Shown here piece by piece: positions 1-64,000 of a stretch of DNA of 64,000 nucleotides. The notes under the pieces were generated by a model. It did no database searches and was not told the DNA's origin. It saw only the letters and a program-made list of their open reading frames with translations. This stretch comes from Hyphomicrobiales bacterium (GTDB lineage Bacteria > Pseudomonadota > Alphaproteobacteria > Rhizobiales > Xanthobacteraceae). The translations under genes and the position numbers were made by a program. Within the stretch, counting starts at the first letter, position 1. The number at the start of each line of letters is the position of its first letter. The stretch lies in the NCBI GenBank assembly GCA_017305715.1, contig JAFKKG010000009.1, positions 405,648-469,647 on the forward strand. Direction: 5' to 3'.

Positions 1-236
1 GCCGCCAGTGCCGCCGTGCCCGCCGTTCCCATGACCCGCAGACGGGTCGGCTTTGCGGAAAGCGCCCAATCGACCCAAGCCAGCAGCAACGCGGGAATGA
101 CCGCGATCGCGTACACCATTTGGAAGGACGACGAATCCATCAGTCTGAAATCGTGACGCGTGATCATGTCGGGGGCGTTGAAGACGACCAGCGCGAGAGG
201 CGGAAAGAGAACCGCGAAAATCAGAAGGCGCTTCAT
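1..236 (-). CDS. Membrane protein, truncated by window edge
   Basis: The reading frame starts with ATG at 236 and runs off the left edge without a stop, so only the N-terminal 78 residues are visible. They begin MKRLLIFAVLFPPLALVVF, a hydrophobic segment at residues 3-20. A second hydrophobic stretch lies near residues 44-58 (MVYAIAVIPALLLAWVDW), followed by a basic loop (AKPTRLRV) and the start of another apolar segment. This is the pattern of a small polytopic inner-membrane protein. It resembles small Bradyrhizobium membrane proteins of the DUF5413 type as I remember them, but this is an impression only. Function unknown. Confidence 0.6.
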   Translation of the reverse strand, partial: MKRLLIFAVLFPPLALVVFNAPDMITRHDFRLMDSSSFQMVYAIAVIPALLLAWVDWALSAKPTRLRVMGTAGTAALA

Positions 237-521
237 GTGACCAGACCCGCCTGAACCCGATGATCCGGAACCACGGCCATCCCGGCTTTCGACGCCATGA
301 AGCTTTGCCCAGTGCTGGCGCAGGGCCAGTTCGCAGGGCGGAACGGCGCCGATGGCTTCGTCATCAGTGCCGCCAAAGAATGTGGCACGGGACCGGCCTG
401 GCCACGTCCAACCCAAAACACACTGCCGTGAACGAAACCCTTTGTCCGGGATCGCGAAGCCGTCCTGAAACAAACCCCTCTTACCTTGTGATGTAACCTA
501 ACACGCTTAAGGGAGAGCGGA

Positions 522-671
522 ATGCGTACTCTCATATTTGGCGTCATGTTACTCGCCGTCGTGGCCGCTGGATCATCCTACACATTGATCTCGTCCTCGC
601 TTGCGGCATCCCGGGACGCGAAAGCGGCGACATTCGCCGAACGATTTGCCCCGGCCCTCTGGCAGCAATGA
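522..671 (+). CDS. Small exported or membrane-anchored protein, 49 aa
   Basis: ATG at 522 follows a purine-rich ribosome binding site (GGGAGAGCGG) directly upstream. The product starts MRTLIFGVMLLAVVAAGSSY, a hydrophobic segment that could be a signal peptide or membrane anchor. A short Ala-rich tail follows (ASRDAKAATFAERFAPALWQQ). I do not recognise the family. Support comes from the start site and the coherent signal-like N-terminus. The next gene on the right is on the opposite strand, so this is a single-gene unit. Confidence 0.5.
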   Translation: MRTLIFGVMLLAVVAAGSSYTLISSSLAASRDAKAATFAERFAPALWQQ

Positions 672-838
672 CGAAGTCCGCCGGCGCTGTCACGTCGGCG
701 AAACCACTTCGCTGACGCTGTCGATAGCTTGCAGGGCGGTTTGGGGCGCGGCGTCATCCGGCGCCTTGCTCCGAAAGCGGCGGATGACGCTTCCGCCTTC
801 GCCCTGCGAGCTGCGGCGGACAGGTCGGCTAATCCGCG

Positions 839-1156
839 CTACCCCTCGTCGGCCATCCCCAAAATCGTCTTCAGCAATTTCGGAAACCGCGCGTTGATAT
901 CCGCCTCGCGGACCACGTTGCGGTGCTCGACGCCTTTTTTCGAGGTCTGGATCAGCCCGGCTTCGCGCAGCACGCGAAAATGGTTCGACAGGGTCGATTT
1001 GGCCATGCCGGGGCAAGGTGCTGCTTCCGTGCAGGACATGCAGTCCTTGCGCTCGAGCAGGCTTTTCACGATGCGCAGCCGCATCGGGTCCGCCAGCGCT
1101 GCCAGCACTCCGGCCAATGTGATGTCCTCGCGCGGCGGATGAACGAATTGCACCAT
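839..1156 (-). CDS. ArsR-family winged-helix transcriptional regulator
   Basis: This 105-aa protein has the ArsR/SmtB layout: ALADPMRLRIVKSLL (residues 20-34) and a recognition helix in STLSNHFRVLREAGLI (54-69). A cysteine group C39, C42, C48 lies just before the recognition helix, so the sensor could be metal- or thiol-based; this is inference. An in-frame start further out (about 1192) would place the start codon inside the palindrome at 1187-1219, so ATG 1156 is preferred. The gene is divergent from the SDR gene at 1255. Autoregulation and control of the SDR are the simplest reading. Confidence 0.88.
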   Translation of the reverse strand: MVQFVHPPREDITLAGVLAALADPMRLRIVKSLLERKDCMSCTEAAPCPGMAKSTLSNHFRVLREAGLIQTSKKGVEHRNVVREADINARFPKLLKTILGMADEG

Positions 1157-1186
1157 GCCCAAATATATAGCGCTCCCCTTGAACAG

Positions 1187-1219
1187 GTTCAATAGTTCAC
1201 TATTACTGAACTATTGAAC
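1187..1219. promoter_or_regulatory. Perfect 13+13 bp palindrome, likely ArsR operator
   Basis: The arm GTTCAATAGTTCA (1187-1199) is matched exactly by its reverse complement TGAACTATTGAAC (1207-1219) across 7 bp. It lies between the divergent ArsR-type gene (start 1156) and SDR gene (start 1255), where an ArsR dimer would repress both. AT-rich dyads with TTCA/TGAA half-sites are typical of the family. The target assignment is inferred from position. Confidence 0.8.
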
Positions 1220-1254
1220 GAACGCGCCACAAGCGCGACGATGGAGAATGCAAC

Positions 1255-2004
1255 ATGACCAAGAGACTTGAAGGCAAAGTGGCGCTGGTAACCGGCGCAT
1301 CCAAGGGCATCGGCGCCGAGATCGCCGCCCGCCTGGCCGCGGAAGGGGCGTCGGTCGCCGTCAACTACAGCGCCAGCAAGGAGGCCGCCGACCGCGTGGT
1401 GGCGGCGATCAAGGGCAAGGGCGGCAAGGCCGTCGCCGTCCATGGCAATCTGAGCGACGGCAACGGCGCAAAAAAGGTGGTGGCGGAAACCGTCAAGGCG
1501 TTCGGCGCGATCGACGTCCTCGTCAACAATGCCGGCATCTATGAGTTTGCGCCGCTGGACGGCATCACGCCCGAGCACTTCCACAAGCATTTCGATCTCA
1601 ACGTGCTCGGGCTGCTGCTGGTGTCGCAGGAAGCCGCGCGGCATTTCAATGACGGCGGCAGCATCATCAACATCAGTTCGGGGGTGTCGACGATCGCGCC
1701 GCCGAATTCCGCGGTCTACACCGCGACCAAGGCGTCGGTCGACGCCATCTCCGCGGTGCTTTCGAAGGAACTGGCGCCGCGCAAGATCCGCGTCAATACC
1801 GTCAACCCCGGCATGATCGCCACCGAAGGCGTGGTTTCGGCCGGCCTCGCCGAAGGCGATATGCGCAACTGGATCGAGTCCGCCACGCCGCTCGGGCGGA
1901 TTGGCAAGGTCGAGGAAATCGCGGCGGCGGTCGCCTTCTTCGCGTCAAGCGACGCGTCCTATATCACCGGCGAAACGTTGCACGTGACGGGCGGCCTGCA
2001 CTGA
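1255..2004 (+). CDS. Short-chain dehydrogenase/reductase (SDR)
   Basis: A 249-aa classical SDR. The cofactor motif TGASKGIG is at residues 13-20, NNAG at 91-94, the catalytic serine region ISS at 140-142, and the YxxxK pair at Tyr155/Lys159. The C-terminal ITGETLHVTGG is typical of FabG-like or glucose-dehydrogenase-like members. It should be a cytoplasmic NAD(P)-dependent oxidoreductase; the substrate cannot be read from sequence. Divergence from an ArsR-type repressor across a perfect operator suggests that it is induced by the repressor's ligand rather than serving core fatty-acid synthesis. Confidence 0.9.
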   Translation: MTKRLEGKVALVTGASKGIGAEIAARLAAEGASVAVNYSASKEAADRVVAAIKGKGGKAVAVHGNLSDGNGAKKVVAETVKAFGAIDVLVNNAGIYEFAPLDGITPEHFHKHFDLNVLGLLLVSQEAARHFNDGGSIINISSGVSTIAPPNSAVYTATKASVDAISAVLSKELAPRKIRVNTVNPGMIATEGVVSAGLAEGDMRNWIESATPLGRIGKVEEIAAAVAFFASSDASYITGETLHVTGGLH

Positions 2005-2017
2005 CCGGCGCGCCGTC

Positions 2018-2053
2018 GTACCGGCGGATTGGCGAAGCGTCATCCGCCGGTAC
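2018..2053 (+). terminator. Strong hairpin after the SDR gene
   Basis: GTACCGGCGGAT (2018-2029) pairs perfectly with ATCCGCCGGTAC (2042-2053) around a 12-nt loop, 14 bp after the SDR stop. There is no T-run, so it may be a Rho-independent-like stem or an RNA-stabilising end. Related GGCGGAT...ATCCGCC stems recur in this window, for example at 30555-30586. Confidence 0.5.
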
Positions 2054-2122
2054 CTGCTTTCCAAATCGGCGGCCGCGCCTTGCGCCGACCGACTGGGCTG
2101 GTCCAACTTGCCGCCGCAAGAT

Positions 2123-2136
2123 GTGAGTTAGATCAC
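2123..2136. promoter_or_regulatory. GTGA-N6-TCAC palindrome (CRP/FNR-like)
   Basis: The sequence is GTGAGTTAGATCAC, preceded by T and followed by GG. It lies 75 bp upstream of the double-glycine peptide gene at 2212. It matches the half-site geometry of CRP/FNR-family operators. Similar sites precede three other small-protein genes in this window (2844, 3235, 12539). Confidence 0.5.
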
Positions 2137-2211
2137 GGAAAGGCACAAGTTGCGCTTCCATCGTTCATGACGTGACGGATCATCCGCTCACTGGAACCAG
2201 AGGAGAAGCGC

Positions 2212-2412
2212 ATGCCTGCGATGAGCAACAGCGAAGCACGTACAACCCAAGACGGCGTGGACGTTCTGGCGGACACCGATCTTGATCCCGTAGCTGGCGG
2301 AGTTTGCCGCGAGCCGGACAAGGTCATCGTGATTGATTTGCCGAACCTCGGGATTGCGTTCACTTACTCGAATTGCGGCGGCACCTTCAACATGTGGAAC
2401 TTCAACAGATAG
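2212..2412 (+). CDS. Small peptide with double-glycine leader (bacteriocin-like), 66 aa
   Basis: ATG 2212 follows AGGAGAAGCGC; a second ATG lies three codons on. Residues 19-30 read LADTDLDPVAGG. This matches the consensus of double-glycine leaders (Leu -12, acidic -8, Leu -7, Val -4, Gly-Gly -2/-1), which are cut and exported by C39-peptidase ABC transporters. The predicted 36-residue core contains Cys32 and Cys55, a hydrophobic stretch (VIVIDLPNLGIAF) and a Gly/Asn/aromatic tail (NCGGTFNMWNFNR). No transporter or modification enzyme is nearby. It converges on a second double-glycine peptide gene (2576-2764). A role as antimicrobial or signalling peptide is inference; the leader motif is direct. 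Confidence 0.7.
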   Translation: MPAMSNSEARTTQDGVDVLADTDLDPVAGGVCREPDKVIVIDLPNLGIAFTYSNCGGTFNMWNFNR

Positions 2413-2575
2413 GGTTAGGGTGAGACCGGGTTACACCGACGGCGCGCGGATTGAATCGCACGCCGCCTTGCTCCGGAAAGGGCGGACCACGCTTCGTGAT
2501 CCGCCCTGCCCGCTCGCATAGGTCAGCGATGTTCGTCGGGTTGACGAGGCCGCTTTCAGCCCCGACGGCCCACCC

Positions 2576-2764
2576 CTAGGCGATCATCGTCCGCCCGCCG
2601 CCAAAATTGATATTCGCCCAGGGCAAATAAAACTGTTTGACCCAGTTCAGGTACTGGAGTTCGCCTTCGATCGCCCGCCGTCCGCCGCTCACCTGATCCA
2701 GTTCGACAACGGTCAATTCGACCGTGTTCTGCCGGCTGCCGGGTTCATCGTTTCGCGTGTTCAT
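2576..2764 (-). CDS. Second double-glycine leader peptide, 62 aa
   Basis: ATG at 2764 is preceded by GGAGCAGAAC, a good ribosome binding site, so a longer in-frame start near 2989 is rejected. Residues 17-28 read LTVVELDQVSGG, an exact fit to the double-glycine consensus (Leu -12, Glu -8, Leu -7, Val -4, Gly -2, Gly -1). The predicted core of 34 residues begins RRAIEGELQYLNWVKQFYLP, is rich in aromatic residues, lacks cysteine and ends with a GGG-containing tail. It converges with the gene at 2212, and the cores share no obvious similarity. An upstream GTGATTTGAATCAC dyad lies 80 bp before the start. Function unknown. Confidence 0.7.
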   Translation of the reverse strand: MNTRNDEPGSRQNTVELTVVELDQVSGGRRAIEGELQYLNWVKQFYLPWANINFGGGRTMIA

Positions 2765-2843
2765 GTTCTGCTCCGTTGCACAAGAAAGAAGGATGATCCT
2801 TCGATCCATCCGGTCAGGGTGAGACCACAGCGATTCAATTTCC

Positions 2844-2857
2844 GTGATTTGAATCAC
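2844..2857. promoter_or_regulatory. GTGA-N6-TCAC palindrome upstream of peptide gene
   Basis: GTGATTTGAATCAC, flanked by C and G to give 7-bp arms (CGTGATT / AATCACG) around two central bases. It lies 80 bp upstream of the start at 2764 on the minus strand. It is almost identical to GTGATCTGAATCAC at 12539. Confidence 0.55.
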
Positions 2858-2903
2858 GAGCGCAGCGCCGGCGGACCGGTCGGCTCCGATCCGCCCCGCC
2901 GCT

Positions 2904-3104
2904 CTACTGACCGGGGCTGTTCGGAGCCTTATCCAGGAGGTCGTAGATTTCGTCGGGCGTTTCCCGAACCGTGACGGCTGCCTTGTCACTCAGGAACTGG
3001 ATGGTCGTCGCGTTGGCGGTCCGTTCGAAATACGCGACCGCGCTCATATTGACATGGATGACGCCAGTAGAATTTTCGCGGTTGAGCTCAAGAAAAGTAA
3101 GCAT
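2904..3104 (-). CDS. Small beta-rich protein, 66 aa, FlbD/LytTR-like in appearance
   Basis: The start at 3104 follows AAAGGAGCCCGAA, a near-ideal Shine-Dalgarno, so the long upstream extension is rejected. The product begins MLTFLELNRENSTGVIHVNM. The pattern of a residue needing to be 'seen' in context, then a strand, then VTVRETPDEIYDLL, is like the small flagellar protein FlbD or the end of a LytTR domain. Similarity is by eye only. It lies 139 bp upstream of the second double-glycine peptide gene on the same strand and has its own upstream palindrome at 3235-3248. It could be a small regulator of that peptide, but this is inference. Confidence 0.6.
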   Translation of the reverse strand: MLTFLELNRENSTGVIHVNMSAVAYFERTANATTIQFLSDKAAVTVRETPDEIYDLLDKAPNSPGQ

Positions 3105-3234
3105 TTCGGGCTCCTTTAATGCCGCCGCGGCGTGGCGCCGGGCAGCGTGTGCCGTACAATCCCCCACCCATACTTGAATTCGGCGCGCTGCGGTTGAAAT
3201 TATCGGCGGATGCCAAGCAAGTGCGGCCGCTTCA

Positions 3235-3248
3235 GTGAGCCAGCTCAC
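3235..3248. promoter_or_regulatory. GTGA-N6-TCAC palindrome
   Basis: GTGAGCCAGCTCAC has perfect 6-bp arms around CA. It lies 131 bp upstream of the small gene starting at 3104 on the minus strand, and it also sits 129 bp before csaA on the plus strand, so the target is not settled. Confidence 0.45.
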
Positions 3249-3376
3249 GTAGGTGCGCGCGATCTCCTCGGCTATTCGTCGAACAGGAACCGTGGCCGCT
3301 CTCACGCGACAAGGCGCTTGCTTATGCTGCGCCGCTCCCTCATGTAGCCGACATCAGCACCAACCATGAGCCATCC

Positions 3377-3721
3377 ATGACCGCCCTGAAACCGCAGGCC
3401 AGCTACGACGATTTCTCCCGTCTCGACATCCGGATCGGCAAGGTCGTGGACGTCCAGCCGTTTCCGCGCGCCCGCAATCCCTCGTACAAGATCGGCGTCG
3501 ATGTCGGCGCCGACCGGGTGATGTGGTCGAGCGCGCAGATCACCAATTATGCGCCCGCCGACCTGCTCGGCTCGCTGGTCGTATGCGTCTGCAATTTCGG
3601 ACCGAAGAACATCGCCGGCTTCACGTCCGAACTGCTGATCCTCGGCGCCAGGGACGCAGCCGGCAATGTGATCGTCCTTGGCCCGCGCAGCGAGGTCGCG
3701 ATCGGCGAGCCGGTCTTCTGA
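3377..3721 (+). CDS. csaA: CsaA-type tRNA-binding domain protein
   Basis: A 114-aa stand-alone tRNA-binding OB-fold, the same domain found at the C-terminus of MetRS and in EMAPII. Characteristic stretches are FSRLDIRIGKVVDVQPFPRA (residues 13-32), YKIGVDVG (37-44), SSAQITNYAP (51-60), and NFGPKNIAGFTSELLILGA. CsaA is a homodimer proposed to act as a protein-export chaperone and to bind tRNA. The length matches the family. There is no operon partner; a repeat-filled spacer follows. Confidence 0.93.
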   Translation: MTALKPQASYDDFSRLDIRIGKVVDVQPFPRARNPSYKIGVDVGADRVMWSSAQITNYAPADLLGSLVVCVCNFGPKNIAGFTSELLILGARDAAGNVIVLGPRSEVAIGEPVF

Positions 3722-3987
3722 CGCCGCCGACGCCGGATTGTTCTGCATCTGACTCCATTCCGTTCTCAAAGAACGAATCGGAATCGAAAAAATCGCCGCG
3801 AACGATTTCCTACCAAATGGTTTATCCGCGCGACCATCAGCGAACATCGAATGGTTTCGATACCCGGATGCAACAGAACGACCCGACGGGCAAATCACCT
3901 GTTCGGTTTTCCGGAAGTCATGTCAAGCCCTGAATTGACAATATTTCGTATTTACAGAAGAACAAATCAGGCGCATATTTCCGCCAT
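3722..3987. other. Spacer after csaA with no recognised gene
   Basis: This stretch is locally lower in GC than its surroundings, for example around 3770-3830 and 3930-3970. I see no convincing start site, hairpin or family match on either strand. It runs into the dispersed repeat that starts near 3988. Confidence 0.4.
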
Positions 3988-4430
3988 CCCGTCCCGGCCA
4001 GAGGGGCGCTCGCGATCGTCACGAACGTGGGACGGGGTTGCGGTGGACGTAACGGTTGCGCTTGACGCGCGCGGCTGGAGCGTACGGCAAAGACGTGTGG
4101 TCCCGACGCCGCGATGCTGGCGTCCATGCACCTGGGGGCGTTCGACTTCCCAGGGCGCGACGGAGGCAAAAGAGCCGTTCTCCGGGGAGAGCACGTGATA
4201 AGCCGTAAAGCCATCGCGCAGGGAAGGCTGGGTGTTCTCCGCTGCCCTGTATGCTCGTGTGCGCACTTTTCTGTGCACGTTGCACACGAGACCGCGGGTG
4301 CAGCGCGCACCCGGTCTTCCCTGCGCCCTTTGCTTGGAGGGCGGGAAGTTTCCAGGCAAAGCTCGGGCGCCATGCGTCGCGAGAACGCCAACTCATATTC
4401 ACGTCGTCCCGGCCCTGAGCCGGGACCCGT
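3988..4430 (+). repeat. Dispersed Bradyrhizobium-type intergenic repeat, copy 1
   Basis: The part from 4182 on is repeated in inverted orientation at 63778-64000, with long identical blocks such as GAGAGCACGTGATAAGCCG and GACCGCGGGTGCAGCGCGC. The left part (GTCCCGGCCAGAGGGGCG... from 3991) matches, from memory, a repeat common in Bradyrhizobium and Rhodopseudomonas, where its open frames are often mis-annotated as hypothetical proteins. It ends with a GTCCCGGCC...GCCGGGAC-type palindrome near 4404-4428. No mobility gene is present. The region 4431-4616 up to pdxY holds only degenerate repeat-like sequence. Confidence 0.7.
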
Positions 4431-4616
4431 AACCCCAGGGAGCAGTTTCGCGAAGGGTTTCTGCTGCCGAGCGTTCACCGAGAAATCACGCAGTATGGGT
4501 CCCCCGATGCGCAATAGCGCATCTGAGCGTTCGCCGGGACGACGAGAGATCGGCGCCTGCCGCCGCGAGATCGCGGAAATGTGGACAATCGCCGTCCCAC
4601 CAACTAATTCCCCTCC

Positions 4617-5504
4617 ATGACCGTCATTTCCATCCAGTCCCAGGTCGCCTTCGGCCATGTCGGCAACTCGGCTGCGGTGTTTGCGATGCAGCGGCACGGC
4701 ATCGACGTGATTGCGGTGCCGACCACGCTGCTGAGCAACCGGCCGGGCTATCCGACCATCCGCGGCCGGGTGCTGGAGGCGCAACTGGTCGCTGATCTCC
4801 TGCTCGGGGTCGAGGAGCGCGGCGCGGTCGATACGTGCCGGATGATATTGTCCGGCTATCTCGGGTCGGCCGAGACCGCCGCCGTGGTCGCGGACTTCGT
4901 GGCGCGCGCGCGGGCCCGCAATCCCGCGCTGCGCTATGCCTGCGATCCCGTGCTCGGCGATCGCGACCGCGGCCTGTTCGTCAAGCCGGACATCCCGCCG
5001 CTGGTGCGCGACCGGCTCTGCACCCTCGCCGACATCATCACCCCCAATCATTTCGAGTTCGACTGGCTGTGCGGCGCAGGCGCCACGACGTCCGGTCAGA
5101 TGCTGGATGCGGCGCGCACATTGATGGCGCGCGGCCCATCGACGGTCGTCATCACGTCGGCCGAACTCGATGACACGCCGGACGGCGAGATCGAGACGCT
5201 GGCGATCGAAGCGGCAAACGCCTGGCGCGTGCGCACGCCGAAACTTCCCATCAGCCCGAACGGCACCGGCGACCTGTTCGCCGCGCTGTTCACCGCCGCT
5301 CGCATGCAGGACCAGAATACGCCGGAAGCGCTGGGCCATGCCGCCTCCGCCATCTACGCCGTCCTGGCGCGCACCGCCGCGCGGGGCACCGAGGAGATGC
5401 GGATCGTCGAGAGCGCGGAGGAACTCGTGCATCCGAAGCGGCGGTTCGAGGCGGTTGCGATAGACTCCCTCTCCCCGCACTTCGCGGGGAGAGGGTTGGG
5501 GTGA
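4617..5504 (+). CDS. pdxY: Pyridoxal kinase PdxY
   Basis: A 295-aa ribokinase-fold kinase that phosphorylates pyridoxal to PLP in the B6 salvage pathway. The start [20 protein letters not shown] is diagnostic (the GHVGNSA loop). The LSNRPGYP segment, [15 protein letters not shown] and the catalytic-site stretch [12 protein letters not shown] (GTGD anion hole with Asp) are all present. The last ~11 codons ([12 protein letters not shown]) and the stop codon are encoded by a hairpin repeat starting at 5467, so the natural C-terminus has probably been replaced. hisC, the next gene, encodes a PLP enzyme, but there is no sign of an operon. Confidence 0.95.
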
Positions 5505-5609
5505 GGGGCTCTATCCGCGAACGCCGGTTTCAATCGATGGACCTGTCCCCCCTCACCCGAAATTCGCTATGGCGAATTTCGACCTCTCCCCGCAAGCGGG
5601 GCGAGGTGA
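5467..5609. repeat. Compound palindromic repeat spanning the 3' end of pdxY
   Basis: Two stems flank a central segment. CCCTCTCCCCGC/GCGGGGAGAGGG (5467-5478/5484-5495) has perfect 12-bp arms. The second is CCTCTCCCCGCAAGCGGGGCGAGG near 5584-5607. Between them are GGGTGAGGGG and CCCCTCACCC, complementary to each other, plus a small GAAATTCG...CGAATTTC stem. This is the kind of dispersed, GC-rich, transcribed repeat common in Bradyrhizobium. It overlaps the last codons of pdxY and lies upstream of hisC. Confidence 0.7.
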
Positions 5610-5700
5610 CCAACCGCCATCGGGTGCATATCGGCGTGTCGTTGTGCTACTCACCCATCCTGCGGAAGCCACCCGCCGAGATGGAGCCTGGACCAAAAAA

Positions 5701-6765
5701 ATGAGCCGTTACTGGAGCCGCCTGACGCACGACCTGAAGCCCTATGTGCCGGGCGAACAGCCCCGCATCGCGGATTTGGTCAAGCTCAACACCAATGAGA
5801 GCCCTTTTGCGCCCTCGCCGCGCGCGCTGGAAGCGATCCGCGCCGAGGCCGCCGACAGCTTGCGGCTCTATCCGGACCCGCAGGCGACAGCGCTGCGGGC
5901 GGCGCTCGCCACCTATCACAAGGTGCAGCCCGAACAGGTGTTCGTCGGCAACGGCTCTGACGAGGTGCTGGCCCATGCGTTCGTGGCCCTGCTCAAGCAC
6001 GACTCGCCGCTGCTGTTCCCCGACATCACCTACAGCTTCTATCCCGTCTATTGCGGCCTGTTCGGCATCGCCCATCAGGAGGTGCCGCTCGATGAGGCGA
6101 TGCGGATCCGCATTGCCGATTATCGGCGGCCGGCCGGCGCGATCATCGTGCCCAATCCGAATGCGCCCACCGGCGTGGCGCTGTCGCGGGCCGAGATCGC
6201 GGCCCTGCTGGCGCAGCATCCCGACATACCCGTCGTGATCGACGAGGCCTATGTCGATTTCGGCGCCGAGACGTCCATTCCGCTGGTCGCCTCGCATCCG
6301 AACCTGCTGGTGGTGCAGACCATGTCGAAGTCGCGGGCGCTTGCGGGCCTGCGCGTCGGCTATGCGATCGGCGATGCCGGCCTGATCGAGGCGCTGACGC
6401 GCGTGAAGGACAGTTTCAACTCCTACCCGCTCGGCCGGCCCGCCCAGGCCGGCGCCATCGCGGCGCTGGAGGACGAGGCCTGGTTCCAGCAGAGCCGCGC
6501 GCGGGTGATCGAGGGCCGGCAGCGGCTCACGAGCGGCCTGGGTCAGCTCGGCTTCGAGGTGCTGCCGTCGGCCGCCAACTTCGTGTTCGCGCGCCATCCG
6601 GCACATCAGGGCGCCGCCCTGGCTGCCGCCTTGCGCCAGCGCGCGGTGATCGTCCGCCATTTTGCCGCGCCCCGGACCTCGGACTATCTGCGCATCACGG
6701 TCGGCACGGACGGGCAAACCGGGCGGTTGCTGTCTGCGCTGTCGGAAATCCTGGGTCGTGCGTAA
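5701..6765 (+). CDS. hisC: Histidinol-phosphate aminotransferase
   Basis: A 354-aa fold-type I PLP aminotransferase that transaminates imidazole-acetol phosphate to histidinol phosphate in histidine synthesis. The start is set at [20 protein letters not shown]. Key stretches are [24 protein letters not shown] (cofactor phosphate region), [17 protein letters not shown] (PLP ring aspartate), and [18 protein letters not shown] with the PLP lysine. ATG 5701 is preferred over the in-frame extension to 5569 because that would run back through the palindromic repeat. It may be one of several HisC paralogs and could also act on aromatic substrates. Confidence 0.93.
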
Positions 6766-6884
6766 GACGAGGTAATGCGCCTATTTGATATTCGGCCATT
6801 TGCAGCCGGTGCGTTGCCTTCCAACCGGGCACAGCGTAATTTTACGGCGGTTTGCGGATTCATGCTCGTCGGACGGGAGAAGCC

Positions 6885-7967
6885 TTGCCAGCCCAGGATT
6901 TCGGCCTCGCCGAACAGGAATTTGCCGAAGCCAGCCTTGACCCCTCGCGCTGGGTCCAGGCGCTCACCGCCGTGGCTTCCGCCACCGGGAGCTTTGGGGC
7001 CGTCCTGCTGCCCTTGGCGGGCAATACCTTGCCGAACGTTCCCTATACCGAAAACTGCACCGGCCCGATGGAGGACTATTTCCGCGACGGATGGCACCTG
7101 CAGGACGGGCGCATGGCCACCGTCCCGACCCTGACGCAACACGGCGTCGCCGACGATTTCGACGGCTACAGCGCCGACGAGATCGCCAGACATCCCTTCT
7201 ACCAGGAATTCCTCGCCCCGCACCGCCTGCGCTGGTACGCCGGCATCAAGGTCGCCTGCGGCGACGATCTGTGGGCGGTCGCGCTGCAACGCACGATCGA
7301 TCAGGGCCCGTTTTCGGCCGAGGAGAAAGACGGGCTGGCGCGCCTCTCAAGCCGGCTTTCGACGGGCGCTGCGATCGCCCGCGCGCTCAGCGCGTCGGCC
7401 GCGTCGGGCGCCCTGGAAGCCTTTGAAATGAGCGGCACCGCGGTGGTCCTGCTCAACCGCCATGGCAACGTGTTCAAGGCCAATGCGTCGGCCGAACGCC
7501 TGCTGGTCGATGATATCAGGATCGTCGAAGGACAACTCGTCGCCAGGGACACGCGCGCGACGATGGCCTTGAACCGCGCCATTCACCATTTGCTGTGGCG
7601 CCCGACCGGCGGACTGTCCGCACCGGTCGCATTGCCCCGCGCCTCGCGCCGGCCGCTGCTGGCCTACCCGGCAAGATTGACGGAGTCCACCGCCAATGCG
7701 CTGGCCGATTGCCAGGCGATGGTCATCCTGATCGATCCCGACAGCAAGACGCGAACGCCGGAGATGAACCTGCGAATGGCATTTCGGCTGACCGACGCGG
7801 AAGCGAAGCTGGCGACCCAACTGGCGCTCGGCGAGTCCCTGGAAAAAGTGGCCGATCAATTCGGCATCGCCAAGGAGACCGCGCGCAGCCAGCTCAAGGG
7901 CATCTTTGCCAAGATCGGCGTCCATCGGCAGGCCGAACTCGTCGCCGTGCTGGCCGGGCTGCTGTAA
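6885..7967 (+). CDS. LuxR-type helix-turn-helix regulator
   Basis: This ~360-aa protein ends with a LuxR/GerE-like DNA-binding domain: FRLTDAEAKLATQLALGESLEKVA, then GIAKETARSQLKGIFAKIGVHRQAELV. The central part (VVLLNRHGNVFKANASAERLL) resembles a PAS domain. The N-terminal part has no clear match. No ATG fits the N-terminus; TTG 6885 with GGGAG five bases upstream is the best start, and TTG 6852 is the alternative. It ends 4 bp before the panE-like gene, which suggests co-transcription. The ligand is unknown. Confidence 0.82.
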   Translation: MPAQDFGLAEQEFAEASLDPSRWVQALTAVASATGSFGAVLLPLAGNTLPNVPYTENCTGPMEDYFRDGWHLQDGRMATVPTLTQHGVADDFDGYSADEIARHPFYQEFLAPHRLRWYAGIKVACGDDLWAVALQRTIDQGPFSAEEKDGLARLSSRLSTGAAIARALSASAASGALEAFEMSGTAVVLLNRHGNVFKANASAERLLVDDIRIVEGQLVARDTRATMALNRAIHHLLWRPTGGLSAPVALPRASRRPLLAYPARLTESTANALADCQAMVILIDPDSKTRTPEMNLRMAFRLTDAEAKLATQLALGESLEKVADQFGIAKETARSQLKGIFAKIGVHRQAELVAVLAGLL

Positions 7968-7971
7968 GCAC

Positions 7972-8883
7972 ATGCAAGTCGCGGTCATCGGCGCGGGCGC
8001 CGTCGGATGCTATTATGGCGGGCTGCTGCTCAGGGGCGGCCATGAGGTGACATTCATCGGCCGGCAGCCGCATGTCGACGCCATCAATGCCCATGGCCTG
8101 CTGCTCGACCTCAAGACCTTCAAGGGCCGCCTGCCCGCCAGGGCCGCGACCGACACCACGGGGCTCGCCTCGCCCGATCTGGTGCTGGTGTGCGTCAAGT
8201 CGGCCGATACCGAACAGGCCGGCCGGTCGCTGGCCGGACGCTTGCGGCCGGAAACATCCGTGCTCAGCCTGCAGAACGGCGTCGACAATGCGCAGCGCCT
8301 CGCCGCCGTTACCGGCCACGCCGTGATCCCCGTCGTCGTCTATGTCGGCAGCGAGATGGCCGGACCCGGCCATATCAGACATCACGGCGGCGGCGACCTT
8401 TCGATCGGCGCCTCGGCTGGCAGCGAAACGCTGGCGCAGACGCTGCGCGCCGCCGGCATCGGCGTCACCATCGCTGACGACATTGAGGTCACGCTATGGA
8501 GCAAGCTGATCATCAATTGCGCCTTCAACGCGCTGTCGGCCGTGGCTGATATCTCCTACGGACCGATGCTGGAAGTCGAAGGCACCCGAAATGTCGTCGC
8601 TTCCGCCGTGCAGGAAGCTGTCACCGTGGCAGGCGCCTGCGGTGTCCGCATTCCCGATGACATCATCGCGCATATCATGAAGATCCCCGCCAACATGCCG
8701 AACCAGAAATCCTCCACCGCGCAGGATCTGGCGCGCGGCAAGCCGAGCGAGATCGACTTCCTCAACGGCTATGTCGTGCGCAGGGGCGCCGAACTCGGCA
8801 TCCCGACGCCGAGCAATCAAGCCCTGCAGGTGATGGTCAAGCTGGCACAGCGCAGCAAGGAATTGTCGGGGAACCGACAATAG
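7972..8883 (+). CDS. 2-dehydropantoate 2-reductase (PanE/ApbA family)
   Basis: A 303-aa NADPH-dependent reductase. The Rossmann start is MQVAVIGAGAVGCYYGG (GxGxxG), followed by DLVLVCVKSADTEQA, LSLQNGVDNA and the helix-rich C-terminal domain with LWSKLIINCAFNALSA (the catalytic Lys lies in this family's WxKL motif) and KSSTAQDLARGKPSEIDFLNG. PanE makes pantoate for coenzyme A; many bacteria carry several paralogs, so panE itself is not certain. Start ATG 7972, 4 bp after the LuxR-type gene. Confidence 0.9.
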   Translation: MQVAVIGAGAVGCYYGGLLLRGGHEVTFIGRQPHVDAINAHGLLLDLKTFKGRLPARAATDTTGLASPDLVLVCVKSADTEQAGRSLAGRLRPETSVLSLQNGVDNAQRLAAVTGHAVIPVVVYVGSEMAGPGHIRHHGGGDLSIGASAGSETLAQTLRAAGIGVTIADDIEVTLWSKLIINCAFNALSAVADISYGPMLEVEGTRNVVASAVQEAVTVAGACGVRIPDDIIAHIMKIPANMPNQKSSTAQDLARGKPSEIDFLNGYVVRRGAELGIPTPSNQALQVMVKLAQRSKELSGNRQ

Positions 8884-8894
8884 CAGGCGTCAAG

Positions 8895-8925
8895 CGCCCG
8901 CATGAGCGAGCGTGTCATGCGGGCG
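8895..8925 (+). terminator. Hairpin after the PanE-like gene
   Basis: CGCCCGCATGA (8895-8905) and TCATGCGGGCG (8915-8925) are perfect inverted repeats with a 9-nt loop, 11 bp after the stop. No T-run follows, so intrinsic termination is uncertain. Confidence 0.5.
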
Positions 8926-9106
8926 AGCAGCCAATCCGGGCTTCGCGCGCGTGAAATCAACGTCCACGCCACGCCGGAAGGCGGGATTTCGCGCATCCGT
9001 ACTACTACCGGGTACTCCCCCGAAAGCCCACCGGGCCTACAGAATCGTGGCATGAAGCCTGCATGGATTTAACCAACCGGGTGCTTCTCTATTAAAGAAG
9101 GCCGCC

Positions 9107-9322
9107 ATGCTCGTTACTCTTGTCGCCGTTCTCTGCAACGGCCCGCTATGCCTCGAGAAAATCGTCACCAACAGTGAGCAATCAGGCATCACCATGACTG
9201 CGTGCATGGTCAATGCACAAATCGGCATCGCCGACTGGCTCGCCAAAGGTCCGTATCGGCAGTGGACACTGCAACGATACAAGTGCGTCGCGGGCAAATA
9301 CGTTCCCAAAAACGAGGTATGA
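9107..9322 (+). CDS. Conserved small hypothetical protein, 71 aa
   Basis: ATG 9107 follows AAGAAGGCCGCC. The start MLVTLVAVLCNGPLCLEKIV is short and apolar, with Cys residues at 10 and 15 and two more later (ACMVNA, YKCVAGKY). A phrase like SEQSGITMTACM followed by a WTLQRYKC ending recurs in small Bradyrhizobium proteins that I remember, so this is probably conserved. It may be an exported disulfide-bonded protein. Function unknown. It converges on the rlpA-like gene, 42 bp away. Confidence 0.65.
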   Translation: MLVTLVAVLCNGPLCLEKIVTNSEQSGITMTACMVNAQIGIADWLAKGPYRQWTLQRYKCVAGKYVPKNEV

Positions 9323-9364
9323 GGGCTGCGCCAACCTCTTCGATGAGAGGTTCGCTCCTGTCGG

Positions 9365-9901
9365 CTACTGCACCACGTCCAGTTTGACGTTGGTGACACC
9401 CTTTCCGACCATTCCGAGCGCGTTTGCTGCGGAATAGGAGACGTCGACCACGCGCCCTTGAACAAAGGGGCCGCGGTCATTGACCCGCACCGTCACCGAC
9501 TTGCCGCTGGCGACATCCGTCACGCGCAGCTTGGTGCCGAACGGCAAGGTCGGATGCGCCGCGGTCATCTCCATCGTATTGAACTTCTCGCCGCTCGCGG
9601 TCTTGGTTCCCTCGGTGTAGAAGCTGGCCACACCATGCGAGGCGGTCTTGGCATCGCCGGTATCTTTGCGCGACGCCAACCGAACATGCTTTCTTACGGC
9701 TGCCACGCGCCGCTTGATCGCCGGCGACGCCGTTCGATCGTTGTCCAGCGATGCCACCCGGCTGGCGCGCAGTTCGGATTTTTGGCTGACGACCGAGGAC
9801 TGCGCACAGGCCGCAAGCGAAGCACCTGCAGCGACGACGGCGAGCAGCCGAACAGCTTTTCGCGCACGCGTGGCCTGCACCAAAGACGCCTTTGAACACA
9901 T
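9365..9901 (-). CDS. rlpA: RlpA-family septal ring lipoprotein
   Basis: A 178-aa protein with a lipoprotein signal: a basic N-terminus, apolar core and LAAC lipobox with Cys32. The C-terminal double-psi beta-barrel reads GVASFYTEGTKTASGEKFN, TAAHPTLPFGTKLRVTD, VTVRVNDRGPF and GRVVDVSYSAANALGM, the classic RlpA signature including the catalytic-type Glu/Asp residues. RlpA proteins are outer-membrane lipoproteins that cut or bind denuded peptidoglycan at the septum. There is no SPOR domain, so it is the short form. ATG 9901 is chosen because it places the signal peptide at the N-terminus. Confidence 0.88.
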   Translation of the reverse strand: MCSKASLVQATRARKAVRLLAVVAAGASLAACAQSSVVSQKSELRASRVASLDNDRTASPAIKRRVAAVRKHVRLASRKDTGDAKTASHGVASFYTEGTKTASGEKFNTMEMTAAHPTLPFGTKLRVTDVASGKSVTVRVNDRGPFVQGRVVDVSYSAANALGMVGKGVTNVKLDVVQ

Positions 9902-10152
9902 GCTGCAATCCCCAACCTGCGCCCCCGCCCAAGCCGAAAACCAACAGGCCAAGTTCCGAATCCAATCGGGGCGAAACGGCGGCCCGCCTGAGGCAAGCCA
10001 CGGCCACAATTTTCATTTCGGTCCGGTGTGCTGATTTGGCCACAGCGCGAGGGGTGGAAGGGGGCGCGGGTTGACAAAATCCGGCGTAATCCGCCGCTTA
10101 ATCGACCAACCAGGAAGGCGAATTGCGCTTCGCTGATCCGCCCTGCCCGGTC

Positions 10153-10542
10153 TCACTTGCGCTCGTCAGCCGTGAAAAATTTCGTCCCGTCGAAAAAGCG
10201 GTTCGGGCGATTGAACACCGAGATGAAGGTCGCCCCGTTGGGTGCATGCGCGACATGGATGTTGCCGCCGGGCCGCCACACGAAGTCACCGGCGCCGCAG
10301 CTGCCCTCGGCGTCTTCCAGCGAACCCTCGAGCATGAAAGTCTGCTCGAGCGCGGTGTGCTCGTGCAGCGGCACGATCGCGCCCGGCGCCATCTTGAACA
10401 GGATGGTCGAGCGGCCCTCGTCGTCCTTGTAGAGGATCTTCATCTGAATGCCGTCGAAATCCGTCGGCTGCCACGGCATGGATGATGCGGCGACGAAAGT
10501 CGAGCGAAGTTCGGGCGGGTTGACGGGCACAGGCTTGTTCAT
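10153..10542 (-). CDS. Cupin-domain protein (ChrR-like fold)
   Basis: A 129-aa single cupin. The metal-binding motif is visible in PLHEHTALEQTFMLEGSLED (His, His, Glu), with the second motif in PGGNIHVAHAPNGA. The phrasing (DFDGIQMKILYKDDEGRSTILFKMAPGA) resembles the cupin of the anti-sigma factor ChrR, but the Zn-binding anti-sigma domain is absent. A dioxygenase or sugar/metal-binding function is possible. Start ATG 10542 after GGAGAAGCAGCC. It is 28 bp downstream of the cyclase gene on the same strand, so the two may be co-transcribed. Confidence 0.82.
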   Translation of the reverse strand: MNKPVPVNPPELRSTFVAASSMPWQPTDFDGIQMKILYKDDEGRSTILFKMAPGAIVPLHEHTALEQTFMLEGSLEDAEGSCGAGDFVWRPGGNIHVAHAPNGATFISVFNRPNRFFDGTKFFTADERK

Positions 10543-10570
10543 GGCTGCTTCTCCGTGTTGCCAATCGTGC

Positions 10571-11977
10571 TCAGGATATCTCGTAGACCGACATCTTGTC
10601 AGCAATGCCGCTCAGCGTCACGCTTCTGGGCGCCGGCGTCAGCCCCTTGGCCTCGAGCAGCGAGCGGGCCCTCGCGTTCTCTACCACGGATTCCGTCACC
10701 ACGATCGAACGTGACGCCGCAAGCCCCTGGACGCGCGAGGCGATGTTCACCGTCTGGCCAAAATAGTCCTGCTGGGCATTGAGCGTGACCGCAAGGCACG
10801 ATCCTTCGTGGATGCCCATCTTCAGGCTCAGGCTCTGATGCTGGCGCGCGGCGCCAAGATCACTCATGGCCTCGCGCATGCGGATCGCGGCGGCAATGGC
10901 GCGGTCCGGCGTCTCGAACGTCGCCATGACGGCATCGCCAATGGTTTTGACGACCGCGCCCCGTTCGGAAGCGATGATCTCCTGCAGCAATCTGAAATGC
11001 TCGTTGACGAGATCGAAGGCGGTCAGGTCACCGACGCGCTCATAGAGTTCCGTGGAGCCCCTGAGATCGCTGAACAGGAACGTCAGGCTCAGGATCTTGA
11101 GGCGCTGGCCGATCGCAAGGGTGTCGGTCCGGTAGATATCGCGAAAGGTCTGGTTGGTGAGCAGGCGCGTCGCCGTGAGCACGGGCTTGCGTCGCGTCAG
11201 GATGGCGTCCAGCGCCGCATTCGCCACCCATACCGCCGGCAAGACGCGGCCGTCGGTGCGGTTTTCCAGCGTCAGCCGCAGCGGCCCGGGGCGCAGGGCG
11301 ATGGAGTCGTGGGGAACCTGGACCTTGTTGAAGATCACGGACAGGTTCTGGCGCTCGCCGGCTTCCTCGCCCTTGACCTCGATGAACTGGGCCGCATGGG
11401 TCACGGGATCGAACACGATCACCGTGCCCTGCGGGATATGCAGGGATAGGATCGCCCTTTCGCTTGGCGGCAGGTCCACGATCTCGAGCGTGACCTCATC
11501 CAGCAGCTTCCCGGGATCGCCGGGAAGATCGATCGCCGAGCTCCAGAAGACCTGGCGATAATATTCGGCCGGCGACAATTCATCGGGCGTGTGCGCCGCG
11601 ATTTTCCGCAGGCGCGGACTCACCGTGAAAGTCACCTCGACGAGGTCGTCAAGCCGCGTCTCATAACCCGCAGCACAGAACGCGCAATTATACTGCGCGC
11701 TATTGAGCGTCTTCAGGCTCTTGTTGGCGGAAAGCACCCCGGCGCAGCTCGGGCACATCACGTTCCATGTCATCTCGAACATGCCGAGCCCGACCGCATG
11801 CAGGAGCGTCGCGATGACCCGCTCCTCGTCGAGGCCTTCCCGGGTCGCCAGTTCAAGGGCATTGATCTTGTTCAAGCCATGGTCCGGGGCCTCCCGCACC
11901 ATGCGCTCGAGCATGTCCGCAACATTCCCGTCGGCCGAAAGGCGCAGGGCCGCAAACAAGGTCTCGGTTTCGCTCAT
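10571..11977 (-). CDS. Class III adenylate/guanylate cyclase with DUF5939-like N-terminal region
   Basis: A 468-aa soluble protein. Residues ~290-465 form a class III nucleotide cyclase catalytic domain: LTFLFSDLRGSTELYERVGD (metal-binding Asp), GAVVKTIGDAVMATF, and GQTVNIASRVQ. The N-terminal part contains a zinc-ribbon-like pair CPSC...CAFC near residues 74-100 and a beta-rich region like DUF5939. No membrane segment is visible. The expected product is cAMP (or cGMP), made in the cytoplasm. The substrate-determining residues were not resolved here. Confidence 0.88.
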   Translation of the reverse strand: MSETETLFAALRLSADGNVADMLERMVREAPDHGLNKINALELATREGLDEERVIATLLHAVGLGMFEMTWNVMCPSCAGVLSANKSLKTLNSAQYNCAFCAAGYETRLDDLVEVTFTVSPRLRKIAAHTPDELSPAEYYRQVFWSSAIDLPGDPGKLLDEVTLEIVDLPPSERAILSLHIPQGTVIVFDPVTHAAQFIEVKGEEAGERQNLSVIFNKVQVPHDSIALRPGPLRLTLENRTDGRVLPAVWVANAALDAILTRRKPVLTATRLLTNQTFRDIYRTDTLAIGQRLKILSLTFLFSDLRGSTELYERVGDLTAFDLVNEHFRLLQEIIASERGAVVKTIGDAVMATFETPDRAIAAAIRMREAMSDLGAARQHQSLSLKMGIHEGSCLAVTLNAQQDYFGQTVNIASRVQGLAASRSIVVTESVVENARARSLLEAKGLTPAPRSVTLSGIADKMSVYEIS

Positions 11978-12262
11978 GCGCCGATGCTACCTCAAACAAG
12001 GCAGCGGGAACACCCGCTGTGCGAGCCCTTGCCCCTGTCAAAAAATCGTCATGGCGCGCGAGGAACCGCCCTGCCGTAGCTGGAAGCGCGAAGGCGGAAG
12101 CGCCAGAACATGGTCCGCGTCACGGCTGAACCCGCGCTTCCGAACGAAACAAGCGCGAACCGATAATCCGCTCGCCACGCCGGAGAACACGATGACGCGC
12201 GATCGCGAAGCAAGCGCGCAAGAGCCTCCTCCGAACAACTCGAACTCGTGGCGGGAGGATCC

Positions 12263-12517
12263 GTGATCCAGGAGATGATGGCAAACCTCAAGCTGATGGG
12301 CGAAATCCTCTCGAACGTCAGCAAGACGCGCTCCGAGATCAGCATGACGTTCGCGCGCCACGCGCGGGCGCAATTGATTTGCCGGCGGACGAATCAGAAT
12401 CGCGCGCCAAGAGAAAAGGCCGGCGGGCGTTACGCCACCGGCCTTCTCTTGCAGCTGCCGGCCCAGGTCCGGTTCCGCCGCGATTCCATGACGGAAATCC
12501 TGGGTGAGCTTGGTTAA
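12263..12517 (+). CDS. Small hypothetical protein, probably frameshifted or coupled to a leader ORF
   Basis: GTG 12263 has GGGAGGATCC upstream. The frame reads VIQEMMANLKLMGEILSNVS, then RSEISMTFARHARAQL. A 24-codon frame (12192-12266; ATG after GGAGAACACG) ends NSNSWREDP and its TGA overlaps this GTG by a 4-base GTGA. Joined in register, the text becomes ...WREDP-VIQEMMANLKL, which reads like one protein. So either the pair is translationally coupled, or one gene has suffered a one-base frameshift. The C-terminal part runs through a terminator-like stem (12412-12449), which suggests it is not native. I do not recognise the family. Confidence 0.45.
   Translation: MIQEMMANLKLMGEILSNVSKTRSEISMTFARHARAQLICRRTNQNRAPREKAGGRYATGLLLQLPAQVRFRRDSMTEILGELG
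12412..12449 (+). terminator. Terminator-like hairpin
   Basis: AGAAAAGGCCGG (12412-12423) pairs with CCGGCCTTCTCT (12438-12449) with one mismatch, and an inner GGCG-TTA-CGCC stem extends it. A weak pyrimidine run follows. It lies inside the end of the preceding small reading frame. Confidence 0.5.
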
Positions 12518-12538
12518 TCAAACGTTAACAGAATCGGA

Positions 12539-12552
12539 GTGATCTGAATCAC
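12539..12552. promoter_or_regulatory. GTGA-N6-TCAC palindrome upstream of DUF6894-like gene
   Basis: GTGATCTGAATCAC, followed by GG. It lies 144 bp upstream of ATG 12697. It differs by one base from the site at 2844-2857 upstream of a double-glycine peptide gene. Confidence 0.5.
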
Positions 12553-12696
12553 GGATCGCCAAGATTCGCTCCGTTAGTCTCAAGGTCACATTACGGCACA
12601 TGCCCGTAATTCCCCGTCGGGAATCTACCGGAATATCCAGCGGAATCCGCCGCTGCTATTCCTGAAACACAGATTCGCTTTGTGAAGGAGACCAAC

Positions 12697-12930
12697 ATGA
12701 CCCAGGTCTATTTCCACTGCTCCAACTCCCGCGAAGTCCGCGTCGATCAGTTCGGCGCGGTGGTGAGCAGCCTCGCCGAGGCGCGCGACCGCGCTGCCTG
12801 CGTGGTGCGATCGCTCATCATGGAACAAAGCACGGAAGACTGGCGCGACTGGGTCGTCCATGTCAGCGACGATTTCGATGAGGAGATCTTTGAAGTCTCC
12901 TTCTCATCCGTCCTCGGAAAGCCGAACTGA
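12697..12930 (+). CDS. DUF6894-type small protein, 77 aa
   Basis: Starts MTQVYFHCSNSREVRVDQFG after GAAGGAGACCAAC; an upstream GTG at 12682 is less likely. The pattern 'YFHCS...R..D..G', then 'SLAEARDRAACVVRSL', then 'DWRDWVVHVSDDFDEEIFEVSF' fits the DUF6894 family, small cytoplasmic proteins frequent in Bradyrhizobium and related soil bacteria. No enzymatic motif is known. The gene is followed after 7 bp by another tiny gene, so the two form an operon behind the palindrome at 12539. Confidence 0.78.
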   Translation: MTQVYFHCSNSREVRVDQFGAVVSSLAEARDRAACVVRSLIMEQSTEDWRDWVVHVSDDFDEEIFEVSFSSVLGKPN

Positions 12931-12937
12931 GGTTGTC

Positions 12938-13084
12938 ATGACCCGCCGCATCGACCGCATCGTGATGGAATGGCGCCGTCTGATCGACCGGGTCTGCGAT
13001 AGCTATCGCCCCGAGCGGCATTACATGCGCGGCCCGGGGCCGAAATGGCATGCCAAGCATCCCTCGGCAGGCCCGACGCTCTGA
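12938..13084 (+). CDS. Small basic protein, 48 aa
   Basis: ATG 12938 lies 7 bp after the DUF6894-type stop, with GAGG in the overlap region as ribosome binding site. The product begins MTRRIDRIVMEWRRLIDRVC and continues with SYRPERHYMRGPGPKWHAKH, giving a strongly basic protein with many Arg and His. Its position and spacing argue for a real operon partner. No family recognised. Confidence 0.55.
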   Translation: MTRRIDRIVMEWRRLIDRVCDSYRPERHYMRGPGPKWHAKHPSAGPTL

Positions 13085-13088
13085 GGGT

Positions 13089-13682
13089 TCATTGATACGG
13101 CGGCGCCTGCTTCGCGCGCTGCGTTTTCGCCGCCTCCATCCACCAAGCCAGATCATCGGCAAAACGCAGAAATGCGCGCGCCAGGGATTTGCCGCCCTCG
13201 CCGGTCGGCTTGCCGTCGGCATCGAGCGTTTGCGCGATCGGTCCGACCGATATCTGGGACGAGATCACCACCATGCCCATTTCGGAAAGCGTGCCGTGCC
13301 ACGCCAGCGCCGCGCGGGCGCCGGAGAAGCGTCCGGCCGAATAGCTGGCGATCGCGGCGGGCCGCCAGAACCACTCCTCCAGAAAATGGTCAGTGAGGTT
13401 CTTCAAGCCGGGCTGCATGCCCCAATTGTATTCGCCGGTGACGAACACGAACCCGTCAGCGCCGCGGATTTTTCCTGCCAGTTCTTCCAGCACCGCCGGG
13501 GCCTGGCCCTTCGGATGTTCCTTGTACATCCGGTCCAGCATCGGCAGCCCGACCGCCTTGGCATCGATCAATTCGACGTCATTGCCGCGGCCGCGCAGGC
13601 CGTCGACGATGAACCGGGCGAGGCGGATGCCCATGCGGTCGGAGCGATAGGAGCCATAGAGAACGAGGATGCGATGTGCCAT
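13089..13682 (-). CDS. NADPH-dependent FMN reductase
   Basis: A 197-aa flavodoxin-fold reductase. The FMN phosphate loop is in VLYGSYRSDRMGIRLA (residues 7-22), and GEYNWGMQPGLKNLTDHF corresponds to the PEYN-type motif around the isoalloxazine ring. Related enzymes (NADPH-dependent FMN reductases, chromate/azo reductases) use NADPH to reduce FMN or quinones in the cytoplasm. The gene converges with the tiny gene ending at 13084. Confidence 0.9.
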   Translation of the reverse strand: MAHRILVLYGSYRSDRMGIRLARFIVDGLRGRGNDVELIDAKAVGLPMLDRMYKEHPKGQAPAVLEELAGKIRGADGFVFVTGEYNWGMQPGLKNLTDHFLEEWFWRPAAIASYSAGRFSGARAALAWHGTLSEMGMVVISSQISVGPIAQTLDADGKPTGEGGKSLARAFLRFADDLAWWMEAAKTQRAKQAPPYQ

Positions 13683-13729
13683 GCCGGCAGGCTAGCATGA
13701 CCGCCGACGGTTTCGCTATCGCAGCGCCG

Positions 13730-13915
13730 TCAGCTCTGGTGCGGTCCCCGCATGATCTTCATGGCGTCCTCGACATGGCGCCATTCGCTGGCTTCCTCGG
13801 CCTCGCCCTTGCGCTCGCAGGCGATGGCGTTCTGCGCCGCCTGGGCGATCGCCGCCGGCCCATGCTTCTCGAGCATCTGCCGCGCGATGGTGTGGATTTG
13901 CATCTGGGATGTCAT
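13730..13915 (-). CDS. Small hypothetical protein, 61 aa
   Basis: ATG 13915 is preceded by AGGGAGTGCGAT. The product MTSQMQIHTIARQMLEKHGP continues with an Ala-rich helix (AAIAQAAQNAIACERKG) and ends EWRHVEDAMKIMRGPHQS. It is all-helical in character and resembles small alphaproteobacterial proteins of the DUF6961 type by eye. The longer in-frame extension to 13987 has no ribosome binding site. Function unknown. Confidence 0.6.
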   Translation of the reverse strand: MTSQMQIHTIARQMLEKHGPAAIAQAAQNAIACERKGEAEEASEWRHVEDAMKIMRGPHQS

Positions 13916-14036
13916 ATCGCACTCCCTGAGGTTGGACGCCGCAGGAGCCGGTTCCGGCATTGGCCTGCGGCCTGCCGTGAGAACCACCCAACCCGCCTGC
14001 GCGTTCCACCCGAGTGCCCCCGATCCTGGTTCCGCC

Positions 14037-14825
14037 TCAGATTTCTCCCAGCTCCGGCGGCTCGAACCAGTTGGTCAGCGACAGGCCGCCGTCGATCGTG
14101 ATCGCCGCGCCCGTGACATAGGCCGACACCCGGTTCGACAGCACCGCCAGCGCCAGCGGCGCAAGGTCCTCCGCCTGGCCGAGGCGGCCGAGCGGGATGT
14201 GCTTTGCCAGCGAGGGATCGGCGACGAAGCCGCCGGCGGCAATGGCGCCGGGCACCAGGGCGTTGACCCGGATGCCATAGCGGCCGAACGTCTTCGCCAG
14301 TTCCTTCACCAGCATCGCCATGCCGGCTTTGGCGGTCGAATAATGCGGCAGGTTGCGCGGCGTGCCGGCGTGCAGCGAGGTCAGCAGCAGAAACGAGCCG
14401 GGTTGCTTTGCGGCGATCAGCCCCTGCGCCAGTTTGCGCGCGAGGTGAAAGCCGCCTTCGAGATTGACCGCATGCATCTGCGCCCAGGTCTCCGTACTTA
14501 CAGCCAAGGCGTGATCGGCCTCGCGCCGCGGCGGCGAGGCTGAGTGCACGAAATGCGTCACCCGCCCGACGGCGGACTGCGCGTGCTTCAGCAGCTCTTC
14601 CCGCGCGGCGGCCTTGGCCAGATCGCCGACCCACGGCACGGCCAGTTCTGGCCGCGGCAAAACCTTGATCGCCGCAGCCACCCGCTCCTCGCTGATATCG
14701 GCGAATACCGTCCGCACGCCCTCACCGACCAGCGCCTGCGCGATAGCCCGGCCGATGCCGTTGCCTGCACCGGTCACCAGCGCCGCCTCGCGCGCGGGAT
14801 CGAATGGATGGCTGAGCAGGCTCAT
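14037..14825 (-). CDS. Short-chain dehydrogenase/reductase
   Basis: A 262-aa SDR. The cofactor loop TGAGNGIG is at residues 18-25, Ser150 in LLLTSLHAGTP, and Tyr162/Lys166 in HYSTAKAG. HSAS replaces the usual NNAG near residue 94, a moderate deviation. The C-terminus AAITIDGGLSLTNW is typical. Start ATG 14825 follows GGGAGAACGCCA; the longer frame to 14912 is rejected. It is divergent from the acyl-CoA synthetase gene 165 bp away. Substrate unknown; a 3-oxoacyl or polyol substrate is possible. Confidence 0.88.
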   Translation of the reverse strand: MSLLSHPFDPAREAALVTGAGNGIGRAIAQALVGEGVRTVFADISEERVAAAIKVLPRPELAVPWVGDLAKAAAREELLKHAQSAVGRVTHFVHSASPPRREADHALAVSTETWAQMHAVNLEGGFHLARKLAQGLIAAKQPGSFLLLTSLHAGTPRNLPHYSTAKAGMAMLVKELAKTFGRYGIRVNALVPGAIAAGGFVADPSLAKHIPLGRLGQAEDLAPLALAVLSNRVSAYVTGAAITIDGGLSLTNWFEPPELGEI

Positions 14826-14989
14826 TGGCGTTCTCCCGGGCGGCGTGGACACCAAGCATAGGCGGCGCACGGGACTGCGCCAAATTTCTTTCGGAACCCG
14901 GCTGCAAAACACAAGCGCCGGATGCCATAGTCCGGTCTATTACCGCCAAGCCGCATCAAGACGGCAATAGTCGATACAGGAGGGGGAAA

Positions 14990-16594
14990 ATGGTCTTGAA
15001 GGAATCTCACGTTGCAGGCGCGGCCACGGCCGTCAGCGACGTTACGCTCGGCCAGTTGCTGGAGCAGGCCGCGCGGTCGGCGCCGGACCGGATCGCGCTG
15101 ATTGCGGGCGTCCCCGATCCCGCCGCGCGCCGGCAGTGGACGTATGCCGAGTTATACGCCGAAGCGCAGCGCACCGCGCGCGCCCTGCTCTGCCGTTTCA
15201 AGCCGGGCGAGCGGGTCGCGGTCTGGGCCTATAATCTGCCGGAATGGGTGATGATGGAGTTCGGCGCGGCGATGGCCGGCATGGTGCTGGTCACCGTCAA
15301 TCCGGGTTTTCGCGCCAGCGAGGTGGAATATGTGCTGAAGCAGTCCCGCGCCGCCGGCGTGTTCGTGGTGCCGGCATTTCGCGGCAATCCGATGCTGGAG
15401 ACGGTGCATCAGGTCGCCGCGCGCTGCCCGGAATTGCGCGAGATCATTTCGTTTGAGGATTGGGCATCCTTTATCGCCGCCGGTAACGACCAAAACATCA
15501 CCCTGCCGGACGTCAAGCCGACCGATCCGGTCATGATCCAGTACACGTCGGGCACGACAGGGTTTCCAAAAGGCGCCCTGCTGCATCATCGCGGCCTCGC
15601 CAACAACGGCGCCGATACCGCCCTGCGGATGGGAATCGAGCCCGGCGACGTCTTCATCACCACGATGCCGCTGTTTCACACCGGCGGCTGCGTCTGCTGC
15701 GTGATCGGCGCGGTGTCGAGCGCGGCAACCCAGGTGCTGATCGAGGCGTTCGAGCCCGGCCTCGTGCTGGAAATGTTCGCGACCTATCGCGGCAACGCCA
15801 TGCTCGGCGTTCCCACCATGCTGGTGGCGATGCTGGAACATCCCTCCTTCGCCACCACCGATCTGTCGTCGGTCAGGGCGATCTGTTCGGGCGGCTCGAC
15901 CGTACCGGCCGCGCTGGTGCAGCGGCTCGAAAAACAACTCGGCGCGCCCTTCACCATCGTGTTCGGCCAGACCGAATGCTCGCCGGTGGCGGCGATGACC
16001 AAGACCACCGATACCATCGAGGACAAGGCGGGCACCATCGGCCTGCCGCTGCCGAACATGGAGAACAAGATCGTCAATCCCGACACCGGCAAGACCGTGC
16101 CGATCGGCGAAATCGGTGAGTTCTGCACGCGTGGCTACCATGTCATGCTCGGTTATTTCGAAATGCCGGACGCTACCGCCGCGGCGATCGACGCCGATGG
16201 CTGGCTGCATACCGGCGACCTCTGCGCGATGGATTCCCGCGGCTACTGCACGGTCGAGGGCCGGCTCAAGGACATGATCATCCGCGGCGGCGAGAACATC
16301 TATCCACGCGAGCTCGAGGAATTGCTGTTCCGCCATCCCAAGATCAGCGAGATCGCAGTCGTCGGGCTTCCGCACGAAAAATGGGGCGAGGAAGTCGCCG
16401 CCTTCATCCGTCCGGCGCAGGGTGCCGTGATCGACAAGGAGGAGCTGGCGGCCTACATGCGGGCTTCGCTCGCCCCGCACAAGACGCCAAGGCACTGGTT
16501 CGTGGTCGAGGCGTTTCCGCTGACCGGATCGGGCAAGATCCAGAAATTCAAGCTGCGCGAGAGTTGGGCGAAAGGGGAACTGACGGCGCTGTGA
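14990..16594 (+). CDS. Acyl-CoA synthetase (AMP-forming)
   Basis: A 534-aa ANL-superfamily ligase that activates a carboxylic acid to acyl-AMP and then acyl-CoA. ATG 14990 follows AGGAGGGGGAAA. The P-loop YTSGTTGFPKG is at residues 185-195. FGQTECSPV, GWLHTGD, GRLKDMIIRGGENIYPRE and the C-terminal GSGKIQKFKLRE with the catalytic lysine are all present. The sequence resembles medium/long-chain or FadD3/cyclohexanecarboxylate-type ligases. It is not in a beta-oxidation operon here, so the substrate is open. Confidence 0.92.
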   Translation: MVLKESHVAGAATAVSDVTLGQLLEQAARSAPDRIALIAGVPDPAARRQWTYAELYAEAQRTARALLCRFKPGERVAVWAYNLPEWVMMEFGAAMAGMVLVTVNPGFRASEVEYVLKQSRAAGVFVVPAFRGNPMLETVHQVAARCPELREIISFEDWASFIAAGNDQNITLPDVKPTDPVMIQYTSGTTGFPKGALLHHRGLANNGADTALRMGIEPGDVFITTMPLFHTGGCVCCVIGAVSSAATQVLIEAFEPGLVLEMFATYRGNAMLGVPTMLVAMLEHPSFATTDLSSVRAICSGGSTVPAALVQRLEKQLGAPFTIVFGQTECSPVAAMTKTTDTIEDKAGTIGLPLPNMENKIVNPDTGKTVPIGEIGEFCTRGYHVMLGYFEMPDATAAAIDADGWLHTGDLCAMDSRGYCTVEGRLKDMIIRGGENIYPRELEELLFRHPKISEIAVVGLPHEKWGEEVAAFIRPAQGAVIDKEELAAYMRASLAPHKTPRHWFVVEAFPLTGSGKIQKFKLRESWAKGELTAL

Positions 16595-16685
16595 TGCGCG
16601 GTCCGCGCCCGAAGCTTGTACCGGGCTGCCGCCGGCGCTAGCTTTTGCAAAACCTGAAAGCCCGAACAAAGCCAGGGAGGTCACG

Positions 16686-17066
16686 ATGCGCGCTGCGCCG
16701 TTGCTGTTTGGATTGGTTCTGCTCGCGACGCCCGCGCATGCCGCGCCCCGCTCGGAATATGTGACAATGGTGCTGCAGGCGTTCGCGGCCAAGGTGGAAT
16801 GTCCCGGCACGGATGTCGTCTATCAGGATCTGGTGCAGAAAGCGCAGGAGATGCAGCTGCCGGATGGCACCACCGAACAAGTGCGAAAGGCCATCGCCTT
16901 CATGCATACCGGCGGAAAAATGGGCGAGCGCGCGGACGACGGGGTGATGCGGGAAGTCGCCGTCGCGACAAAGACGACCGACCTCGATCAGAAGCGTTTG
17001 GGCATGACGACCTGGTGCGAGACCCAGAAGAGCAGGCTCGCCGGCTTCATACGCGCCAAGAACTAG
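16686..17066 (+). CDS. Exported hypothetical protein, 126 aa
   Basis: ATG 16686 follows AGGGAGGTCACG. A clear signal peptide (MRAAPLLFGLVLLATPAHA, cleavage after AHA at about 19-20) leads to an ~106-residue mature protein with two cysteines (VECPG, TWCETQ). They could form a disulfide in the periplasm. The helical body (QVRKAIAFMHTGGKMGERAD) has no recognisable family. Single-gene unit. Confidence 0.7.
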   Translation: MRAAPLLFGLVLLATPAHAAPRSEYVTMVLQAFAAKVECPGTDVVYQDLVQKAQEMQLPDGTTEQVRKAIAFMHTGGKMGERADDGVMREVAVATKTTDLDQKRLGMTTWCETQKSRLAGFIRAKN

Positions 17067-17120
17067 CGCCGAGCTCGCAAGACGTGGGGGTGTCCCGATA
17101 CGCGCTCGCTCGCCGACACC

Positions 17121-17134
17121 GCTTGAGCTGGATC
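17121..17134. promoter_or_regulatory. FNR/FixK-type box
   Basis: TTGAGCTGGATCAA is a full TTGA-N6-TCAA dyad, the core recognised by FNR/FixK proteins. It is centred about 95 bp upstream of ATG 17223. A start of transcription about 41 bp downstream would leave a 5' leader near 55 nt, consistent with class II activation. Low-oxygen induction of the next gene is inferred. Confidence 0.55.
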
Positions 17135-17222
17135 AATTCGACAGATCACTTGTATTTGTAGACTATTCCAAGCAGCATGAAAACGGCCTATTCTGGTCGC
17201 CGACCATCTGCGGGAAAACTAC

Positions 17223-17645
17223 ATGCGAACCCGCGTCAGGAAATTCGCGCACGTACTGGAGCGCTTTGGCCTTGCGATGGCCGGCGCTGCGAGCGGGCTG
17301 TTTGTGGGCGCACTGGTCGGCAGCAGCGTTGCGCAGTTCACCACGCAGGCTTTCCTGCTTTTCATGATGCTCGGTGGCGCGATAGGATTTTATCTGGGCA
17401 TCGATACCCCGCAGCGTCCCTTCCACGCCAATTCGGACGGCCATTGGGACGGCAAGATCGATACGCCGGAATTGCTCAGCGCGGTCGGCACGTTCCTCGC
17501 CACCGGATCAGCCTTTGCTTCCGTCGGCGTGATCGTGCTCCGTCACGCGCCGCACCTCGCCTGGACCTGGATGATCATGGCAGGCTGGGTCCTGGGCATC
17601 ACCATGCAGATCATCGCCGGCGCGATTGCACGCTGGCGGGGATGA
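17223..17645 (+). CDS. Inner-membrane protein with four predicted segments, 140 aa
   Basis: Start ATG 17223 after GGGAAAACTAC. Hydrophobic segments lie at about residues 17-37 (LAMAGAASGLFVGALVGSSV), 40-58 (TTQAFLLFMMLGGAIGFYLG), 86-104 and 114-136. A soluble loop (DTPQRPFHANSDGHWDGKID) separates the two hairpins. No family recognised. The upstream FNR/FixK-type box suggests expression under oxygen limitation, and the neighbouring copper genes may be coincidental. Confidence 0.7.
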   Translation: MRTRVRKFAHVLERFGLAMAGAASGLFVGALVGSSVAQFTTQAFLLFMMLGGAIGFYLGIDTPQRPFHANSDGHWDGKIDTPELLSAVGTFLATGSAFASVGVIVLRHAPHLAWTWMIMAGWVLGITMQIIAGAIARWRG

Positions 17646-17657
17646 GATGGGTTCGCC

Positions 17658-17933
17658 CTATCGGTCGGACCGGCCGATGACGGCCATCAACTCCGATATC
17701 TTCCGACGCTGATCTGACTTGTCGCCGCTGGCAATCGCGTGCTCGACGCAATGCGAGACGTGATCCTTCAACACTTCTTCCTCGACGCGCCGGAGCGCGG
17801 CGCGAACGGCCGATATCTGCGTCACGATGTCGATGCAGTAGCGGTCCTCGTCCACCATCTTCGACAAACCGCGGACCTGGCCCTCGATGCGGCTCAGACG
17901 TTTTTGACAGGATGCCTTGATGTCTGTTCTCAT
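17658..17933 (-). CDS. csoR: CsoR-family copper-sensing repressor
   Basis: A 91-aa all-helical DUF156 protein. The Cu(I) ligands are present in the canonical spacing: Cys33 ([10 protein letters not shown]), His58 and Cys62 ([10 protein letters not shown]), the same intervals as C36-H61-C65 in CsoR. The N-terminus has [16 protein letters not shown], the conserved helix-1 signature. CsoR tetramers leave DNA when Cu(I) binds. The gene is divergent from the copper ATPase, with a TATACCC...GGGTATA operator between them. Start ATG 17933; an in-frame upstream start would overlap the operator. Confidence 0.92.
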
Positions 17934-17941
17934 GCGGCCTA

Positions 17942-17960
17942 TATACCCCCATAGGGTATA
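17942..17960. promoter_or_regulatory. CsoR-type operator between csoR and copA
   Basis: TATACCC (17942-17948) and GGGTATA (17954-17960) are perfect inverted arms around CCATA. G/C-tract-containing ATACCC/GGGTAT dyads are the known recognition sequence of CsoR/RcnR-family repressors. Position 9 bp from csoR and 24 bp from copA fits joint repression. Confidence 0.82.
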
Positions 17961-17983
17961 CATTGCAAGGGACTGCATTGGTG

Positions 17984-20413
17984 ATGAGCCACAACGACAA
18001 GAAGCCGGAAAGCAAAGCCAATCCGGACCACGCGATCGCCAAATCCTGTTGCGGCGGCGGCCATGACCATCACGATCACGGCCACCATGATCACGGGCAC
18101 CACAGCCATCGCGATCACCACGCCCCTGCCAAAATGCTCGATCCCGTCTGCGGAATGACGGTCGATCCCGCCACCAGCAAGCATCGCTTCGACCACGGGG
18201 GCGAGGCCTTTCACTTCTGCTCGGCGGGCTGCAGAACGAAATTCGCCGCCGATCCGAGAAAGTATCTGGAGAAAACCGAGGCAAAGGAGGACGTGCCCGA
18301 AGGCACGATCTACACCTGCCCAATGCATCCCGAGATCCGGCAGGTCGGTCCCGGAAGCTGCCCGATCTGCGGCATGGCGCTGGAGCCGGATGTCGTCAGC
18401 CTCGACGCCCCGCCCAATCCTGAACTCGCCGATATGACGCGGCGCTTCTGGATCGGCCTTGCGCTGTCCGTGCCGGCGGTGGTGCTCGAAATGGGCGGAC
18501 ATCTCGTCGGCGGACACGGCCTGGTCGATCCGACGCTGTCGAACTGGATTCAACTGGTGTTCGCAACACCCGTGGTGATCTGGGCCGGCTGGCCCTTTTT
18601 CGTGCGCGGCTGGCAATCGCTGCTGACGCGCCATCTCAACATGTTCACGCTGATCGCGATCGGTACCGGCGTCGCCTATCTCTACAGCCTGGTCGGCACC
18701 ATCGCGCCCGGCGCTTTTCCGGCTAATTTCCGCGGCCACGGCGGTGCGGTCGCGGTCTATTTCGAATCCGCGGCCGTCATCACCGTTCTCGTATTGCTCG
18801 GCCAGGTGCTGGAACTGCGCGCCCGCGAGGCGACGTCCGGCGCCATCAAGGCGCTGCTGCAACTGGCGCCGAAGACCGCGCGGCGAGTTGGTGACGACGG
18901 CGCCGACCATGAAGTCGAGATCGACAGTCTCACGGTCGGCGACAGACTGCGCGTCCGCCCCGGCGAGAAAGTGCCGGTCGACGGTGTCATTCTCGAAGGC
19001 CGTTCGTCGCTCGATGAATCCCTGGTGACCGGTGAATCCATGCCGGTGACCAAGGAAGCCGGCGCCAAGGTGATCGCGGGCACGCTGAACCAGTCCGGCG
19101 GTTTCGTGATGCGCGCGGAAAAGGTCGGCCGCGACACGCTGTTGTCCCAGATCGTCCAGATGGTCGCGGACGCGCAGCGCTCGCGTGCGCCGATCCAGCG
19201 GCTGGCCGATCAGGTCGCCGGCTGGTTCGTTCCCGCCGTCATCGCGGTCGCGCTGATCGCCTTCGGCGTGTGGTCGTATGTCGGGCCGGAGCCGCGCATG
19301 GCCTTTGGCCTGGTTGCCGCCGTGAGCGTGCTGATCATCGCCTGTCCCTGCGCGCTCGGCCTGGCGACGCCGATGTCGATCATGGTCGGCGTCGGGCGCG
19401 GCGCGCAGGCCGGCGTGCTGATCAAGAATGCTGATGCCCTGGAGCGGATAGAAAGGGTCGATACGCTGGTGGTCGACAAAACAGGCACGCTCACCGAGGG
19501 CAAGCCAAAGGTTACGGCCATCATTGCCGCAGCGGGATTCGACGGAAACGAAATCCTGCGGCTCGCCGCCAGCGTGGAGCTGGCAAGCGAACATCCCCTC
19601 GCCGACGCCATCGTGCGATCGGCGAAAGAACGCATGCTTGAATTGGGCAAGGTCGAGGAATTCGACTTCCCGACCGGCAAGGGCGCGAGCGGCAAGGTCG
19701 ACGGCAAATTCGTTCTGCTCGGCAATTCCAGATTCATGACATCGCTTGGCGTCGATACAGGTCCGCTGGATTCCGATGCCGAGCGCATGCGCGCCGATGG
19801 CGCCACCGTCATCAACATCGCAATTGACGGCAAACCGGCCGGGCTGTTCGCCATCGCCGATCCGGTCAAGGCGTCCACGCCGGCGGCGCTGAAGGCGCTG
19901 GCCGAGGAAGGCGTCAAGGTCATCATGCTGACCGGCGACAACAAGACCACGGCCAATGCCGTCGCGCGGCAACTCGGAATCTCCGACGTCGAGGCTGACG
20001 TGCTTCCGGATCAAAAGAGCGCCGTCGTCGACAGGCTGCAGAAGGCCGGTCGGATCGTCGCCATGGCCGGGGATGGCGTGAACGACGCGCCGGCGCTGGC
20101 GGCGGCCGAGGTCGGCATCGCCATGGGAACCGGCACCGACGTGGCGATGGAAAGCGCCGGGATCACGCTTCTGAAGGGCGATCTCGGCGGCATCGTGCGC
20201 GCGCGAAAACTGTCGCAGGCTACCATGCGCAACATCCGGCAGAACCTGTTCTTCGCGTTCATCTACAATGCCGCCGGTGTCCCGATCGCCGCGGGTATCC
20301 TCTATCCCACTTTCGGTATTCTGCTCTCGCCGATCATCGCCGCGGCGGCGATGGCACTGTCGTCGGTCAGCGTCGTCGGGAACGCGCTGCGGCTCCGCGT
20401 CACGCGCCTGTGA
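17984..20413 (+). CDS. copA: Copper-transporting P1B-type ATPase with His-rich, YHS and HMBD N-terminus
   Basis: An 809-aa P1B ATPase (start ATG 17984; GTG 17981 or TTG 17978 are also possible after AAGGGA). The N-terminus has no CxxC heavy-metal domain. Instead it carries a His/Asp-rich stretch (residues 27-46), a YHS metal-binding domain (DPVCGMTV...FHFCSAGC, 51-97) and a heavy-metal-binding segment (YTCPMHPEI...CPICGM, 110-131). The core has TGES (349-352), the Cu-binding CPC (454-456), the phosphorylated Asp498 in DKTGT, and GDGVNDAPA. It exports Cu(I) from the cytoplasm and is controlled by CsoR. Confidence 0.93.
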
Positions 20414-20529
20414 TCGGGCGGGCGCGATTTGGAGATCATTAATCACATCTGCCGGCGCGAAAGGTCCGTTCAAAAAAATTCCACAATGTCCGCTACGAAA
20501 AGAACTCCACTTCGAAAAGGAGGACTTTC

Positions 20530-20766
20530 ATGCGGTTGGGACAGGCGACCTTTGTGGCAACGATAGCCGCCCTGCTCGCGGCGGCGGTGCCCGGACTTGC
20601 CAAGAACGCTGAAACGCCGAAGACCAGTGAGCAGCCGGCTGCGGCATCCTGCCGTTCCTACCAGCAGGCCGCTGATAAATCGTGGATCGAACTTCCGTGC
20701 CAGGAGATCGGCGCCACCCCCTCGCACAAATCGTCGGCGCGAAAACCGGATAGCGAGGTCCGCTGA
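20530..20766 (+). CDS. Small exported protein downstream of copA, 78 aa
   Basis: ATG 20530 follows AAAAGGAGGACTTTC, a strong ribosome binding site. The signal peptide MRLGQATFVATIAALLAAAVPGLA is followed by a hydrophilic Lys/Glu/Ser-rich mature part with two cysteines (ASCRSYQQAADKSWIELPCQE). This is the kind of small periplasmic protein often found near metal-resistance genes; a metal-related role is inference from position, 116 bp behind copA. No family recognised. Confidence 0.65.
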   Translation: MRLGQATFVATIAALLAAAVPGLAKNAETPKTSEQPAAASCRSYQQAADKSWIELPCQEIGATPSHKSSARKPDSEVR

Positions 20767-20904
20767 GGGAACGCCGGTGGCTTCGTCCTTTGCGCGGGGA
20801 TGAGGTTGTCCCGCCGCGCCGCCCGTAGCGTAAACTTCAGATTAATGCACACCACTTAGGATAGAGGACGGCACTTCCCTTCCATCCTGAATGGCTCGCA
20901 CCCC

Positions 20905-22986
20905 ATGAAAATCGGCACCCTCCTGACCGCCGCCATCGTCTCGCTGTCCGCCGTCGGCGGTGGCCTTGCCGTGTATGTGGCGGTCGCGAAATACCAGACC
21001 ATGGACAGGGTTTCGGTCGCGCAGAGCCGGTTGGCGGTGGTCCGGGCCGTCGGCGAAATCCCGCGCTACATGAATCCCGAACGGGGTTTTGCCACCAACA
21101 TCCTGTACGGGCCGGCCGTGGTCGCCCCGACGATGCGATCGGAACTGGTCGAGAAGTACCGCAAGCAGACCGACGGTGCGCGCGAGCGGATGAACGCGAT
21201 CCGTAGCGACCTTTCCGCGCTCGACGATGGCATGGCCGTCGGCAGCGGCATTGACGCATTGAACGTGAAATTCGTCGCCCTGCGCGAGGCCATGGACAAG
21301 GCCATCGACGGCCCCGCCGATGCGCGCAAGGAGGCCGCCCGGAAGATCGTCGCCGACAATGCCGTGTTCAACACGGCGGTGACCGCCCTGCTCGACGAGC
21401 AGGTACGCCGGATGGCGCAGCTTGATGGCGACGCCTACCGGCAGGCCAGCTACGCCAACATCGCCTGGATGCTGCGCGACGTCGGCGGCCTCAACGCCAG
21501 CCTGCACAAGAATCTCGTCGGTTCCAACCGCGCGGCGACCGACGCCGAGAAGATGGAGCTAAGCCGTTCCCAGGGCCGTACCGACCAGATCCTCGTCTCG
21601 TTGCAGCAACTCCGCGGCAATCCCGCGACACCGGCCAATGTGTCGGCGGCGCTCGACAAGATGAACGAAGCCTATGTCGAACGCTTCGGCAAGGAGCTGA
21701 AGATGGTGAGGGATGGCGCCATCAGCGGCAAATACGAGCATAATGTCGACACCTATTACGCGGAATCGCAGCTCGGCCTCGCCGCCGTGATCGCGGTGCG
21801 CGATGCCTTTTACGAGAATGCCGAGCAGATCCTGGCTGCCGCCTATTCCTCGGCGCGTTTCAGTTTCATGATGGCGCTTGCGGGCCTGATCGCCGTCGTC
21901 GGCGCCAGCGCCGGCATGATCCTGATGGTCCGCCGCCGCGTCTGCAGGCCGATCGTCGATCTCACCGCGTCCATGACGCGGCTCGCCAGCGGCAACGTCT
22001 CCGACGTGATTGTTGGCGCCGAACGGGGCGACGAGATCGGCGCGATGGCGGCGGCCGTGGGCGTCTTCAAGGACAACATGATCGCGGCCGAACGGCTGTC
22101 GGCTGAAAAAGCCGCCGAGAACGACGTCAAGATGCGGCGTGTTCAGGTGCTTGACGAACTCACCCGGGCGTTCGAGGCCAAGGTCAGCGAGCTCGTCGGC
22201 GGGTTGTCGTCGGCCTCGTCGGTGATGGAAAACACGGCGCGCTCGATGTCTTCGACCGCGGAAGCCACCAACCGTCAGGCCGGTATCGTGGCCGCCGCCT
22301 CCGAGCAGACTTCGAGCAACGTCCAGACCGTTGCCAGCGCCACGGAAGAGCTCACCTCCTCGATTTCGGAGATCGGCCGCCAGGTCGCGCAATCCACCGA
22401 GATCGCCGCCCGCGCCGTCGACAATGCCCGCCGCACCGGCGACACCGCGCGCGCGCTGGCCGAAGGCGCGCAGAAGATCGGCGACGTCGTGACGCTGATC
22501 CAGACCATCGCGGCCCAAACCAACCTCCTGGCGCTCAACGCCACCATCGAGGCGGCGCGCGCCGGCGAAGCCGGCCGCGGCTTTGCGGTCGTCGCCTCCG
22601 AAGTCAAATCGCTGGCCGGCCAGACTGCGAAGGCGACCACCGAGATCTCTGAGCAGATCGCCGCCATTCAGGCCGCCAGTGACGAGACCGTGACCGCCAT
22701 TCAGAACGTCGCCAACGTCATTGCCGAGATCGACCAGATCGGCACGGCGATTGCCGCCGCCATCGAGGAACAGGGGTCGGCGACCAAGGAAATCTCCCGC
22801 AGCGTCCAGGAAGCCGCGCGCGGCACCCAGGAAGTCAACTCCAACATCTCCGGCGTGCAGCGGGCCGCCGACGAGACCGGTTCGGCCGCCACCCAGGTGC
22901 TGGGCGCGGCCGAGCAATTGTCGTCGCAGTCCAAGGACCTCGCCGGCCAGGTCAATCGCTTCCTCAGCGAGGTTCGGGCCGCGTAA
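20905..22986 (+). CDS. Methyl-accepting chemotaxis protein
   Basis: A 693-aa chemoreceptor. TM1 is near residues 7-29, a periplasmic sensing domain rich in helices follows, TM2 lies near 315-338 ([20 protein letters not shown]), then a HAMP domain ([20 protein letters not shown]...[18 protein letters not shown]). The signalling domain carries the conserved hairpin tip region [33 protein letters not shown] (shortened here in the family sense) with TAKATTEI. The ligand is unknown. It would couple to CheA/CheW, which are not in this window. No Shine-Dalgarno was visible before ATG 20905. Confidence 0.92.
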
Positions 22987-23104
22987 TCAGGCGGCTGCGG
23001 CCGGCGCATGCTTGCCGGTCTGAACGGCCTCACACGGCCGTCGTCCTCCTGTGGTAGACGATGGTCACGGCACCGGGCCGCCAACTTCAGAACGAGCCGT
23101 CGTC

Positions 23105-23734
23105 ATGGATCAACTCGCGCCGCCGCGCCCAAAACTTGCCGAAACCGTCGTTGAACCCACCGTCAAATTGCGCGAAGTCAGCATCGGCGCCTGCTGCGAG
23201 GTGCTCGGCGATACCGCGATCGAATATGCCGAACTCGGCGACTATTCCTATCTCGGTCCGGGCTGCATGGTCGCGGATGCCAGGATCGGAAGATTCTGCG
23301 CGATCGCGGCGCAGGTGCGCATCGGCGCGCCGAACCATCCGCTCGACCGCCCGTCGCAGCATCGCTTCACCTATTGTCCCGAGTACTACTCGGCCGGCGC
23401 GCAGCGCGATCACACCTTTTTCCGGGACCGGCGGGCCGATCGCGTCGTGATCGGCAATGATGTCTGGATCGGTCACGCCGTCATCGTGGTGCCGGGCGTC
23501 ACGGTGGGCGACGGCGCCGTGCTGGCGGCCGGCGCCGTGGTTACCCGCGACGTGGCGCCCTACACCATCGTCGGCGGCGTGCCGGCAAAACGGATCAGGG
23601 AGCGCTTCAGCCGCGATATCGCCGCGCAGCTTGCCAGGATTGCGTGGTGGAATTGGCCTGCGGAAACCATCTTCCAGCGCCTTCCGGAATTCCAGTCCGG
23701 CGACGTCGCGGCATTTTGCGCGCGGTGGGGCTAA
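23105..23734 (+). CDS. Hexapeptide-repeat acyltransferase (CatB/phosphonate-type)
   Basis: A 209-aa left-handed beta-helix acyltransferase, probably starting at [15 protein letters not shown]. Hexad repeats run from about residue 22 ([17 protein letters not shown]) through the extended loop [17 protein letters not shown], and end with [20 protein letters not shown] and GGVPAKRI. Organisation and wording match the transferase family linked to phosphonate metabolism (phn_thr-fam) and xenobiotic acetyltransferases; His in the NHP loop is the presumed catalytic base. No other phn gene is nearby. Its stop overlaps the stop of the next convergent gene. Confidence 0.85.
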
Positions 23735-24114
23735 TAAAAAAACGATGTCTCAAGCAACAAGCATCCTTCCGGACCGGCCTTGAAGGGCCCGTGTTTGGCG
23801 TGAGGCGGACGGCAGGCGAAGGCCGGCGCGTGGAACGCCTCGAAGCGATGGGGCGGCTCCTGCGAGGCCACGAGGAGCGTTCCCTGGATAACCACGACCT
23901 CCTCGTAAAATTCGTGCTCGCGCACGGCATCGATCTCGGCATTGGGCGCCCAGCGCGCGAGGCGATTGAGATGCCCCTTGCCGGCGGCTTCATCGAGCGA
24001 TCCGGCCAGCGTCTTGGCTTCGATACCGGGCGCGATGGTTTCCCAGCCTGACGAAAGATCGATGTTGAAGAACTCCCGGTGTTCCTTTCCGGTCCTCGGG
24101 TCGCGCTGATCCAT
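23731..24114 (-). CDS. Cupin-domain protein (ChrR-like)
   Basis: A 127-aa cupin. ATG 24114 has AGGA seven bases upstream; ATG 24120 two codons earlier is an alternative. The metal motif is in [19 protein letters not shown] and the second in [13 protein letters not shown]. It belongs to the ChrR-like cupins found in oxygenases and sensor domains. The body ([20 protein letters not shown]) has no other feature. It shares the four bases CTAA with the preceding convergent gene, so both stop codons overlap. Function unknown. Confidence 0.75.
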
Positions 24115-24186
24115 GGTCATGTCCTGTGTTGCAAATCCAACCGTCGAACCCAACATAGCGCACCAGTTCCTGTCAGGCTGCAAGCG

Positions 24187-25062
24187 CTAGTCCCGTTTAA
24201 AGCGATAGTCGAAGCGATTGCCGTCCGTTGTGATCAGGCCAACCGTCGGATTCGGGAAATGGACCGGCAGGATCAGCGTATCGGTGCCGGCGACGGAGGC
24301 AAAGAACGTCCGCCGCGATACCGCGGACTGCTTCGGATCCCAGTCGACGCCGGGCGACCAATCAGGCTCCCGGCACTGAATCGCATGGTGCATGAGGTCG
24401 CCGGCCACCACCGCGCGCTGCCCTTTCGAAAAGATATTGACGCAGCAATGGCAGGGCGAATGCCCAGGGGTCGGCGTCAGCGTGACGGTATCATCGAGCG
24501 CATAATCGTCGTCGACCAGCAGCGCCTGACCCGCTTCGACGACCGGCAGACAATTGTCGCGAAATGTCTTGCCCGGCCGCTCTCCGCCCTTGGCGTATTC
24601 GGCTTCCCACACCGCATATTCTTTTTTGTGGAATATGTATTTTGCGTTGGGGAATGTCGGCACCCAGCGCCCGTCGCGCAGAGTGGTGTTCCAGCCGGTG
24701 TGGTCGATGTGCAAATGGGTGCAGAATACGTAGTCCACTTGCTCGAAGCCGACGCCGAGCGCGAACAATTCGTTGCGCCAGCGCTCCTTGCCCGGGAAAT
24801 CGAACGGCGGCGGATGGCCCTTGTCCTCGCCCGTGCAGGTATCGACCAGGATGGTGTGGCGCGGCGTGCGGACCACGAATGTCTGGTAGGTGATGAACAT
24901 CTTGCCGGATGCCGCATCGAAGAATTCCGGCTCCATCGTTGGCAGATGTCGCTTGAAAACCGTGTCATCATAGGCCGGAAAGAAATCCTGCGGCCGCCGC
25001 CACGGACCCTCGCGCTCGATGACGGCATCGATGGTGATGTCGCCGATTCTCAGCTGCTTCAT
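24187..25062 (-). CDS. Metallo-beta-lactamase-fold hydrolase
   Basis: A 291-aa cytoplasmic MBL-fold enzyme. The dinuclear-zinc motif is THLHIDHTGW, with downstream ligands in TPTPGHSPCHCC, VVAGDLMHHAIQ and ILPVHFPNPTVG. The N-terminus MKQLRIGDITIDAVIEREGP and the sequence TFVVRTPRHTILVDTCTGED resemble quorum-lactonase/glyoxalase II-like hydrolases. Substrate unresolved. The gene lies 72 bp downstream of the ChrR-like cupin's start, same strand, and could be co-transcribed with it. Confidence 0.88.
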   Translation of the reverse strand: MKQLRIGDITIDAVIEREGPWRRPQDFFPAYDDTVFKRHLPTMEPEFFDAASGKMFITYQTFVVRTPRHTILVDTCTGEDKGHPPPFDFPGKERWRNELFALGVGFEQVDYVFCTHLHIDHTGWNTTLRDGRWVPTFPNAKYIFHKKEYAVWEAEYAKGGERPGKTFRDNCLPVVEAGQALLVDDDYALDDTVTLTPTPGHSPCHCCVNIFSKGQRAVVAGDLMHHAIQCREPDWSPGVDWDPKQSAVSRRTFFASVAGTDTLILPVHFPNPTVGLITTDGNRFDYRFKRD

Positions 25063-25152
25063 CGCTTCTCCCCGATCTTCTCGGTGAGCGTATCGGGCGG
25101 ATCGGCAAGCTTCAAGCAGTGGTCGGCGCGAGGACCCATGCGGTTTCGCGCT

Positions 25153-26775
25153 TCAACTGCGCAGGCCCGGCGCCTCGTGGCCGGTGCGCGCGACATATTC
25201 CGTATAGCCGCCGCCGAATTGGTGGATGCCTTCGGGCGTCAGTTCCAGCACGCGGTTGGAGAGCGCGGCCAGGAAATGGCGGTCATGCGAGACGAACAGC
25301 ATGGTGCCCTCGAATTCGGAGAGCGCGTTGATCAGCATCTCCTTGGTCGCCAGATCCAGATGGTTGGTGGGCTCGTCAAGCACCAGGAAATTCGGCGGGT
25401 CGAACAGCATCTGCGCCATCACCAGCCGCGCCTTCTCGCCGCCCGACAATACCCGGCATTTCTTCTCGACATCGTCGCCGGAAAATCCGAAGCAGCCGGC
25501 GAGCGCCCGCAAGGAGCCCTGTCCGGCCTGCGGAAAGCAATCTTCCAGCCACTGGAACACGGTGCGTTCGCCGTCGAGCAGGTCCATCGCGTGCTGCGCG
25601 AAATAGCCCATCTTGACGCTGCCGCCGATCGCAACCGTGCCGTCATCGGGCTCGGTCGAGCCGGCCACCAGCTTCAGCAGCGTCGACTTGCCGGCGCCGT
25701 TGACGCCCATCACGCACCAGCGTTCACGGCGGCGGATCATGAAATCGAGCCCTTGATAGATGGTGCGGCTGCCATAACCCTTGTGGACGTTCTTCAGGCT
25801 GACGACGTCCTCGCCGGAGCGTGGCGCCGGCAGGAAGTCGAACGCCACGGTCTGGCGCCGCTTCGGCGGCTCCACGCGCTCGATCTTGTCGAGCTTCTTG
25901 ACCCGGCTCTGCACCTGGGCGGCGTGCGAGGCGCGCGCCTTGAAGCGCTCGATGAATTTGATCTCCTTGGCCAGCATCGCCTGCTGGCGCTCGAACTGGG
26001 CCTGCTGCTGTTTCTCGTTGAGCGCGCGCTGCTGTTCGTAGAATTCGTAATTGCCGGAAAAGGTCGTCAGCGTGCCGCCGTCGATCTCGACCACCTTGTT
26101 GATGATGCGGTTGATGAACTCGCGGTCATGCGAGGTCATCAACAGCGCGCCTTCGTAGCCGCGCAAAAACTGCTCGAGCCAGATCAGGCTTTCCAGATCG
26201 AGATGGTTGCTCGGCTCGTCCAGCAGCATCACGTCCGGACGCATCAGCAGGATGCGCGCCAACGCCACGCGCATTTTCCAGCCGCCGGACAGCGCGCCGA
26301 CGTCGCCGTCCATCATCTCCTGGCTGAAGCCGAGGCCCGACAGCGCCTCGCGCGCCCGGCCGTCGAGCGCATAGCCGTCGAGTTCCTCGAAGCGGTGCTG
26401 CACCTCGCCATATTGGGCGATAATGTCGTCCATCCTGTCCGCCTGGTCGGGGTCGGCCATCGCCGCTTCAAGCGCCCTGAGTTCGGCAGCCACGATGCTG
26501 ACGGGTCCGGCGCCGTCCATCACCTCCGCGACCGCGCTGCGGCCCGCCATCTCGCCGACATCCTGGCTGAAATAGCCGATGGTGATGCCGCGATCGAGCG
26601 ACACCTGCCCCTCGTCGGGCAGCTCTTGCCCCGAGATCATCCGGAACAGTGTGGTTTTGCCGGCCCCATTCGGCCCGACAAGCCCAATCTTTTCTCCCTT
26701 TTGCAGGGCTGCGGACGCTTCGATGAAGAGGATCTGGTGGCCGACTTGCTTACTGACGTTATCGAGACGGATCAT
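25153..26775 (-). CDS. ABC-F family ATPase (ribosome-associated)
   Basis: A 540-aa soluble protein with two ABC cassettes and no membrane segments. Walker A motifs are GPNGAGKT (about 35-42) and GVNGAGKS (second half); signature motifs are LSGGW and LSGGEK; Walker B is followed by DEPSNHLD and DEPTNHLD. The linker helix between cassettes (YEQQRALNEKQQQAQFERQQ...) is the P-site tRNA interaction motif of ABC-F proteins. Such proteins act on the ribosome, for example EttA, Uup, YbiT, or as resistance factors. Sequence-based subtype is not settled. Confidence 0.92.
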   Translation of the reverse strand: MIRLDNVSKQVGHQILFIEASAALQKGEKIGLVGPNGAGKTTLFRMISGQELPDEGQVSLDRGITIGYFSQDVGEMAGRSAVAEVMDGAGPVSIVAAELRALEAAMADPDQADRMDDIIAQYGEVQHRFEELDGYALDGRAREALSGLGFSQEMMDGDVGALSGGWKMRVALARILLMRPDVMLLDEPSNHLDLESLIWLEQFLRGYEGALLMTSHDREFINRIINKVVEIDGGTLTTFSGNYEFYEQQRALNEKQQQAQFERQQAMLAKEIKFIERFKARASHAAQVQSRVKKLDKIERVEPPKRRQTVAFDFLPAPRSGEDVVSLKNVHKGYGSRTIYQGLDFMIRRRERWCVMGVNGAGKSTLLKLVAGSTEPDDGTVAIGGSVKMGYFAQHAMDLLDGERTVFQWLEDCFPQAGQGSLRALAGCFGFSGDDVEKKCRVLSGGEKARLVMAQMLFDPPNFLVLDEPTNHLDLATKEMLINALSEFEGTMLFVSHDRHFLAALSNRVLELTPEGIHQFGGGYTEYVARTGHEAPGLRS

Positions 26776-26854
26776 TGGGGCCTGAACAATGGAAATTGCT
26801 GGCCGCTCTTATTCCATGTGGCGCGCAGGGGAAAGCCTATTCCGGGCTATACCG

Positions 26855-27559
26855 CTAAGCCGCCCGCATCAGCTTCAAGGTGGCGGCCAGCCGCAAACTG
26901 CGCTTTCCCGCCAGCGCGATGGCTTCCAGCTCCGCGCCCTCACCGTTACAAGTGCCTGCGAAGCCGATGCCGACCTCATGGCCGCCAAACACCGGATTTT
27001 CGCCCTTCGCCGGCGTATGCTCCTGGTTGAGGATTTCACCTTTCCAGCGTCCGTCGGCGGAACTGTAGGAACCGAGGTAGTAGAAAAAGGCATCGCCGCC
27101 GAGGATGCGGCCATTCATCAGCAGCATGACGCCGGATAGGCCGGCATCGACGCCATCGAGCGCGCGGATGCGAATGGAATAGAGCCCGTTGACGATACCG
27201 CCAACTCCGACTTCGCCGACCGGCGGCAGCGCCTCGTCGTCGAGCCGGGTCAGATTGGCCCAGAACAACGCGCCCGGCCGCGGAGCGGCACTGCCTTCCA
27301 AGCGGATGGTGTTGCCCTTCAACCTGCCCCGCACGCTGATCGCGGCGACGTCCGCGCCCATCAGCGGCTTGTAATGGGGATCGTCATTGTGGCGCTGGGT
27401 GATGACGTCGCCCAGAATTTCCCCGCCCTGCTCCTGATAGGTCCCCAGATGCGCGAACGCGGAATTGCCGCCCAGCATCCGGCCCTCATGCATGCACATG
27501 ATGCTGCGCCCGAACGCGTCGTCCACGCCGTATTCAGCCTTGTAAAGCCCATCCAGCAA
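26855..27559 (-). CDS. GrlR-family protein with two tandem domains, paralog 1
   Basis: About 234 aa, in which an N-terminal half (LYKAEYGVDDAFGRSIMCMH, EGRMLGGNSAFAHLGTY) and a C-terminal half (LYSIRIRALDGVDAGLSGVM, NGRILGGDAFFYYLGSY, GENPVFGGHEVGIGFAGTC) repeat the same beta-barrel pattern. The GrlR family was named for the negative regulator of the enteropathogenic LEE island; here the fold is duplicated within one chain. The start is uncertain: TTG 27559 (GGAAATCTCC upstream) is preferred over GTG 27604. It is closely related to the protein at 29725-30435. Confidence 0.75.
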   Translation of the reverse strand: MLDGLYKAEYGVDDAFGRSIMCMHEGRMLGGNSAFAHLGTYQEQGGEILGDVITQRHNDDPHYKPLMGADVAAISVRGRLKGNTIRLEGSAAPRPGALFWANLTRLDDEALPPVGEVGVGGIVNGLYSIRIRALDGVDAGLSGVMLLMNGRILGGDAFFYYLGSYSSADGRWKGEILNQEHTPAKGENPVFGGHEVGIGFAGTCNGEGAELEAIALAGKRSLRLAATLKLMRAA

Positions 27560-27696
27560 CGGAGATTTCCAGCCTTGTTGATTCGTTTCGCGGGGGCATA
27601 GCACCGCCCACGGGGCGGAACCAGCGGACGATTTAGCGCAGGTATCGCAACGTTCGTGTCATACTCGTGGGCAACCGGCGATACAGCCAGAACCGA

Positions 27697-28152
27697 ATGG
27701 GGAAACAGGTGCAGACCCTCCTGCTTTATGCGCTGGCGCTCGGCGCCGGCGTCAGCGTCGCAACGCAACAGATCCTGAACGGCAACCTTCGCGAGGCGTT
27801 GGGATCGCCGGCCTGGGCCGGATTGATCAGCTATGCCGGCGGACTTCTCACGATGATCGTCGCGGTGCTCGCGCTCGCCGAGCCGGTACCGTCGCTTCGG
27901 ATCATGGCCAACGTGCCGTGGTGGGCCTGGTCGGGTGGGCTGTTCGGCGGCGTCTTCATTCTGCTCGCGATCCTGCTGTTGCCCTCGCTCGGCGCAGCGA
28001 CGCTGTTCGCGCTGGTTATCGCGGGTCAGGTGCTGGCTGCCGTCACGCTCGATCATTTCGGCGTGCTCGGGCTGACGCCGCATCCGATCAGCCTGGCGCG
28101 GCTGGCGGGCGCCGTGCTGCTGATCGCCGGCGTAATCCTGATGCGGGATTGA
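27697..28152 (+). CDS. DMT-type small membrane protein (YdcZ/DUF606)
   Basis: About 151 aa with five hydrophobic segments, from QTLLLYALALGAGVSVATQQ to LARLAGAVLLIAGVILMR. The second and third segments (GLISYAGGLLTMIVAVLAL, AWSGGLFGGVFILLAILLLP) and the phrase GAATLFALVIAGQVLAAVTLDHFG match the DUF606/YdcZ half-size members of the drug/metabolite transporter superfamily, which usually work as pairs. Start ATG 27697; GTG 27667 and GTG 27709 are alternatives. It is flanked on both sides by minus-strand genes. Confidence 0.82.
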   Translation: MGKQVQTLLLYALALGAGVSVATQQILNGNLREALGSPAWAGLISYAGGLLTMIVAVLALAEPVPSLRIMANVPWWAWSGGLFGGVFILLAILLLPSLGAATLFALVIAGQVLAAVTLDHFGVLGLTPHPISLARLAGAVLLIAGVILMRD

Positions 28153-28172
28153 ACGACGCACGCCCTCGCCGT

Positions 28173-29000
28173 TCAGAAGCACAGATTCGTCACCACATTG
28201 CCGCGCTTGTCCTTGATCGCATAGGGACACCGCATCCGCTCCAGCGCCTTCTTGGCGTCTTCGTCGCCGAGGGCCGCGGCGCGCTCGTAGTAGCTCTTGG
28301 CCGCGCCAGCATCCTTCGAACCGCCGCGGCCCTGCTGTGCGAACGCGCCCATGCGCTCCAGCGCGCCGGGGTGATTTTGCGCCGCGGCTTTTTCAAACAA
28401 TGCCCGTGCTGCGACATCGTCCTTGCTGCCGCCATTGCCCTCCGCCAGCAACATGCCCAGCTGATACTGCGCCTCCGCATTGGTCTCGGCGCCCTTCGAC
28501 AGCAATTCCCGCGCCCGCGCCGGATCGACCGATCCGCCGGCGCCACCGCCGAGGGCTGCAAGATTGCTGACGCCACGCGGATTGCCGGCTTGCGCCGCGC
28601 GCTCGAGCAGCCTGCGCGCCTGCGCCTCGTCGCGCGCGACGCCGGCGCCCGTCCCATAGAGCACGCCGAGTTCGACCATGGCCGAGGTCGAGCCCTTGTC
28701 GGCCGCCTTGCGCCAGGCCGCGACGGCCTCAGGCGTTTGCCGATTGGCCGCGTAGGCGCGTCCGAGCTGGTACATCGCCCGCCGCGAGGAGTTCGCGGCG
28801 ATCCTGCAGTATTTGATGGCGGTCGCGATATCGGACGCCGCGATGTCAGGCGTGCCCTTGACGTCGGCCGGCTTGTCGGGGTCGGAGGGATCGGCCGCGA
28901 CACGGTCGCACAGCACGAGGTCGGCCGATTGCGCGTGCGCCCAAGCAGGCGCCGCCAGCACCCCCATCGCAACCGCGAACCCCTGAAACAGCTTTCTCAT
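28173..29000 (-). CDS. SEL1-repeat exported protein
   Basis: A 275-aa protein with a signal peptide (MRKLFQGFAVAMGVLAAPAWAHA) followed by four to five SEL1-type repeats: AMYQLGRAYAANRQT, SAMVELGVLYGTGAGVARDE, AQYQLGMLLAEGNGGSKDD, HPGALERMGAFAQQGRGG, with the typical 36-residue spacing (A..LG..Y..G). These solenoids mediate protein-protein contacts, often in the periplasm. Two cysteines near the C-terminus (RMRCPYAIKDKRGNVVTNLCF) could form a disulfide. It lies 33 bp after the ModA-like gene in the same orientation. Confidence 0.86.
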   Translation of the reverse strand: MRKLFQGFAVAMGVLAAPAWAHAQSADLVLCDRVAADPSDPDKPADVKGTPDIAASDIATAIKYCRIAANSSRRAMYQLGRAYAANRQTPEAVAAWRKAADKGSTSAMVELGVLYGTGAGVARDEAQARRLLERAAQAGNPRGVSNLAALGGGAGGSVDPARARELLSKGAETNAEAQYQLGMLLAEGNGGSKDDVAARALFEKAAAQNHPGALERMGAFAQQGRGGSKDAGAAKSYYERAAALGDEDAKKALERMRCPYAIKDKRGNVVTNLCF

Positions 29001-29033
29001 GGGTCGGCAGGTTGCGTCCACCGGCCGGCAATT

Positions 29034-29720
29034 TCAAGGCTCGAGCCCGCTCGCACGCAGCACCGGCGCGACCTCGCCCGAGGCGAGAAAGCGCAGCAGC
29101 CGGTCCGACAATTCGGTCAGGCTCGACGCCGCCATCCGGCCAGCCGAAAACACGGCGGGCGTTTGCAGTTCACGGGGGATGGGGCCGACGACGTCGATGC
29201 CGCCGACCTGCTTCAACTCGCTGATCTGCTGGATCGCAAGATCGGCCTCGCCGGTCACCAGCCGTTCGGCGGTGAAGCCCTGCGGAATGATGGTCGCCCT
29301 GGCGTTGATCTCGGATGCGATGCCGAGCCGCTCGATCAACTGCGCAAACAGGATGCCGCTCGCGCCGATCCGCGAATAGGCGACCGAACGGGCCGCAAGC
29401 AGCGCTGTGCGCAGCGCAGGCCCGGTTGCGATGTCGGGATGGGCGGCGCCCGCCTTCACCGCGATACCGACATAGGACCTTGCAAGGTCCACGCAGCTAC
29501 CCGCCACAACGCGCCGTTCGCGGATCATGTCGTCCAGCCCCTCGCGTGTCAGAATGACGACGTCGGCGCCCTCGCCGCCGCGCAGGCGCTCGAGCAGCGC
29601 CAGGGTCGGCGCGAAATCGGCATCGATGCGGATGCCGCTGGCGGCCTCATATTGTCCGGCCAGGTTGTGAACCGCCCCTTTCAGGGCCAGCGTCGAGAGC
29701 ACGCGCACGGCTTGGTCCAT
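29034..29720 (-). CDS. ModA-like substrate-binding protein without a signal peptide
   Basis: A 228-aa protein with the type-2 periplasmic binding fold of molybdate-binding ModA: VRVLSTLALKGAVHNLAGQY, GADVVILTREGLDDMI, YSRIGASGILFAQLIERLGI, ADLAIQQISELKQVGGIDVVGP. The family is normally exported, but here the protein begins MDQAVRVLSTLALKG with no signal sequence, so it is predicted cytoplasmic. It could be a sensor domain or an intracellular ligand carrier. The start is 4 bp after the stop of the GrlR-like gene, so translational coupling is likely. Confidence 0.82.
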   Translation of the reverse strand: MDQAVRVLSTLALKGAVHNLAGQYEAASGIRIDADFAPTLALLERLRGGEGADVVILTREGLDDMIRERRVVAGSCVDLARSYVGIAVKAGAAHPDIATGPALRTALLAARSVAYSRIGASGILFAQLIERLGIASEINARATIIPQGFTAERLVTGEADLAIQQISELKQVGGIDVVGPIPRELQTPAVFSAGRMAASSLTELSDRLLRFLASGEVAPVLRASGLEP

Positions 29721-29724
29721 GGCA

Positions 29725-30435
29725 TCAGGCCCGGTGCATCAGTTTGAGCACCGCCGTCATGCGCAGGCTGCGCTTGCCCGCGAACGCGGTAGCTTCCAGC
29801 AGCGCGCCCTGATCGTCGCATGTGCCGGCAAAGCCGATGCCGACCTCATGGCCGCCGAACACCGGGTTCTCGCCCCGGTCCGGCGTGTGTTCCTGGTTGA
29901 GGATCTGGCCCTTCCAGCGGCCATTCTCCGAGGTGTAGCTGCCGACATAGTAAAACGAAGCGTCGCCGCCGAGGATGCGGCCGTCGCTGAGCAGCATCAC
30001 GCCGGTGAGGCCACCCTCGACGCCATCCAGCATCCGGATGTGAATGGAATAGAGCCCGTTGATGATGCCGCCCTCGCCGACCCCGCCGGCGATCGGAATC
30101 GTCTCTTCCTCGATCGGCGTCATGACCGAACTGAAGACCGCCCCCGGCAATTCCTTGAGGTGGCCGGCAAAACGATAGAGCGCGCCATCCGGTTTACCCT
30201 TTGCCAGCAGGGTGGCATCGTCGGTGCCGGCCATCGCGCGGTAGGCCGGGTCGGGATTGTGGCGGACGGTCTGGATCATGATGTCAACGCTGCCATCGGC
30301 CTCCTTCTTTTGATAGGTGCCGATATGGGCAAAGGCCGAATTGCCGCCGAGCATCTTGCCGGCGCGCGCGTACATCACGCTGCGGCCCACCGCGGCGTTG
30401 AGCTGAAACCTGACCTTGTAGAAACCCTCAAACAA
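29725..30435 (-). CDS. GrlR-family protein with two tandem domains, paralog 2
   Basis: A 236-aa paralog of the protein at 26855. The first domain has MLFEGFYKV-like text beginning at TTG 30435 (GGGGACACGGCA upstream), with RAGKMLGGNSAFAHIGTYQK; the second has GRILGGDASFYYVGSYTS, GENPVFGGHEVGIGFAGTC and KRSLRMTAVLKL. Long stretches are identical to paralog 1 (GENPVFGGHEVGIGFAGTC). It heads a likely three-gene unit with the ModA-like and SEL1 genes. The GrlR fold binds partner regulators in enteric pathogens; the partner here is unknown. Confidence 0.8.
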   Translation of the reverse strand: MFEGFYKVRFQLNAAVGRSVMYARAGKMLGGNSAFAHIGTYQKKEADGSVDIMIQTVRHNPDPAYRAMAGTDDATLLAKGKPDGALYRFAGHLKELPGAVFSSVMTPIEEETIPIAGGVGEGGIINGLYSIHIRMLDGVEGGLTGVMLLSDGRILGGDASFYYVGSYTSENGRWKGQILNQEHTPDRGENPVFGGHEVGIGFAGTCDDQGALLEATAFAGKRSLRMTAVLKLMHRA

Positions 30436-30554
30436 TGCCGTGTCCCCGGCAAGCGCATGGATCGCTGTCTAGCGCGGTTCATAACGCAGGGGAACGGCCT
30501 TGAAGCAATGTATTTGAATCAACGGCATCCATATCAGCGTCATCAAAACGCAAT

Positions 30555-30586
30555 GATCCGCCAAAGCGGTCGCGCTTTGGCGGATC
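30555..30586 (-). terminator. Terminator-like hairpin after glnII
   Basis: GATCCGCCAAAGCG (30555-30568) and CGCTTTGGCGGATC (30573-30586) are perfect inverted arms with a 4-nt loop, 43 bp beyond the glnII stop on the minus strand. No T-run is obvious. Confidence 0.6.
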
Positions 30587-30629
30587 AGGGTTGCGGTCCG
30601 GGTGCCCCCACCCGGGTTTGCGCTGCGGC

Positions 30630-31667
30630 TCAGGCCGCGGCCGACTTGGCGGAGGTCGGAACCTCGGCGATCGTCTTCAGGATCTGCGACGCGATCTGGT
30701 AGGGGTCGCCTTGCGAGTTCGGACGACGGTCTTCCAGATAGCCCTTGTAACCGTTGTTCACGAAGGAGTGCGGAACGCGGATCGAAGCACCGCGGTCGGC
30801 CACGCCATAGCTGAACTTGTTCCAGGGCGCGGTCTCGTGCTTGCCGGTCAGGCGCTTGTCATTGTCCGGGCCGTAGACGGCGATGTGGTCCATGAGATTC
30901 TTGTCGAACGCCGCCATCAGCTTCTCGAAGTACTCCTTGCCGCCGACCGTACGCATATACTCGGTCGAGAAATTGGCGTGCATGCCGGAGCCGTTCCAGT
31001 CGGTATCGCCGAGCGGCTTGCAGTGGAATTCGATATCGATGCCGTAGCTCTCGGTGAGGCGCAGCATCAGATAGCGGGCCATCCACATTTCGTCGGCGGC
31101 CTTTTTGGAGCCCTTACCGAAGATCTGGAATTCCCACTGGCCCTTCGCCACTTCGGCGTTGATGCCTTCGTGGTTGATGCCGGCCGCGAGGCAGAGGTTG
31201 AGATGCTCTTCCACGATCTTGCGGGCGACGTCGCCGACGTTCTTGTAGCCGACGCCAGTGTAGTACGGGCCTTGCGGCGCCGGATAGCCGTCGGTCGGGA
31301 AGCCCAGCGGACGACCATCCTTGTAGAAGAAGTATTCCTGCTCGAAGCCGAACCAGGCGCCCTCGTCGTCGAGGATGGTGGCGCGCTTGTTCGACACATG
31401 CGGGGTCTTGCCATCGGGCATCATGACTTCGCACATCACGAGCGCGCCGTTTTCACGCGCGGCGTCCGGATAGATCGCAACCGGCTTCAACACGCAATCG
31501 GAGCTGTGGCCTTCGGCCTGATTGGTCGAAGAGCCATCGAAGCCCCACAGCGGGAGCTGTTCCAGCGTCGGGAATGAAGCGAATTCCTTGATCTGCGTTT
31601 TGCCGCGCAGACTGGGCGTCGGCGTATATCCGTCGAGCCAAATATACTCGAGCTTGTACTTGGTCAT
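30630..31667 (-). CDS. glnII: Glutamine synthetase, GSII type
   Basis: A 345-aa eukaryotic-like glutamine synthetase, the second GS isozyme typical of rhizobia and relatives; it condenses ammonia and glutamate using ATP. Start ATG 31667 after GAGAGGCTCA. Conserved stretches include YIWLDGY, WGFDGSSTNQAEG, FGFEQEYFFY, GINAEVAKGQWEFQIFG, DTDWNGSGMHANFST, HETAPWNKFSYGVADRGASI and RVPHSFV. A sigma-54 promoter lies upstream (31780-31796) with a candidate NtrC site, matching the known nitrogen-limitation control of glnII in Bradyrhizobium. Confidence 0.97.
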   Translation of the reverse strand: MTKYKLEYIWLDGYTPTPSLRGKTQIKEFASFPTLEQLPLWGFDGSSTNQAEGHSSDCVLKPVAIYPDAARENGALVMCEVMMPDGKTPHVSNKRATILDDEGAWFGFEQEYFFYKDGRPLGFPTDGYPAPQGPYYTGVGYKNVGDVARKIVEEHLNLCLAAGINHEGINAEVAKGQWEFQIFGKGSKKAADEMWMARYLMLRLTESYGIDIEFHCKPLGDTDWNGSGMHANFSTEYMRTVGGKEYFEKLMAAFDKNLMDHIAVYGPDNDKRLTGKHETAPWNKFSYGVADRGASIRVPHSFVNNGYKGYLEDRRPNSQGDPYQIASQILKTIAEVPTSAKSAAA

Positions 31668-31779
31668 TGAGCCTCTCTTGAGTTTCATGCTGCTAAGTGC
31701 GGAGGCCCCGGACTTTGGAGGTTAGAAGCCCCAGATCCCCGCACACGTGTACCCGGCCACGTCAGGCCGTTTCTTACCA

Positions 31780-31796
31780 AGCAATTAAAGTGCCAA
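31780..31796 (-). promoter_or_regulatory. Sigma-54 promoter of glnII
   Basis: On the minus strand the sequence reads TTGGCACTTTAATTGCT, an excellent -24/-12 element (TGGCAC-N5-TTGC). It lies 113 bp before the glnII start codon, giving a predicted leader of about 100 nt. Expression by RpoN with NtrC is well established for rhizobial glnII. Confidence 0.88.
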
Positions 31797-31841
31797 TCGC
31801 TGCAGTGCGGCACCGGGCGATGCGGCGGATGTCCACCCGGC

Positions 31842-31861
31842 TGCACGCATTTTTTGGTGCG
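31842..31861. promoter_or_regulatory. Candidate NtrC binding site upstream of glnII
   Basis: The pattern TGCAC...GGTGCG over 20 bp resembles the NtrC consensus (TGCACC-N5-GGTGCA) with the outer GCAC/GGTGC retained. It lies about 75-95 bp upstream of the expected transcription start, a workable distance for an enhancer site. A second, weaker GTGC/GCAC half-site is at 31805-31814. Confidence 0.45.
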
Positions 31862-32224
31862 ACATAGACGCGCGCCTGACATGCGCGCCGGGCGGCCAGA
31901 AACCGCTTTCGCCGCCGTTTGAAGCCCGATTCTGCGGCAGTTTCGGCGCGCAGCCTGAAGCCCGATTAAAGCTGCAGCACCCTGACGTGCCACTCAGCGG
32001 CGAATTCGGCCACAGCCGGCAACCTTCTGACCGGCCCAAGCGTTAGTCATCTGCCCATTGCCTCACACGAAGCAAAACAGGAAATGCCTACAAAATGCAC
32101 ATCACCTGACTTTTTTTGAGCAATTTGCATTCCGCGAGGGCGCGAACGATATCGAAGTCTCGGTAACCAACGAAGAACGAGTCGGGCGCACCATGGCGGT
32201 TCGCTCGATCCAGGAGAGACCAGG
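31862..32224. other. Intergenic region between glnII and DUF2735 gene
   Basis: No gene is seen. The sequence TGAAGCCCGATT occurs twice (31920-31931 and 31956-31967), 36 bp apart, which could be a pair of binding sites for either divergent promoter. The part after about 32085 is AT-richer (a T7 run near 32110) and probably carries the DUF2735 promoter. Confidence 0.4.
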
Positions 32225-32422
32225 ATGATCAATACAGGTGTGAATGAGGGATCTGCCAAGATCTATCAATTCCCAGCCGGCGGCCGGTCGGCTCTGGCAG
32301 GACGCCGCTACGGCGAGACCAGGTCCGACATGGCAGCCGCGGCGGTAAACGTCGCCGACTGCAGTGGCAGCTGGTACCACGCCGAAGCGATCGAAGAAGC
32401 CAAGCTTGGGCGTGACCATTGA
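32225..32422 (+). CDS. DUF2735-family protein, 65 aa
   Basis: ATG 32225 follows AGGAGAGACCAGG. The product contains the hallmark phrases SAKIYQFPAGGRSALAGRR and GSWYHAEAIEEAK (residues ~49-62) of DUF2735, a small protein conserved in Rhizobiales and usually located beside glutamine synthetase genes. Its function is unknown, but the constant neighbourhood suggests a link to nitrogen assimilation. Here it is divergent from glnII across a 557-bp regulatory region. Confidence 0.9.
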   Translation: MINTGVNEGSAKIYQFPAGGRSALAGRRYGETRSDMAAAAVNVADCSGSWYHAEAIEEAKLGRDH

Positions 32423-32481
32423 TGCCGGCCCGATGTTCGGCAAATCCGCGCCCACGGGTTCAGGCACGGTCGGTGAAGTAG

Positions 32482-32516
32482 AAAAGGGTCGGAACGAAGT
32501 CGTTTCGGCCCTTTTT
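32482..32516. terminator. Bidirectional terminator between DUF2735 and MliC-like gene
   Basis: AAAAGGGTCGGAAC (32482-32495) pairs with GTTTCGGCCCTTTT (32502-32515) with two mismatches that are G-U wobbles, followed by T's on the plus strand and preceded by A's. It lies directly beyond the stop of the minus-strand gene that begins at 32827. Confidence 0.8.
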
Positions 32517-32827
32517 CACGTCTGCTCACAAGCCGTGACCGGCCGCCTGGCTTGCCTGAGCGTGGTGACACCGGTTTTTGTGATCCTCAAGGTGATGCCG
32601 CGGCCCGTGTACCGCGAACCCGATAGGGCCACCCGCTTGGCCAGGGTCACCGGCTTTCCCCCAAGCTGCAGATGGGCTCGCGAATCGTACTGGAAAAATC
32701 CGGCAGTGAATTGCGTTCCATCGGCGCAGCGATAGTTTTTGAAGGCCGATTGCGCCGACGCGGCCGATGAACCGATCATCGCCAACAGCAATGCCGGCCC
32801 CAAGCTTGCGACCTTGCGAATATTCAT
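32516..32827 (-). CDS. MliC-like exported protein (lysozyme inhibitor fold)
   Basis: A 103-aa protein with a signal peptide (MNIRKVASLGPALLLAMIG, processed after ASA about residue 25). The mature part has the MliC fingerprint: YRCADGTQFTAGFFQYDS, AHLQLGGKPVTLAKRVALSG, SRYTGRGITLRI, with Cys residues near the ends (RCADG, TACEQ) able to form a disulfide. MliC proteins inhibit C-type lysozyme in the periplasm. Start ATG 32827 follows AGGGGGAGAAT. The longer in-frame extension to 32929 is not supported. Confidence 0.82.
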   Translation of the reverse strand: MNIRKVASLGPALLLAMIGSSAASAQSAFKNYRCADGTQFTAGFFQYDSRAHLQLGGKPVTLAKRVALSGSRYTGRGITLRITKTGVTTLRQARRPVTACEQT

Positions 32828-32940
32828 ATTCTCCCCCTCACTGCCCGAGTATAGACCTGAGGGCAGGACGCGACACATCCCCTGAATTGCCCTCCGCACA
32901 ACAATTGCATCGACATACCAAGACTTCAAAAGGCGGCCCG

Positions 32941-33684
32941 ATGTCAGACTCCCCTGCCCGTCATCTCAATCTCGCCGGCGCCAGCAATTTTCGCGATCTC
33001 GGCGGCTATGTCACAACAGACGGCCGCACGGTGCGCTGGCGGCAGATCTTCCGCTCCAACCATCTGGCGCATCTCACTGACGAGGATGCCCGGGTCTTGC
33101 GCGCGCTCGGCGTCAAGAGCGCCTTCGATTTTCGTGGCAGCATGGAGCGTACCGAGGCGCTGTGTGCGCTATCCGACATCACCGTGCATTCGCTGCCGGT
33201 CGAACCGACCGTGGTCGCGGCGCTCCGCGCCATCGCCGCCGGCGGAACGCCGCTGTCGGCCGACCACGCCGTCGAGGTGATGCGCGATTCCTACCGCAGT
33301 TATGTACAGCAGAACACGCCGCGCTTCCGCGCGCTGTTTGCGCATCTATTGGAAGACCGCGCGCCGCTGGTGATCCACTGCACCGCCGGCAAGGATCGCA
33401 CCGGGTTCGCCTGCGCGCTGATCCTGCACACGCTCGGCGTCCCCGACGAGGTGATCTCGGAGGATTATCTGCTGACCAACCGCTACTACCGGCGCGATCC
33501 CAATTCCAGCAGCGACCTGCCCGATCACGTCAAGCAGGTGCTGGGTTCGGTGCAGCCCGCATTCCTCGGCGCGGCGTTCGAAGCCATCGATGCCGACTAC
33601 GGCAGTCTCGAAGCCTATCTGCGCGACGGCATCAGCCTCGGCGCTGCCGAGCGAACGGCACTTGCAGCGCGTTATCTGATCTAG
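32941..33684 (+). CDS. Tyrosine-protein phosphatase (Tyr_phosphatase_3 type)
   Basis: A 247-aa phosphatase. The catalytic CX5R loop is HCTAGKDRTGFA (Cys and Arg present). Conserved upstream stretches are NLAGASNFRDLGGYVTTDGR, FRSNHLAHLTDEDA and AFDFRGSMERTEA, as in bacterial PTPs of this family (MptpB/LipA type), which can act on phosphotyrosine and phosphoinositides. No signal peptide is seen. Single-gene unit; start ATG 32941 fits the conserved N-terminus. Confidence 0.9.
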   Translation: MSDSPARHLNLAGASNFRDLGGYVTTDGRTVRWRQIFRSNHLAHLTDEDARVLRALGVKSAFDFRGSMERTEALCALSDITVHSLPVEPTVVAALRAIAAGGTPLSADHAVEVMRDSYRSYVQQNTPRFRALFAHLLEDRAPLVIHCTAGKDRTGFACALILHTLGVPDEVISEDYLLTNRYYRRDPNSSSDLPDHVKQVLGSVQPAFLGAAFEAIDADYGSLEAYLRDGISLGAAERTALAARYLI

Positions 33685-33837
33685 CCAGGTGTGCCGCCCG
33701 GTGGCCGGGCCACGGCTCTTCACCGGCGTCGTCCGCTACGCCCGGCAGCTTTGCCAGAACTGCTCCCGCGACCATATGGCCAAAGGCCGTCATTTTCCAT
33801 TAGGATAGCCGGTATTTGCAAACCATGGTTGTTGACC

Positions 33838-35346
33838 ATGACCCATTTGGATTTTGATCTTTTCCGCCTCGATCAGGCTCAGCGAACGGTTCTCCAAGGT
33901 GACACGCCTTTGCAATTGAGCGGCCGGGCCTTCGATGTCTTGTGGGCGCTGGCCTCGGCAGACGGCAAAATGGTGTCCAAGGGCGAGTTGATCTCGCAAA
34001 TCTGGCCGGATCAGATCGTCCAGGAGAACACGCTGCACGTCCAGATCTCGGCGCTCAGAAAATTCCTTCAGGACAAGGTCGGCGATGACCTGATCCTCAC
34101 CGTGCCCGGTCGAGGCTACCGTCTGACAGCCTCCCGAGCCAGCAAGCAAACGCCGGCCCGGGCCAAGGTGATTGCGGTTCTGCCATTCCGCAACATGAGC
34201 GGCGATCCCGATCAGGGATATTTCGTCGATGGCATGGTGGAAGACATTATCACCGGTCTTGCCCGCGTTCGCTGGTTCTCGGTCGTCGGCCGCAACTCGA
34301 CATTCGCATACAGGGATCGACAGATCGCGCCTGCGCAAGCGGGCGAGGAGCTGGGTGCGCGCTACATCCTCGATGGTAGTATCCGCAAGGCCGGCTCGCG
34401 CATTCGGATCACGGCCGAACTGACCGACGCGGAGACCGGCTTACAGCTCTGGGGCGAGCGCTACGACCGGATTCTGGAGGATATTTTCGCGCTACAGGAC
34501 GAATTGACGATGAACGTCGTTGGCGCCATCGAGCCGACGATCCGGAGGGCCGAGATCGACCGCGTGCGGCGGCGGCGACCTGAAAGTCTCGATGCCTATG
34601 ATCTCGTGCTTCGCGCAATGCCCTATCTGCACAGCTACAGGGCCACTGAAATCGACGCGGCCAAGGCGTTGCTCAAGCGCGCCCTCAAGCTCGAACCGGG
34701 CTATCCGGCAGCGCATGCATCGATCGCCCTGTGTTATCATGCCTGCTTCAGTTGGGGCGGGCTTCGCGAGGAAGACCGGATCGCCGCGGTCGAACACGCC
34801 TATGCCGGCTCCGCGGATATCACCGACGACGCTTCTGCCCTTGGCATATGCGGCTTCGTCCTCTCGCTCGACGGCAAGGATCACGTGGCCGCCGGCAAGC
34901 TGTTCGATCGCGCGCTGGCCCTCAGTCGTTCGGACATGTTCACGCTGCTGTTCAGCTCGATCGCCGCGTCGTGGCTCGGAGATGGCGATGTCGCAGTGGA
35001 ACGAGCGAACCGCGCGCTGAAGCTCAGCCCCTTCGACCCTCTCAACTATCTCGCTTTTAACGCCATCGGGATCGCCGGTATTTCGGGCGGGCGCTATGGC
35101 GAAGCCCATGAGGCCGCGACGCGCTCCATTCGCATCAATCCCGGGTTTTGCGTGTCGCACGCCATCGGCGTGGCTGGGCTGATGGGGCTCGGCCTGGAGC
35201 GTGACGCCCGCGAAGCCGCCTCCCGCCTGCTCAAGCTGGACCCGCAATTTTCCATTGCGCGCTTCGCGACAACGGTGGGCATCAATCGCGACGTGTTCGG
35301 CCGGTTTGCGAACTTCTGGCGCGCCGCGGGCATTCCGGAATCCTGA
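33838..35346 (+). CDS. Winged-helix transcriptional regulator with TPR domain (CadC/ToxR-like)
   Basis: A 502-aa soluble protein. Residues ~10-98 form an OmpR/PhoB-type winged helix: LQLSGRAFDVLWALASADGK, VSKGELISQIWPDQIVQENT, LHVQISALRKFLQDK, LILTVPGRGYRLTA. A TolB-like segment follows (IAVLPFRNMSGDPDQGYFVD), then TPR-type helical repeats to the end. Proteins with this layout are numerous in Bradyrhizobium. No membrane segment separates the domains. Target and signal unknown. Start ATG 33838. Confidence 0.86.
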   Translation: MTHLDFDLFRLDQAQRTVLQGDTPLQLSGRAFDVLWALASADGKMVSKGELISQIWPDQIVQENTLHVQISALRKFLQDKVGDDLILTVPGRGYRLTASRASKQTPARAKVIAVLPFRNMSGDPDQGYFVDGMVEDIITGLARVRWFSVVGRNSTFAYRDRQIAPAQAGEELGARYILDGSIRKAGSRIRITAELTDAETGLQLWGERYDRILEDIFALQDELTMNVVGAIEPTIRRAEIDRVRRRRPESLDAYDLVLRAMPYLHSYRATEIDAAKALLKRALKLEPGYPAAHASIALCYHACFSWGGLREEDRIAAVEHAYAGSADITDDASALGICGFVLSLDGKDHVAAGKLFDRALALSRSDMFTLLFSSIAASWLGDGDVAVERANRALKLSPFDPLNYLAFNAIGIAGISGGRYGEAHEAATRSIRINPGFCVSHAIGVAGLMGLGLERDAREAASRLLKLDPQFSIARFATTVGINRDVFGRFANFWRAAGIPES

Positions 35347-35555
35347 GGCTGCCGTTTCCTCCATCATCAGACTTTCTCAGATTCTGAGTGAAAGTTCGGG
35401 GTGCGACGAGAAACGCCATAACAGGCTGAAAACAGCGCCCATTCTGCTTCTCCGTTACCCGCGGGTCGCTCAGTTTTTTTCAGGTCTTCACCAAAGACCT
35501 GCCGCGTCCCGCCTTCTAGCCTCTCTTGCGCGCAAACGGTGCCGCAGGAGGGGAT

Positions 35556-35843
35556 ATGCAGCTTTCAGAGCCTGGCCGGAACGTCCTTTGGCACCCATTC
35601 GCTGTACTCGTCGGCTGTGCGGTGGCCGGACTCGCGGTCTTTGCGGTGGTGGCCGCGCCCGGGCAACGGGCGGCCTTCGCGAAGTTTCGTGCGGACGATA
35701 TCGCGGCGGAAGACAGGGATATCTGCCGGAAATTTCGCATGCCCGAAGGTTCTGCCGATTTTGCAATGTGCAGCGCACTTCTGAAAGACGTTCGCAAACG
35801 CGAGGCGCATCGAGCCGCACAGGACGCTGCGGGAATTCTTTGA
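35556..35843 (+). CDS. Small membrane-anchored protein, 95 aa
   Basis: ATG 35556 follows GGAGGGGAT. One transmembrane segment (HPFAVLVGCAVAGLAVFAVVA, about 13-33) is followed by a hydrophilic domain: RADDIAAEDRDICRKFRMPEG, SADFAMCSALLKDVRKREA. Paired cysteines (DICRKF, AMCSAL) suggest a periplasmic or exported helical hairpin with a disulfide. Proteins of this pattern recur in Bradyrhizobium; function unknown. It precedes the Tat-exported hydrolase by 25 bp and is probably co-transcribed with it. Confidence 0.68.
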   Translation: MQLSEPGRNVLWHPFAVLVGCAVAGLAVFAVVAAPGQRAAFAKFRADDIAAEDRDICRKFRMPEGSADFAMCSALLKDVRKREAHRAAQDAAGIL

Positions 35844-35868
35844 ACCGTTCGGACGGGAAAGCATTCAG

Positions 35869-36861
35869 ATGATCGAGATCACCCGTCGCAACCTGATTGC
35901 CGGCGCCGCCTGCGCGACCGGCGTCTCGACATTCGCAGGTCCTCTCCCCGCGTTCGCGCCACCGATCGGCAGACAGGTTCCGGGCATCTACCGGTATAAT
36001 GTGGGCGACATGGAAGTGACGGCGATCGCCGACGGCGCGATCAAGCAGCCGCTCCCCGAAGCCTATGTCAGGAATGCTGGCACGCCCGAGGTCAACGCCG
36101 CGCTTGCAAGGCTTCATATGGAGCCGAGCAGGATCACGGCGCCGCTGACGGCCATCGTCGTCAACACAGGCACGAAGCTCGTTGCCTTCGACACCGGTCT
36201 TGGTCCGGACATGTTCCAGCGGAGCAAAGGCGCGGTCGGCCAATTTCACGCCAACCTGGCGGCGGCGGGCATCGCGCGGGAGGCCGTCGATGCCGTCATT
36301 ATCTCCCATATGCATCGCGACCATGTCGGCGGCCTGCTCACGAGCGACAACAACCCCGCCTTCCCCAACGCTGAAATCATGGTCCCCGAAGCGGAATGGG
36401 CCTTCTGGTCGGACGACGGCAATCTGAGCCGGATGGCGGCAGGAAGCATTCCCGAGATCAACTTCAAGAATAATCGGAGGGTGTTCGGCGCACTTGGGAA
36501 GCACGTGACCCGGTACGCTGCCGGGCGGGAGATTCTGCCAGGAGTTACCTCGCTTGCCGCGCCGGGTCACACGCCCGGACACACCGCGCATATCCTGTCA
36601 TCCGGCCAAAAGCGCGTTCTCGTGCAGGCCGACCTGACCGCGTATTCCGCGCTGCTCTTTGTTCACAATCCCGGCTGGCATGTGTTCTTCGACATGGATG
36701 GCGGGATTGCGGAAAGCAGCCGCCGTCGCATCTACGATATGGTGGCCGTCGAGGAGCTGGTGGTCCAAGGCTACCACCTGCCATTCCCCGCTCTCGGCCA
36801 CATCGACAAGGCCGGCCAGAGTTATGCCTTCTCGCCCGCCATGTGGAATTCGATGCTGTAG
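35869..36861 (+). CDS. Tat-exported metallo-beta-lactamase-fold hydrolase
   Basis: A 330-aa MBL-fold enzyme. The N-terminus has a twin-arginine-like signal (ITRRNLIAGAACATG). The zinc motif HMHRDHVGG, later histidine/aspartate ligands in PGHTPGHTAH and LVQADLTAYSALL, and the C-terminal GYHLPFPALGH are present. It is a periplasmic hydrolase of the class that includes quorum-lactone and other ester/thioester hydrolases. The natural substrate is not evident. It ends 29 bp before the convergent bdhA-like gene. Confidence 0.88.
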   Translation: MIEITRRNLIAGAACATGVSTFAGPLPAFAPPIGRQVPGIYRYNVGDMEVTAIADGAIKQPLPEAYVRNAGTPEVNAALARLHMEPSRITAPLTAIVVNTGTKLVAFDTGLGPDMFQRSKGAVGQFHANLAAAGIAREAVDAVIISHMHRDHVGGLLTSDNNPAFPNAEIMVPEAEWAFWSDDGNLSRMAAGSIPEINFKNNRRVFGALGKHVTRYAAGREILPGVTSLAAPGHTPGHTAHILSSGQKRVLVQADLTAYSALLFVHNPGWHVFFDMDGGIAESSRRRIYDMVAVEELVVQGYHLPFPALGHIDKAGQSYAFSPAMWNSML

Positions 36862-36890
36862 CGCCGTCGACACCGCAGCCGCGGTGTTCG

Positions 36891-37697
36891 CTATTGCGAC
36901 GTCCAGCCGCCATCCATCGGGATGGCCGCGCCCGTCACGTTGTGGGCCGCCGGATGGGTGAGCCAGAGCACGAGGGAGCCGACGTCCTCCGGCATCGCCA
37001 TCCGAAGGCTCGGCTGTTTCTCCCCTAGCAGGTCGGCGATCGCGGCCGACCGATCCCCTCCGATCTGCGCCGCCCTGGTCTCGATCTGTGGTTCGATGAG
37101 CGGGGTTTCGATGAAACCCGGGCAGATGCAGTTCACGGTCACGCCGCCGGACTTCCGCGTGCCGGAGGATGCGTATTCCAGCGCCGCGACGCGCGACATG
37201 CCGACCAGACCGAATTTTGCCGCGACGTAGGGCGCCTTGTGAATGGAAGCAACCAGCCCGTGAACCGAGGCGATGTTGATGACACGCCCGTATCCGCGCT
37301 CCGCCATGCCGGGCAAGACCTTCCGCATGGTGTGGAAGGCACCTGACAGATTGATGGCGATGACATCGTCCCAAATCTGTCGCGTGGCCTCGGCAAGGCT
37401 GACGGTGTGCTGAATGCCGGCGTTATTCACGAGCACATCGATCGGATGCCAACCGGTAACCTCGTCTATCATCCTGTCGATGGCCGAAGGGTCCCGCATG
37501 TCGGCGGCAAAGAAGCGGACATCGCCGGCCCCCGAATCTCGTATCAGGCGGATGGCATCATTCGCGGCCTCTCCTGCGACGGGACCGTGCACGGCGATCC
37601 TTGCACCCGCCGAAGCCAGCGCCTGGGCAATGGCCAGGCCAATGCCTTGCCCCGAGCCGGTTACGAGGGCGGTTCGCCCCACGAGAAGCTGCTCCAT
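36891..37697 (-). CDS. bdhA: 3-hydroxybutyrate dehydrogenase-like SDR
   Basis: A 268-aa SDR. TGSGQGIG is at residues 13-20, NNAGIQHT at 91-98, Ser144 in NIASVHG, Tyr157 and Lys161 in PYVAAKFG. The phrases NNAGIQHTVSL, CPGFIETPLIEPQIE and GEKQPSLRMAMPEDVGSLVLW closely follow D-3-hydroxybutyrate dehydrogenases, which oxidise 3-hydroxybutyrate to acetoacetate in PHB turnover. Start ATG 37697 after GGGGAGTTTCG. The exact substrate is inferred from family resemblance. Confidence 0.88.
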   Translation of the reverse strand: MEQLLVGRTALVTGSGQGIGLAIAQALASAGARIAVHGPVAGEAANDAIRLIRDSGAGDVRFFAADMRDPSAIDRMIDEVTGWHPIDVLVNNAGIQHTVSLAEATRQIWDDVIAINLSGAFHTMRKVLPGMAERGYGRVINIASVHGLVASIHKAPYVAAKFGLVGMSRVAALEYASSGTRKSGGVTVNCICPGFIETPLIEPQIETRAAQIGGDRSAAIADLLGEKQPSLRMAMPEDVGSLVLWLTHPAAHNVTGAAIPMDGGWTSQ

Positions 37698-38012
37698 CGA
37701 AACTCCCCCCCCAAATGATCGTATCAATGCCCCCAGTTCGGCTGTCCCGGATTGTATCGCCCGTGATGCGCAATCCGAAGATTTGTATTGATGTTAGATC
37801 AGGGGGCTGGGCAAGCCAACCTTGGCGGCCCGGGCGAGCGCTGAGGGATCCGTCCGTGCGCGCGACGACGCAGTACCTCGTCACGGCGATGATGACTGGT
37901 TGTTTTCGAGCCGACCTCATCTGCCTCGGCCCGTCCATCACGGCCGGTTCGAGCAGCGCGCGCCGATCGAGCCCGCCCGAAACGGCGGGCCGCCAGTGCG
38001 TGACGCGATCGC
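37698..38012. other. Intergenic region with a GC-rich hairpin
   Basis: No gene is recognised on either strand. GCCCGCC (37971-37977) and GGCGGGC (37984-37990) form a short stem just beyond the stop of the minus-strand gene at 38013 and may terminate it. The rest shows no repeat or motif that I can name. Confidence 0.45.
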
Positions 38013-38216
38013 TTAGGCTGCGGCTTCCATTTCCATTTCGGCATCGAGGTCGGCGATGACGTCCTCGAAGGCCTGGATCGCCTGCTGAATCGCCGCGATC
38101 TGCATCAGTTCCCAGTCCTTGATCGGACCGTTGCGATTTTGCAGCGCGACGACCAAGTCCCGTCGCTGCTCCTTAAGCTGAACAAGCGGTAAACCGTGAT
38201 CGGGTAGATATCCCAT
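38013..38216 (-). CDS. Small helical protein, 67 aa
   Basis: ATG 38216 follows AGGGGCATCACG. The product MGYLPDHGLPLVQLKEQRRD continues into a long helix (WELMQIAAIQQAIQAFEDVI) and ends with an acidic/Ala tail. Heptad-like spacing of Leu/Ile suggests a coiled-coil. No family recognised; the longer in-frame extension to 38291 lacks a ribosome binding site. Confidence 0.55.
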   Translation of the reverse strand: MGYLPDHGLPLVQLKEQRRDLVVALQNRNGPIKDWELMQIAAIQQAIQAFEDVIADLDAEMEMEAAA

Positions 38217-38428
38217 CGTGATGCCCCTGCCTGGATTGGACCTCCCTTGTAGCGAGCGGGTCTCTGAAATCGACTTACGAAACTGCCGCAAATTTTAACG
38301 ATCGGCCCTGATCCGTATTCTTACGTAGTCCTGCACCACCACCTCGGCCGCCTTGGATGTGAAATTCGCCGTATTGCCGATGAAAAACGCGATAGTGTCG
38401 TTCCCATTGTCGTCCCCGGAGACCCATC

Positions 38429-39109
38429 ATGGATGGAAAAGTCATCGTCGTGACCGGCGCCCTCGGTGCGCTCGGCAGCGTCGTCGTCGATACAGCGCTC
38501 GAGCGCGGCGCAAGGGTCGCGAGCGTGGACCACGCGCCGACCCAGGTACCGGCGACGGCAAACCAGTTCGAACTCGGCGGCGTCGACCTGACCGATGCGG
38601 CCGCGGCGAAAAAGGCGATCGATACCGCCGCCGCCCATTTCGGCAGGCTCGACGCGCTGATCAATATCGCCGGCGGCTTCTCGTTCGAGACGGTCGCCGA
38701 AGGCGACCCGAAAACCTGGCAGCGCATGTATGCGCTCAACGTCACCACCGCGCTCAACGCCTCGCGCGCGGCGATCCCGCATCTGACCGCAGCCGGCGCC
38801 GGGCGGATCGTCAATGTCGGTGCGCTCGGCGCGCTGCAGGCGGGCGCCGGAATGGGCCCCTATGCCGCTTCCAAGGCCGGCGTGCATCGCCTGACCGAAG
38901 CACTCGCCGCCGAATACAAGGGCAGGATCACCGTCAATGCCGTGCTGCCGTCGATCATCGACACCTCGGCCAATCGCGCCAGCATGCCGAAGTCTGATTT
39001 TGCGAAATGGGTGAGGCCGACGGAATTGGCCGACGTGATCCTGTTCCTCGCCAGCGACGCCGCTTCCGCCGTCACCGGCGCGCTGCTGCCGGTGAGCGGG
39101 CGGGTTTAG
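38429..39109 (+). CDS. SDR-fold protein lacking the catalytic serine
   Basis: A 226-aa SDR-like protein. The cofactor motif is TGALGALG (residues 9-16) in place of TGxxxGIG, and INIAGGFSFE replaces NNAG. Tyr145 and Lys149 are present in PYAASKAG, but the usual Ser about 13 residues earlier is Gly/Ala (VNVGALGAL, 130-136). It may therefore be a non-classical or weakly active dehydrogenase. Start ATG 38429; no strong Shine-Dalgarno is visible. A related gene scrap follows at 39207. Confidence 0.8.
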   Translation: MDGKVIVVTGALGALGSVVVDTALERGARVASVDHAPTQVPATANQFELGGVDLTDAAAAKKAIDTAAAHFGRLDALINIAGGFSFETVAEGDPKTWQRMYALNVTTALNASRAAIPHLTAAGAGRIVNVGALGALQAGAGMGPYAASKAGVHRLTEALAAEYKGRITVNAVLPSIIDTSANRASMPKSDFAKWVRPTELADVILFLASDAASAVTGALLPVSGRV

Positions 39110-39206
39110 GCCAACCGGATCGAGTTATCGCGCAGGTCTCGCGAGTTATGAAGCACTCTGCGCTGAAGCATTCTGCGCCGCCAAGATTCAGGACGGCTGA
39201 CGTAGC

Positions 39207-39251
39207 ATTGCCATCGTCGATCATCGACAACTCGGCCAATCGCACCAGCAT
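39207..39251 (+). pseudogene. Short remnant of an SDR gene
   Basis: Bases 39214-39251 match 38948-38985, inside the preceding SDR gene, at 35 of 38 positions. The encoded text SIIDNSANRTSI corresponds to SIIDTSANRASM of the intact gene. Flanking sequence does not match, so this is a truncated duplicate or the remains of a second SDR gene. Confidence 0.6.
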
Positions 39252-39318
39252 CACGCCGGGTCCAGTTCCGCGCGAATTGACCAAATCCGGGGTAAACTCC
39301 CGGCATTGAGTCGCGGCC

Positions 39319-40017
39319 ATGTTCGCCGCCGGAGCCGCACCGTTGGAAACCGCGCTATATTTGCCCGTCAAACGCTTCCTCGAAAAGCTCGGCTTCACGG
39401 TCAAGGGCGAGATTGGCGGCTGCGATCTCGTGGCGCTCAGTGGCGACGATCCGCCGATCGTGGTGATCGGGGAACTCAAGCTCACGTTCAATCTGGAACT
39501 CGTCTTGCAGGCGGTCGATCGCGCCGCCGCCGCCGATGAGGTCTGGCTCGCGGCCAAAATGTCGGCGCGCGGCAAGGGCCGCGAGGGCGATGCCCGCTAT
39601 CGCAATTTGTGCCGGCGGCTCGGCTTCGGCATGCTCGCGGTCACCCAGATCGGCGATGTCGAGGTGATCGTCCAGCCCGCCACGACGGCCCCTCGCCGCA
39701 ACCCGAAGAAGCGCTCGCGGCTGGTCAGCGAGCATCAGCGGCGCAAGGGCGATCCGGCGATGGGTGGCAGCACGCGCGCGCCGATCATGACCGCCTATCG
39801 CCAGCAGGCGCTGGCCTGCGCCGCGGCGCTGTCAAACGGCCCGCAACGCGTGAAGGATTTACGCGCCGGAATGCCCGACGCCGGCAAGATTTTGCTGCAC
39901 AATGTCTATGGCTGGTTCGATCGCGCCGAGCGCGGCATCTACGTGCTGACCGACGCCGGACACGCCGCGCTGAAGCGCTGGCCGCAACAGAAGCTGGATC
40001 TGACCGCGGCCGAATAA
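39319..40017 (+). CDS. DUF2161 protein with PD-(D/E)XK-type active-site pattern
   Basis: A 232-aa cytoplasmic protein. An N-terminal PD-(D/E)XK nuclease-like core is visible: Glu31 (KGEIGGCDLVAL), Asp36, and the E-x-K pair Glu52/Lys54 in VVIGELKLTFNLE, followed by QAVDRAAAADEVWLA. The C-terminal part looks like a winged helix (VKDLRAGMPDAGKILLHNVY, AERGIYVLTDAG). The family is DUF2161, sometimes annotated as a phosphodiesterase; its biological role is not established. The basic linker (PRRNPKKRSRLVSEHQRRKG) could contact nucleic acid. Start ATG 39319. Confidence 0.82.
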   Translation: MFAAGAAPLETALYLPVKRFLEKLGFTVKGEIGGCDLVALSGDDPPIVVIGELKLTFNLELVLQAVDRAAAADEVWLAAKMSARGKGREGDARYRNLCRRLGFGMLAVTQIGDVEVIVQPATTAPRRNPKKRSRLVSEHQRRKGDPAMGGSTRAPIMTAYRQQALACAAALSNGPQRVKDLRAGMPDAGKILLHNVYGWFDRAERGIYVLTDAGHAALKRWPQQKLDLTAAE

Positions 40018-40050
40018 TTCGGACCCGGACGGTACAACGGGGGAAACGAC

Positions 40051-40347
40051 ATGATCGTGGTAACCGGGAGTGTGACGGCGCGACAGGAGTGTTTCGACGA
40101 AGTCCGCCGCTTGAGCCTTGAGCACGTCCATCGTTCGCGCCTGGAGCCCGGCTGCATTTCGCATGCGGTGCATGTCGATTGCGAAAACCCGCTTCGGCTG
40201 GTGTTTTTCGAGCAATGGGCCGACCGCACCGCGCTGCTCAACCATTTCGCGGTGCCCGCCTCGCGCGATTTCGTCAAATCGCTGCAGTCGCTGGCCGCCG
40301 CCACCACTATCGAACTGTATGACGCTACCAGACTGGAGAAATTGTAG
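40051..40347 (+). CDS. Antibiotic biosynthesis monooxygenase-like (YgiN-type) protein
   Basis: A 98-aa ABM-fold protein. The phrases MIVVTGSVTARQECFDEVRR, EPGCISHAVHVDCENP, LVFFEQWADRTALLNHF are typical of the dimeric YgiN-like quinol monooxygenases. They act without a cofactor in the cytoplasm. It starts 33 bp after the DUF2161 gene and probably belongs to the same transcript. Substrate unknown. Confidence 0.85.
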   Translation: MIVVTGSVTARQECFDEVRRLSLEHVHRSRLEPGCISHAVHVDCENPLRLVFFEQWADRTALLNHFAVPASRDFVKSLQSLAAATTIELYDATRLEKL

Positions 40348-40373
40348 GTGCATGGCTGTATTGCCACGCCAAA

Positions 40374-40406
40374 TTCATATTGCAATGCAACATATGGGCA
40401 CTTAGG
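40374..40406 (+). promoter_or_regulatory. 33-bp element shared with position 41484-41517, PhaR-like
   Basis: It contains TTCATATTGC, then ATGCA, then CATATGGGCACTTAGG. The complementary strand of 41484-41517 carries the same blocks with few changes and one indel. TTGCAATGCAA at its centre (40379-40389) is the dyad type seen in front of phasin/PHB genes as PhaR sites. It lies 28 bp upstream of ATG 40434. Shared control with the GNAT gene is inferred. Confidence 0.6.
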
Positions 40407-40433
40407 TATCTCCGCATCATATGCGAGGCCCCA

Positions 40434-40736
40434 ATGAGCGAAGACTGGAATACAAAATATGGAACCCGGCGCGTAAGGCGCGATCCGCCCACGCTGGAGG
40501 AAGCGATCTTCGCCGCCGTCGGCATTACCGACGATCAGCAGCAGCAGGCGGAAATTGCCGCAGCGCTGATGGGACTGCCGTTTGAAGAGGTGCTGGCGCA
40601 GGTGAAGAAGACCGGCCGCGCCGCTGCGCGATCCGCCACCCGTGTCATCGCGGGCGAGCAAGGCGCCCAGCGCTCGGTCGTGGTCGAGCGCCGGGTGATC
40701 CGCCGCTTCGGTAACGACAAGCGTACCGGGACCTGA
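40434..40736 (+). CDS. Conserved hypothetical protein, 100 aa
   Basis: ATG 40434; no strong ribosome binding site. The product starts MSEDWNTKYGTRRVRRDPPT, continues with LEEAIFAAVGITDDQQQQAEIAAALMGLPFEEV and a Lys/Arg/Ala-rich segment (KKTGRAAARSATRVIAGEQG), ending VVVERRVIRRFGNDKR. It is helical and basic at the C-terminus, so nucleic-acid or granule binding is conceivable. No family recognised. It shares an upstream element with the convergent GNAT gene. Confidence 0.65.
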   Translation: MSEDWNTKYGTRRVRRDPPTLEEAIFAAVGITDDQQQQAEIAAALMGLPFEEVLAQVKKTGRAAARSATRVIAGEQGAQRSVVVERRVIRRFGNDKRTGT

Positions 40737-40775
40737 CGACCGCAACTGAAGCGAAAACGCGTCAAATCCAGAATT

Positions 40776-40812
40776 AAAAGCCCCGTTCCGATGCAATCGG
40801 AGCGGGGCTTTT
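40776..40812. terminator. Strong bidirectional terminator
   Basis: AAAAGCCCCGTTCCGAT (40776-40792) pairs with ATCGGAGCGGGGCTTTT (40796-40812) with one wobble and a 3-nt loop, flanked by A and T runs in both directions. It separates the convergent genes at 40434-40736 and 40821-41447. Confidence 0.9.
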
Positions 40813-40820
40813 GCGTTCGG

Positions 40821-41447
40821 TCAGGCCGCCCGGCCCAAGCCGTACATTTTCATCACCATGCCCCAATAGGCGCGATTGAAGTTCGTGATCGCGCGCGCGG
40901 CCTCGATGGTCGTGGCCATCGCAGACGGCACCGTTTCGGGCTGGTTTTGCTTGGCCAGATCGATACTGCCGGTGGATTCGCCGTAGCGGAACGTCAGGTG
41001 TGCGCCAAACTTGCTGGCGAGCGCCCGCATCGCTTCGTTCTGCGCGCCGGTGGTGATCCGCAGGCTCTGATATCCCTTGGCACGCGCCTCCGCGATCAGC
41101 TTCCGGAACAGGATACTGCCGACGCCCTTGCGCCGTACCGAGCTCTCCACGCTGAAGGCGATCTCCGGCAAGGCCTCGGGCGATTGCTCCGGCGGATGCA
41201 GTTCGGCGGCACCGCGCACCACGCCATCCTCGAAATAGGCAATGATCACCGTGCCGTCATTGGCGCATTTTTCGGCGTAACGCTCAATGAAACTGTCGTC
41301 CATGAAGCCATGAAAACGGTCATGGCGGCTGGTGCGGTCGAGCCGCAAAAGGTGATCGCGCAGGAGCGGCAATTCCTCTTGCTGGCTGAGAGTCCGAACG
41401 GTGCCCTTGGCACGGGTCGGGGCGGTACTCTGGTAGTTCATGGTCAT
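40821..41447 (-). CDS. GNAT-family N-acetyltransferase
   Basis: A 208-aa protein starting at ATG 41447 after CGAGGAGTT. The acetyl-CoA-binding segment is VESSVRRKGVGSILFRKLIAEARAKG (RxxGxG), preceded by TVIIAYFEDGVVRGAAELH and followed by LRITTGAQNEAMRALASKFG. A C-terminal extension (IEAARAITNFNRAYWGMVMK) resembles helical phasin-like tails. Substrate unknown. The upstream 34-bp element suggests joint regulation with the gene at 40434. Confidence 0.86.
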   Translation of the reverse strand: MTMNYQSTAPTRAKGTVRTLSQQEELPLLRDHLLRLDRTSRHDRFHGFMDDSFIERYAEKCANDGTVIIAYFEDGVVRGAAELHPPEQSPEALPEIAFSVESSVRRKGVGSILFRKLIAEARAKGYQSLRITTGAQNEAMRALASKFGAHLTFRYGESTGSIDLAKQNQPETVPSAMATTIEAARAITNFNRAYWGMVMKMYGLGRAA

Positions 41448-41483
41448 AACTCCTCGTGGTAGCCCTCGAGGAGGCGTCGAATC

Positions 41484-41517
41484 CCTAGAGTCCCTATATT
41501 GTGCATCGCAATATGAA
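41484..41517 (-). promoter_or_regulatory. 34-bp element matching 40374-40406
   Basis: Read on the minus strand it carries TTCATATTGCGATGCA, then AATATAGGGACTCTAGG, lying 37 bp upstream of the GNAT start codon. It matches the element at 40374-40406 in sequence, order and distance to the start. Confidence 0.6.
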
Positions 41518-41599
41518 GTTCAACCCCCTCAAATGCCTCATAAAAAGCCACTCGCCGCTTAACTGATCGGTAACCAAACCGGCGCCCATGAGACAGGTA

Positions 41600-41998
41600 T
41601 CAAAGCACCATCTGGGTCTGTGTGACGATCGCGACCAGCTTGCCTTCCTCGGTCTCGAGCCGGGTCTGCCAGACCTGGGTCCGCCGTCCCCGGTGGACCG
41701 GGGTCGCGGTCGCCGTCACCGTGCTGCCTTCCTTGGCGCCGCCGATGAAATTGGTCTTGCTCTCGATGGTGGTCGTGCCCTTGGCGTCCTCCGGCAGGTT
41801 GATCACGGTGGCGGCAGCGCCCACCGAATCCGCGAATGCCATGACCGCGCCGCCGTGAATGGTATTCCCAGCCGTACATAAGTCTGGCCGCACCAGCATT
41901 TTCGCGACCACGCGGTCCTTGTCGGCCTCGATAAACTTCACGCCCTTCAGCTCGGCAAACGGCATCTGCATCGATTGGATTTTTTCCAGCAGCGTCAT
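41600..41998 (-). CDS. PaaI-type hotdog-fold thioesterase
   Basis: A 132-aa hotdog protein starting at MTLLEKIQSMQMPFAELKGV after GGGAGGACCC. The family fingerprint is in LCTAGNTIHGGAVMAFADSVG (the HGG...D catalytic segment) and TIESKTNFIGGAKEGSTVTA. It should hydrolyse an acyl- or aryl-CoA thioester in the cytoplasm; the natural substrate is unknown. Single-gene unit. Confidence 0.9.
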   Translation of the reverse strand: MTLLEKIQSMQMPFAELKGVKFIEADKDRVVAKMLVRPDLCTAGNTIHGGAVMAFADSVGAAATVINLPEDAKGTTTIESKTNFIGGAKEGSTVTATATPVHRGRRTQVWQTRLETEEGKLVAIVTQTQMVL

Positions 41999-42133
41999 GG
42001 GTCCTCCCGCATTTCTTTCAGGCATTCCTCAGCAACATGAAGCAGCGAGGTAAATCAGGCAATGACGTCAGAGGTAATGGCCCAGCGTTGAGGCCACGGT
42101 GACAAGACGGTGGTATTTCTGCATATCGTCCCG

Positions 42134-42916
42134 ATGCGCCAGTTCCCTCCCCGCCGGATCGTCTGTCTCACCGAAGAGACCGTGGAGACGCTTTACCTGC
42201 TCGGCGAGCAGGATCGCATCGTCGGCGTCTCCGGCTATGCGGTGCGGCCGCCACAGGTGCGGCGCGAGAAGCCGCGGGTATCGGCGTTCATCTCGGCCGA
42301 CATTCCAAAGATCCTGGCGCTGCAGCCTGATCTGGTGCTCGCCTTCTCCGACCTCCAGGCCGACATCGTCGCCGATCTCGTCCGCGCCGGCGTCGCCATC
42401 CATGTCTTCAACCAGCGTGACGTGGCCGGGATATTGGCGATGATCCGCACGCTCGGCGCCCTGGTCGGCGCTGGCGATCGCGCGGACCAGCTCGCCACCG
42501 GCTTTGAGCAGCGCCTTGCCGGCATCGCATCGACGCCGCGGGCCGGGGCAAAACCAAGGGTCTATTTCGAGGAGTGGGACGATCCCCTGATCAGCGGCAT
42601 CGGCTGGGTATCCGAACTGATCGAGATCGCCGGCGGCGAAGACGCGTTGCCGAAACTGCGGTTTCTGCAGGCCGCGAAGGATCGCATCATCTCGGCCGAT
42701 GCGGTCCGCGATACGATGCCCGACGTGATCCTGGCCTCGTGGTGCGGCAAGAAAGTCGTGCCCGACAGAATCAGGCAACGGCCGGGCTGGAGCGACATCC
42801 CGGCCGTGCGCCATAACCGCATCATCGAGATCAAATCGCCGCTGATCCTGCAACCGGGCCCCGCCGCGCTGACGGACGGGCTCGATGCGATCGTGAAGGC
42901 GTTGTGGGCGGAATGA
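42134..42916 (+). CDS. BtuF-like cobalamin/siderophore-binding protein without signal peptide
   Basis: A 260-aa protein of the class III (helical backbone) metal-chelate binding fold: RIVCLTEETVETLYLLGEQD, IVGVSGYAV, DIPKILALQPDLVLAFSDLQ, VFNQRDVAGILAMIRTLGAL, and IAGGEDALPKLRFLQAA. Members such as BtuF and FhuD are normally exported, but here the chain begins MRQFPPRRIVCLTEE without a signal sequence, so it is predicted cytoplasmic. There is no permease or ATPase partner nearby. Start ATG 42134; the upstream in-frame ATG (42110) gives no signal either. Confidence 0.8.
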   Translation: MRQFPPRRIVCLTEETVETLYLLGEQDRIVGVSGYAVRPPQVRREKPRVSAFISADIPKILALQPDLVLAFSDLQADIVADLVRAGVAIHVFNQRDVAGILAMIRTLGALVGAGDRADQLATGFEQRLAGIASTPRAGAKPRVYFEEWDDPLISGIGWVSELIEIAGGEDALPKLRFLQAAKDRIISADAVRDTMPDVILASWCGKKVVPDRIRQRPGWSDIPAVRHNRIIEIKSPLILQPGPAALTDGLDAIVKALWAE

Positions 42917-42933
42917 TCCTGAACTCTCTCCTC

Positions 42934-43016
42934 CGTCATTGCGAGCGCAGCGAAGCAATCCATCCTGCCGCGTGAAGAAAGGAAGAATGGATTGCTTCGC
43001 ATCGCTCGCAATGACG
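42934..43016. repeat. Palindromic dispersed repeat between convergent genes
   Basis: Two 30-nt arms, CGTCATTGCGAGCGCAGCGA... (42934-42963) and its near reverse complement (42987-43016), match at 28 of 30 positions and enclose a 23-nt loop. This CGTCATTGCGAGCG...GCAATCC sequence is a familiar repeat of Bradyrhizobium and Rhodopseudomonas. It sits between the stops of two convergent genes and would form a strong RNA hairpin from either side. Confidence 0.8.
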
Positions 43017-43037
43017 TGGAGAGGACTTTTGACGGCC

Positions 43038-44315
43038 CTAAACCTTCTCCACCCCGCACCATTCCGCGATGAACAGCGCGGTGGCCTTGGTCGTTTTGCG
43101 CAGCGAGTCCAGGTCGACATATTCATTGAAGCCGTGGATCGCCGCGCCGCTGGCGCCGAAGCACAGGCTCGGGATGTTGTAGTTCAGGCCGTAGAACCGC
43201 GTGTCGGTCAGCGCGGTGAAGACGAGGTCCTCCACCTTGCCGCCATAGACCGCGCCAAACGCCTTGCCGAAGGCCGCTTCGGGTGCGGCGGAATCCTTCA
43301 ATTCATAGCCTTCCGACAGGAAGCCCGACCATTGCACCTCCGGCGGATTGTTGGAGAGGAAGCGATGGTCGCGCGAGGCCGCGGAGACGCAAGCCAGAAT
43401 CTCCTTCTGGCAATCGGCGATCGACCAGCCCGGCAACACGGCGATGCGGCAATCGACATCGCACCATGCCGGTACGCTGGAGGCCCAGTCGCCGCCCTTG
43501 ATGATGCCGGGGTTGAAGTTGATCGGATGGGTCAGCGTCTTGAAGTGCGGATCGGACTTGGCGCGCTCGTTCCACTCGGCTTCGAGCTTGCCGATCGCGT
43601 GAACCAGATGGTACGCGGCCATGATCGCGTTGGAGCCGGAACCGGCATACGCCACATGCACGGGCACGCCGCGCACCCGCAGACGAAACCAGATCACGCC
43701 GACCTGCGAGCGCACCATCTTGCCGCCCGTCGGCTCGGGAATGAAGCAGGCATCGGCCCGGTAGCCGCGCTGCAAGGTCGAGAGCGCGCCGACGCCGGTG
43801 CTCTCCTCCTCGATCACGGATTGAAAGTGGATCCGCGCGGTCGGCCGCAGGCCCGCGGCCTTGATCGCATCCAGCGCATAGAGCGCGCCGATGGTGCCCG
43901 ATTTCATATCGCAGGCGCCGCGGCCATACATTCGGCCATCCTTGATGACCGGCGAGAATGGCGGCGTCTCCCACATGTCGAGCGGACCTGCCGGCACCAC
44001 GTCGCAATGCCCCTGCAGGATCAGCGATCTGCCGCCATTGCTCGACGGGCGATAGGTACCGACCACGCTGCGGGCCTTGGAGAAATCATGCTCGATCGGC
44101 CCGAAGCCACGCAAATCCTTCAGATCCGCGACGTCGATATGCCAATCGTCGACCTCGTAGCCACGTCCGCGCAAGAGATCGCCGATCATGTCCTGGCACG
44201 GCCCTTCGGCGCCGCGCGTCGAGGGAATCGCGACAAAATCCCGTGTCGTCGCCAACTGCGCATCAAAGCCGGCATCGACGGCGTCGAGGATTCGTTGTTG
44301 CGTATCGGCGGTCAT
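43038..44315 (-). CDS. ArgE/DapE-family M20 metallopeptidase/deacylase
   Basis: A 425-aa M20 family hydrolase with two bound metals. The motifs are LQGHCDVVPAGP (metal His/Asp), GRGACDMKSG (bridging Asp), VIEEESTGVGAL (catalytic Glu plus metal Glu), FIPEPTGG and the C-terminal FGASGAAIHGFNEYVD (metal His). The wording is that of ArgE/DapE-type deacylases, which remove acyl groups from amino acids or cleave dipeptides. The natural substrate is not settled. Start ATG 44315. Confidence 0.92.
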   Translation of the reverse strand: MTADTQQRILDAVDAGFDAQLATTRDFVAIPSTRGAEGPCQDMIGDLLRGRGYEVDDWHIDVADLKDLRGFGPIEHDFSKARSVVGTYRPSSNGGRSLILQGHCDVVPAGPLDMWETPPFSPVIKDGRMYGRGACDMKSGTIGALYALDAIKAAGLRPTARIHFQSVIEEESTGVGALSTLQRGYRADACFIPEPTGGKMVRSQVGVIWFRLRVRGVPVHVAYAGSGSNAIMAAYHLVHAIGKLEAEWNERAKSDPHFKTLTHPINFNPGIIKGGDWASSVPAWCDVDCRIAVLPGWSIADCQKEILACVSAASRDHRFLSNNPPEVQWSGFLSEGYELKDSAAPEAAFGKAFGAVYGGKVEDLVFTALTDTRFYGLNYNIPSLCFGASGAAIHGFNEYVDLDSLRKTTKATALFIAEWCGVEKV

Positions 44316-44370
44316 GCGGCGGCTCCAATCGGGATTTTGCGGGTCACGGGAATGACCACCCTAACCCCTA

Positions 44371-44425
44371 TAGCGTTTTCGAGCGAAGTGGGAGCCGGTT
44401 CGCGTGAAGAAAACGCGTCAAAACA
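44371..44425. repeat. Short dispersed repeat (GCGTTTTC...GAAAACGC)
   Basis: TAGCGTTTTCGAGCGAAGTG begins the element, and GAAAACGCGTCAAAACA ends it, with the 8-bp inverted pair GCGTTTTC (44373-44380) / GAAAACGC (44409-44416). From memory this is a common intergenic repeat in Bradyrhizobium. A fragment (AAAACGCGTCAAA) is also seen near 40754. Confidence 0.65.
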
Positions 44426-44433
44426 AAGGGGTC

Positions 44434-45159
44434 CTAGCCTCCGGCGTAATGCAGAAGATGGGTTTCCCGCAAGGCGTCATCGAGCAGACGGCCTTCCGAA
44501 TAGGCCCGCAGCGATTGCGGCCGTTCGACACCTTCCAACAGCCGCGGGCACGGTTCCGGCGCACCTATCACGGTGCGCACCGGAATGCGCTCGGCGTAGA
44601 TCGGCAGCGCATAGTCCTCCTCATCGTCGGCAACGCCCTTGGTGCGGATTTTGGCCGACGCCTGCTCGATCTCCATCGCGATGACAGCGCTCGCCTTGAT
44701 TTCCTGCTTCGTGCTTTGCCTCAAGGAAGCGGTACGGTCGGGAAAGAAGCGGTCGACCATCGCGACCAGTGCACGCGCCTTTTCGTCCGGATCGGAGACG
44801 ATGTAAGCGGTGCCGAACGCCATCACGGCGCGGTAGTCCGCCGAATGGTTGAAGCCGCACCGCGCCAGCACCAGGCTGTCGAGATGCGCGACCGTGAGAC
44901 ACACCTTCTGCCCGTCCGACTGGTTCTCGAGCATGCGGCTGGCGCTGCTGCCGTGCCAGTACAGTTTGTTGCCTTCGCGCCAGAAGAACGTCGGCGTGCA
45001 ATAGGGCTGGCCATCGATCACATAGGAGACATGACACAGCATCGACGCATCGAGCAGGTCGTGCACCGTCGCCTGGTCGTAGCGGCCGCGCTCGTGCAGG
45101 CGCTTCACCCGGTTGCGCGGCGACACGGGGTACGACTGGGTGGTTTCGCTTGTTGTCAC
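44434..45159 (-). CDS. PPOX-family flavoprotein (Pyridox_ox_2 type)
   Basis: A 241-aa protein starting with GTG 45159, five bases after AGGAG. The split-barrel flavin-binding fold is visible in HDLLDASMLCHVSYVIDGQP, TPTFFWREGNKLYWHGSSASR and VCLTVAHLDSLVLARCGFNHSADYRAVMAFG, matching the Pyridox_ox_2 family (nitroimidazole-resistance-like). It is divergent from a PdxR-type regulator 75 bp away, which suggests a role in vitamin B6 or amino-compound metabolism controlled by that regulator. Activity is inferred. Confidence 0.85.
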   Translation of the reverse strand: MTTSETTQSYPVSPRNRVKRLHERGRYDQATVHDLLDASMLCHVSYVIDGQPYCTPTFFWREGNKLYWHGSSASRMLENQSDGQKVCLTVAHLDSLVLARCGFNHSADYRAVMAFGTAYIVSDPDEKARALVAMVDRFFPDRTASLRQSTKQEIKASAVIAMEIEQASAKIRTKGVADDEEDYALPIYAERIPVRTVIGAPEPCPRLLEGVERPQSLRAYSEGRLLDDALRETHLLHYAGG

Positions 45160-45234
45160 GACGACTCCTGTCCAGACAGTGAAATGATGACCCCAGTTGT
45201 ACCGGCGAATTTGGTCTGCGATAGTGCCAATTCC

Positions 45235-46758
45235 ATGCAAAAAATTCCGACCAATTCTCCAGCACCGCGCAAGGCCGAACTTTCGCTCGACCTTACCGGG
45301 CCGCATGTGACGCCGCGCGCGTCTGCGCCGCACCGGCTCTATCAGGCGCTGTGCCACGCCATCGTCAGCGGCATCGTCAAACCCGGTGAGCCGCTGCCGC
45401 CCTCCCGGACACTGGCCAGCCAGACCGGCTTTCCGCGCAACGCCGTCACGACGGCCTATGAGCGGCTGATCGCCGACGGGTTTGCGGTCGCCATGGTGGG
45501 CTCGGGCACCTTCGTCGCGGCACGCATCCCTGCGCAAGCGAGCGGCGCCGGCAAGACCAGGGTCGTCGTCGACGCGCCGCCGCAAGGCACGCTCTCGCTC
45601 GGCTGCACGCATATCGACGCCCGCGCCTTGCAGCGCTTCCGCGCCTTCGTCGGACGCCGGATGCGCGCCTTCGGCACCGACCATCTGCACTACGGCGACC
45701 CCCGGGGCAGCCGCGAACTTCGCACCGCCATTGCCGACCATCTGTTGTCGGCCCGCGGGCTGCGCTGCGATCCCGACCAGATCATGCTGGCGTCGGGAAC
45801 GCAGCACGCCTTGCGCATTGTCCTGAGCGCCATTCTCAAGCCCGACGACCGCGTCTGGTGCGAGGACCCCGGCTATCCCGCCGCACGGCGCGCCATCGAG
45901 CATTGCGGCTACCGCCCGGTCGCGGTGCCGGTCGACGCGTCAGGCATGATCGTCGCCAAGGGCCGCGCCTTGGCGCCAACGGCGCGTGCGGCCTATGTAA
46001 CGCCCTCTCATCAGTTTCCGCTCGGCGTGCAGATGTCGATGAACCGCCGGCTGGAGCTGCTCGATTGGGCAAGAGACGCCGATGCGTTCGTGCTCGAGGA
46101 CGATTACGACAGCGAATTCAGATATGACGGCGCGCCCTTGCTGTCGCTTGCCGGCATCGATCATCTACAGCGCGTGATCTATGTGGGGACATTCTCCAAG
46201 ACGTTGTTTCCGGGATTGCGCATCGGCTATTGCGCGATGCCCGAGAAGCTTATCGGGCCGGTGACGATGGCCCGCGCGGCGCTCGACCGCTTTCCCGGCA
46301 CATTGCTGGAAGGCGCCGTCGCCGACATGCTGAACTCCGGCGCGTTCGCCGCCAATCTGCGCCGGGTGCGCGGGCTCTACCGCGAGGCGCGCGACGTGCT
46401 GGCAGCAACGCTGTCAACAGCATCGGAAGGCCGATTGTCCGTGCCGGTGCCGTCGCAGGGCCTGCATCTGGTGGCGCGGTTCGATCCGTCGGTCGACGCG
46501 CAGGTTGCGGCGCAGGCAAAAGCTGCTGCGGGGGTCGAAGGCTGGCTGCTGGCGGAAACCTACGCGCGCGCCCGGCCGTTGCCGGGATTCGTGCTCGGGT
46601 TTGCCGGCCACCCGATTCCGTTGTTGAAAGCCTCAGCCGAAAAACTCGCGAAGGCATCGCTGGCCGCGCTGCGGCCCAGCCACAAGCAGGACACTCACGG
46701 AACCGGAACCGGCAAAGCGCGAAAGCCTGCATCGGCGCGGTCTCGCTCGGCAGGCTGA
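45235..46758 (+). CDS. MocR/PdxR-type transcriptional regulator (GntR HTH plus aminotransferase domain)
   Basis: A 507-aa chimeric regulator. The GntR winged helix is at residues 33-96: RLYQALCHAIVSGIVKPGEP, LASQTGFPRNAVTTAYERL. A fold-type I aminotransferase domain follows, with PLP-site stretches ASGTQHALRIVL, VEDDYDSEF-like text (VLEDDYDSEFRYDG) and the PLP lysine in VGTFSKTLFPGLRIGY. Members include PdxR, GabR and TauR, which sense PLP or amino compounds. The divergent PPOX gene is the likely target. A C-terminal basic tail after about residue 485 is atypical. Confidence 0.9.
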   Translation: MQKIPTNSPAPRKAELSLDLTGPHVTPRASAPHRLYQALCHAIVSGIVKPGEPLPPSRTLASQTGFPRNAVTTAYERLIADGFAVAMVGSGTFVAARIPAQASGAGKTRVVVDAPPQGTLSLGCTHIDARALQRFRAFVGRRMRAFGTDHLHYGDPRGSRELRTAIADHLLSARGLRCDPDQIMLASGTQHALRIVLSAILKPDDRVWCEDPGYPAARRAIEHCGYRPVAVPVDASGMIVAKGRALAPTARAAYVTPSHQFPLGVQMSMNRRLELLDWARDADAFVLEDDYDSEFRYDGAPLLSLAGIDHLQRVIYVGTFSKTLFPGLRIGYCAMPEKLIGPVTMARAALDRFPGTLLEGAVADMLNSGAFAANLRRVRGLYREARDVLAATLSTASEGRLSVPVPSQGLHLVARFDPSVDAQVAAQAKAAAGVEGWLLAETYARARPLPGFVLGFAGHPIPLLKASAEKLAKASLAALRPSHKQDTHGTGTGKARKPASARSRSAG

Positions 46759-46829
46759 CTGAGCTCGCTAGCAGAATCGCCACCGCATCCGCTAAATGCA
46801 GTGAAGACGCATCACAACGGAGGCACTGG

Positions 46830-46982
46830 ATGCTAGGGAACCGCAACGTGATGTACCTCATCATCGGCGCGCTGGTCGTTGCCGTGGGCGTACTCGGCTA
46901 CAATCTGTATCAGGTCAAGAAGCAGCCCGAGGGCCTGCAGATCAATGTCGGCCCCGACGGTTTGAAGATCCAGAGCAAGTGA
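46830..46982 (+). CDS. Small single-span membrane protein, 50 aa
   Basis: ATG 46830 follows GGAGGCACTGG. The product has one transmembrane segment (VMYLIIGALVVAVGVLGYNLY, about 7-27) and a short hydrophilic tail (GLQINVGPDGLKIQSK). It resembles small conserved rhizobial membrane proteins. It overlaps the next exported small gene region by a GTGA start/stop junction, so the two are likely co-transcribed. Confidence 0.7.
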   Translation: MLGNRNVMYLIIGALVVAVGVLGYNLYQVKKQPEGLQINVGPDGLKIQSK

Positions 46983-46993
46983 GAGAGGCCAAT

Positions 46994-47260
46994 TTGGCGA
47001 TCACCAAGGCCGTGAAGGCCACCACTTTTGCGCTTCCCGTCAGTTTGGTGTTCTGCCTGCTCGCCTCGCCCTGCATCGCCCAGCAGGTCGGGAACGAACG
47101 GGACATCGTGGATCTGCGGCTGGGTCAGCGCATCCAGGTCGACGACGGAACGTGCCCGGCCGGACAGATCAAGGAAGTCTCGGGCTCGCAGATGACGACA
47201 TCAGGCGTACTGCGCACGCGAAAATGCGTTCCGCGCCTGGGAACCAAGCAGAGGCGATAG
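46994..47260 (+). CDS. Small exported protein (DUF6719-like), 88 aa
   Basis: TTG 46994 has AGAGG five bases upstream; GTG 46979, overlapping the preceding stop, is the alternative. The signal peptide (AVKATTFALPVSLVFCLLAS, cleavage near AQQ) precedes a conserved core: ERDIVDLRLGQRIQVDDGTC, PAGQIKEVSGSQMTTSGVLR, TRKCVPR. Two cysteines (DDGTC and RKCV) likely pair. The text fits DUF6719-type small periplasmic proteins as I remember them. Function unknown. Confidence 0.72.
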   Translation: MAITKAVKATTFALPVSLVFCLLASPCIAQQVGNERDIVDLRLGQRIQVDDGTCPAGQIKEVSGSQMTTSGVLRTRKCVPRLGTKQRR

Positions 47261-47285
47261 CGCGCAGCCTCTCGCCAGCAGCCGC

Positions 47286-48521
47286 TTACCAGTTGCCGTA
47301 TTTGCCGACGATCCCGCGCCAAACGGCGTCGCGCTCGCGCGCAAACGATTCCTTGCCGACGTTGGCGTTCCTGGCGACCGCCGTGACCACCATGACGAGC
47401 TTGAGTTCGGGATCGACAAAGATCGACTGGCCGTAGACGCCCAGCAGAGCAAACCTTCGCTTCTCGCCCGGATAGAGCCAGAACTGATAGCCGTATCCGA
47501 AATACGGCGTGGCCTTCCCCGGCGTGAATGGCAGGGGCTGGCGGTGCCAGTCGGTCGCGTCCAGCAGATAGTCCTTCGGTACAATCTGCTTGCCGCCGAC
47601 CGCGCCATCATTGGCCAGCAACATTCCCAGACGCCCGTAGTCGCGCAGCGTCGCGTTGAAATTTCCCATTGCGGCTTCGGTGCCGTCCGTCGTGGTGCTC
47701 CATGTCGCATCGGCTTCCGCGCCCATCGGCTGCCAGAGCCGTGTGGTCAGATATTGGCTGAGCGTGGTACCGGTGACCTCGCGGAGCAGCACGGCCAATA
47801 AAACGGTCTCGCTGGAGGCATAGTGAAACCGCGTGCCCTGCTCGGCTTCGCGGGTTTCGAATTCGCGCAACGCCGATATCGAACCCTCGCGGCTACGGGT
47901 AATCACGAACCGCGTCAGATCGTCCTTGCCATCGTAGGCTTCGCTAAAGCGCACGCCGGACGACATGCGCAACACGCTGCGTATCGTGGTCTCGCCATAG
48001 GGGCTGTCGGCAAGCCTTGGCACGTATTTGGAAACCAGGTCGTCCAACGAAGCGATCCGGCCTTCGGCGACCGCCATCCCGACCGCCAGGCTGACGATGG
48101 ATTTAGCCATCGAATGCGAGATGAAGCGATCCGACGGCTTGCGATCGTACTGGTAGCGCTCGAACAGGACCGTGCCGTCCTTGATCACCAGCAGGCCGGT
48201 GACGCGTTGGTGCGCGAGAAAATCGTCAAGCGTCCAGTTCTGGTTTTCAAATCGGTAACCGAGCTTGGTCTCGGAGCCCGCCGCGACAAGCAGCAGCGGA
48301 GTTTCGGCTTTGCCGAGCCTGTTGTGCGGAAGTATCTCGTCGATACGACTGAACGATCCGACCCGAACGCCTTCTTCGAAGAACCAGTTGGCGCGGGTGC
48401 CGACCGGATAGCCGTTGGCCTTGCCGAGCAGTTCCTCGTCAGGGGCCGCCAGGGCCGGGACGGCTAAGGCAACCAGGCAGGATGCAAGGAAACAGGTGAG
48501 CAAATTTCGTTGCTGCGGCAT
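47286..48521 (-). CDS. Serine hydrolase (beta-lactamase family, class C-like)
   Basis: A 411-aa exported penicillin-binding-like hydrolase. The signal peptide is MPQQRNLLTCFLASCLVALA. The catalytic S-x-x-K tetrad is SMAKSIVSLAVG, with the YxN-like motif in FHYASSETVLLAVLLREVTG and the C-terminal KTG equivalent region weakly conserved. Such proteins cover esterases, 6-aminohexanoate hydrolase-like enzymes and PBP4-type peptidases. ATG 48521 is preferred; GTG 48533 is four codons earlier. Substrate unknown. Confidence 0.88.
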   Translation of the reverse strand: MPQQRNLLTCFLASCLVALAVPALAAPDEELLGKANGYPVGTRANWFFEEGVRVGSFSRIDEILPHNRLGKAETPLLLVAAGSETKLGYRFENQNWTLDDFLAHQRVTGLLVIKDGTVLFERYQYDRKPSDRFISHSMAKSIVSLAVGMAVAEGRIASLDDLVSKYVPRLADSPYGETTIRSVLRMSSGVRFSEAYDGKDDLTRFVITRSREGSISALREFETREAEQGTRFHYASSETVLLAVLLREVTGTTLSQYLTTRLWQPMGAEADATWSTTTDGTEAAMGNFNATLRDYGRLGMLLANDGAVGGKQIVPKDYLLDATDWHRQPLPFTPGKATPYFGYGYQFWLYPGEKRRFALLGVYGQSIFVDPELKLVMVVTAVARNANVGKESFARERDAVWRGIVGKYGNW

Positions 48522-48679
48522 CGGCTGTCTCACGCTCGCGGGCGAACATTATGGCGTTCTTTGCGGAGATTATCGAGCAACTTTGCGACAGGTGAGCACT
48601 GCCCGCATGTCGGCCGGTCACGACACCGCGACAGGCGATGGCCTGTGCTCGTACGGGATGAATGAATTTTAGATGCGAA

Positions 48680-49087
48680 TTAGTTCGTCGACGGCTCGAA
48701 CATGCATTGCAGCGTCGGCTTGGCGATCTTGGTAAAGGTGGGACCAATTTCGGATTGCTTCGACCGCGGTACCCAATCGGTCTCGATCGTGGGCACGCCG
48801 GTCTCGCTGATGCCGCGCAGCAAGGCTTCGCGCAGGTCGTTATCCTCGACGGTTGCAGCGGCGTAGTCGTGCAGGCAACTGCAGACGGTTTCGGGATGGG
48901 CCCAGCGTCCGATCATATGGGGTGCGCACAGCCGCACGAATTCACCGCGGGGATCGGGGACCTTGAACATCGAACCGATCGGCCCCTGCTGCAAGCGCAA
49001 CTGCGCGGTCAACTGGGTTTGGGCGTGGGCTGAAGCGCCCATCAGGAAAGAAACAAAAAGCGCGGCTGAACAAAGACGTGCAAACAT
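48680..49087 (-). CDS. Exported hypothetical protein, 135 aa
   Basis: The signal peptide MFARLCSAALFVSFLMGASA ends near AHA. The mature part has four cysteines (FVRLCAPHM, ETVCSCLHD, LQCMFEP) that could form two disulfides. The core phrase RWAHPETVCSCLHDYAAATV followed by a helical segment (DLREALLRGISETGVP) recurs in small Bradyrhizobium secreted proteins I recall. Function unknown. Confidence 0.7.
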   Translation of the reverse strand: MFARLCSAALFVSFLMGASAHAQTQLTAQLRLQQGPIGSMFKVPDPRGEFVRLCAPHMIGRWAHPETVCSCLHDYAAATVEDNDLREALLRGISETGVPTIETDWVPRSKQSEIGPTFTKIAKPTLQCMFEPSTN

Positions 49088-49131
49088 ACGGAGCCTTTAC
49101 CGGCAAGTTTCTTGAAAGCTGTTCGCTCCGC

Positions 49132-49296
49132 TTAGCGGGCCGCGGCGACAATGATCGGCTGCGGAGCCGAAATCGTCAATGGCGCGCCAGTGTAGGAGAA
49201 GGTGCCGATCCCCGGTAAACCCTGGTCCGCGGAACCAGCCATCGACGGACCAGCCAGGATGAAGGCGAAGGCGAGGATGAAGCTGATCGTCCGCAT
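49132..49296 (-). CDS. Tiny exported peptide, 54 aa
   Basis: ATG 49296 follows GGAGACTCTGAA. A signal peptide (MRTISFILAFAFILAGPSMA) leads to a short mature peptide: GSADQGLPGIGTFSYTGAPL, then TISAPQPIIVAAAR. No cysteine. The pattern is familiar from Bradyrhizobium, so it is probably conserved; function unknown. An imperfect TGATTTCAATCA dyad lies 166 bp upstream (49462). Confidence 0.6.
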   Translation of the reverse strand: MRTISFILAFAFILAGPSMAGSADQGLPGIGTFSYTGAPLTISAPQPIIVAAAR

Positions 49297-50043
49297 TTCA
49301 GAGTCTCCGAATTCCGGTACCGGCATCCTGCCGTCTCGTTGGCAGATTGATAACCAACGGCTGTTTCCGGATATCTGCGCCAAAAGCGGAAAATGGTTTC
49401 ATCGCTGGGGAGAATTGTTTCGTCGGTGGCCCGGGACGAAACATTGGCGGTAAAAACCCAATGATTTCAATCAGGCCATAGGCCGACGCGACGTCCCGAC
49501 AGCGGTGCGCAGGCTCTGTGCGAGCCCCCTGCGATGAACGGTCGACGGAGCAGAAGGCCCGTATCGGATGTCCCTATTCACCATCTGGAGATCAGAGCCC
49601 CGTTGCGGCCGTCCCGTTTGGCGCGTCATGCAAGTTTCTTGTCCAAGTTCTTAATCATTGTCTGTTGAATAGGCCGCAGCGCAGCAAACCCGGCGCCTGA
49701 ACCGAAGTCTGTTTCGCGCCGACTTACCCGAACACCGTGCAACTTTTCCTGTTGGTTCCGCGTTGTCTAAATTCACAATCCAGCGAAGGATAGCCGTCGT
49801 GGGCAATGGCAACATCGGTGTTGGCACTACAAGCGCACCTCGCAAATCCGGCCAGCAGATGGCTGGCGCCATGTCGCAGCAAGGCGCCCCGATCATGGGC
49901 GACAACCAAGGCTCGCCGCAAAAGTTCGTGCGGCTGGTGGGCTGCCGTGATCGCAACGCCGGGGATACCAGACTCCGAACCGGCTCTGACGCACGCCTAC
50001 ATCCCAATCCGGCAAAACGATAGGCCGGGACGACCTCACCAGG
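49297..50043. other. Long intergenic region without a supported gene
   Basis: Several short frames exist on both strands (for example 49763-50023 plus, 49651-50007 minus), but none has a ribosome binding site, coherent codon pattern or family match. The region has locally lower GC near 49600-49680. It may hold a decayed gene or untranslated leaders. I name no function. Confidence 0.45.
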
Positions 50044-50604
50044 CTACTGGACGAACTCGCCGCATTTCTGCACCGCAGCGTCGGCGGCCCCCCAGGGCAT
50101 GATCGGTACCGAGGACGTCGAGTTCTTAGGCGAACCTTCGATCAGCCGGTCGGAATACACCATGTAGACCAGGACGTTCCGCTTGGTATCGCAGCCGCGG
50201 ACGATCTGCATTTTCTTGAAGAACATGGAGCGGCGCTGGCGAAACATGTCGTCGCCCTGGGACATCTTGCCCTTGAACCGGATCGGACCGATCTGGCGGC
50301 AGGCCAGCGAAATGTCCGAGACCTCCTCGGCTAGTCCGAGCCAGCCCTTGAAACCGCCCTTCTCCGGCACGGTGAAGTGACAGGCCACCCCGTCCACCTC
50401 GGGGTCGTCGACACCGTAGGTTGCAAGCTTGTCGTTCGGACTCAGCCATTTGAACACGGTGGAGCGGCGGAAGATCAGATCCGGCTCATCGGCGGCGACA
50501 GCCGGAGGTGCGCGCCACATCGTCGCGGCCAACACCGCCAGCGACATCCCCAAGGCCAAGCTTCTCCATGATTTGTTACACTTACGAACGGCCTTGAATG
50601 TCAT
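50044..50604 (-). CDS. creA: CreA-family exported protein
   Basis: A 186-aa protein with a signal peptide (cleavage near AVAADEP, about residue 38). The CreA signature is clear: STVFKWLSPNDKLATYGVDD, VDGVACHFTVPEKGGFKGWL, SDISLACRQIGPIRF, FKKMQIVRGCDTKRNVLVYM and SVPIMPWG. Four conserved cysteines are present. CreA is a periplasmic or exported protein of unknown function. Start ATG 50604 after GGAGATAGAA. Confidence 0.93.
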   Translation of the reverse strand: MTFKAVRKCNKSWRSLALGMSLAVLAATMWRAPPAVAADEPDLIFRRSTVFKWLSPNDKLATYGVDDPEVDGVACHFTVPEKGGFKGWLGLAEEVSDISLACRQIGPIRFKGKMSQGDDMFRQRRSMFFKKMQIVRGCDTKRNVLVYMVYSDRLIEGSPKNSTSSVPIMPWGAADAAVQKCGEFVQ

Positions 50605-50836
50605 TTCTATCTCCGCTGACGGCTGCCTCGCTATGTAGTGCTCAAATCGCGCACAGGAAGGCTGAGGGCGGCCGCGGGGAGCCTCGCGTTTAACGGAATG
50701 TGAGGCTTTTTTGTTACGGTTAACGTGAAAAGGACCTCACTTGGAAGGCTTGCGCTGGTGAACGTTTTACCCGTCTGCGACAACAAATGAATATTGGAAC
50801 AATGGATTCGACGATCGAGCCTCAGGGAATTTGCGC

Positions 50837-52636
50837 GTGAGCGGGCATCGGATTTTTGGTTTGAATAGTACGAGCGTGAGCAGTGCGCGCCAGCGATTTT
50901 GGCAAATTGCGATTTTAGTGGCAGCAGGGACAATCGGCGCGACCTCTTATGCCGACGCTGCCCTGTATTACTGGCAGGATTCCGAACCTGGCTTCTCCCG
51001 GCCGGCCCCCTCCGCCGCCCAGCCGCGGAAGCAGCGCGTGCGCAAATCCCCGACCAGCAAGATGCAGGCTGCGGAAAAGGAAATTGGCGCCAAGCCGCAG
51101 GGCCCGCTGATCATCGTGATCTCGATCAATCAGCAGAAGGTCCGGGTCTACGACGCCAACGGTTTCTTCGCGGAAAGCCCGGTGTCCACGGGCATGAAGG
51201 GTCATGCGACGCCGATGGGCGTGTTCAGCATCATCCAGAAAAACAAGATGCATCACTCCAATATCTACAGTGGTGCGCCGATGCCGTTCATGCAGCGCAT
51301 CACCTGGTCGGGCATCGCGCTACATGCCGGTGTCCTCCCCGGCTATCCGGCGTCGCACGGCTGCATCCGCATGCCGATGGCCTTTGCCGCGAAGATGTGG
51401 AATTGGACCAAGATGGGCGCCCGGGTCATCGTTACGCCCGGCGAAATAACGCCTGTCGATTTCTCCCATCCGCTGCTGGTCGCGCAAAAGGTCGTGCCGC
51501 AGCCGTTCATCGCGGATGAGCCGAAGGCAGACGCACCGGCGATAAAATCCGACAAGGGCGCGGACGCAGGTTCCGCAATCAAGCCGGTGCCGTCCGAAGC
51601 AGCCCTGGAATTGCGATCGACCGTCGGCCACGCCGTGCCGCACCGCGCGCAGACCCAGACCGCGGACGCCAGTAACGCGATACAGACTGTCACGATGTCC
51701 GATGCTTCGCCCGCCACAAGCAAGGCTGCTCCCACGGGCGCGGTAGCGAAGCCCGAGGCTACAAATTCCGAACCCGTGAAATCGGACGTTGACGCCCCGC
51801 CCACCAAGAGCGCCGAGACCGCTCCATCCGACAGCGCGATCGCCGAAGACAAGCCGGCCGAGACGAAGGTTGAGGCCAAATCTGAAGAGGCCCCGGTTGA
51901 AGCCACATCGGCTGAAGTGAAGCCGGAAGAGACGAAATCCGACGACGTGAAGACCGGGACGGTCAAGACCGAAATGACCCGGGTTGCCCCGCCCGAGGCC
52001 GGCATCGAAAAAATCGATGAGCCCAAGGCTGCTGACACGCTGAAAGCCGCCGAGAAACCGGCCGAGCCTGCCAAGAGCATTGCCGACGCTCCTGCCACGG
52101 CCCCTGACGTGAAAAAGGATCTGTCGCGCCTGCCGGGCGCCGAGAAGGCCGCCGCCGCGAAGCCCGAACCGCCGAAGCGTACCGGCCGGATTGCGGTGTT
52201 CGTCAGCCGCAAGGACGGCAAACTTTACGTGCGGCAGAACTTCACGCCGCTGTTCGAGGTGCCCGTCACGATCGCACCGAGCGAACGGATGCTGGGCACC
52301 CATGTGTTCACGGCAAATGTCGACAAAAACGATTCCAATCTGCTGCGCTGGTCCGTGGTGTCGCTGCCGGTAACGGCCCGCAACGCCGCGGTGAAGGAAG
52401 AAGACGAGAGGTCGGCGCGCCGCCGCAAGGTCGCGGGCGGGGTCCCTGCCGAAGCCAGGCCGGCGCCGGAGCCGAACAGCCCGGCTGAAGCCCTGGACCG
52501 GATCACCGTGCCGCCGGAAGCAATGGCGCGTATCGCCGAGGCCATGACGTCAGGCGGTTCGATCGTGGTGTCCGACCAGGGCCTCAACACGGGCGAAACC
52601 GGCGAAGGCACCGACTTCATCGTTCCTCTGCGCTAG
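50837..52636 (+). CDS. L,D-transpeptidase with a long Ala/Glu/Lys/Pro-rich linker
   Basis: A 599-aa exported protein. The YkuD catalytic domain (about residues 85-205) has GPLIIVISINQQKVRVYDAN, STGMKGHATPMGVFSI, the catalytic HAGVLPGYPASHGCIRMP (His and Cys) and AKMWNWTKMGARVIV. A long low-complexity segment (about 225-445) of repeated Ala/Glu/Lys/Thr/Pro words (AEVKPEETKSDDVK, EPAKSIADAPATAP) follows, then a second conserved block (RIAVFVSRKDGKLYVRQNF). It likely cross-links or anchors at peptidoglycan. Start GTG 50837 (AGGGA upstream); TTG 50831 is possible. Confidence 0.9.
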   Translation: MSGHRIFGLNSTSVSSARQRFWQIAILVAAGTIGATSYADAALYYWQDSEPGFSRPAPSAAQPRKQRVRKSPTSKMQAAEKEIGAKPQGPLIIVISINQQKVRVYDANGFFAESPVSTGMKGHATPMGVFSIIQKNKMHHSNIYSGAPMPFMQRITWSGIALHAGVLPGYPASHGCIRMPMAFAAKMWNWTKMGARVIVTPGEITPVDFSHPLLVAQKVVPQPFIADEPKADAPAIKSDKGADAGSAIKPVPSEAALELRSTVGHAVPHRAQTQTADASNAIQTVTMSDASPATSKAAPTGAVAKPEATNSEPVKSDVDAPPTKSAETAPSDSAIAEDKPAETKVEAKSEEAPVEATSAEVKPEETKSDDVKTGTVKTEMTRVAPPEAGIEKIDEPKAADTLKAAEKPAEPAKSIADAPATAPDVKKDLSRLPGAEKAAAAKPEPPKRTGRIAVFVSRKDGKLYVRQNFTPLFEVPVTIAPSERMLGTHVFTANVDKNDSNLLRWSVVSLPVTARNAAVKEEDERSARRRKVAGGVPAEARPAPEPNSPAEALDRITVPPEAMARIAEAMTSGGSIVVSDQGLNTGETGEGTDFIVPLR

Positions 52637-52720
52637 GACTCTTCCATAACGGCTTGTTGAGCGGCGCAGATGCGCCTGCTCGGCTATGCTTGCGCCGATG
52701 AATCTCAGATGGGGCTTGCC

Positions 52721-53314
52721 ATGATCAACCGCAGGACCGTGATGATGGCGGCGCTGACCACAATCGCCGGCGCGGCCTCAGGCCGGATCGCACACGCGCA
52801 GGGCGGCATGAGCCGGATGACCGCCTACGCGTTTTCGTTCGGCGGATTGGCCGGCGGCGATATCAGGCTTTCCGAATATACCGGTCGCCCGCTGCTGATC
52901 GTGAACACGGCCTCGCTCTGTGGCTTCACGCCGCAATATGCCGGGCTGCAGGAATTGTGGACGGAGTTCAGCGGTCGCGGCCTGATGATCGTCGGCGTTC
53001 CCTCCAACGATTTCGGCGGCCAGGAACCGGGCGGCGCGACCGAAATCGCCAAGACCGCACAACAGCATTACGGCGTGACCTTCCCGATCGCTGCCAAGGC
53101 CGTCGTGAAGGGACCGGGCGCGCATCCGTTCTACAGATGGGCGGCAGAGGCGCGGCCGAAGGATGTTCCGCGCTGGAACTTCCACAAATACCTGATTGGC
53201 CCCGACGGCTACATTGCTGACGTTTTCCCGGAATCGGTCGAACCTTCGGACACGCGGGTCAAGACCGCCATTGCAAGGGCGCTGACGCAGAGCGTACCCG
53301 AGCGAAGCGGCTAG
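52721..53314 (+). CDS. Glutathione peroxidase, exported
   Basis: A 197-aa GPx-family protein. After a Tat/Sec-like N-terminus (MINRRTVMMAALTTIAG), the catalytic tetrad is visible: Cys67 in NTASLCGFTPQY, Gln101 in NDFGGQEPGG, and Trp152-Asn153 in PRWNFHKYLIG. Cys replaces selenocysteine, as is normal in bacteria. It reduces hydroperoxides using glutathione or thioredoxin, here probably in the periplasm. Start ATG 52721; ATG 52709 is possible. Confidence 0.92.
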   Translation: MINRRTVMMAALTTIAGAASGRIAHAQGGMSRMTAYAFSFGGLAGGDIRLSEYTGRPLLIVNTASLCGFTPQYAGLQELWTEFSGRGLMIVGVPSNDFGGQEPGGATEIAKTAQQHYGVTFPIAAKAVVKGPGAHPFYRWAAEARPKDVPRWNFHKYLIGPDGYIADVFPESVEPSDTRVKTAIARALTQSVPERSG

Positions 53315-53514
53315 GCCCGCACGCCGCAAACGTGCGGAAACTGTGCGTGAACTCCCTCGAAATCAGCGGCTCGGTCGCAAATCAGTCGGGGGCAGTGGCT
53401 TCCGTTGCCTTGGCTAGGCCGCTCCAACTAGGGTACTGTCCGTGTTGGGGCGGGAAGCAGCCGGACGACGGCAATGGCCGGTACCGGAAGCGGGATTATT
53501 TAAGGAAAAGCAAG

Positions 53515-54480
53515 ATGCGGATTGCGGCAGGGTTGGTCTTTGCAGGCGCGGTGTCGTTGTTGGCTTCGGGTGCGGCGTGGTCGCAGACGCCACCGGCCAA
53601 AGGCGCCGCTTCACCGGCTCCGGCGCCCGCAGCGGCGCCGCCCCCGGCCGCGGCCCCCGCCCCGAAGGCAGCCGCCGCCCCGGCCCGTCCCCCCTGCAAC
53701 AATCCGAACGCACTCGGCGTCGGCCGAACCGTCGAGATCGACACCACGGGCGGTCCGGGTTTCGGCTTCGAGCATTTCAAGGATCTCGACTTCCTGCGCG
53801 ACAAGGAAGTGGTGCTGACGTTCGACGACGGCCCGTGGCCGGTCAACACCCCCTCCGTACTGAAGACACTCGCCGAGGAATGCACCACGGGCATCTTCTT
53901 CCCGATCGGCAAGCACGCCACGTATTATCCGGAAATCCTCAAGCAGGTTTACGCAGCCGGCCACACGATCGGGTCGCACACCTGGTCGCACGCCGCGCTC
54001 GTCAACAAAAAGCTGAGCGAGGACCAGCGCAAGGAGGAGATCGAGAAAGGCTTTAGCGCAGTCAAGTGGGCACTGGGTGGCGCCTCGCCGGCGCCGTTCT
54101 TCCGCTTCCCGGCGCTGCAGCATCCGCCGGAAATCGTCACCTATCTCGGGACCCGCAACATCGCGATTTTCTCCTGCGACCTCGACTCCTTCGACTTCAA
54201 GGCAAGCAAGCCGCAGACCATCATCGATACCGTGATGCGCAAGGTCGACAAACTCGGCAAAGGCATCATCCTGATGCACGACTTCCAGAAGCACACCGCG
54301 GAAGCGCTGCCCGAACTGCTGAAGAAGCTGAAGGCGGGCGGCTACAAGGTGGTGGCGATGCGAGCCAAGGCGCCGGTGCAGACCCTCCCGCAGTTTGACG
54401 AGAGCCTTCTGAAGGAAGCCAAGCTGCCGACCGTGAGCTCCCGCCCGGTTTCGAGCGTCGTGCAGACGATCTCGGAATAG
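53515..54480 (+). CDS. Polysaccharide deacetylase (NodB homology) family, exported
   Basis: A 321-aa protein starting at ATG 53515 after AAGGAAAAGCAAG. A signal peptide (MRIAAGLVFAGAVSLLASGA) is followed by an Ala/Pro-rich linker (about 27-60). The NodB domain has the metal/catalytic residues: Asp104-Asp105 in LTFDDGPWP, His155 and His159 in GSHTWSHAAL, FFRFPALQHPPE, and LMHDFQKHTAEALPELL. It removes acyl groups from a polysaccharide in the periplasm or envelope. Substrate unknown. It is 10 bp upstream of the next gene. Confidence 0.92.
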   Translation: MRIAAGLVFAGAVSLLASGAAWSQTPPAKGAASPAPAPAAAPPPAAAPAPKAAAAPARPPCNNPNALGVGRTVEIDTTGGPGFGFEHFKDLDFLRDKEVVLTFDDGPWPVNTPSVLKTLAEECTTGIFFPIGKHATYYPEILKQVYAAGHTIGSHTWSHAALVNKKLSEDQRKEEIEKGFSAVKWALGGASPAPFFRFPALQHPPEIVTYLGTRNIAIFSCDLDSFDFKASKPQTIIDTVMRKVDKLGKGIILMHDFQKHTAEALPELLKKLKAGGYKVVAMRAKAPVQTLPQFDESLLKEAKLPTVSSRPVSSVVQTISE

Positions 54481-54490
54481 CCGGCTTCGA

Positions 54491-55060
54491 TTGACCGAAA
54501 CGCACGTGGCGGCACTGCGCATCGAAGGCTACGTCATCGTCTCGGCAGACGGCATGCTGGCGGACGCCAGCAACGTGATGCCGGATGATTTGAAGTTCGA
54601 GGGCGACAAGGCGTTCTTCACGGCCGCCCTCGACCGCGCCGATCTGATCGTGCACGGCCGCAATTCCTACGAGGACCAGCCGAACTCGCCGCGGCGCAAG
54701 CGCCTGATCCTGACCCGCACGGTCCGCAGCCTTGCGCCCGATCCCGCCAATCCCAACGCCACCCTGTGGAATCCGGAGGGCGCCTCCTTTGAGGTCGCGT
54801 GCGGGCAGTCCGGAACGGGCGCCGGCACGGTCGCGGTGATCGGCGGGCCTAACGTGTTCGGGATGTTCATGGACCGTTACGACGTGTTCTGGCTGTCGCA
54901 GGCGCCGCGCGTGCGGCTGCCGGACGGCGAGGGATGCTTTCCCGGCGTGCCCGCCCGCTCGCCGCAGCAGGTGCTGGCATCGCATGGCCTGCGCGCCGGA
55001 CAATCGCAAATGCTCGACCCGGCGGCCGGCGTCACCGTCACGCCGTGGCGGCGCGCCTGA
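54491..55060 (+). CDS. RibD C-terminal/DHFR-like protein
   Basis: A 189-aa protein beginning at TTG 54491 (GTG 54506 is an alternative). Phrases such as RIEGYVIVSADGMLADASNV, DLIVHGRNSYEDQP, RRKRLILTRTV and GAGTVAVIGGPNVFGMFMDR follow the dihydrofolate-reductase-like fold of RibD-type reductases. The NADPH-binding GGPNVF segment is clear. Substrate unknown; not part of a riboflavin operon here. It starts 10 bp after the deacetylase gene, so the two are probably co-transcribed. Confidence 0.78.
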   Translation: MTETHVAALRIEGYVIVSADGMLADASNVMPDDLKFEGDKAFFTAALDRADLIVHGRNSYEDQPNSPRRKRLILTRTVRSLAPDPANPNATLWNPEGASFEVACGQSGTGAGTVAVIGGPNVFGMFMDRYDVFWLSQAPRVRLPDGEGCFPGVPARSPQQVLASHGLRAGQSQMLDPAAGVTVTPWRRA

Positions 55061-55079
55061 ACGAGACGGCAGGGCTAGA

Positions 55080-55529
55080 CTAGACGTCGTAGGCAGGCTC
55101 CGACGATCGCGGTCCCCGGCCATAGCCCGCGATCATGAACAAGGCCCCAACGATCGAGAGGTTCTTCAACGCATCGATCAGCGTCTTGGCGTTGTCGGGC
55201 GCCGCCTGATTCCAGAAATCGTGGACATAGAAAGTGGCTGCCAGAACGAAGAAGATCAGCAGGATCGCAAAGAATCGCGCGCCGAAATTGACCGCGATCA
55301 TTAGGCCGGCGACGATCTCGAAGCCGCCGACGCAGATTGCCAGCAATTGCGGCGTGGGCATGCCGGTCATGGTTTCGAGCTGCGAGGTGTAAGGCGCGAG
55401 CAGCGTGGGAATGGTCACCTTGGACGCGATGAAATCCGCCGTCTGCTGGATACCGAACAGCCTGGTTGCTCCCGTGTAGATGAAGAGCACGGCGAACAGG
55501 ACTCGCCCGAAAGTAATGAACGCTGGCAT
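55080..55529 (-). CDS. DoxX-family membrane protein
   Basis: A 149-aa protein with four hydrophobic segments: FITFGRVLFAVLFIYTGATR, LLAICVGGFEIVAGLMIAV, FFAILLIFFVLAATFYVHDF, LSIVGALFMIAGYG. The layout and the phrase GRVLFAVLFIYTGATRLFGI are typical of DoxX/DoxD-type proteins, found in the cytoplasmic membrane and linked to oxidative or thiosulfate metabolism in some species. Precise role here is unknown. It converges on the DHFR-like gene with a 19-bp gap. Confidence 0.9.
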   Translation of the reverse strand: MPAFITFGRVLFAVLFIYTGATRLFGIQQTADFIASKVTIPTLLAPYTSQLETMTGMPTPQLLAICVGGFEIVAGLMIAVNFGARFFAILLIFFVLAATFYVHDFWNQAAPDNAKTLIDALKNLSIVGALFMIAGYGRGPRSSEPAYDV

Positions 55530-55655
55530 GGATCGGCCTCACTGAATGGCAATTGCAATGTCACAGGCGGTCGCGCGCAACGATTATGGGCGTTTCGCCT
55601 GTGCTTTTCAAACGATCAAATCGAAACCATCAGCGTTAGAAACCACTTCCGCCAA

Positions 55656-57965
55656 CTAGCTGAACAGGGTCGGCTGCTGACGGACGGCGCGCTCCTGCGC
55701 TTCGACCGCGGCGACCGCCGTCATGTTGAGAATGCCCCGCGCCGTCACCGAGGGGGTGAGGATATGCGCCGGACGCGCCGGCCCGATCAGGATCGGCCCG
55801 ACCGGGAGCGCGTCCGCCAGCACCTTGATCATCTGATAGGCGACGTTGGCGGTATCGAGGTTCGGCATGATCAGGATATTGGCCTCGCCTTCCAGCTTCG
55901 AATGCGGCAGCACCAGCTTGCGCGCCGCTTTCGACAGCGCGGTATCACCCTGCATTTCGCCATCCGCCTCGATCTCCGGATGCTTTTCCCGCAACAGCAC
56001 CGCGGCGTGGCGCATCTTGCGGGAGGAATCCGTATCATAGCTGCCGAAATCGGAATGTGACACGAAGGCGACGCGCGGTTTCATGTTGAAGCGCTGGACA
56101 TGGATCGCCGCCAGCGACGCCACTTCGGCAAGTTCTTCGGCGCTGGGATTGGGCCGCACCTGCGTGTCGGCGATGAAATAGGAGCCCTTGCTGGTGATCA
56201 TCATCGCGAGCGCCGCAAAATCGCTGACGCCCGGCAGGAACCCGACGATTTCGCGGACATGGCGCAGATGGCTCATATAGCGGCCTTCGACGCCGCATAT
56301 CATGGCGTCGGCCTCGCCGCGAACCACCGCCAGTGCTGCGATCACGGTGGCATTGGTGCGAACCACGGTGCGCGCGGCCTCGGGCGTGACGCCGCGCCGG
56401 CCGGCGACGTCGATATAGGTCTGCACATAGGATCGGTAGCGCGGATCATCCTCGGGATTGACGAGGTCGAAATCCTGCCCGGCCTTGATCGAAAGCCCGA
56501 ACCGCTTGATCCGCGCTTCCACCACCGAGGGGCGCCCGACCAGAATCGGCCGCGCCAATTTCTCCTCGAGCACGACCTGGGTCGCACGCAGCACGCGTTC
56601 GTCCTCGCCTTCGGCATAGATCACGCGCACCGGCTGGGACTTTGCCTTGGCGAATACCGGCTTCATGACCAGGCCGGAGCGGAACGCAAAGCGCTCCAGC
56701 AGCATGGTGTACTCGTCGAAATTCGTGATCGGCCGTGTCGCCACGCCGGATTCCATCGCGGCCCTGGCGACGGCCGGCGCGATGCGCAGGATCAGGCGGG
56801 GATCGAACGGGCTCGGGATCAGCGAGCCCGGGCCGAACCCTTGCGTTTCGCCGCTGTCAAAGCCCTGCGCCACCGCATCCGACGGCGGATCGCGCGCGAG
56901 CTGCGCGATGGCATCGACCGCGGCATGCTTCATCTCCTCGTTGATTCCGGTAGCGCCGACGTCGAGCGCGCCGCGGAAGATGAACGGAAAACACAGCACG
57001 TTGTTGACCTGGTTCGGAAAGTCGCTGCGCCCGGTGCAGATCATCGCGTCGGGGCGCGCCTTGCGCGCCTCGTCCGGCATGATTTCCGGATTCGGATTGG
57101 CCAATGCCATCACCAGCGGATGGTCCGCCATCGCCTTGACCATTTCGGGCTTCAGCACGTTGGGCGCGGACAGCCCTAAGAAAATATCGGCGCCGCCGAT
57201 CACGTCGCCGAGCACCCGGGCGCTGGTCTTCTGGGCGTAGACCGCCTTCCAGCGGTCCATCAGCGTGTTGCGGCCCTCATGCACGACGCCGTCGATATCG
57301 CAAACCCAGATGTTCTTGCGCTGCGCGCCGAGCGACACCAAGAGATTGAGGCAGGCGATCGCGGCGGCCCCCGCCCCCGAGCAGACGATCTTGACGTCGG
57401 GAAGCTTCTTGCCATTGAGCAACAGCGCGTTGGTGATCGCGGCACCGACGATGATGGCGGTGCCATGCTGGTCGTCGTGGAACACCGGAATCTTCATGCG
57501 CTCCTTGAGCTGCGCCTCGATCTCGAAGCACTCGGGGCCCTTGATGTCCTCCAGATTGATGCCGCCGAAGGTCGGCTCCAGCGCCGCCACCGTCTCGACC
57601 ACCCGCTCGATGGTGTCGGCGGCGATCTCGATGTCGAATACGTCGATCCCTGCGAATTTCTTGAACAGGACGGCCTTGCCTTCCATGACAGGTTTTGACG
57701 CCAGGGGGCCGATATTGCCGAGGCCGAGCACGGCCGTCCCGTTGGAAACCACGGCGACCAGATTGGCGCGCGCGGTCAGGGAAGCGGCTTCCGCGGGATT
57801 ATTGGCGATCTCGGTGCAGGCGGCGGCGACGCCCGGCGAATAGGCCAGCGCCAGATCGCGCTGGTTGGCGAGCGGCTTGGTGGCCTGGATTTCGAGCTTA
57901 CCGGGTCGCGGCAACCGATGGTACGCCAGTGCCGCGGAATGGAGATCTTCAGAATATGACGACAT
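55656..57965 (-). CDS. maeB: NADP-dependent malic enzyme with phosphotransacetylase-like C-terminus
   Basis: A 769-aa two-domain protein. Residues 1-~430 are a malic enzyme (oxidative decarboxylation of malate to pyruvate): [45 protein letters not shown] and [13 protein letters not shown] (NADP-binding). The C-terminal third resembles phosphate acetyltransferase ([40 protein letters not shown]), which regulates or tethers the enzyme but usually lacks PTA activity. Start ATG 57965; a longer in-frame extension is not supported. Confidence 0.95.
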
Positions 57966-58226
57966 GCATGCTCCCCGCGTTCCCGGTCCCGAACCTTTGT
58001 TTCTGAGCGACGTCCAGACGGGATCAGTTTTCCGGCAGATTGGGCCGGATGTGAAGCACGCGCAACCGCCCGGATGCAACATCTGATGGCGTGGCCATCA
58101 ACAGGCCCCCGGGGTGGCGGATCGACGCAAACCATCGATGGCGTTAGGATGGGCCCTCTCGATCCCCGGTCATTCGACCGGCTATGGCAATGGCCCTCCG
58201 CTCGACCGGCTACCGGAGCTGACTGA

Positions 58227-60215
58227 ATGCTGAAGATTCTGGGCGGCCTGGTTGCCGCAATCGTGATCGCGGTGGGAGGTTTCTTCGGCTTCCAGTTCTA
58301 CACCCAGCAGCGGATAGCCAGCGAGGTCGAGGCCGCGCTCGAGCCCATTCGGGCGGCGGGCGGCAAGGCGAGCCATGGCAAGATCTCGTTCGACCTGCGC
58401 AGCCGCACCGTCACGATCGCCGACCTCAACGCCCAATCGGCGGCGCAGCCGCCGGTCAGCATCAAGATCGGCAGCCTCACCGCCTCCGGCGCCAGTCAGC
58501 CGCACGCGGCGCGTTTCTCCGCCGAGAGCATCGAAATCACCGATGTCGAGATCGGCGCGGCGATGGCGCCCCAACAGGCTTTGAACCTCGCCTACAAGGT
58601 GTCGCGGATCACCGTGAAGGACTATTCCGGCCCTGCCAGCCTGAAGCAGCCGCCGGCCACGTCGTCCTCTGCCGACATCTACCGGACCGCACTCGAGCAG
58701 TTCGCCCGCGTCACGGCGACATCGATCACCGCCCCCAATTTGACCGGGACCATGAACCAGGGCGCCGCGACGCCGGGCGGCGGCGAGGTGACGTATTCGG
58801 GTCTTGCGATCCAGGGCATCAAGGACGGCAAGATCGCCAGCATGAAGGTCGACGGCGTGGTCTTCACGGTCAACGTCCAGCCCGCAGGCGGCAAGCCGGA
58901 CAAGCTCACCGGCAATCTCACGGATATCGCCGGCCACGACATCGACACGACGGCGATGGCCGCCCTCTTCGACCCGCAGAAGGCCAGCGACGACCAGTAT
59001 TACCGCGCCTACCGGCAGATCACGACGGGACCCTATGTCGTCACGTCGGGACAAGGCCTCAACATGCGGATCGACGGCATGACGATCGATGATCTGGCCT
59101 TGCGGCCGTCGCGGATGCAATTGCAGGATCTCCTGGCACTGATCCCGCCGCCCGGCGGCGCGCCGCCGACACCGGCGCAGGCCCGCGCGCTGATCGAGAA
59201 GGTCGCCAAGGTGTACGAGGGCATCCGGATCGCAAGCGCCGAGATGCGCGGCTTCTCGGTCCAGACGCCGGAGGGGCCGGTCAAGCTGGCGGCGATGCGC
59301 TTCAATCTCGATGGCGGCAAGGTCAACGAATTCGCGATCGAAGGCGTCGACGGCCGCACGCCACAAGGCCCGGTCAAAGTCGGGCGCTTTGCGCTCAAAT
59401 CACTCGATATCGCCGGTCTCCTGCGGATGTCGGCGCTGTATTCCAACCCGGCGCAACCGCCGGCGCCCGACCAGGCGCTCGGGATGTTCCCGCTCATTGA
59501 AGGCATCGAGTTGAAGGGCCTCGCGGCGCCCTTCAAGGACACCGGCAAGCCGGTCACCATCGACGCCTTCAATCTCGACTGGGGCCAGTTCATCGGATCG
59601 ATCCCGAGCAGGCTGCGGCTGGCACTGAAGATGGCGGCGCCGCTCGATGCGCGCGATCCCGGGCAGAACGTGCTGGTCACGGCCGGCCTCGACAAGGCCG
59701 CCATCGACCTCGATTTCGGCGCGGCCTGGACCGAAGCCTCCCGCTCCGCCGCGCTCGAACCCGTGACACTCGACCTCGGCGGCATCGCCAAGGCAACGGC
59801 GCGGGTGTCGCTCACCAACGTGCCGCGCGGGGTATTTACGCCCAACGCCCTGCAGTCCGCGGCGATGGCCGGGCAAATCGATGCCGGCGCCATCGAACTC
59901 ACGCTGCGCGATACCGGCGGCGTCGAACTGCTGGTCTCGCAAACGGCCCGCACCCAGAACCTCAGCCGCGATGCCGCGCGGCACAGCCTCGTCGAAGGCA
60001 TCATGTCCAACGGCGAACAAGCCGCGACCGTCGGTCCCGACGCCGTCGCCGCCATTGACGCGATCGCCCACTTTGTCGAGAGCCCGGGCCAGACGCTCAC
60101 CCTCAAGCTGACGCCGAAGGGAACCGTCCCGGTCATGCAACTCTTTCAGTTGCTGCAAAACGATCCGATCGGCGCGCTGGCGCAATTCCGGATCGAGGCT
60201 TCGACCGGACTCTAA
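58227..60215 (+). CDS. Large exported/inner-membrane-anchored protein, YdgA/AsmA-like appearance
   Basis: A 662-aa protein anchored by one N-terminal segment ([20 protein letters not shown], 2-21), then [20 protein letters not shown]. The rest is a long series of beta-rich repeats with recurring text such as [40 protein letters not shown] and [20 protein letters not shown], reminiscent of YdgA/DUF945 or AsmA-type periplasmic lipid-handling proteins. The assignment is by appearance only. Its stop shares CTAA with the convergent aspS stop. Confidence 0.72.
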
Positions 60216-61987
60216 CCTTTATCCGGCAAATTGAGCCGGATGTGCAGTTCGCGCAGCTGCTTGATTGCGACTTCCGACGGCGCGCCCATCAAGAGGTCGA
60301 CCGCCTGCTGGTTCATCGGGAACAGCGATATCTCGCGCAGATTCGTGGTGCCGCACAGCAGCATCACGATGCGATCAACGCCGGCGGCCATGCCGCCATG
60401 TGGCGGGGCGCCGTACTGGAATGCGCGGTACATGCCGCCGAACCGCTCGACGACGTCGTTCTCGCCATAGCCCGCGATCTCGAACGCCTTCACCATCGCC
60501 TCCGGCTTGTGGTTGCGGATGCCGCCGGAGGCGATCTCGTAACCGTTGCAGACGATGTCGTACTGGAACGCCTTGATGGTCAGGGGGTCCTGCCCGTTGA
60601 GCGCATCGAGGCCGCCCTGCGGCATCGAGAACGGGTTGTGCGAGAAGTCGACCTTTTTCTCAGTCTCGTCATACTCATACATCGGGAAGTCGACGATCCA
60701 GGCGAGCTCGAACCGGTCCTTGTCAACCTGGTTCAACTCCTCGCCAACCCGCGTGCGCGCCAGGCCTGCGAACTTCCAGAATTTCTGGGGGTCGCCGGCG
60801 ACAAAGAAAGCCGCATCGCCTTCCTTCAGCCCAAGCTGGCCGCGGATCGCCGCCGTGCGTTCGGCTCCGATGTTGTTGGCGAGCGGGCCCGCGCCCTCGC
60901 CGCCCTCGCGCCACATGATGTAGCCGAGACCGGGCTGGCCTTCGCCCTGCGCCCAGGAGTTCATGCGGTCGCAAAACGCACGCGATCCGCCGCCGGGTCC
61001 GGGGATCGCCCAGACCTGGTTCTTCGGGTCCTCCAGCATCCGCGCGAACACCTTGAAGCCGGAGCCGCGGAAATGTTCGGAGACGTCCTGCATCTCGAGC
61101 GGGTTGCGAAGGTCCGGCTTGTCGCTGCCGTATTTCTTCAAGGCTTCGGCGAACGGAATCTTGCGCCAGCCTTTTGTCACCGGCTTGCCCTTGGCGAACT
61201 CCTCGAACACGCCCGTGATCACCGGCTCCATCGCCGCGAACACGTCTTCCTGCTCGACAAAACTCATTTCAACGTCGAGCTGGTAGAATTCGCCCGGCAG
61301 GCGGTCGGCGCGCGGGTCCTCGTCGCGGAAACACGGCGCGATCTGGAAGTAGCGGTCGAAGCCCGACATCATCAGGAGCTGCTTGTATTGCTGCGGCGCC
61401 TGCGGCAGCGCGTAGAACTTGCCGGGATGAATCCGCGACGGCACCAGGAAATCCCGCGCGCCTTCCGGCGAGGACGCCGTCAGGATCGGGGTCTGGAATT
61501 CGAAGAAGCCCTGTTCCTTCATCCGCTTGCGCATGGAATCGACGACCGCGCCGCGGGTCATGATGTTCTGGTGCAGCTTCTCGCGACGCAGGTCGAGGAA
61601 ACGGTACTTAAGCCTTATGTCCTCAGGATATTCCTGCTCGCCCGCGACCGGCAGCGGCAGCTCGGCGGCCGGTCCCAGTACCTCGATTGCATTGACATAG
61701 ATCTCGATCTTGCCAGTCGGCAGTTCGGCATTGACAGTGCCTTCGGGACGATGACGCACCTTGCCATCGATCCGCACCACCCATTCCGAGCGGAACTTTT
61801 CGACCTCGGCGAACGCCGGCGAGTCCTTGTCGGCGACGCATTGGGTGATGCCGTAATGGTCGCGCAGGTCGATGAACAGCACGCCGCCATGGTCGCGGAT
61901 GACGTGGCACCAGCCCGAGAGGCGAACCGTTTCGCCGATATCGCTCTCGCGGAGCGCGCCGCATGTATGTGACCGGTAGCGATGCAT
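60212..61987 (-). CDS. aspS: Aspartate--tRNA ligase
   Basis: A 591-aa bacterial-type class II synthetase. The N-terminal anticodon-binding OB domain starts [20 protein letters not shown], the class II motif 2 area is [16 protein letters not shown], the GAD insertion domain is present ([32 protein letters not shown]), and motif 3 is [19 protein letters not shown]. It charges tRNA-Asp; in alphaproteobacteria without AsnRS the enzyme can be non-discriminating, which cannot be told from this window. Essential gene. Start ATG 61987. Confidence 0.97.
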
Positions 61988-62181
61988 GGAAATCCCAAAA
62001 ACTGATATTGGAGGTCGAATCGAGGTAGGCCCAAATGGCCTAGTCGAAGGCGCAGGGTTTACCCGACGAGGCCGGGTGCGGCAACCAGCGGCGGCCCCTG
62101 TTTTGGCCGAAAAGGCGGCGTTTTAGCCCCAGCGAGCCCCGCCCCTTTGCCTATTCGCCGGGCGCGCCTATCTTTGTGGCC

Positions 62182-63657
62182 ATGACCGTCCATTTCCCGT
62201 TCCAGAACACCTATGCGGCGCTGCCGGCGAACTTTTTCGCCCGCGTGGCGCCGACCCCCGTGGCGGCCCCCCGGCTGATCAAGCTGAACCGCCCCCTCGC
62301 CATCCATCTCGGCCTCGATCCGGAGGTGCTTTCCAGCCCGGAGGGTGCCGAGATCCTGGCCGGCAAACGCGTGCCCGACGGCGCCGATCCGATCGCGATG
62401 GCCTATGCCGGCCACCAGTTCGGCCATTTCGTGCCGCAGCTCGGCGATGGCCGGGCGATCCTGCTCGGCGAGGTCATCGACGCCGACGGCGTCCGCCGCG
62501 ACATCCAGCTCAAGGGCTCGGGTCCGACGCCGTTTTCCCGCCGGGGCGACGGCCGCGCCGCGCTCGGCCCGGTGCTGCGCGAATACATCGTCAGCGAAGC
62601 GATGTTCGCTTTGGGAATTCCGACCACGCGTTCGCTCGCGGCCGTGATCACCGGCGAACGCGTGCAGCGCGAGACCATGCTGCCCGGCGCGGTGCTGACG
62701 CGCGTCGCGTCGAGCCACATCCGGGTCGGGACCTTCCAGTTCTTCGCCGCGCGCGGCGACACCGACGGCGTGCGCCAGCTCGCCGACCACGCGATCGCGC
62801 GGCACTATCCGGAGGCCGCCAGCGCGATGCGTCCCTATCACGCGCTGCTCGAGGGCGTCGTGGCGCGGCAGGCCGATCTCGTTGCGGGCTGGCTGCTGGT
62901 CGGGTTCATCCATGGCGTCATGAACACCGACAATTCCTCGATCTCGGGCGAGACCATCGATTACGGCCCGTGCGCTTTCATGGACCACTACGACCCCGCG
63001 CAGGTGTTTTCGTCGATCGACGAGATGGGCCGCTACGCCTATGCCAACCAGCCGCAGATCGCGCTGTGGAATTTGACGCGGCTGGCCGAATGCCTGCTGC
63101 CGCTGTTTTCCGACGACAAGGACAAGGCGATCGAACAGGCGCAATTCATCCTCGGCGAATTCGCGGAAAAGTTCACCACCGCCTACCAGTCGGGGCTGCG
63201 CGCCAAGGTCGGCCTGTTCAGTCAGCGCGACGGCGACGAGGCGCTGGTGCAGGACCTGCTCGATGCGATGGCCAAGAACCAGGCCGACTTCACCCTCACC
63301 TTCCGCCGCCTCGGTGATGCTGCGCTTGTCGCCAGCGACGACAGCGTCAGGGCTCTGTTCCTCGATCCTGCCGCGTTCGATGAATGGGCGGTGCGGTGGC
63401 GGCAGCGTATGGCGGCGGAGCCGCAATCGGCGACGGAGCGGCACGCAGCGATGCGCAGCGTCAATCCGGCCTTCATCCCGCGCAACCACCGCGTCGAAGC
63501 GGTGATCCAGGCCGCGATGAAGAACAACGATTACGCGCCGTTCGAGGAATTGCTGAGCGTGCTGGCAAAGCCGTTCGAGGACCAGCCTGAATTTGCGGCC
63601 TATGCCGATCCGCCGCAGCCGGAACAGCGCGTGCTGCAGACGTTCTGCGGGACGTAA
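62182..63657 (+). CDS. selO: Protein adenylyltransferase SelO
   Basis: A 491-aa SelO/YdiU pseudokinase-fold protein. ATG 62182 is two codons inside a GTG alternative. The conserved segments are [93 protein letters not shown] and [13 protein letters not shown], which hold the ATP- and metal-binding residues. SelO transfers AMP to Ser/Thr/Tyr of target proteins and affects redox homeostasis. Bacterial members usually end near here. It is followed by an inverted pair of short palindromes. Confidence 0.95.
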
Positions 63658-63663
63658 TATTTG

Positions 63664-63777
63664 TCGTCCCGGCGAAGGCCGGGACCGATACGCCGCGGCG
63701 TTCATTTTGCGAAAGGTATTTAACGTCTGCGCTCTCATTGATGGGCCGCGGTGGGTCCCGGCCTTCGCCGGGACGAC
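63664..63777. repeat. Inverted pair of 24-bp palindromic repeats
   Basis: GTCGTCCCGGCGAAGGCCGG... (63664-63687) and its exact reverse complement at 63754-63777 flank a 66-bp segment. Each copy is itself nearly palindromic (GTCCCGG...CCGGGAC). Related GTCCCGGCC...GCCGGGAC units occur near 4404-4428. They follow the selO stop and may act as a terminator. Confidence 0.75.
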
Positions 63778-64000
63778 ACTGAATGTGTGTTCGCATTCTC
63801 GCGGCGCTGTGCGCCCGAGCTTTGCCCGAAACTTCCCGCCCTCTCTAATCCGAGGGCGCAGGGAATGCCGGATGCGCGCTGCACCCGCGGTCTCATGTGC
63901 AATGTGCACAAGGAAGTGCGCACATGAGCATACAGGGCAGCGGAGAACATCCGACATTCCCTGCGCGATGGCTTTACGGCTTATCACGTGCTCTCCCCGG
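63778..64000 (-). repeat. Dispersed intergenic repeat, copy 2 (inverted, cut by window edge)
   Basis: The minus strand from 64000 inward matches copy 1 from 4182 onward: GAGAGCACGTGATAAGCCG, then blocks such as ACCGCGGGTGCAGCGCGC, ending at the GTCCCGG palindrome at 63755-63777. The window edge truncates the left part. No gene is supported here. Confidence 0.75.

Follow-up and report, generated by a model that had tools for sequence, protein, structure and literature searches.

Two double-glycine leader peptides as likely members of a scattered, CRP-box-marked peptide set with an NHLM-type exporter in trans

Two short genes, P1 and P2, lie close together in the DNA of a Hyphomicrobiales bacterium, within a stretch of 64,000 nucleotides that was analysed as a whole and is here called the window. 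It is likely, in our judgement, that both encode precursors of secreted peptides, that they form part of a dispersed group of genes marked by a CRP-type box, and that their products are exported in trans by an NHLM exporter encoded elsewhere in the genome. A preliminary description of this DNA had taken the two for a convergent pair, forming an orphan exported-peptide module. The peptides and their leaders hold up well, while the pair and the orphan module do not, since P1 and P2, each with its own promoter-like box, are individual genes among 24 with GG leaders that are dispersed over the genome.

Each of the two genes begins with an ATG that has GGAG 6 nt upstream, and each carries an LxxxELxxVxGG-type leader ahead of a short core (Table 1). 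P1 is a peptide of 66 residues, with a leader that runs through Gly30 and ends in LADTDLDPVAGG, followed by a core of 36 residues with two cysteines. P2 has 62 residues; its leader runs through Gly28 and ends in LTVVELDQVSGG, and its core of 34 residues is Cys-free. The in-register leaders, the good Shine-Dalgarno (SD) sequences and the make-up of the two cores are thus as first described. P1 has no match to a Pfam or NCBIfam family at E<=1. The Pfam and NCBIfam matches of P2 are all below cut-off, the best in NCBIfam being to VP1, a peptide pheromone (17.3 bits at E 0.004, cut-off 85), with a further one to a CTB bacteriocin model (12.5 bits, cut-off 32). No curated precursor model of the NHLP or Nif11 type was matched above cut-off by either peptide.

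Table 1. Features of the P1 and P2 region, and proteins of the exporter locus on contig C40
Feature	Position in window	Strand	Basis or remark
CRP-type palindrome GTGAGTTAGATCAC	2123..2136	+	89 nt before P1 start
-10-like CATCGT (P1)	2159..2164	+	positions 37-42 from box start
P1 precursor peptide	2212..2412	+	ORF, translation, SD, leader motif
P2 precursor peptide	2576..2764	-	ORF, SD, relatives, selection
-10-like CACCCT (P2)	2816..2821	-	positions 37-42 from box start
CRP-type palindrome GTGATTCAAATCAC	2844..2857	-	93 nt before P2 start
P3 ORF, 66 aa, no GG leader	2904..3104	-	weak FlbD-like match
CRP-type palindrome GTGAGCTGGCTCAC	3235..3248	-	144 nt before P3 start
HlyD			TIGR03794, 292.6 bits, cut-off 156.2
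Peptidase-ABC			TIGR03796, 1060.2 bits, cut-off 853.3
Second ABC			TIGR03797, 860.9 bits, cut-off 709.4

The surroundings of the two genes were also inspected. By eye, neither an immunity-like gene nor a modification enzyme could be made out next to P1 or P2; proteins that confer immunity are small and easily overlooked. The neighbouring ORF P3, whose match to an FlbD-like model stays under the cut-off (13.9 bits, cut-off 24.7), was considered as an immunity or partner gene. This was rejected, as no relative of P3 is present in the flanking DNA retrieved for the P2 relatives (seven loci, L038-L044, with only 5.1 kb for L042). A scan of positions 2000-3300 gave no match to a sigma-70 promoter and two terminator-like sites, against a shuffle mean of 1.2.

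When the genome (7.45 Mb, 51 contigs) was searched for the strict leader pattern, 18 matches were obtained, against one for the reversed pattern. Short ORFs hold 13 of them. The other five fall in long reading frames, one of which we take to be RadA-like, and were dropped as chance. A further 12 peptides came from reading the ORFs linked to the box described below and from scanning fetched stretches, which brings the set to 24 GG-leader peptide genes and one AG peptide, itself among the 12 additions, on 12 contigs. One member (L034) has a form of 118 aa whose long leader is, by our reading, nitrile-hydratase-like, and in another (L037) the SD is not clear. The cores are diverse: 49 of them, 25 from this genome and 24 chosen from relatives, fall into 30 groups (phmmer, E 0.05), and in this comparison nine of the 25 own cores have no partner. 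The P1 core groups weakly with that of another own peptide (L025) as well as with ones from other species; the P2 core groups with a single core from one other genome (G085).

Some further traces of such peptides were noted. A third GG peptide near P1 and P2 (L026, C25:405175-405357) lies about 290 bp to the left of the window and has no box; its C-terminal NDPxQxFQxIxxQLT-like stretch is found again in L029 and G085. Three own GG peptides (L032, L033 and L069) have the core stretch NPQPLPP in common. Within the window, positions 12192-12400 hold a frame-broken remnant of a GG-leader peptide, in which the leader end EQLELVAGG and the core are out of frame with the ATG at 12192. An apparent degenerate box is seen near 12110-12125.

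The exporter had been expected elsewhere in the genome, and this expectation was borne out. Only one match to the Pfam C39 domain (PF03412) was found in the genome at E<=0.001. It lies on another contig (C40), and so none was detected within the window. At this locus a complete NHLM exporter is encoded, with HlyD, peptidase-ABC and second ABC proteins all above their NCBIfam cut-offs (Table 1). The peptidase-ABC aligns over nearly its full length with the bacteriocin-transporter chains 8vp3 and 4ry2, both solved structures, and with ComA. The exporter locus has a GG peptide of its own (L011:4516-4680, leader LNDEQLSIVNGG), which lies 128 nt past the point where the second ABC gene ends and is accompanied by two exact boxes. 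Relatives of this peptide, again with two exact boxes, are present in the exporter stretches of two other genomes (G085 and G012), and in this way leader, box and exporter are tied together. Twelve exporter stretches were taken from other genomes: a GG-like short ORF is present in 11 of them, and in 10 of the 12 one has an exact box; the exceptions are L094, without a GG-like ORF by the criteria used, and L091, with one-mismatch boxes only. No box, even at one mismatch, is present within 400 nt of the exporter's HlyD gene, and therefore co-regulation of peptides and exporter gets no support there.

Other features of the exporter loci are recorded here for completeness. An ORF near the exporter (L011:2386-4239) has three matches, all below cut-off: to a patatin-like phospholipase (71 bits, cut-off 272), to the 'bacteriocin-type transport-associated protein' TIGR03896 (41.4 bits, cut-off 161) and to CRP (37.8 bits, cut-off 266). 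Repeated GG peptides, some of them in tandem, are found next to the exporter genes in G002, G106 and G114 (stretches L085, L087 and L092), and their core (IVAQANSATQVGVAQGG...) resembles, to our eye, functional amyloid repeats. A search of the genome for LanM-type enzymes gave no match, with all 14 controls equally silent.

The conserved palindrome upstream of P2 was first revealed by aligning the P2 loci. It is exact in five of six homologous loci (L038-L041 and L043), and a 4-nt gap breaks the copy in L042. The exact form GTGA-N6-TCAC occurs four times in the window, before P1, P2 and P3 and at 12539. The last of these (12539-12552) lies 158 nt upstream of the ATG that opens a small ORF lacking a GG leader (12697-12930). 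Among the 13 own peptides found by their leader alone, nine have an exact box, lying 86 to 119 nt upstream of the start, in a scan of 400 nt; the density of exact boxes in the window is 0.025 per 400 nt. Three of the remaining four have a one-mismatch box, for which about 0.19 per 400 nt is expected by chance, and L026 has none. Between -75 and -135, an exact box was present in none of 55 mechanically picked control ORFs (>=100 aa, SD, ATG) from the window and the exporter locus, and in 1 of 153 from other loci. The figure of 9/13 is the unbiased one for this genome: a count of 15/20 is circular, as it includes peptides first found through the box, and its script-chosen rows contain a chance frame (L030) and a wrong start (L034) and omit L037 and others.

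In the loci of other species, an exact box precedes 34 of 53 leader-like ORFs and is missing at 19; simple letter shuffles gave a mean of 0.02 and a shifted window 1/53. The box played no part in fetching these loci, which were reached by way of P1 or P2 relatives or C39 matches; the 53 ORFs include homologues and paralogues. Once 48 sequences, own and other and some of them homologous, were aligned on the box, a second signal was seen at positions 37-42, with a pyrimidine at 37, A38 in 39/48, T39 in 24/48 and T42 in 25/48. The element of P2 fits the pyrimidine-A and the final T of this signal, not the middle T. In class II CRP promoters the site is centred at -41.5. The second signal, about 22 nt downstream of the box, falls where a -10 element would be expected for a box centred near -41, which is the arrangement in promoters of this class. 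The CRP site of class II CRP-dependent promoters overlaps the -35 element, according to the available part of PMC5449483.

The box is not confined to the GG peptides. The combination of box, SD and ATG has 34 matches in the genome, against none for the control, and the ORFs behind all 34 were read: 14 are GG peptides, among them the one at the exporter locus, one is the AG peptide and 19 are others. Several of these 19 look Sec-exported by eye. The box thus marks a wider, secretion-rich regulon of CRP type and not the GG peptides alone. The Sec-exported-looking proteins behind a box and SD are L053, L056, L057, L058, L064, L070 and L071. As to the regulator, 23 matches to HTH_Crp_2 were found in the search, 13 of them above cut-off. 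A candidate recognition helix was obtained by script for four of the 13, and two (L098 and L099) show R-E-S, in which we take the arginine-glutamate to be CRP-like. For Sinorhizobium Clr, sites with the core GTNNCNNNNGNNAC are given in the accessible portion of PMC10127613. Position 5 of the box is C in 13/48 and T in 32/48, so that most boxes here misfit this core; they are closer to the CRP consensus than to the Clr core as given in that portion.

Across the genus, C39 matches are present in 164 of 190 genomes, and the leader pattern has 1235 matches against 249 for the control, a count that contains chance matches (five of 18 in the own genome). GG motifs are commoner in those of the 190 genomes that have a high-scoring C39 match, kinship being ignored. 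Genomes with a match at E<=2e-35 (55) have on average 9.6 leader-pattern matches, against 5.2 in the 135 others (Mann-Whitney p 1.4e-12, kinship ignored), and the control pattern stands at 1.3 in both; this split was picked after the table had been seen, and it reflects a score class of the C39 domain, not orthology to the present exporter. With a looser split at E<=1e-28 (83 genomes) the means are 8.2 and 5.2 (p 6e-8, kinship again ignored). Among the 20 genomes with the highest leader-pattern counts, 18 have a C39 match at E<=2e-35.

The two peptides differ in their distribution. Relatives of P2 with 76-84% identity occur in four of 194 other genomes of the genus. They are also found in six named Bradyrhizobium loci, including that of B. 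lablabi CCBAU 23086, with a 46% relative in a seventh. For P1, only weak relatives were seen, in two of the 194, one of them across a stop codon. No P1 match was found in the genomes with a P2 relative, so the pair is not kept together in these genomes; as each gene also has its own box, a functional P1-P2 pair was rejected. The P2 core is under purifying selection. Pooled pairwise dN/dS for P2 is 0.28 over six of the seven close sequences (L041 was excluded for an indel). The leader by itself gives 0.44, the core 0.18 and the last 26 codons 0.08. The ratio was computed for P2 and not for P1, as P1 is nearly unique. The neighbourhood of P2 is partly kept, since 4616-5461 and 5701-5894 match L042, 3376-3717 matches L039 and 1878-2013 matches L040. 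The GG peptides around P2 vary between species.

Could the two frames be chance ORFs with coincidental GG motifs? Five of the 18 strict matches do fall in long reading frames, and P1 has few relatives, as this reading would expect. It is nevertheless highly improbable, given the 18 matches against one in the control, the SD sequences, the exact box in 9/13 and the dN/dS of 0.28 in P2, and it was rejected on the leader and box counts. That the peptides are RiPP precursors, with cores modified before export by an enzyme encoded elsewhere, seems unlikely to us. NHLM exporters often serve modified peptides, and the long, by our reading nitrile-hydratase-like leader of the 118-aa form would agree with such a role; against it stands the fact that no modification enzyme was recognised by eye beside P1 or P2.

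Two other readings concern what the peptides do outside the cell, and inter-bacterial competition and a communal function (signal, biofilm) appear about equal to us, each being possible without being probable. As competition peptides akin to class II microcins, P1 and P2 would inhibit related bacteria, with their exporter in trans. The GG leaders together with a C39 exporter with HlyD agree with this, and so do the patchy distribution of both peptides, the lack of a relative, within the 49 cores compared, for nine of the 25 own ones, and the sub-cut-off resemblance of P2 to VP1 and CTB. It is harder to reconcile with the purifying selection on the P2 core, the lack of a P3 relative in the fetched P2 loci and the failure to recognise, by eye, an immunity-like gene beside P1 or P2. 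This last observation would suit communal or signalling peptides, as would the conserved P2 core and the promoter anatomy common to scattered genes. The EbfG biofilm proteins of the cyanobacterium Synechococcus offer a precedent, as far as the consulted excerpt of PMC4997328 goes. A repertoire that differs by species (P1 weakly in 2/194, P2 in 4/194) is, on the other hand, unusual for a shared signal.

Whichever role applies, export of P1 and P2 in trans as members of a box-marked set is the reading we prefer, and a sequence of events can be proposed for it. A CRP-family activator would bind GTGA-N6-TCAC about 41 nt upstream of the transcription start, as the spacing suggests, and would switch on most of the at least 24 single-gene GG-leader precursors together. 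The LxxxELxxVxGG leader would then be recognised by the C39 domain of the NHLM-type peptidase-ABC, which would cut the precursor after GG. The core of 36 or 34 residues would exit through the transporter, the HlyD adaptor and an outer-membrane channel. Judging from the genome, one exporter located elsewhere probably releases the whole peptide set. A broader proposal is offered more tentatively, as plausible though short of probable: Bradyrhizobium may have a genome-wide regulon of scattered, unmodified secreted peptides, in which a cAMP-responsive CRP-type activator serves dozens of single-gene class II promoters simultaneously and one NHLM exporter, acting in trans, trims and exports all the products. 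The cores would turn over fast from species to species while leader and promoter stay fixed, as an exchangeable 'secretion cassette'.

Bradyrhizobium is a major genus of soil bacteria and legume symbionts. If the proposed arrangement is true, small secreted peptides could be catalogued simply by looking for leader and promoter box together. Deleting the one exporter would then shut off the entire set, so that its part in competition or symbiosis could be put to a direct test. Genome-wide surveys of GG leaders in Gram-negatives reportedly exist, and the NHLM and Nif11 families are said to have been defined in an earlier paper. No description of such a peptide set in Bradyrhizobium was found in the open-access literature, among the matches listed and in the excerpts they offer.

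Among the known systems, the class II microcins of Enterobacterales are short GG-leader peptides with an exporter made of a C39-ABC protein and HlyD. The present peptides share both traits; unlike the microcins, they have no adjacent exporter and no recognised immunity gene, and many unrelated cores occur in one genome. NHLM export of NHLP bacteriocins is resembled in the three exporter proteins above NCBIfam cut-offs and in candidate substrates with GG leaders. It differs in two respects: a long leader of the nitrile-hydratase or Nif11 kind is missing from P1 and P2, for which no family was matched over cut-off, and the candidate substrates here are scattered single genes with promoter boxes of their own. 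For the C39-exported bacteriocins of cyanobacteria, precursors encoded far from the gene clusters are mentioned in the available part of PMC3140520, which is a point of likeness. In the cyanobacterial case modification enzymes such as LanM are involved, whereas in the present genome no such enzyme was recognised and the dispersed genes have a CRP-type box in common.

EbfG1-4 of Synechococcus elongatus are small GG-motif proteins, efficient secretion of which needs the C39-peptidase transporter PteB, in so far as the excerpt of PMC4997328 describes them. The system studied here is similar in combining several small GG-motif proteins with a C39-peptidase transporter; in contrast to EbfG1-4, it has 24 GG genes, many core groups and a CRP-type box. 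As for the promoters, the regulator is known here only as candidates, in which they differ from the class II CRP promoters described in the accessible text of PMC5449483; they resemble these in having a TGTGA-N6-TCACA-like site placed to overlap the -35 element, with a -10-like element downstream.
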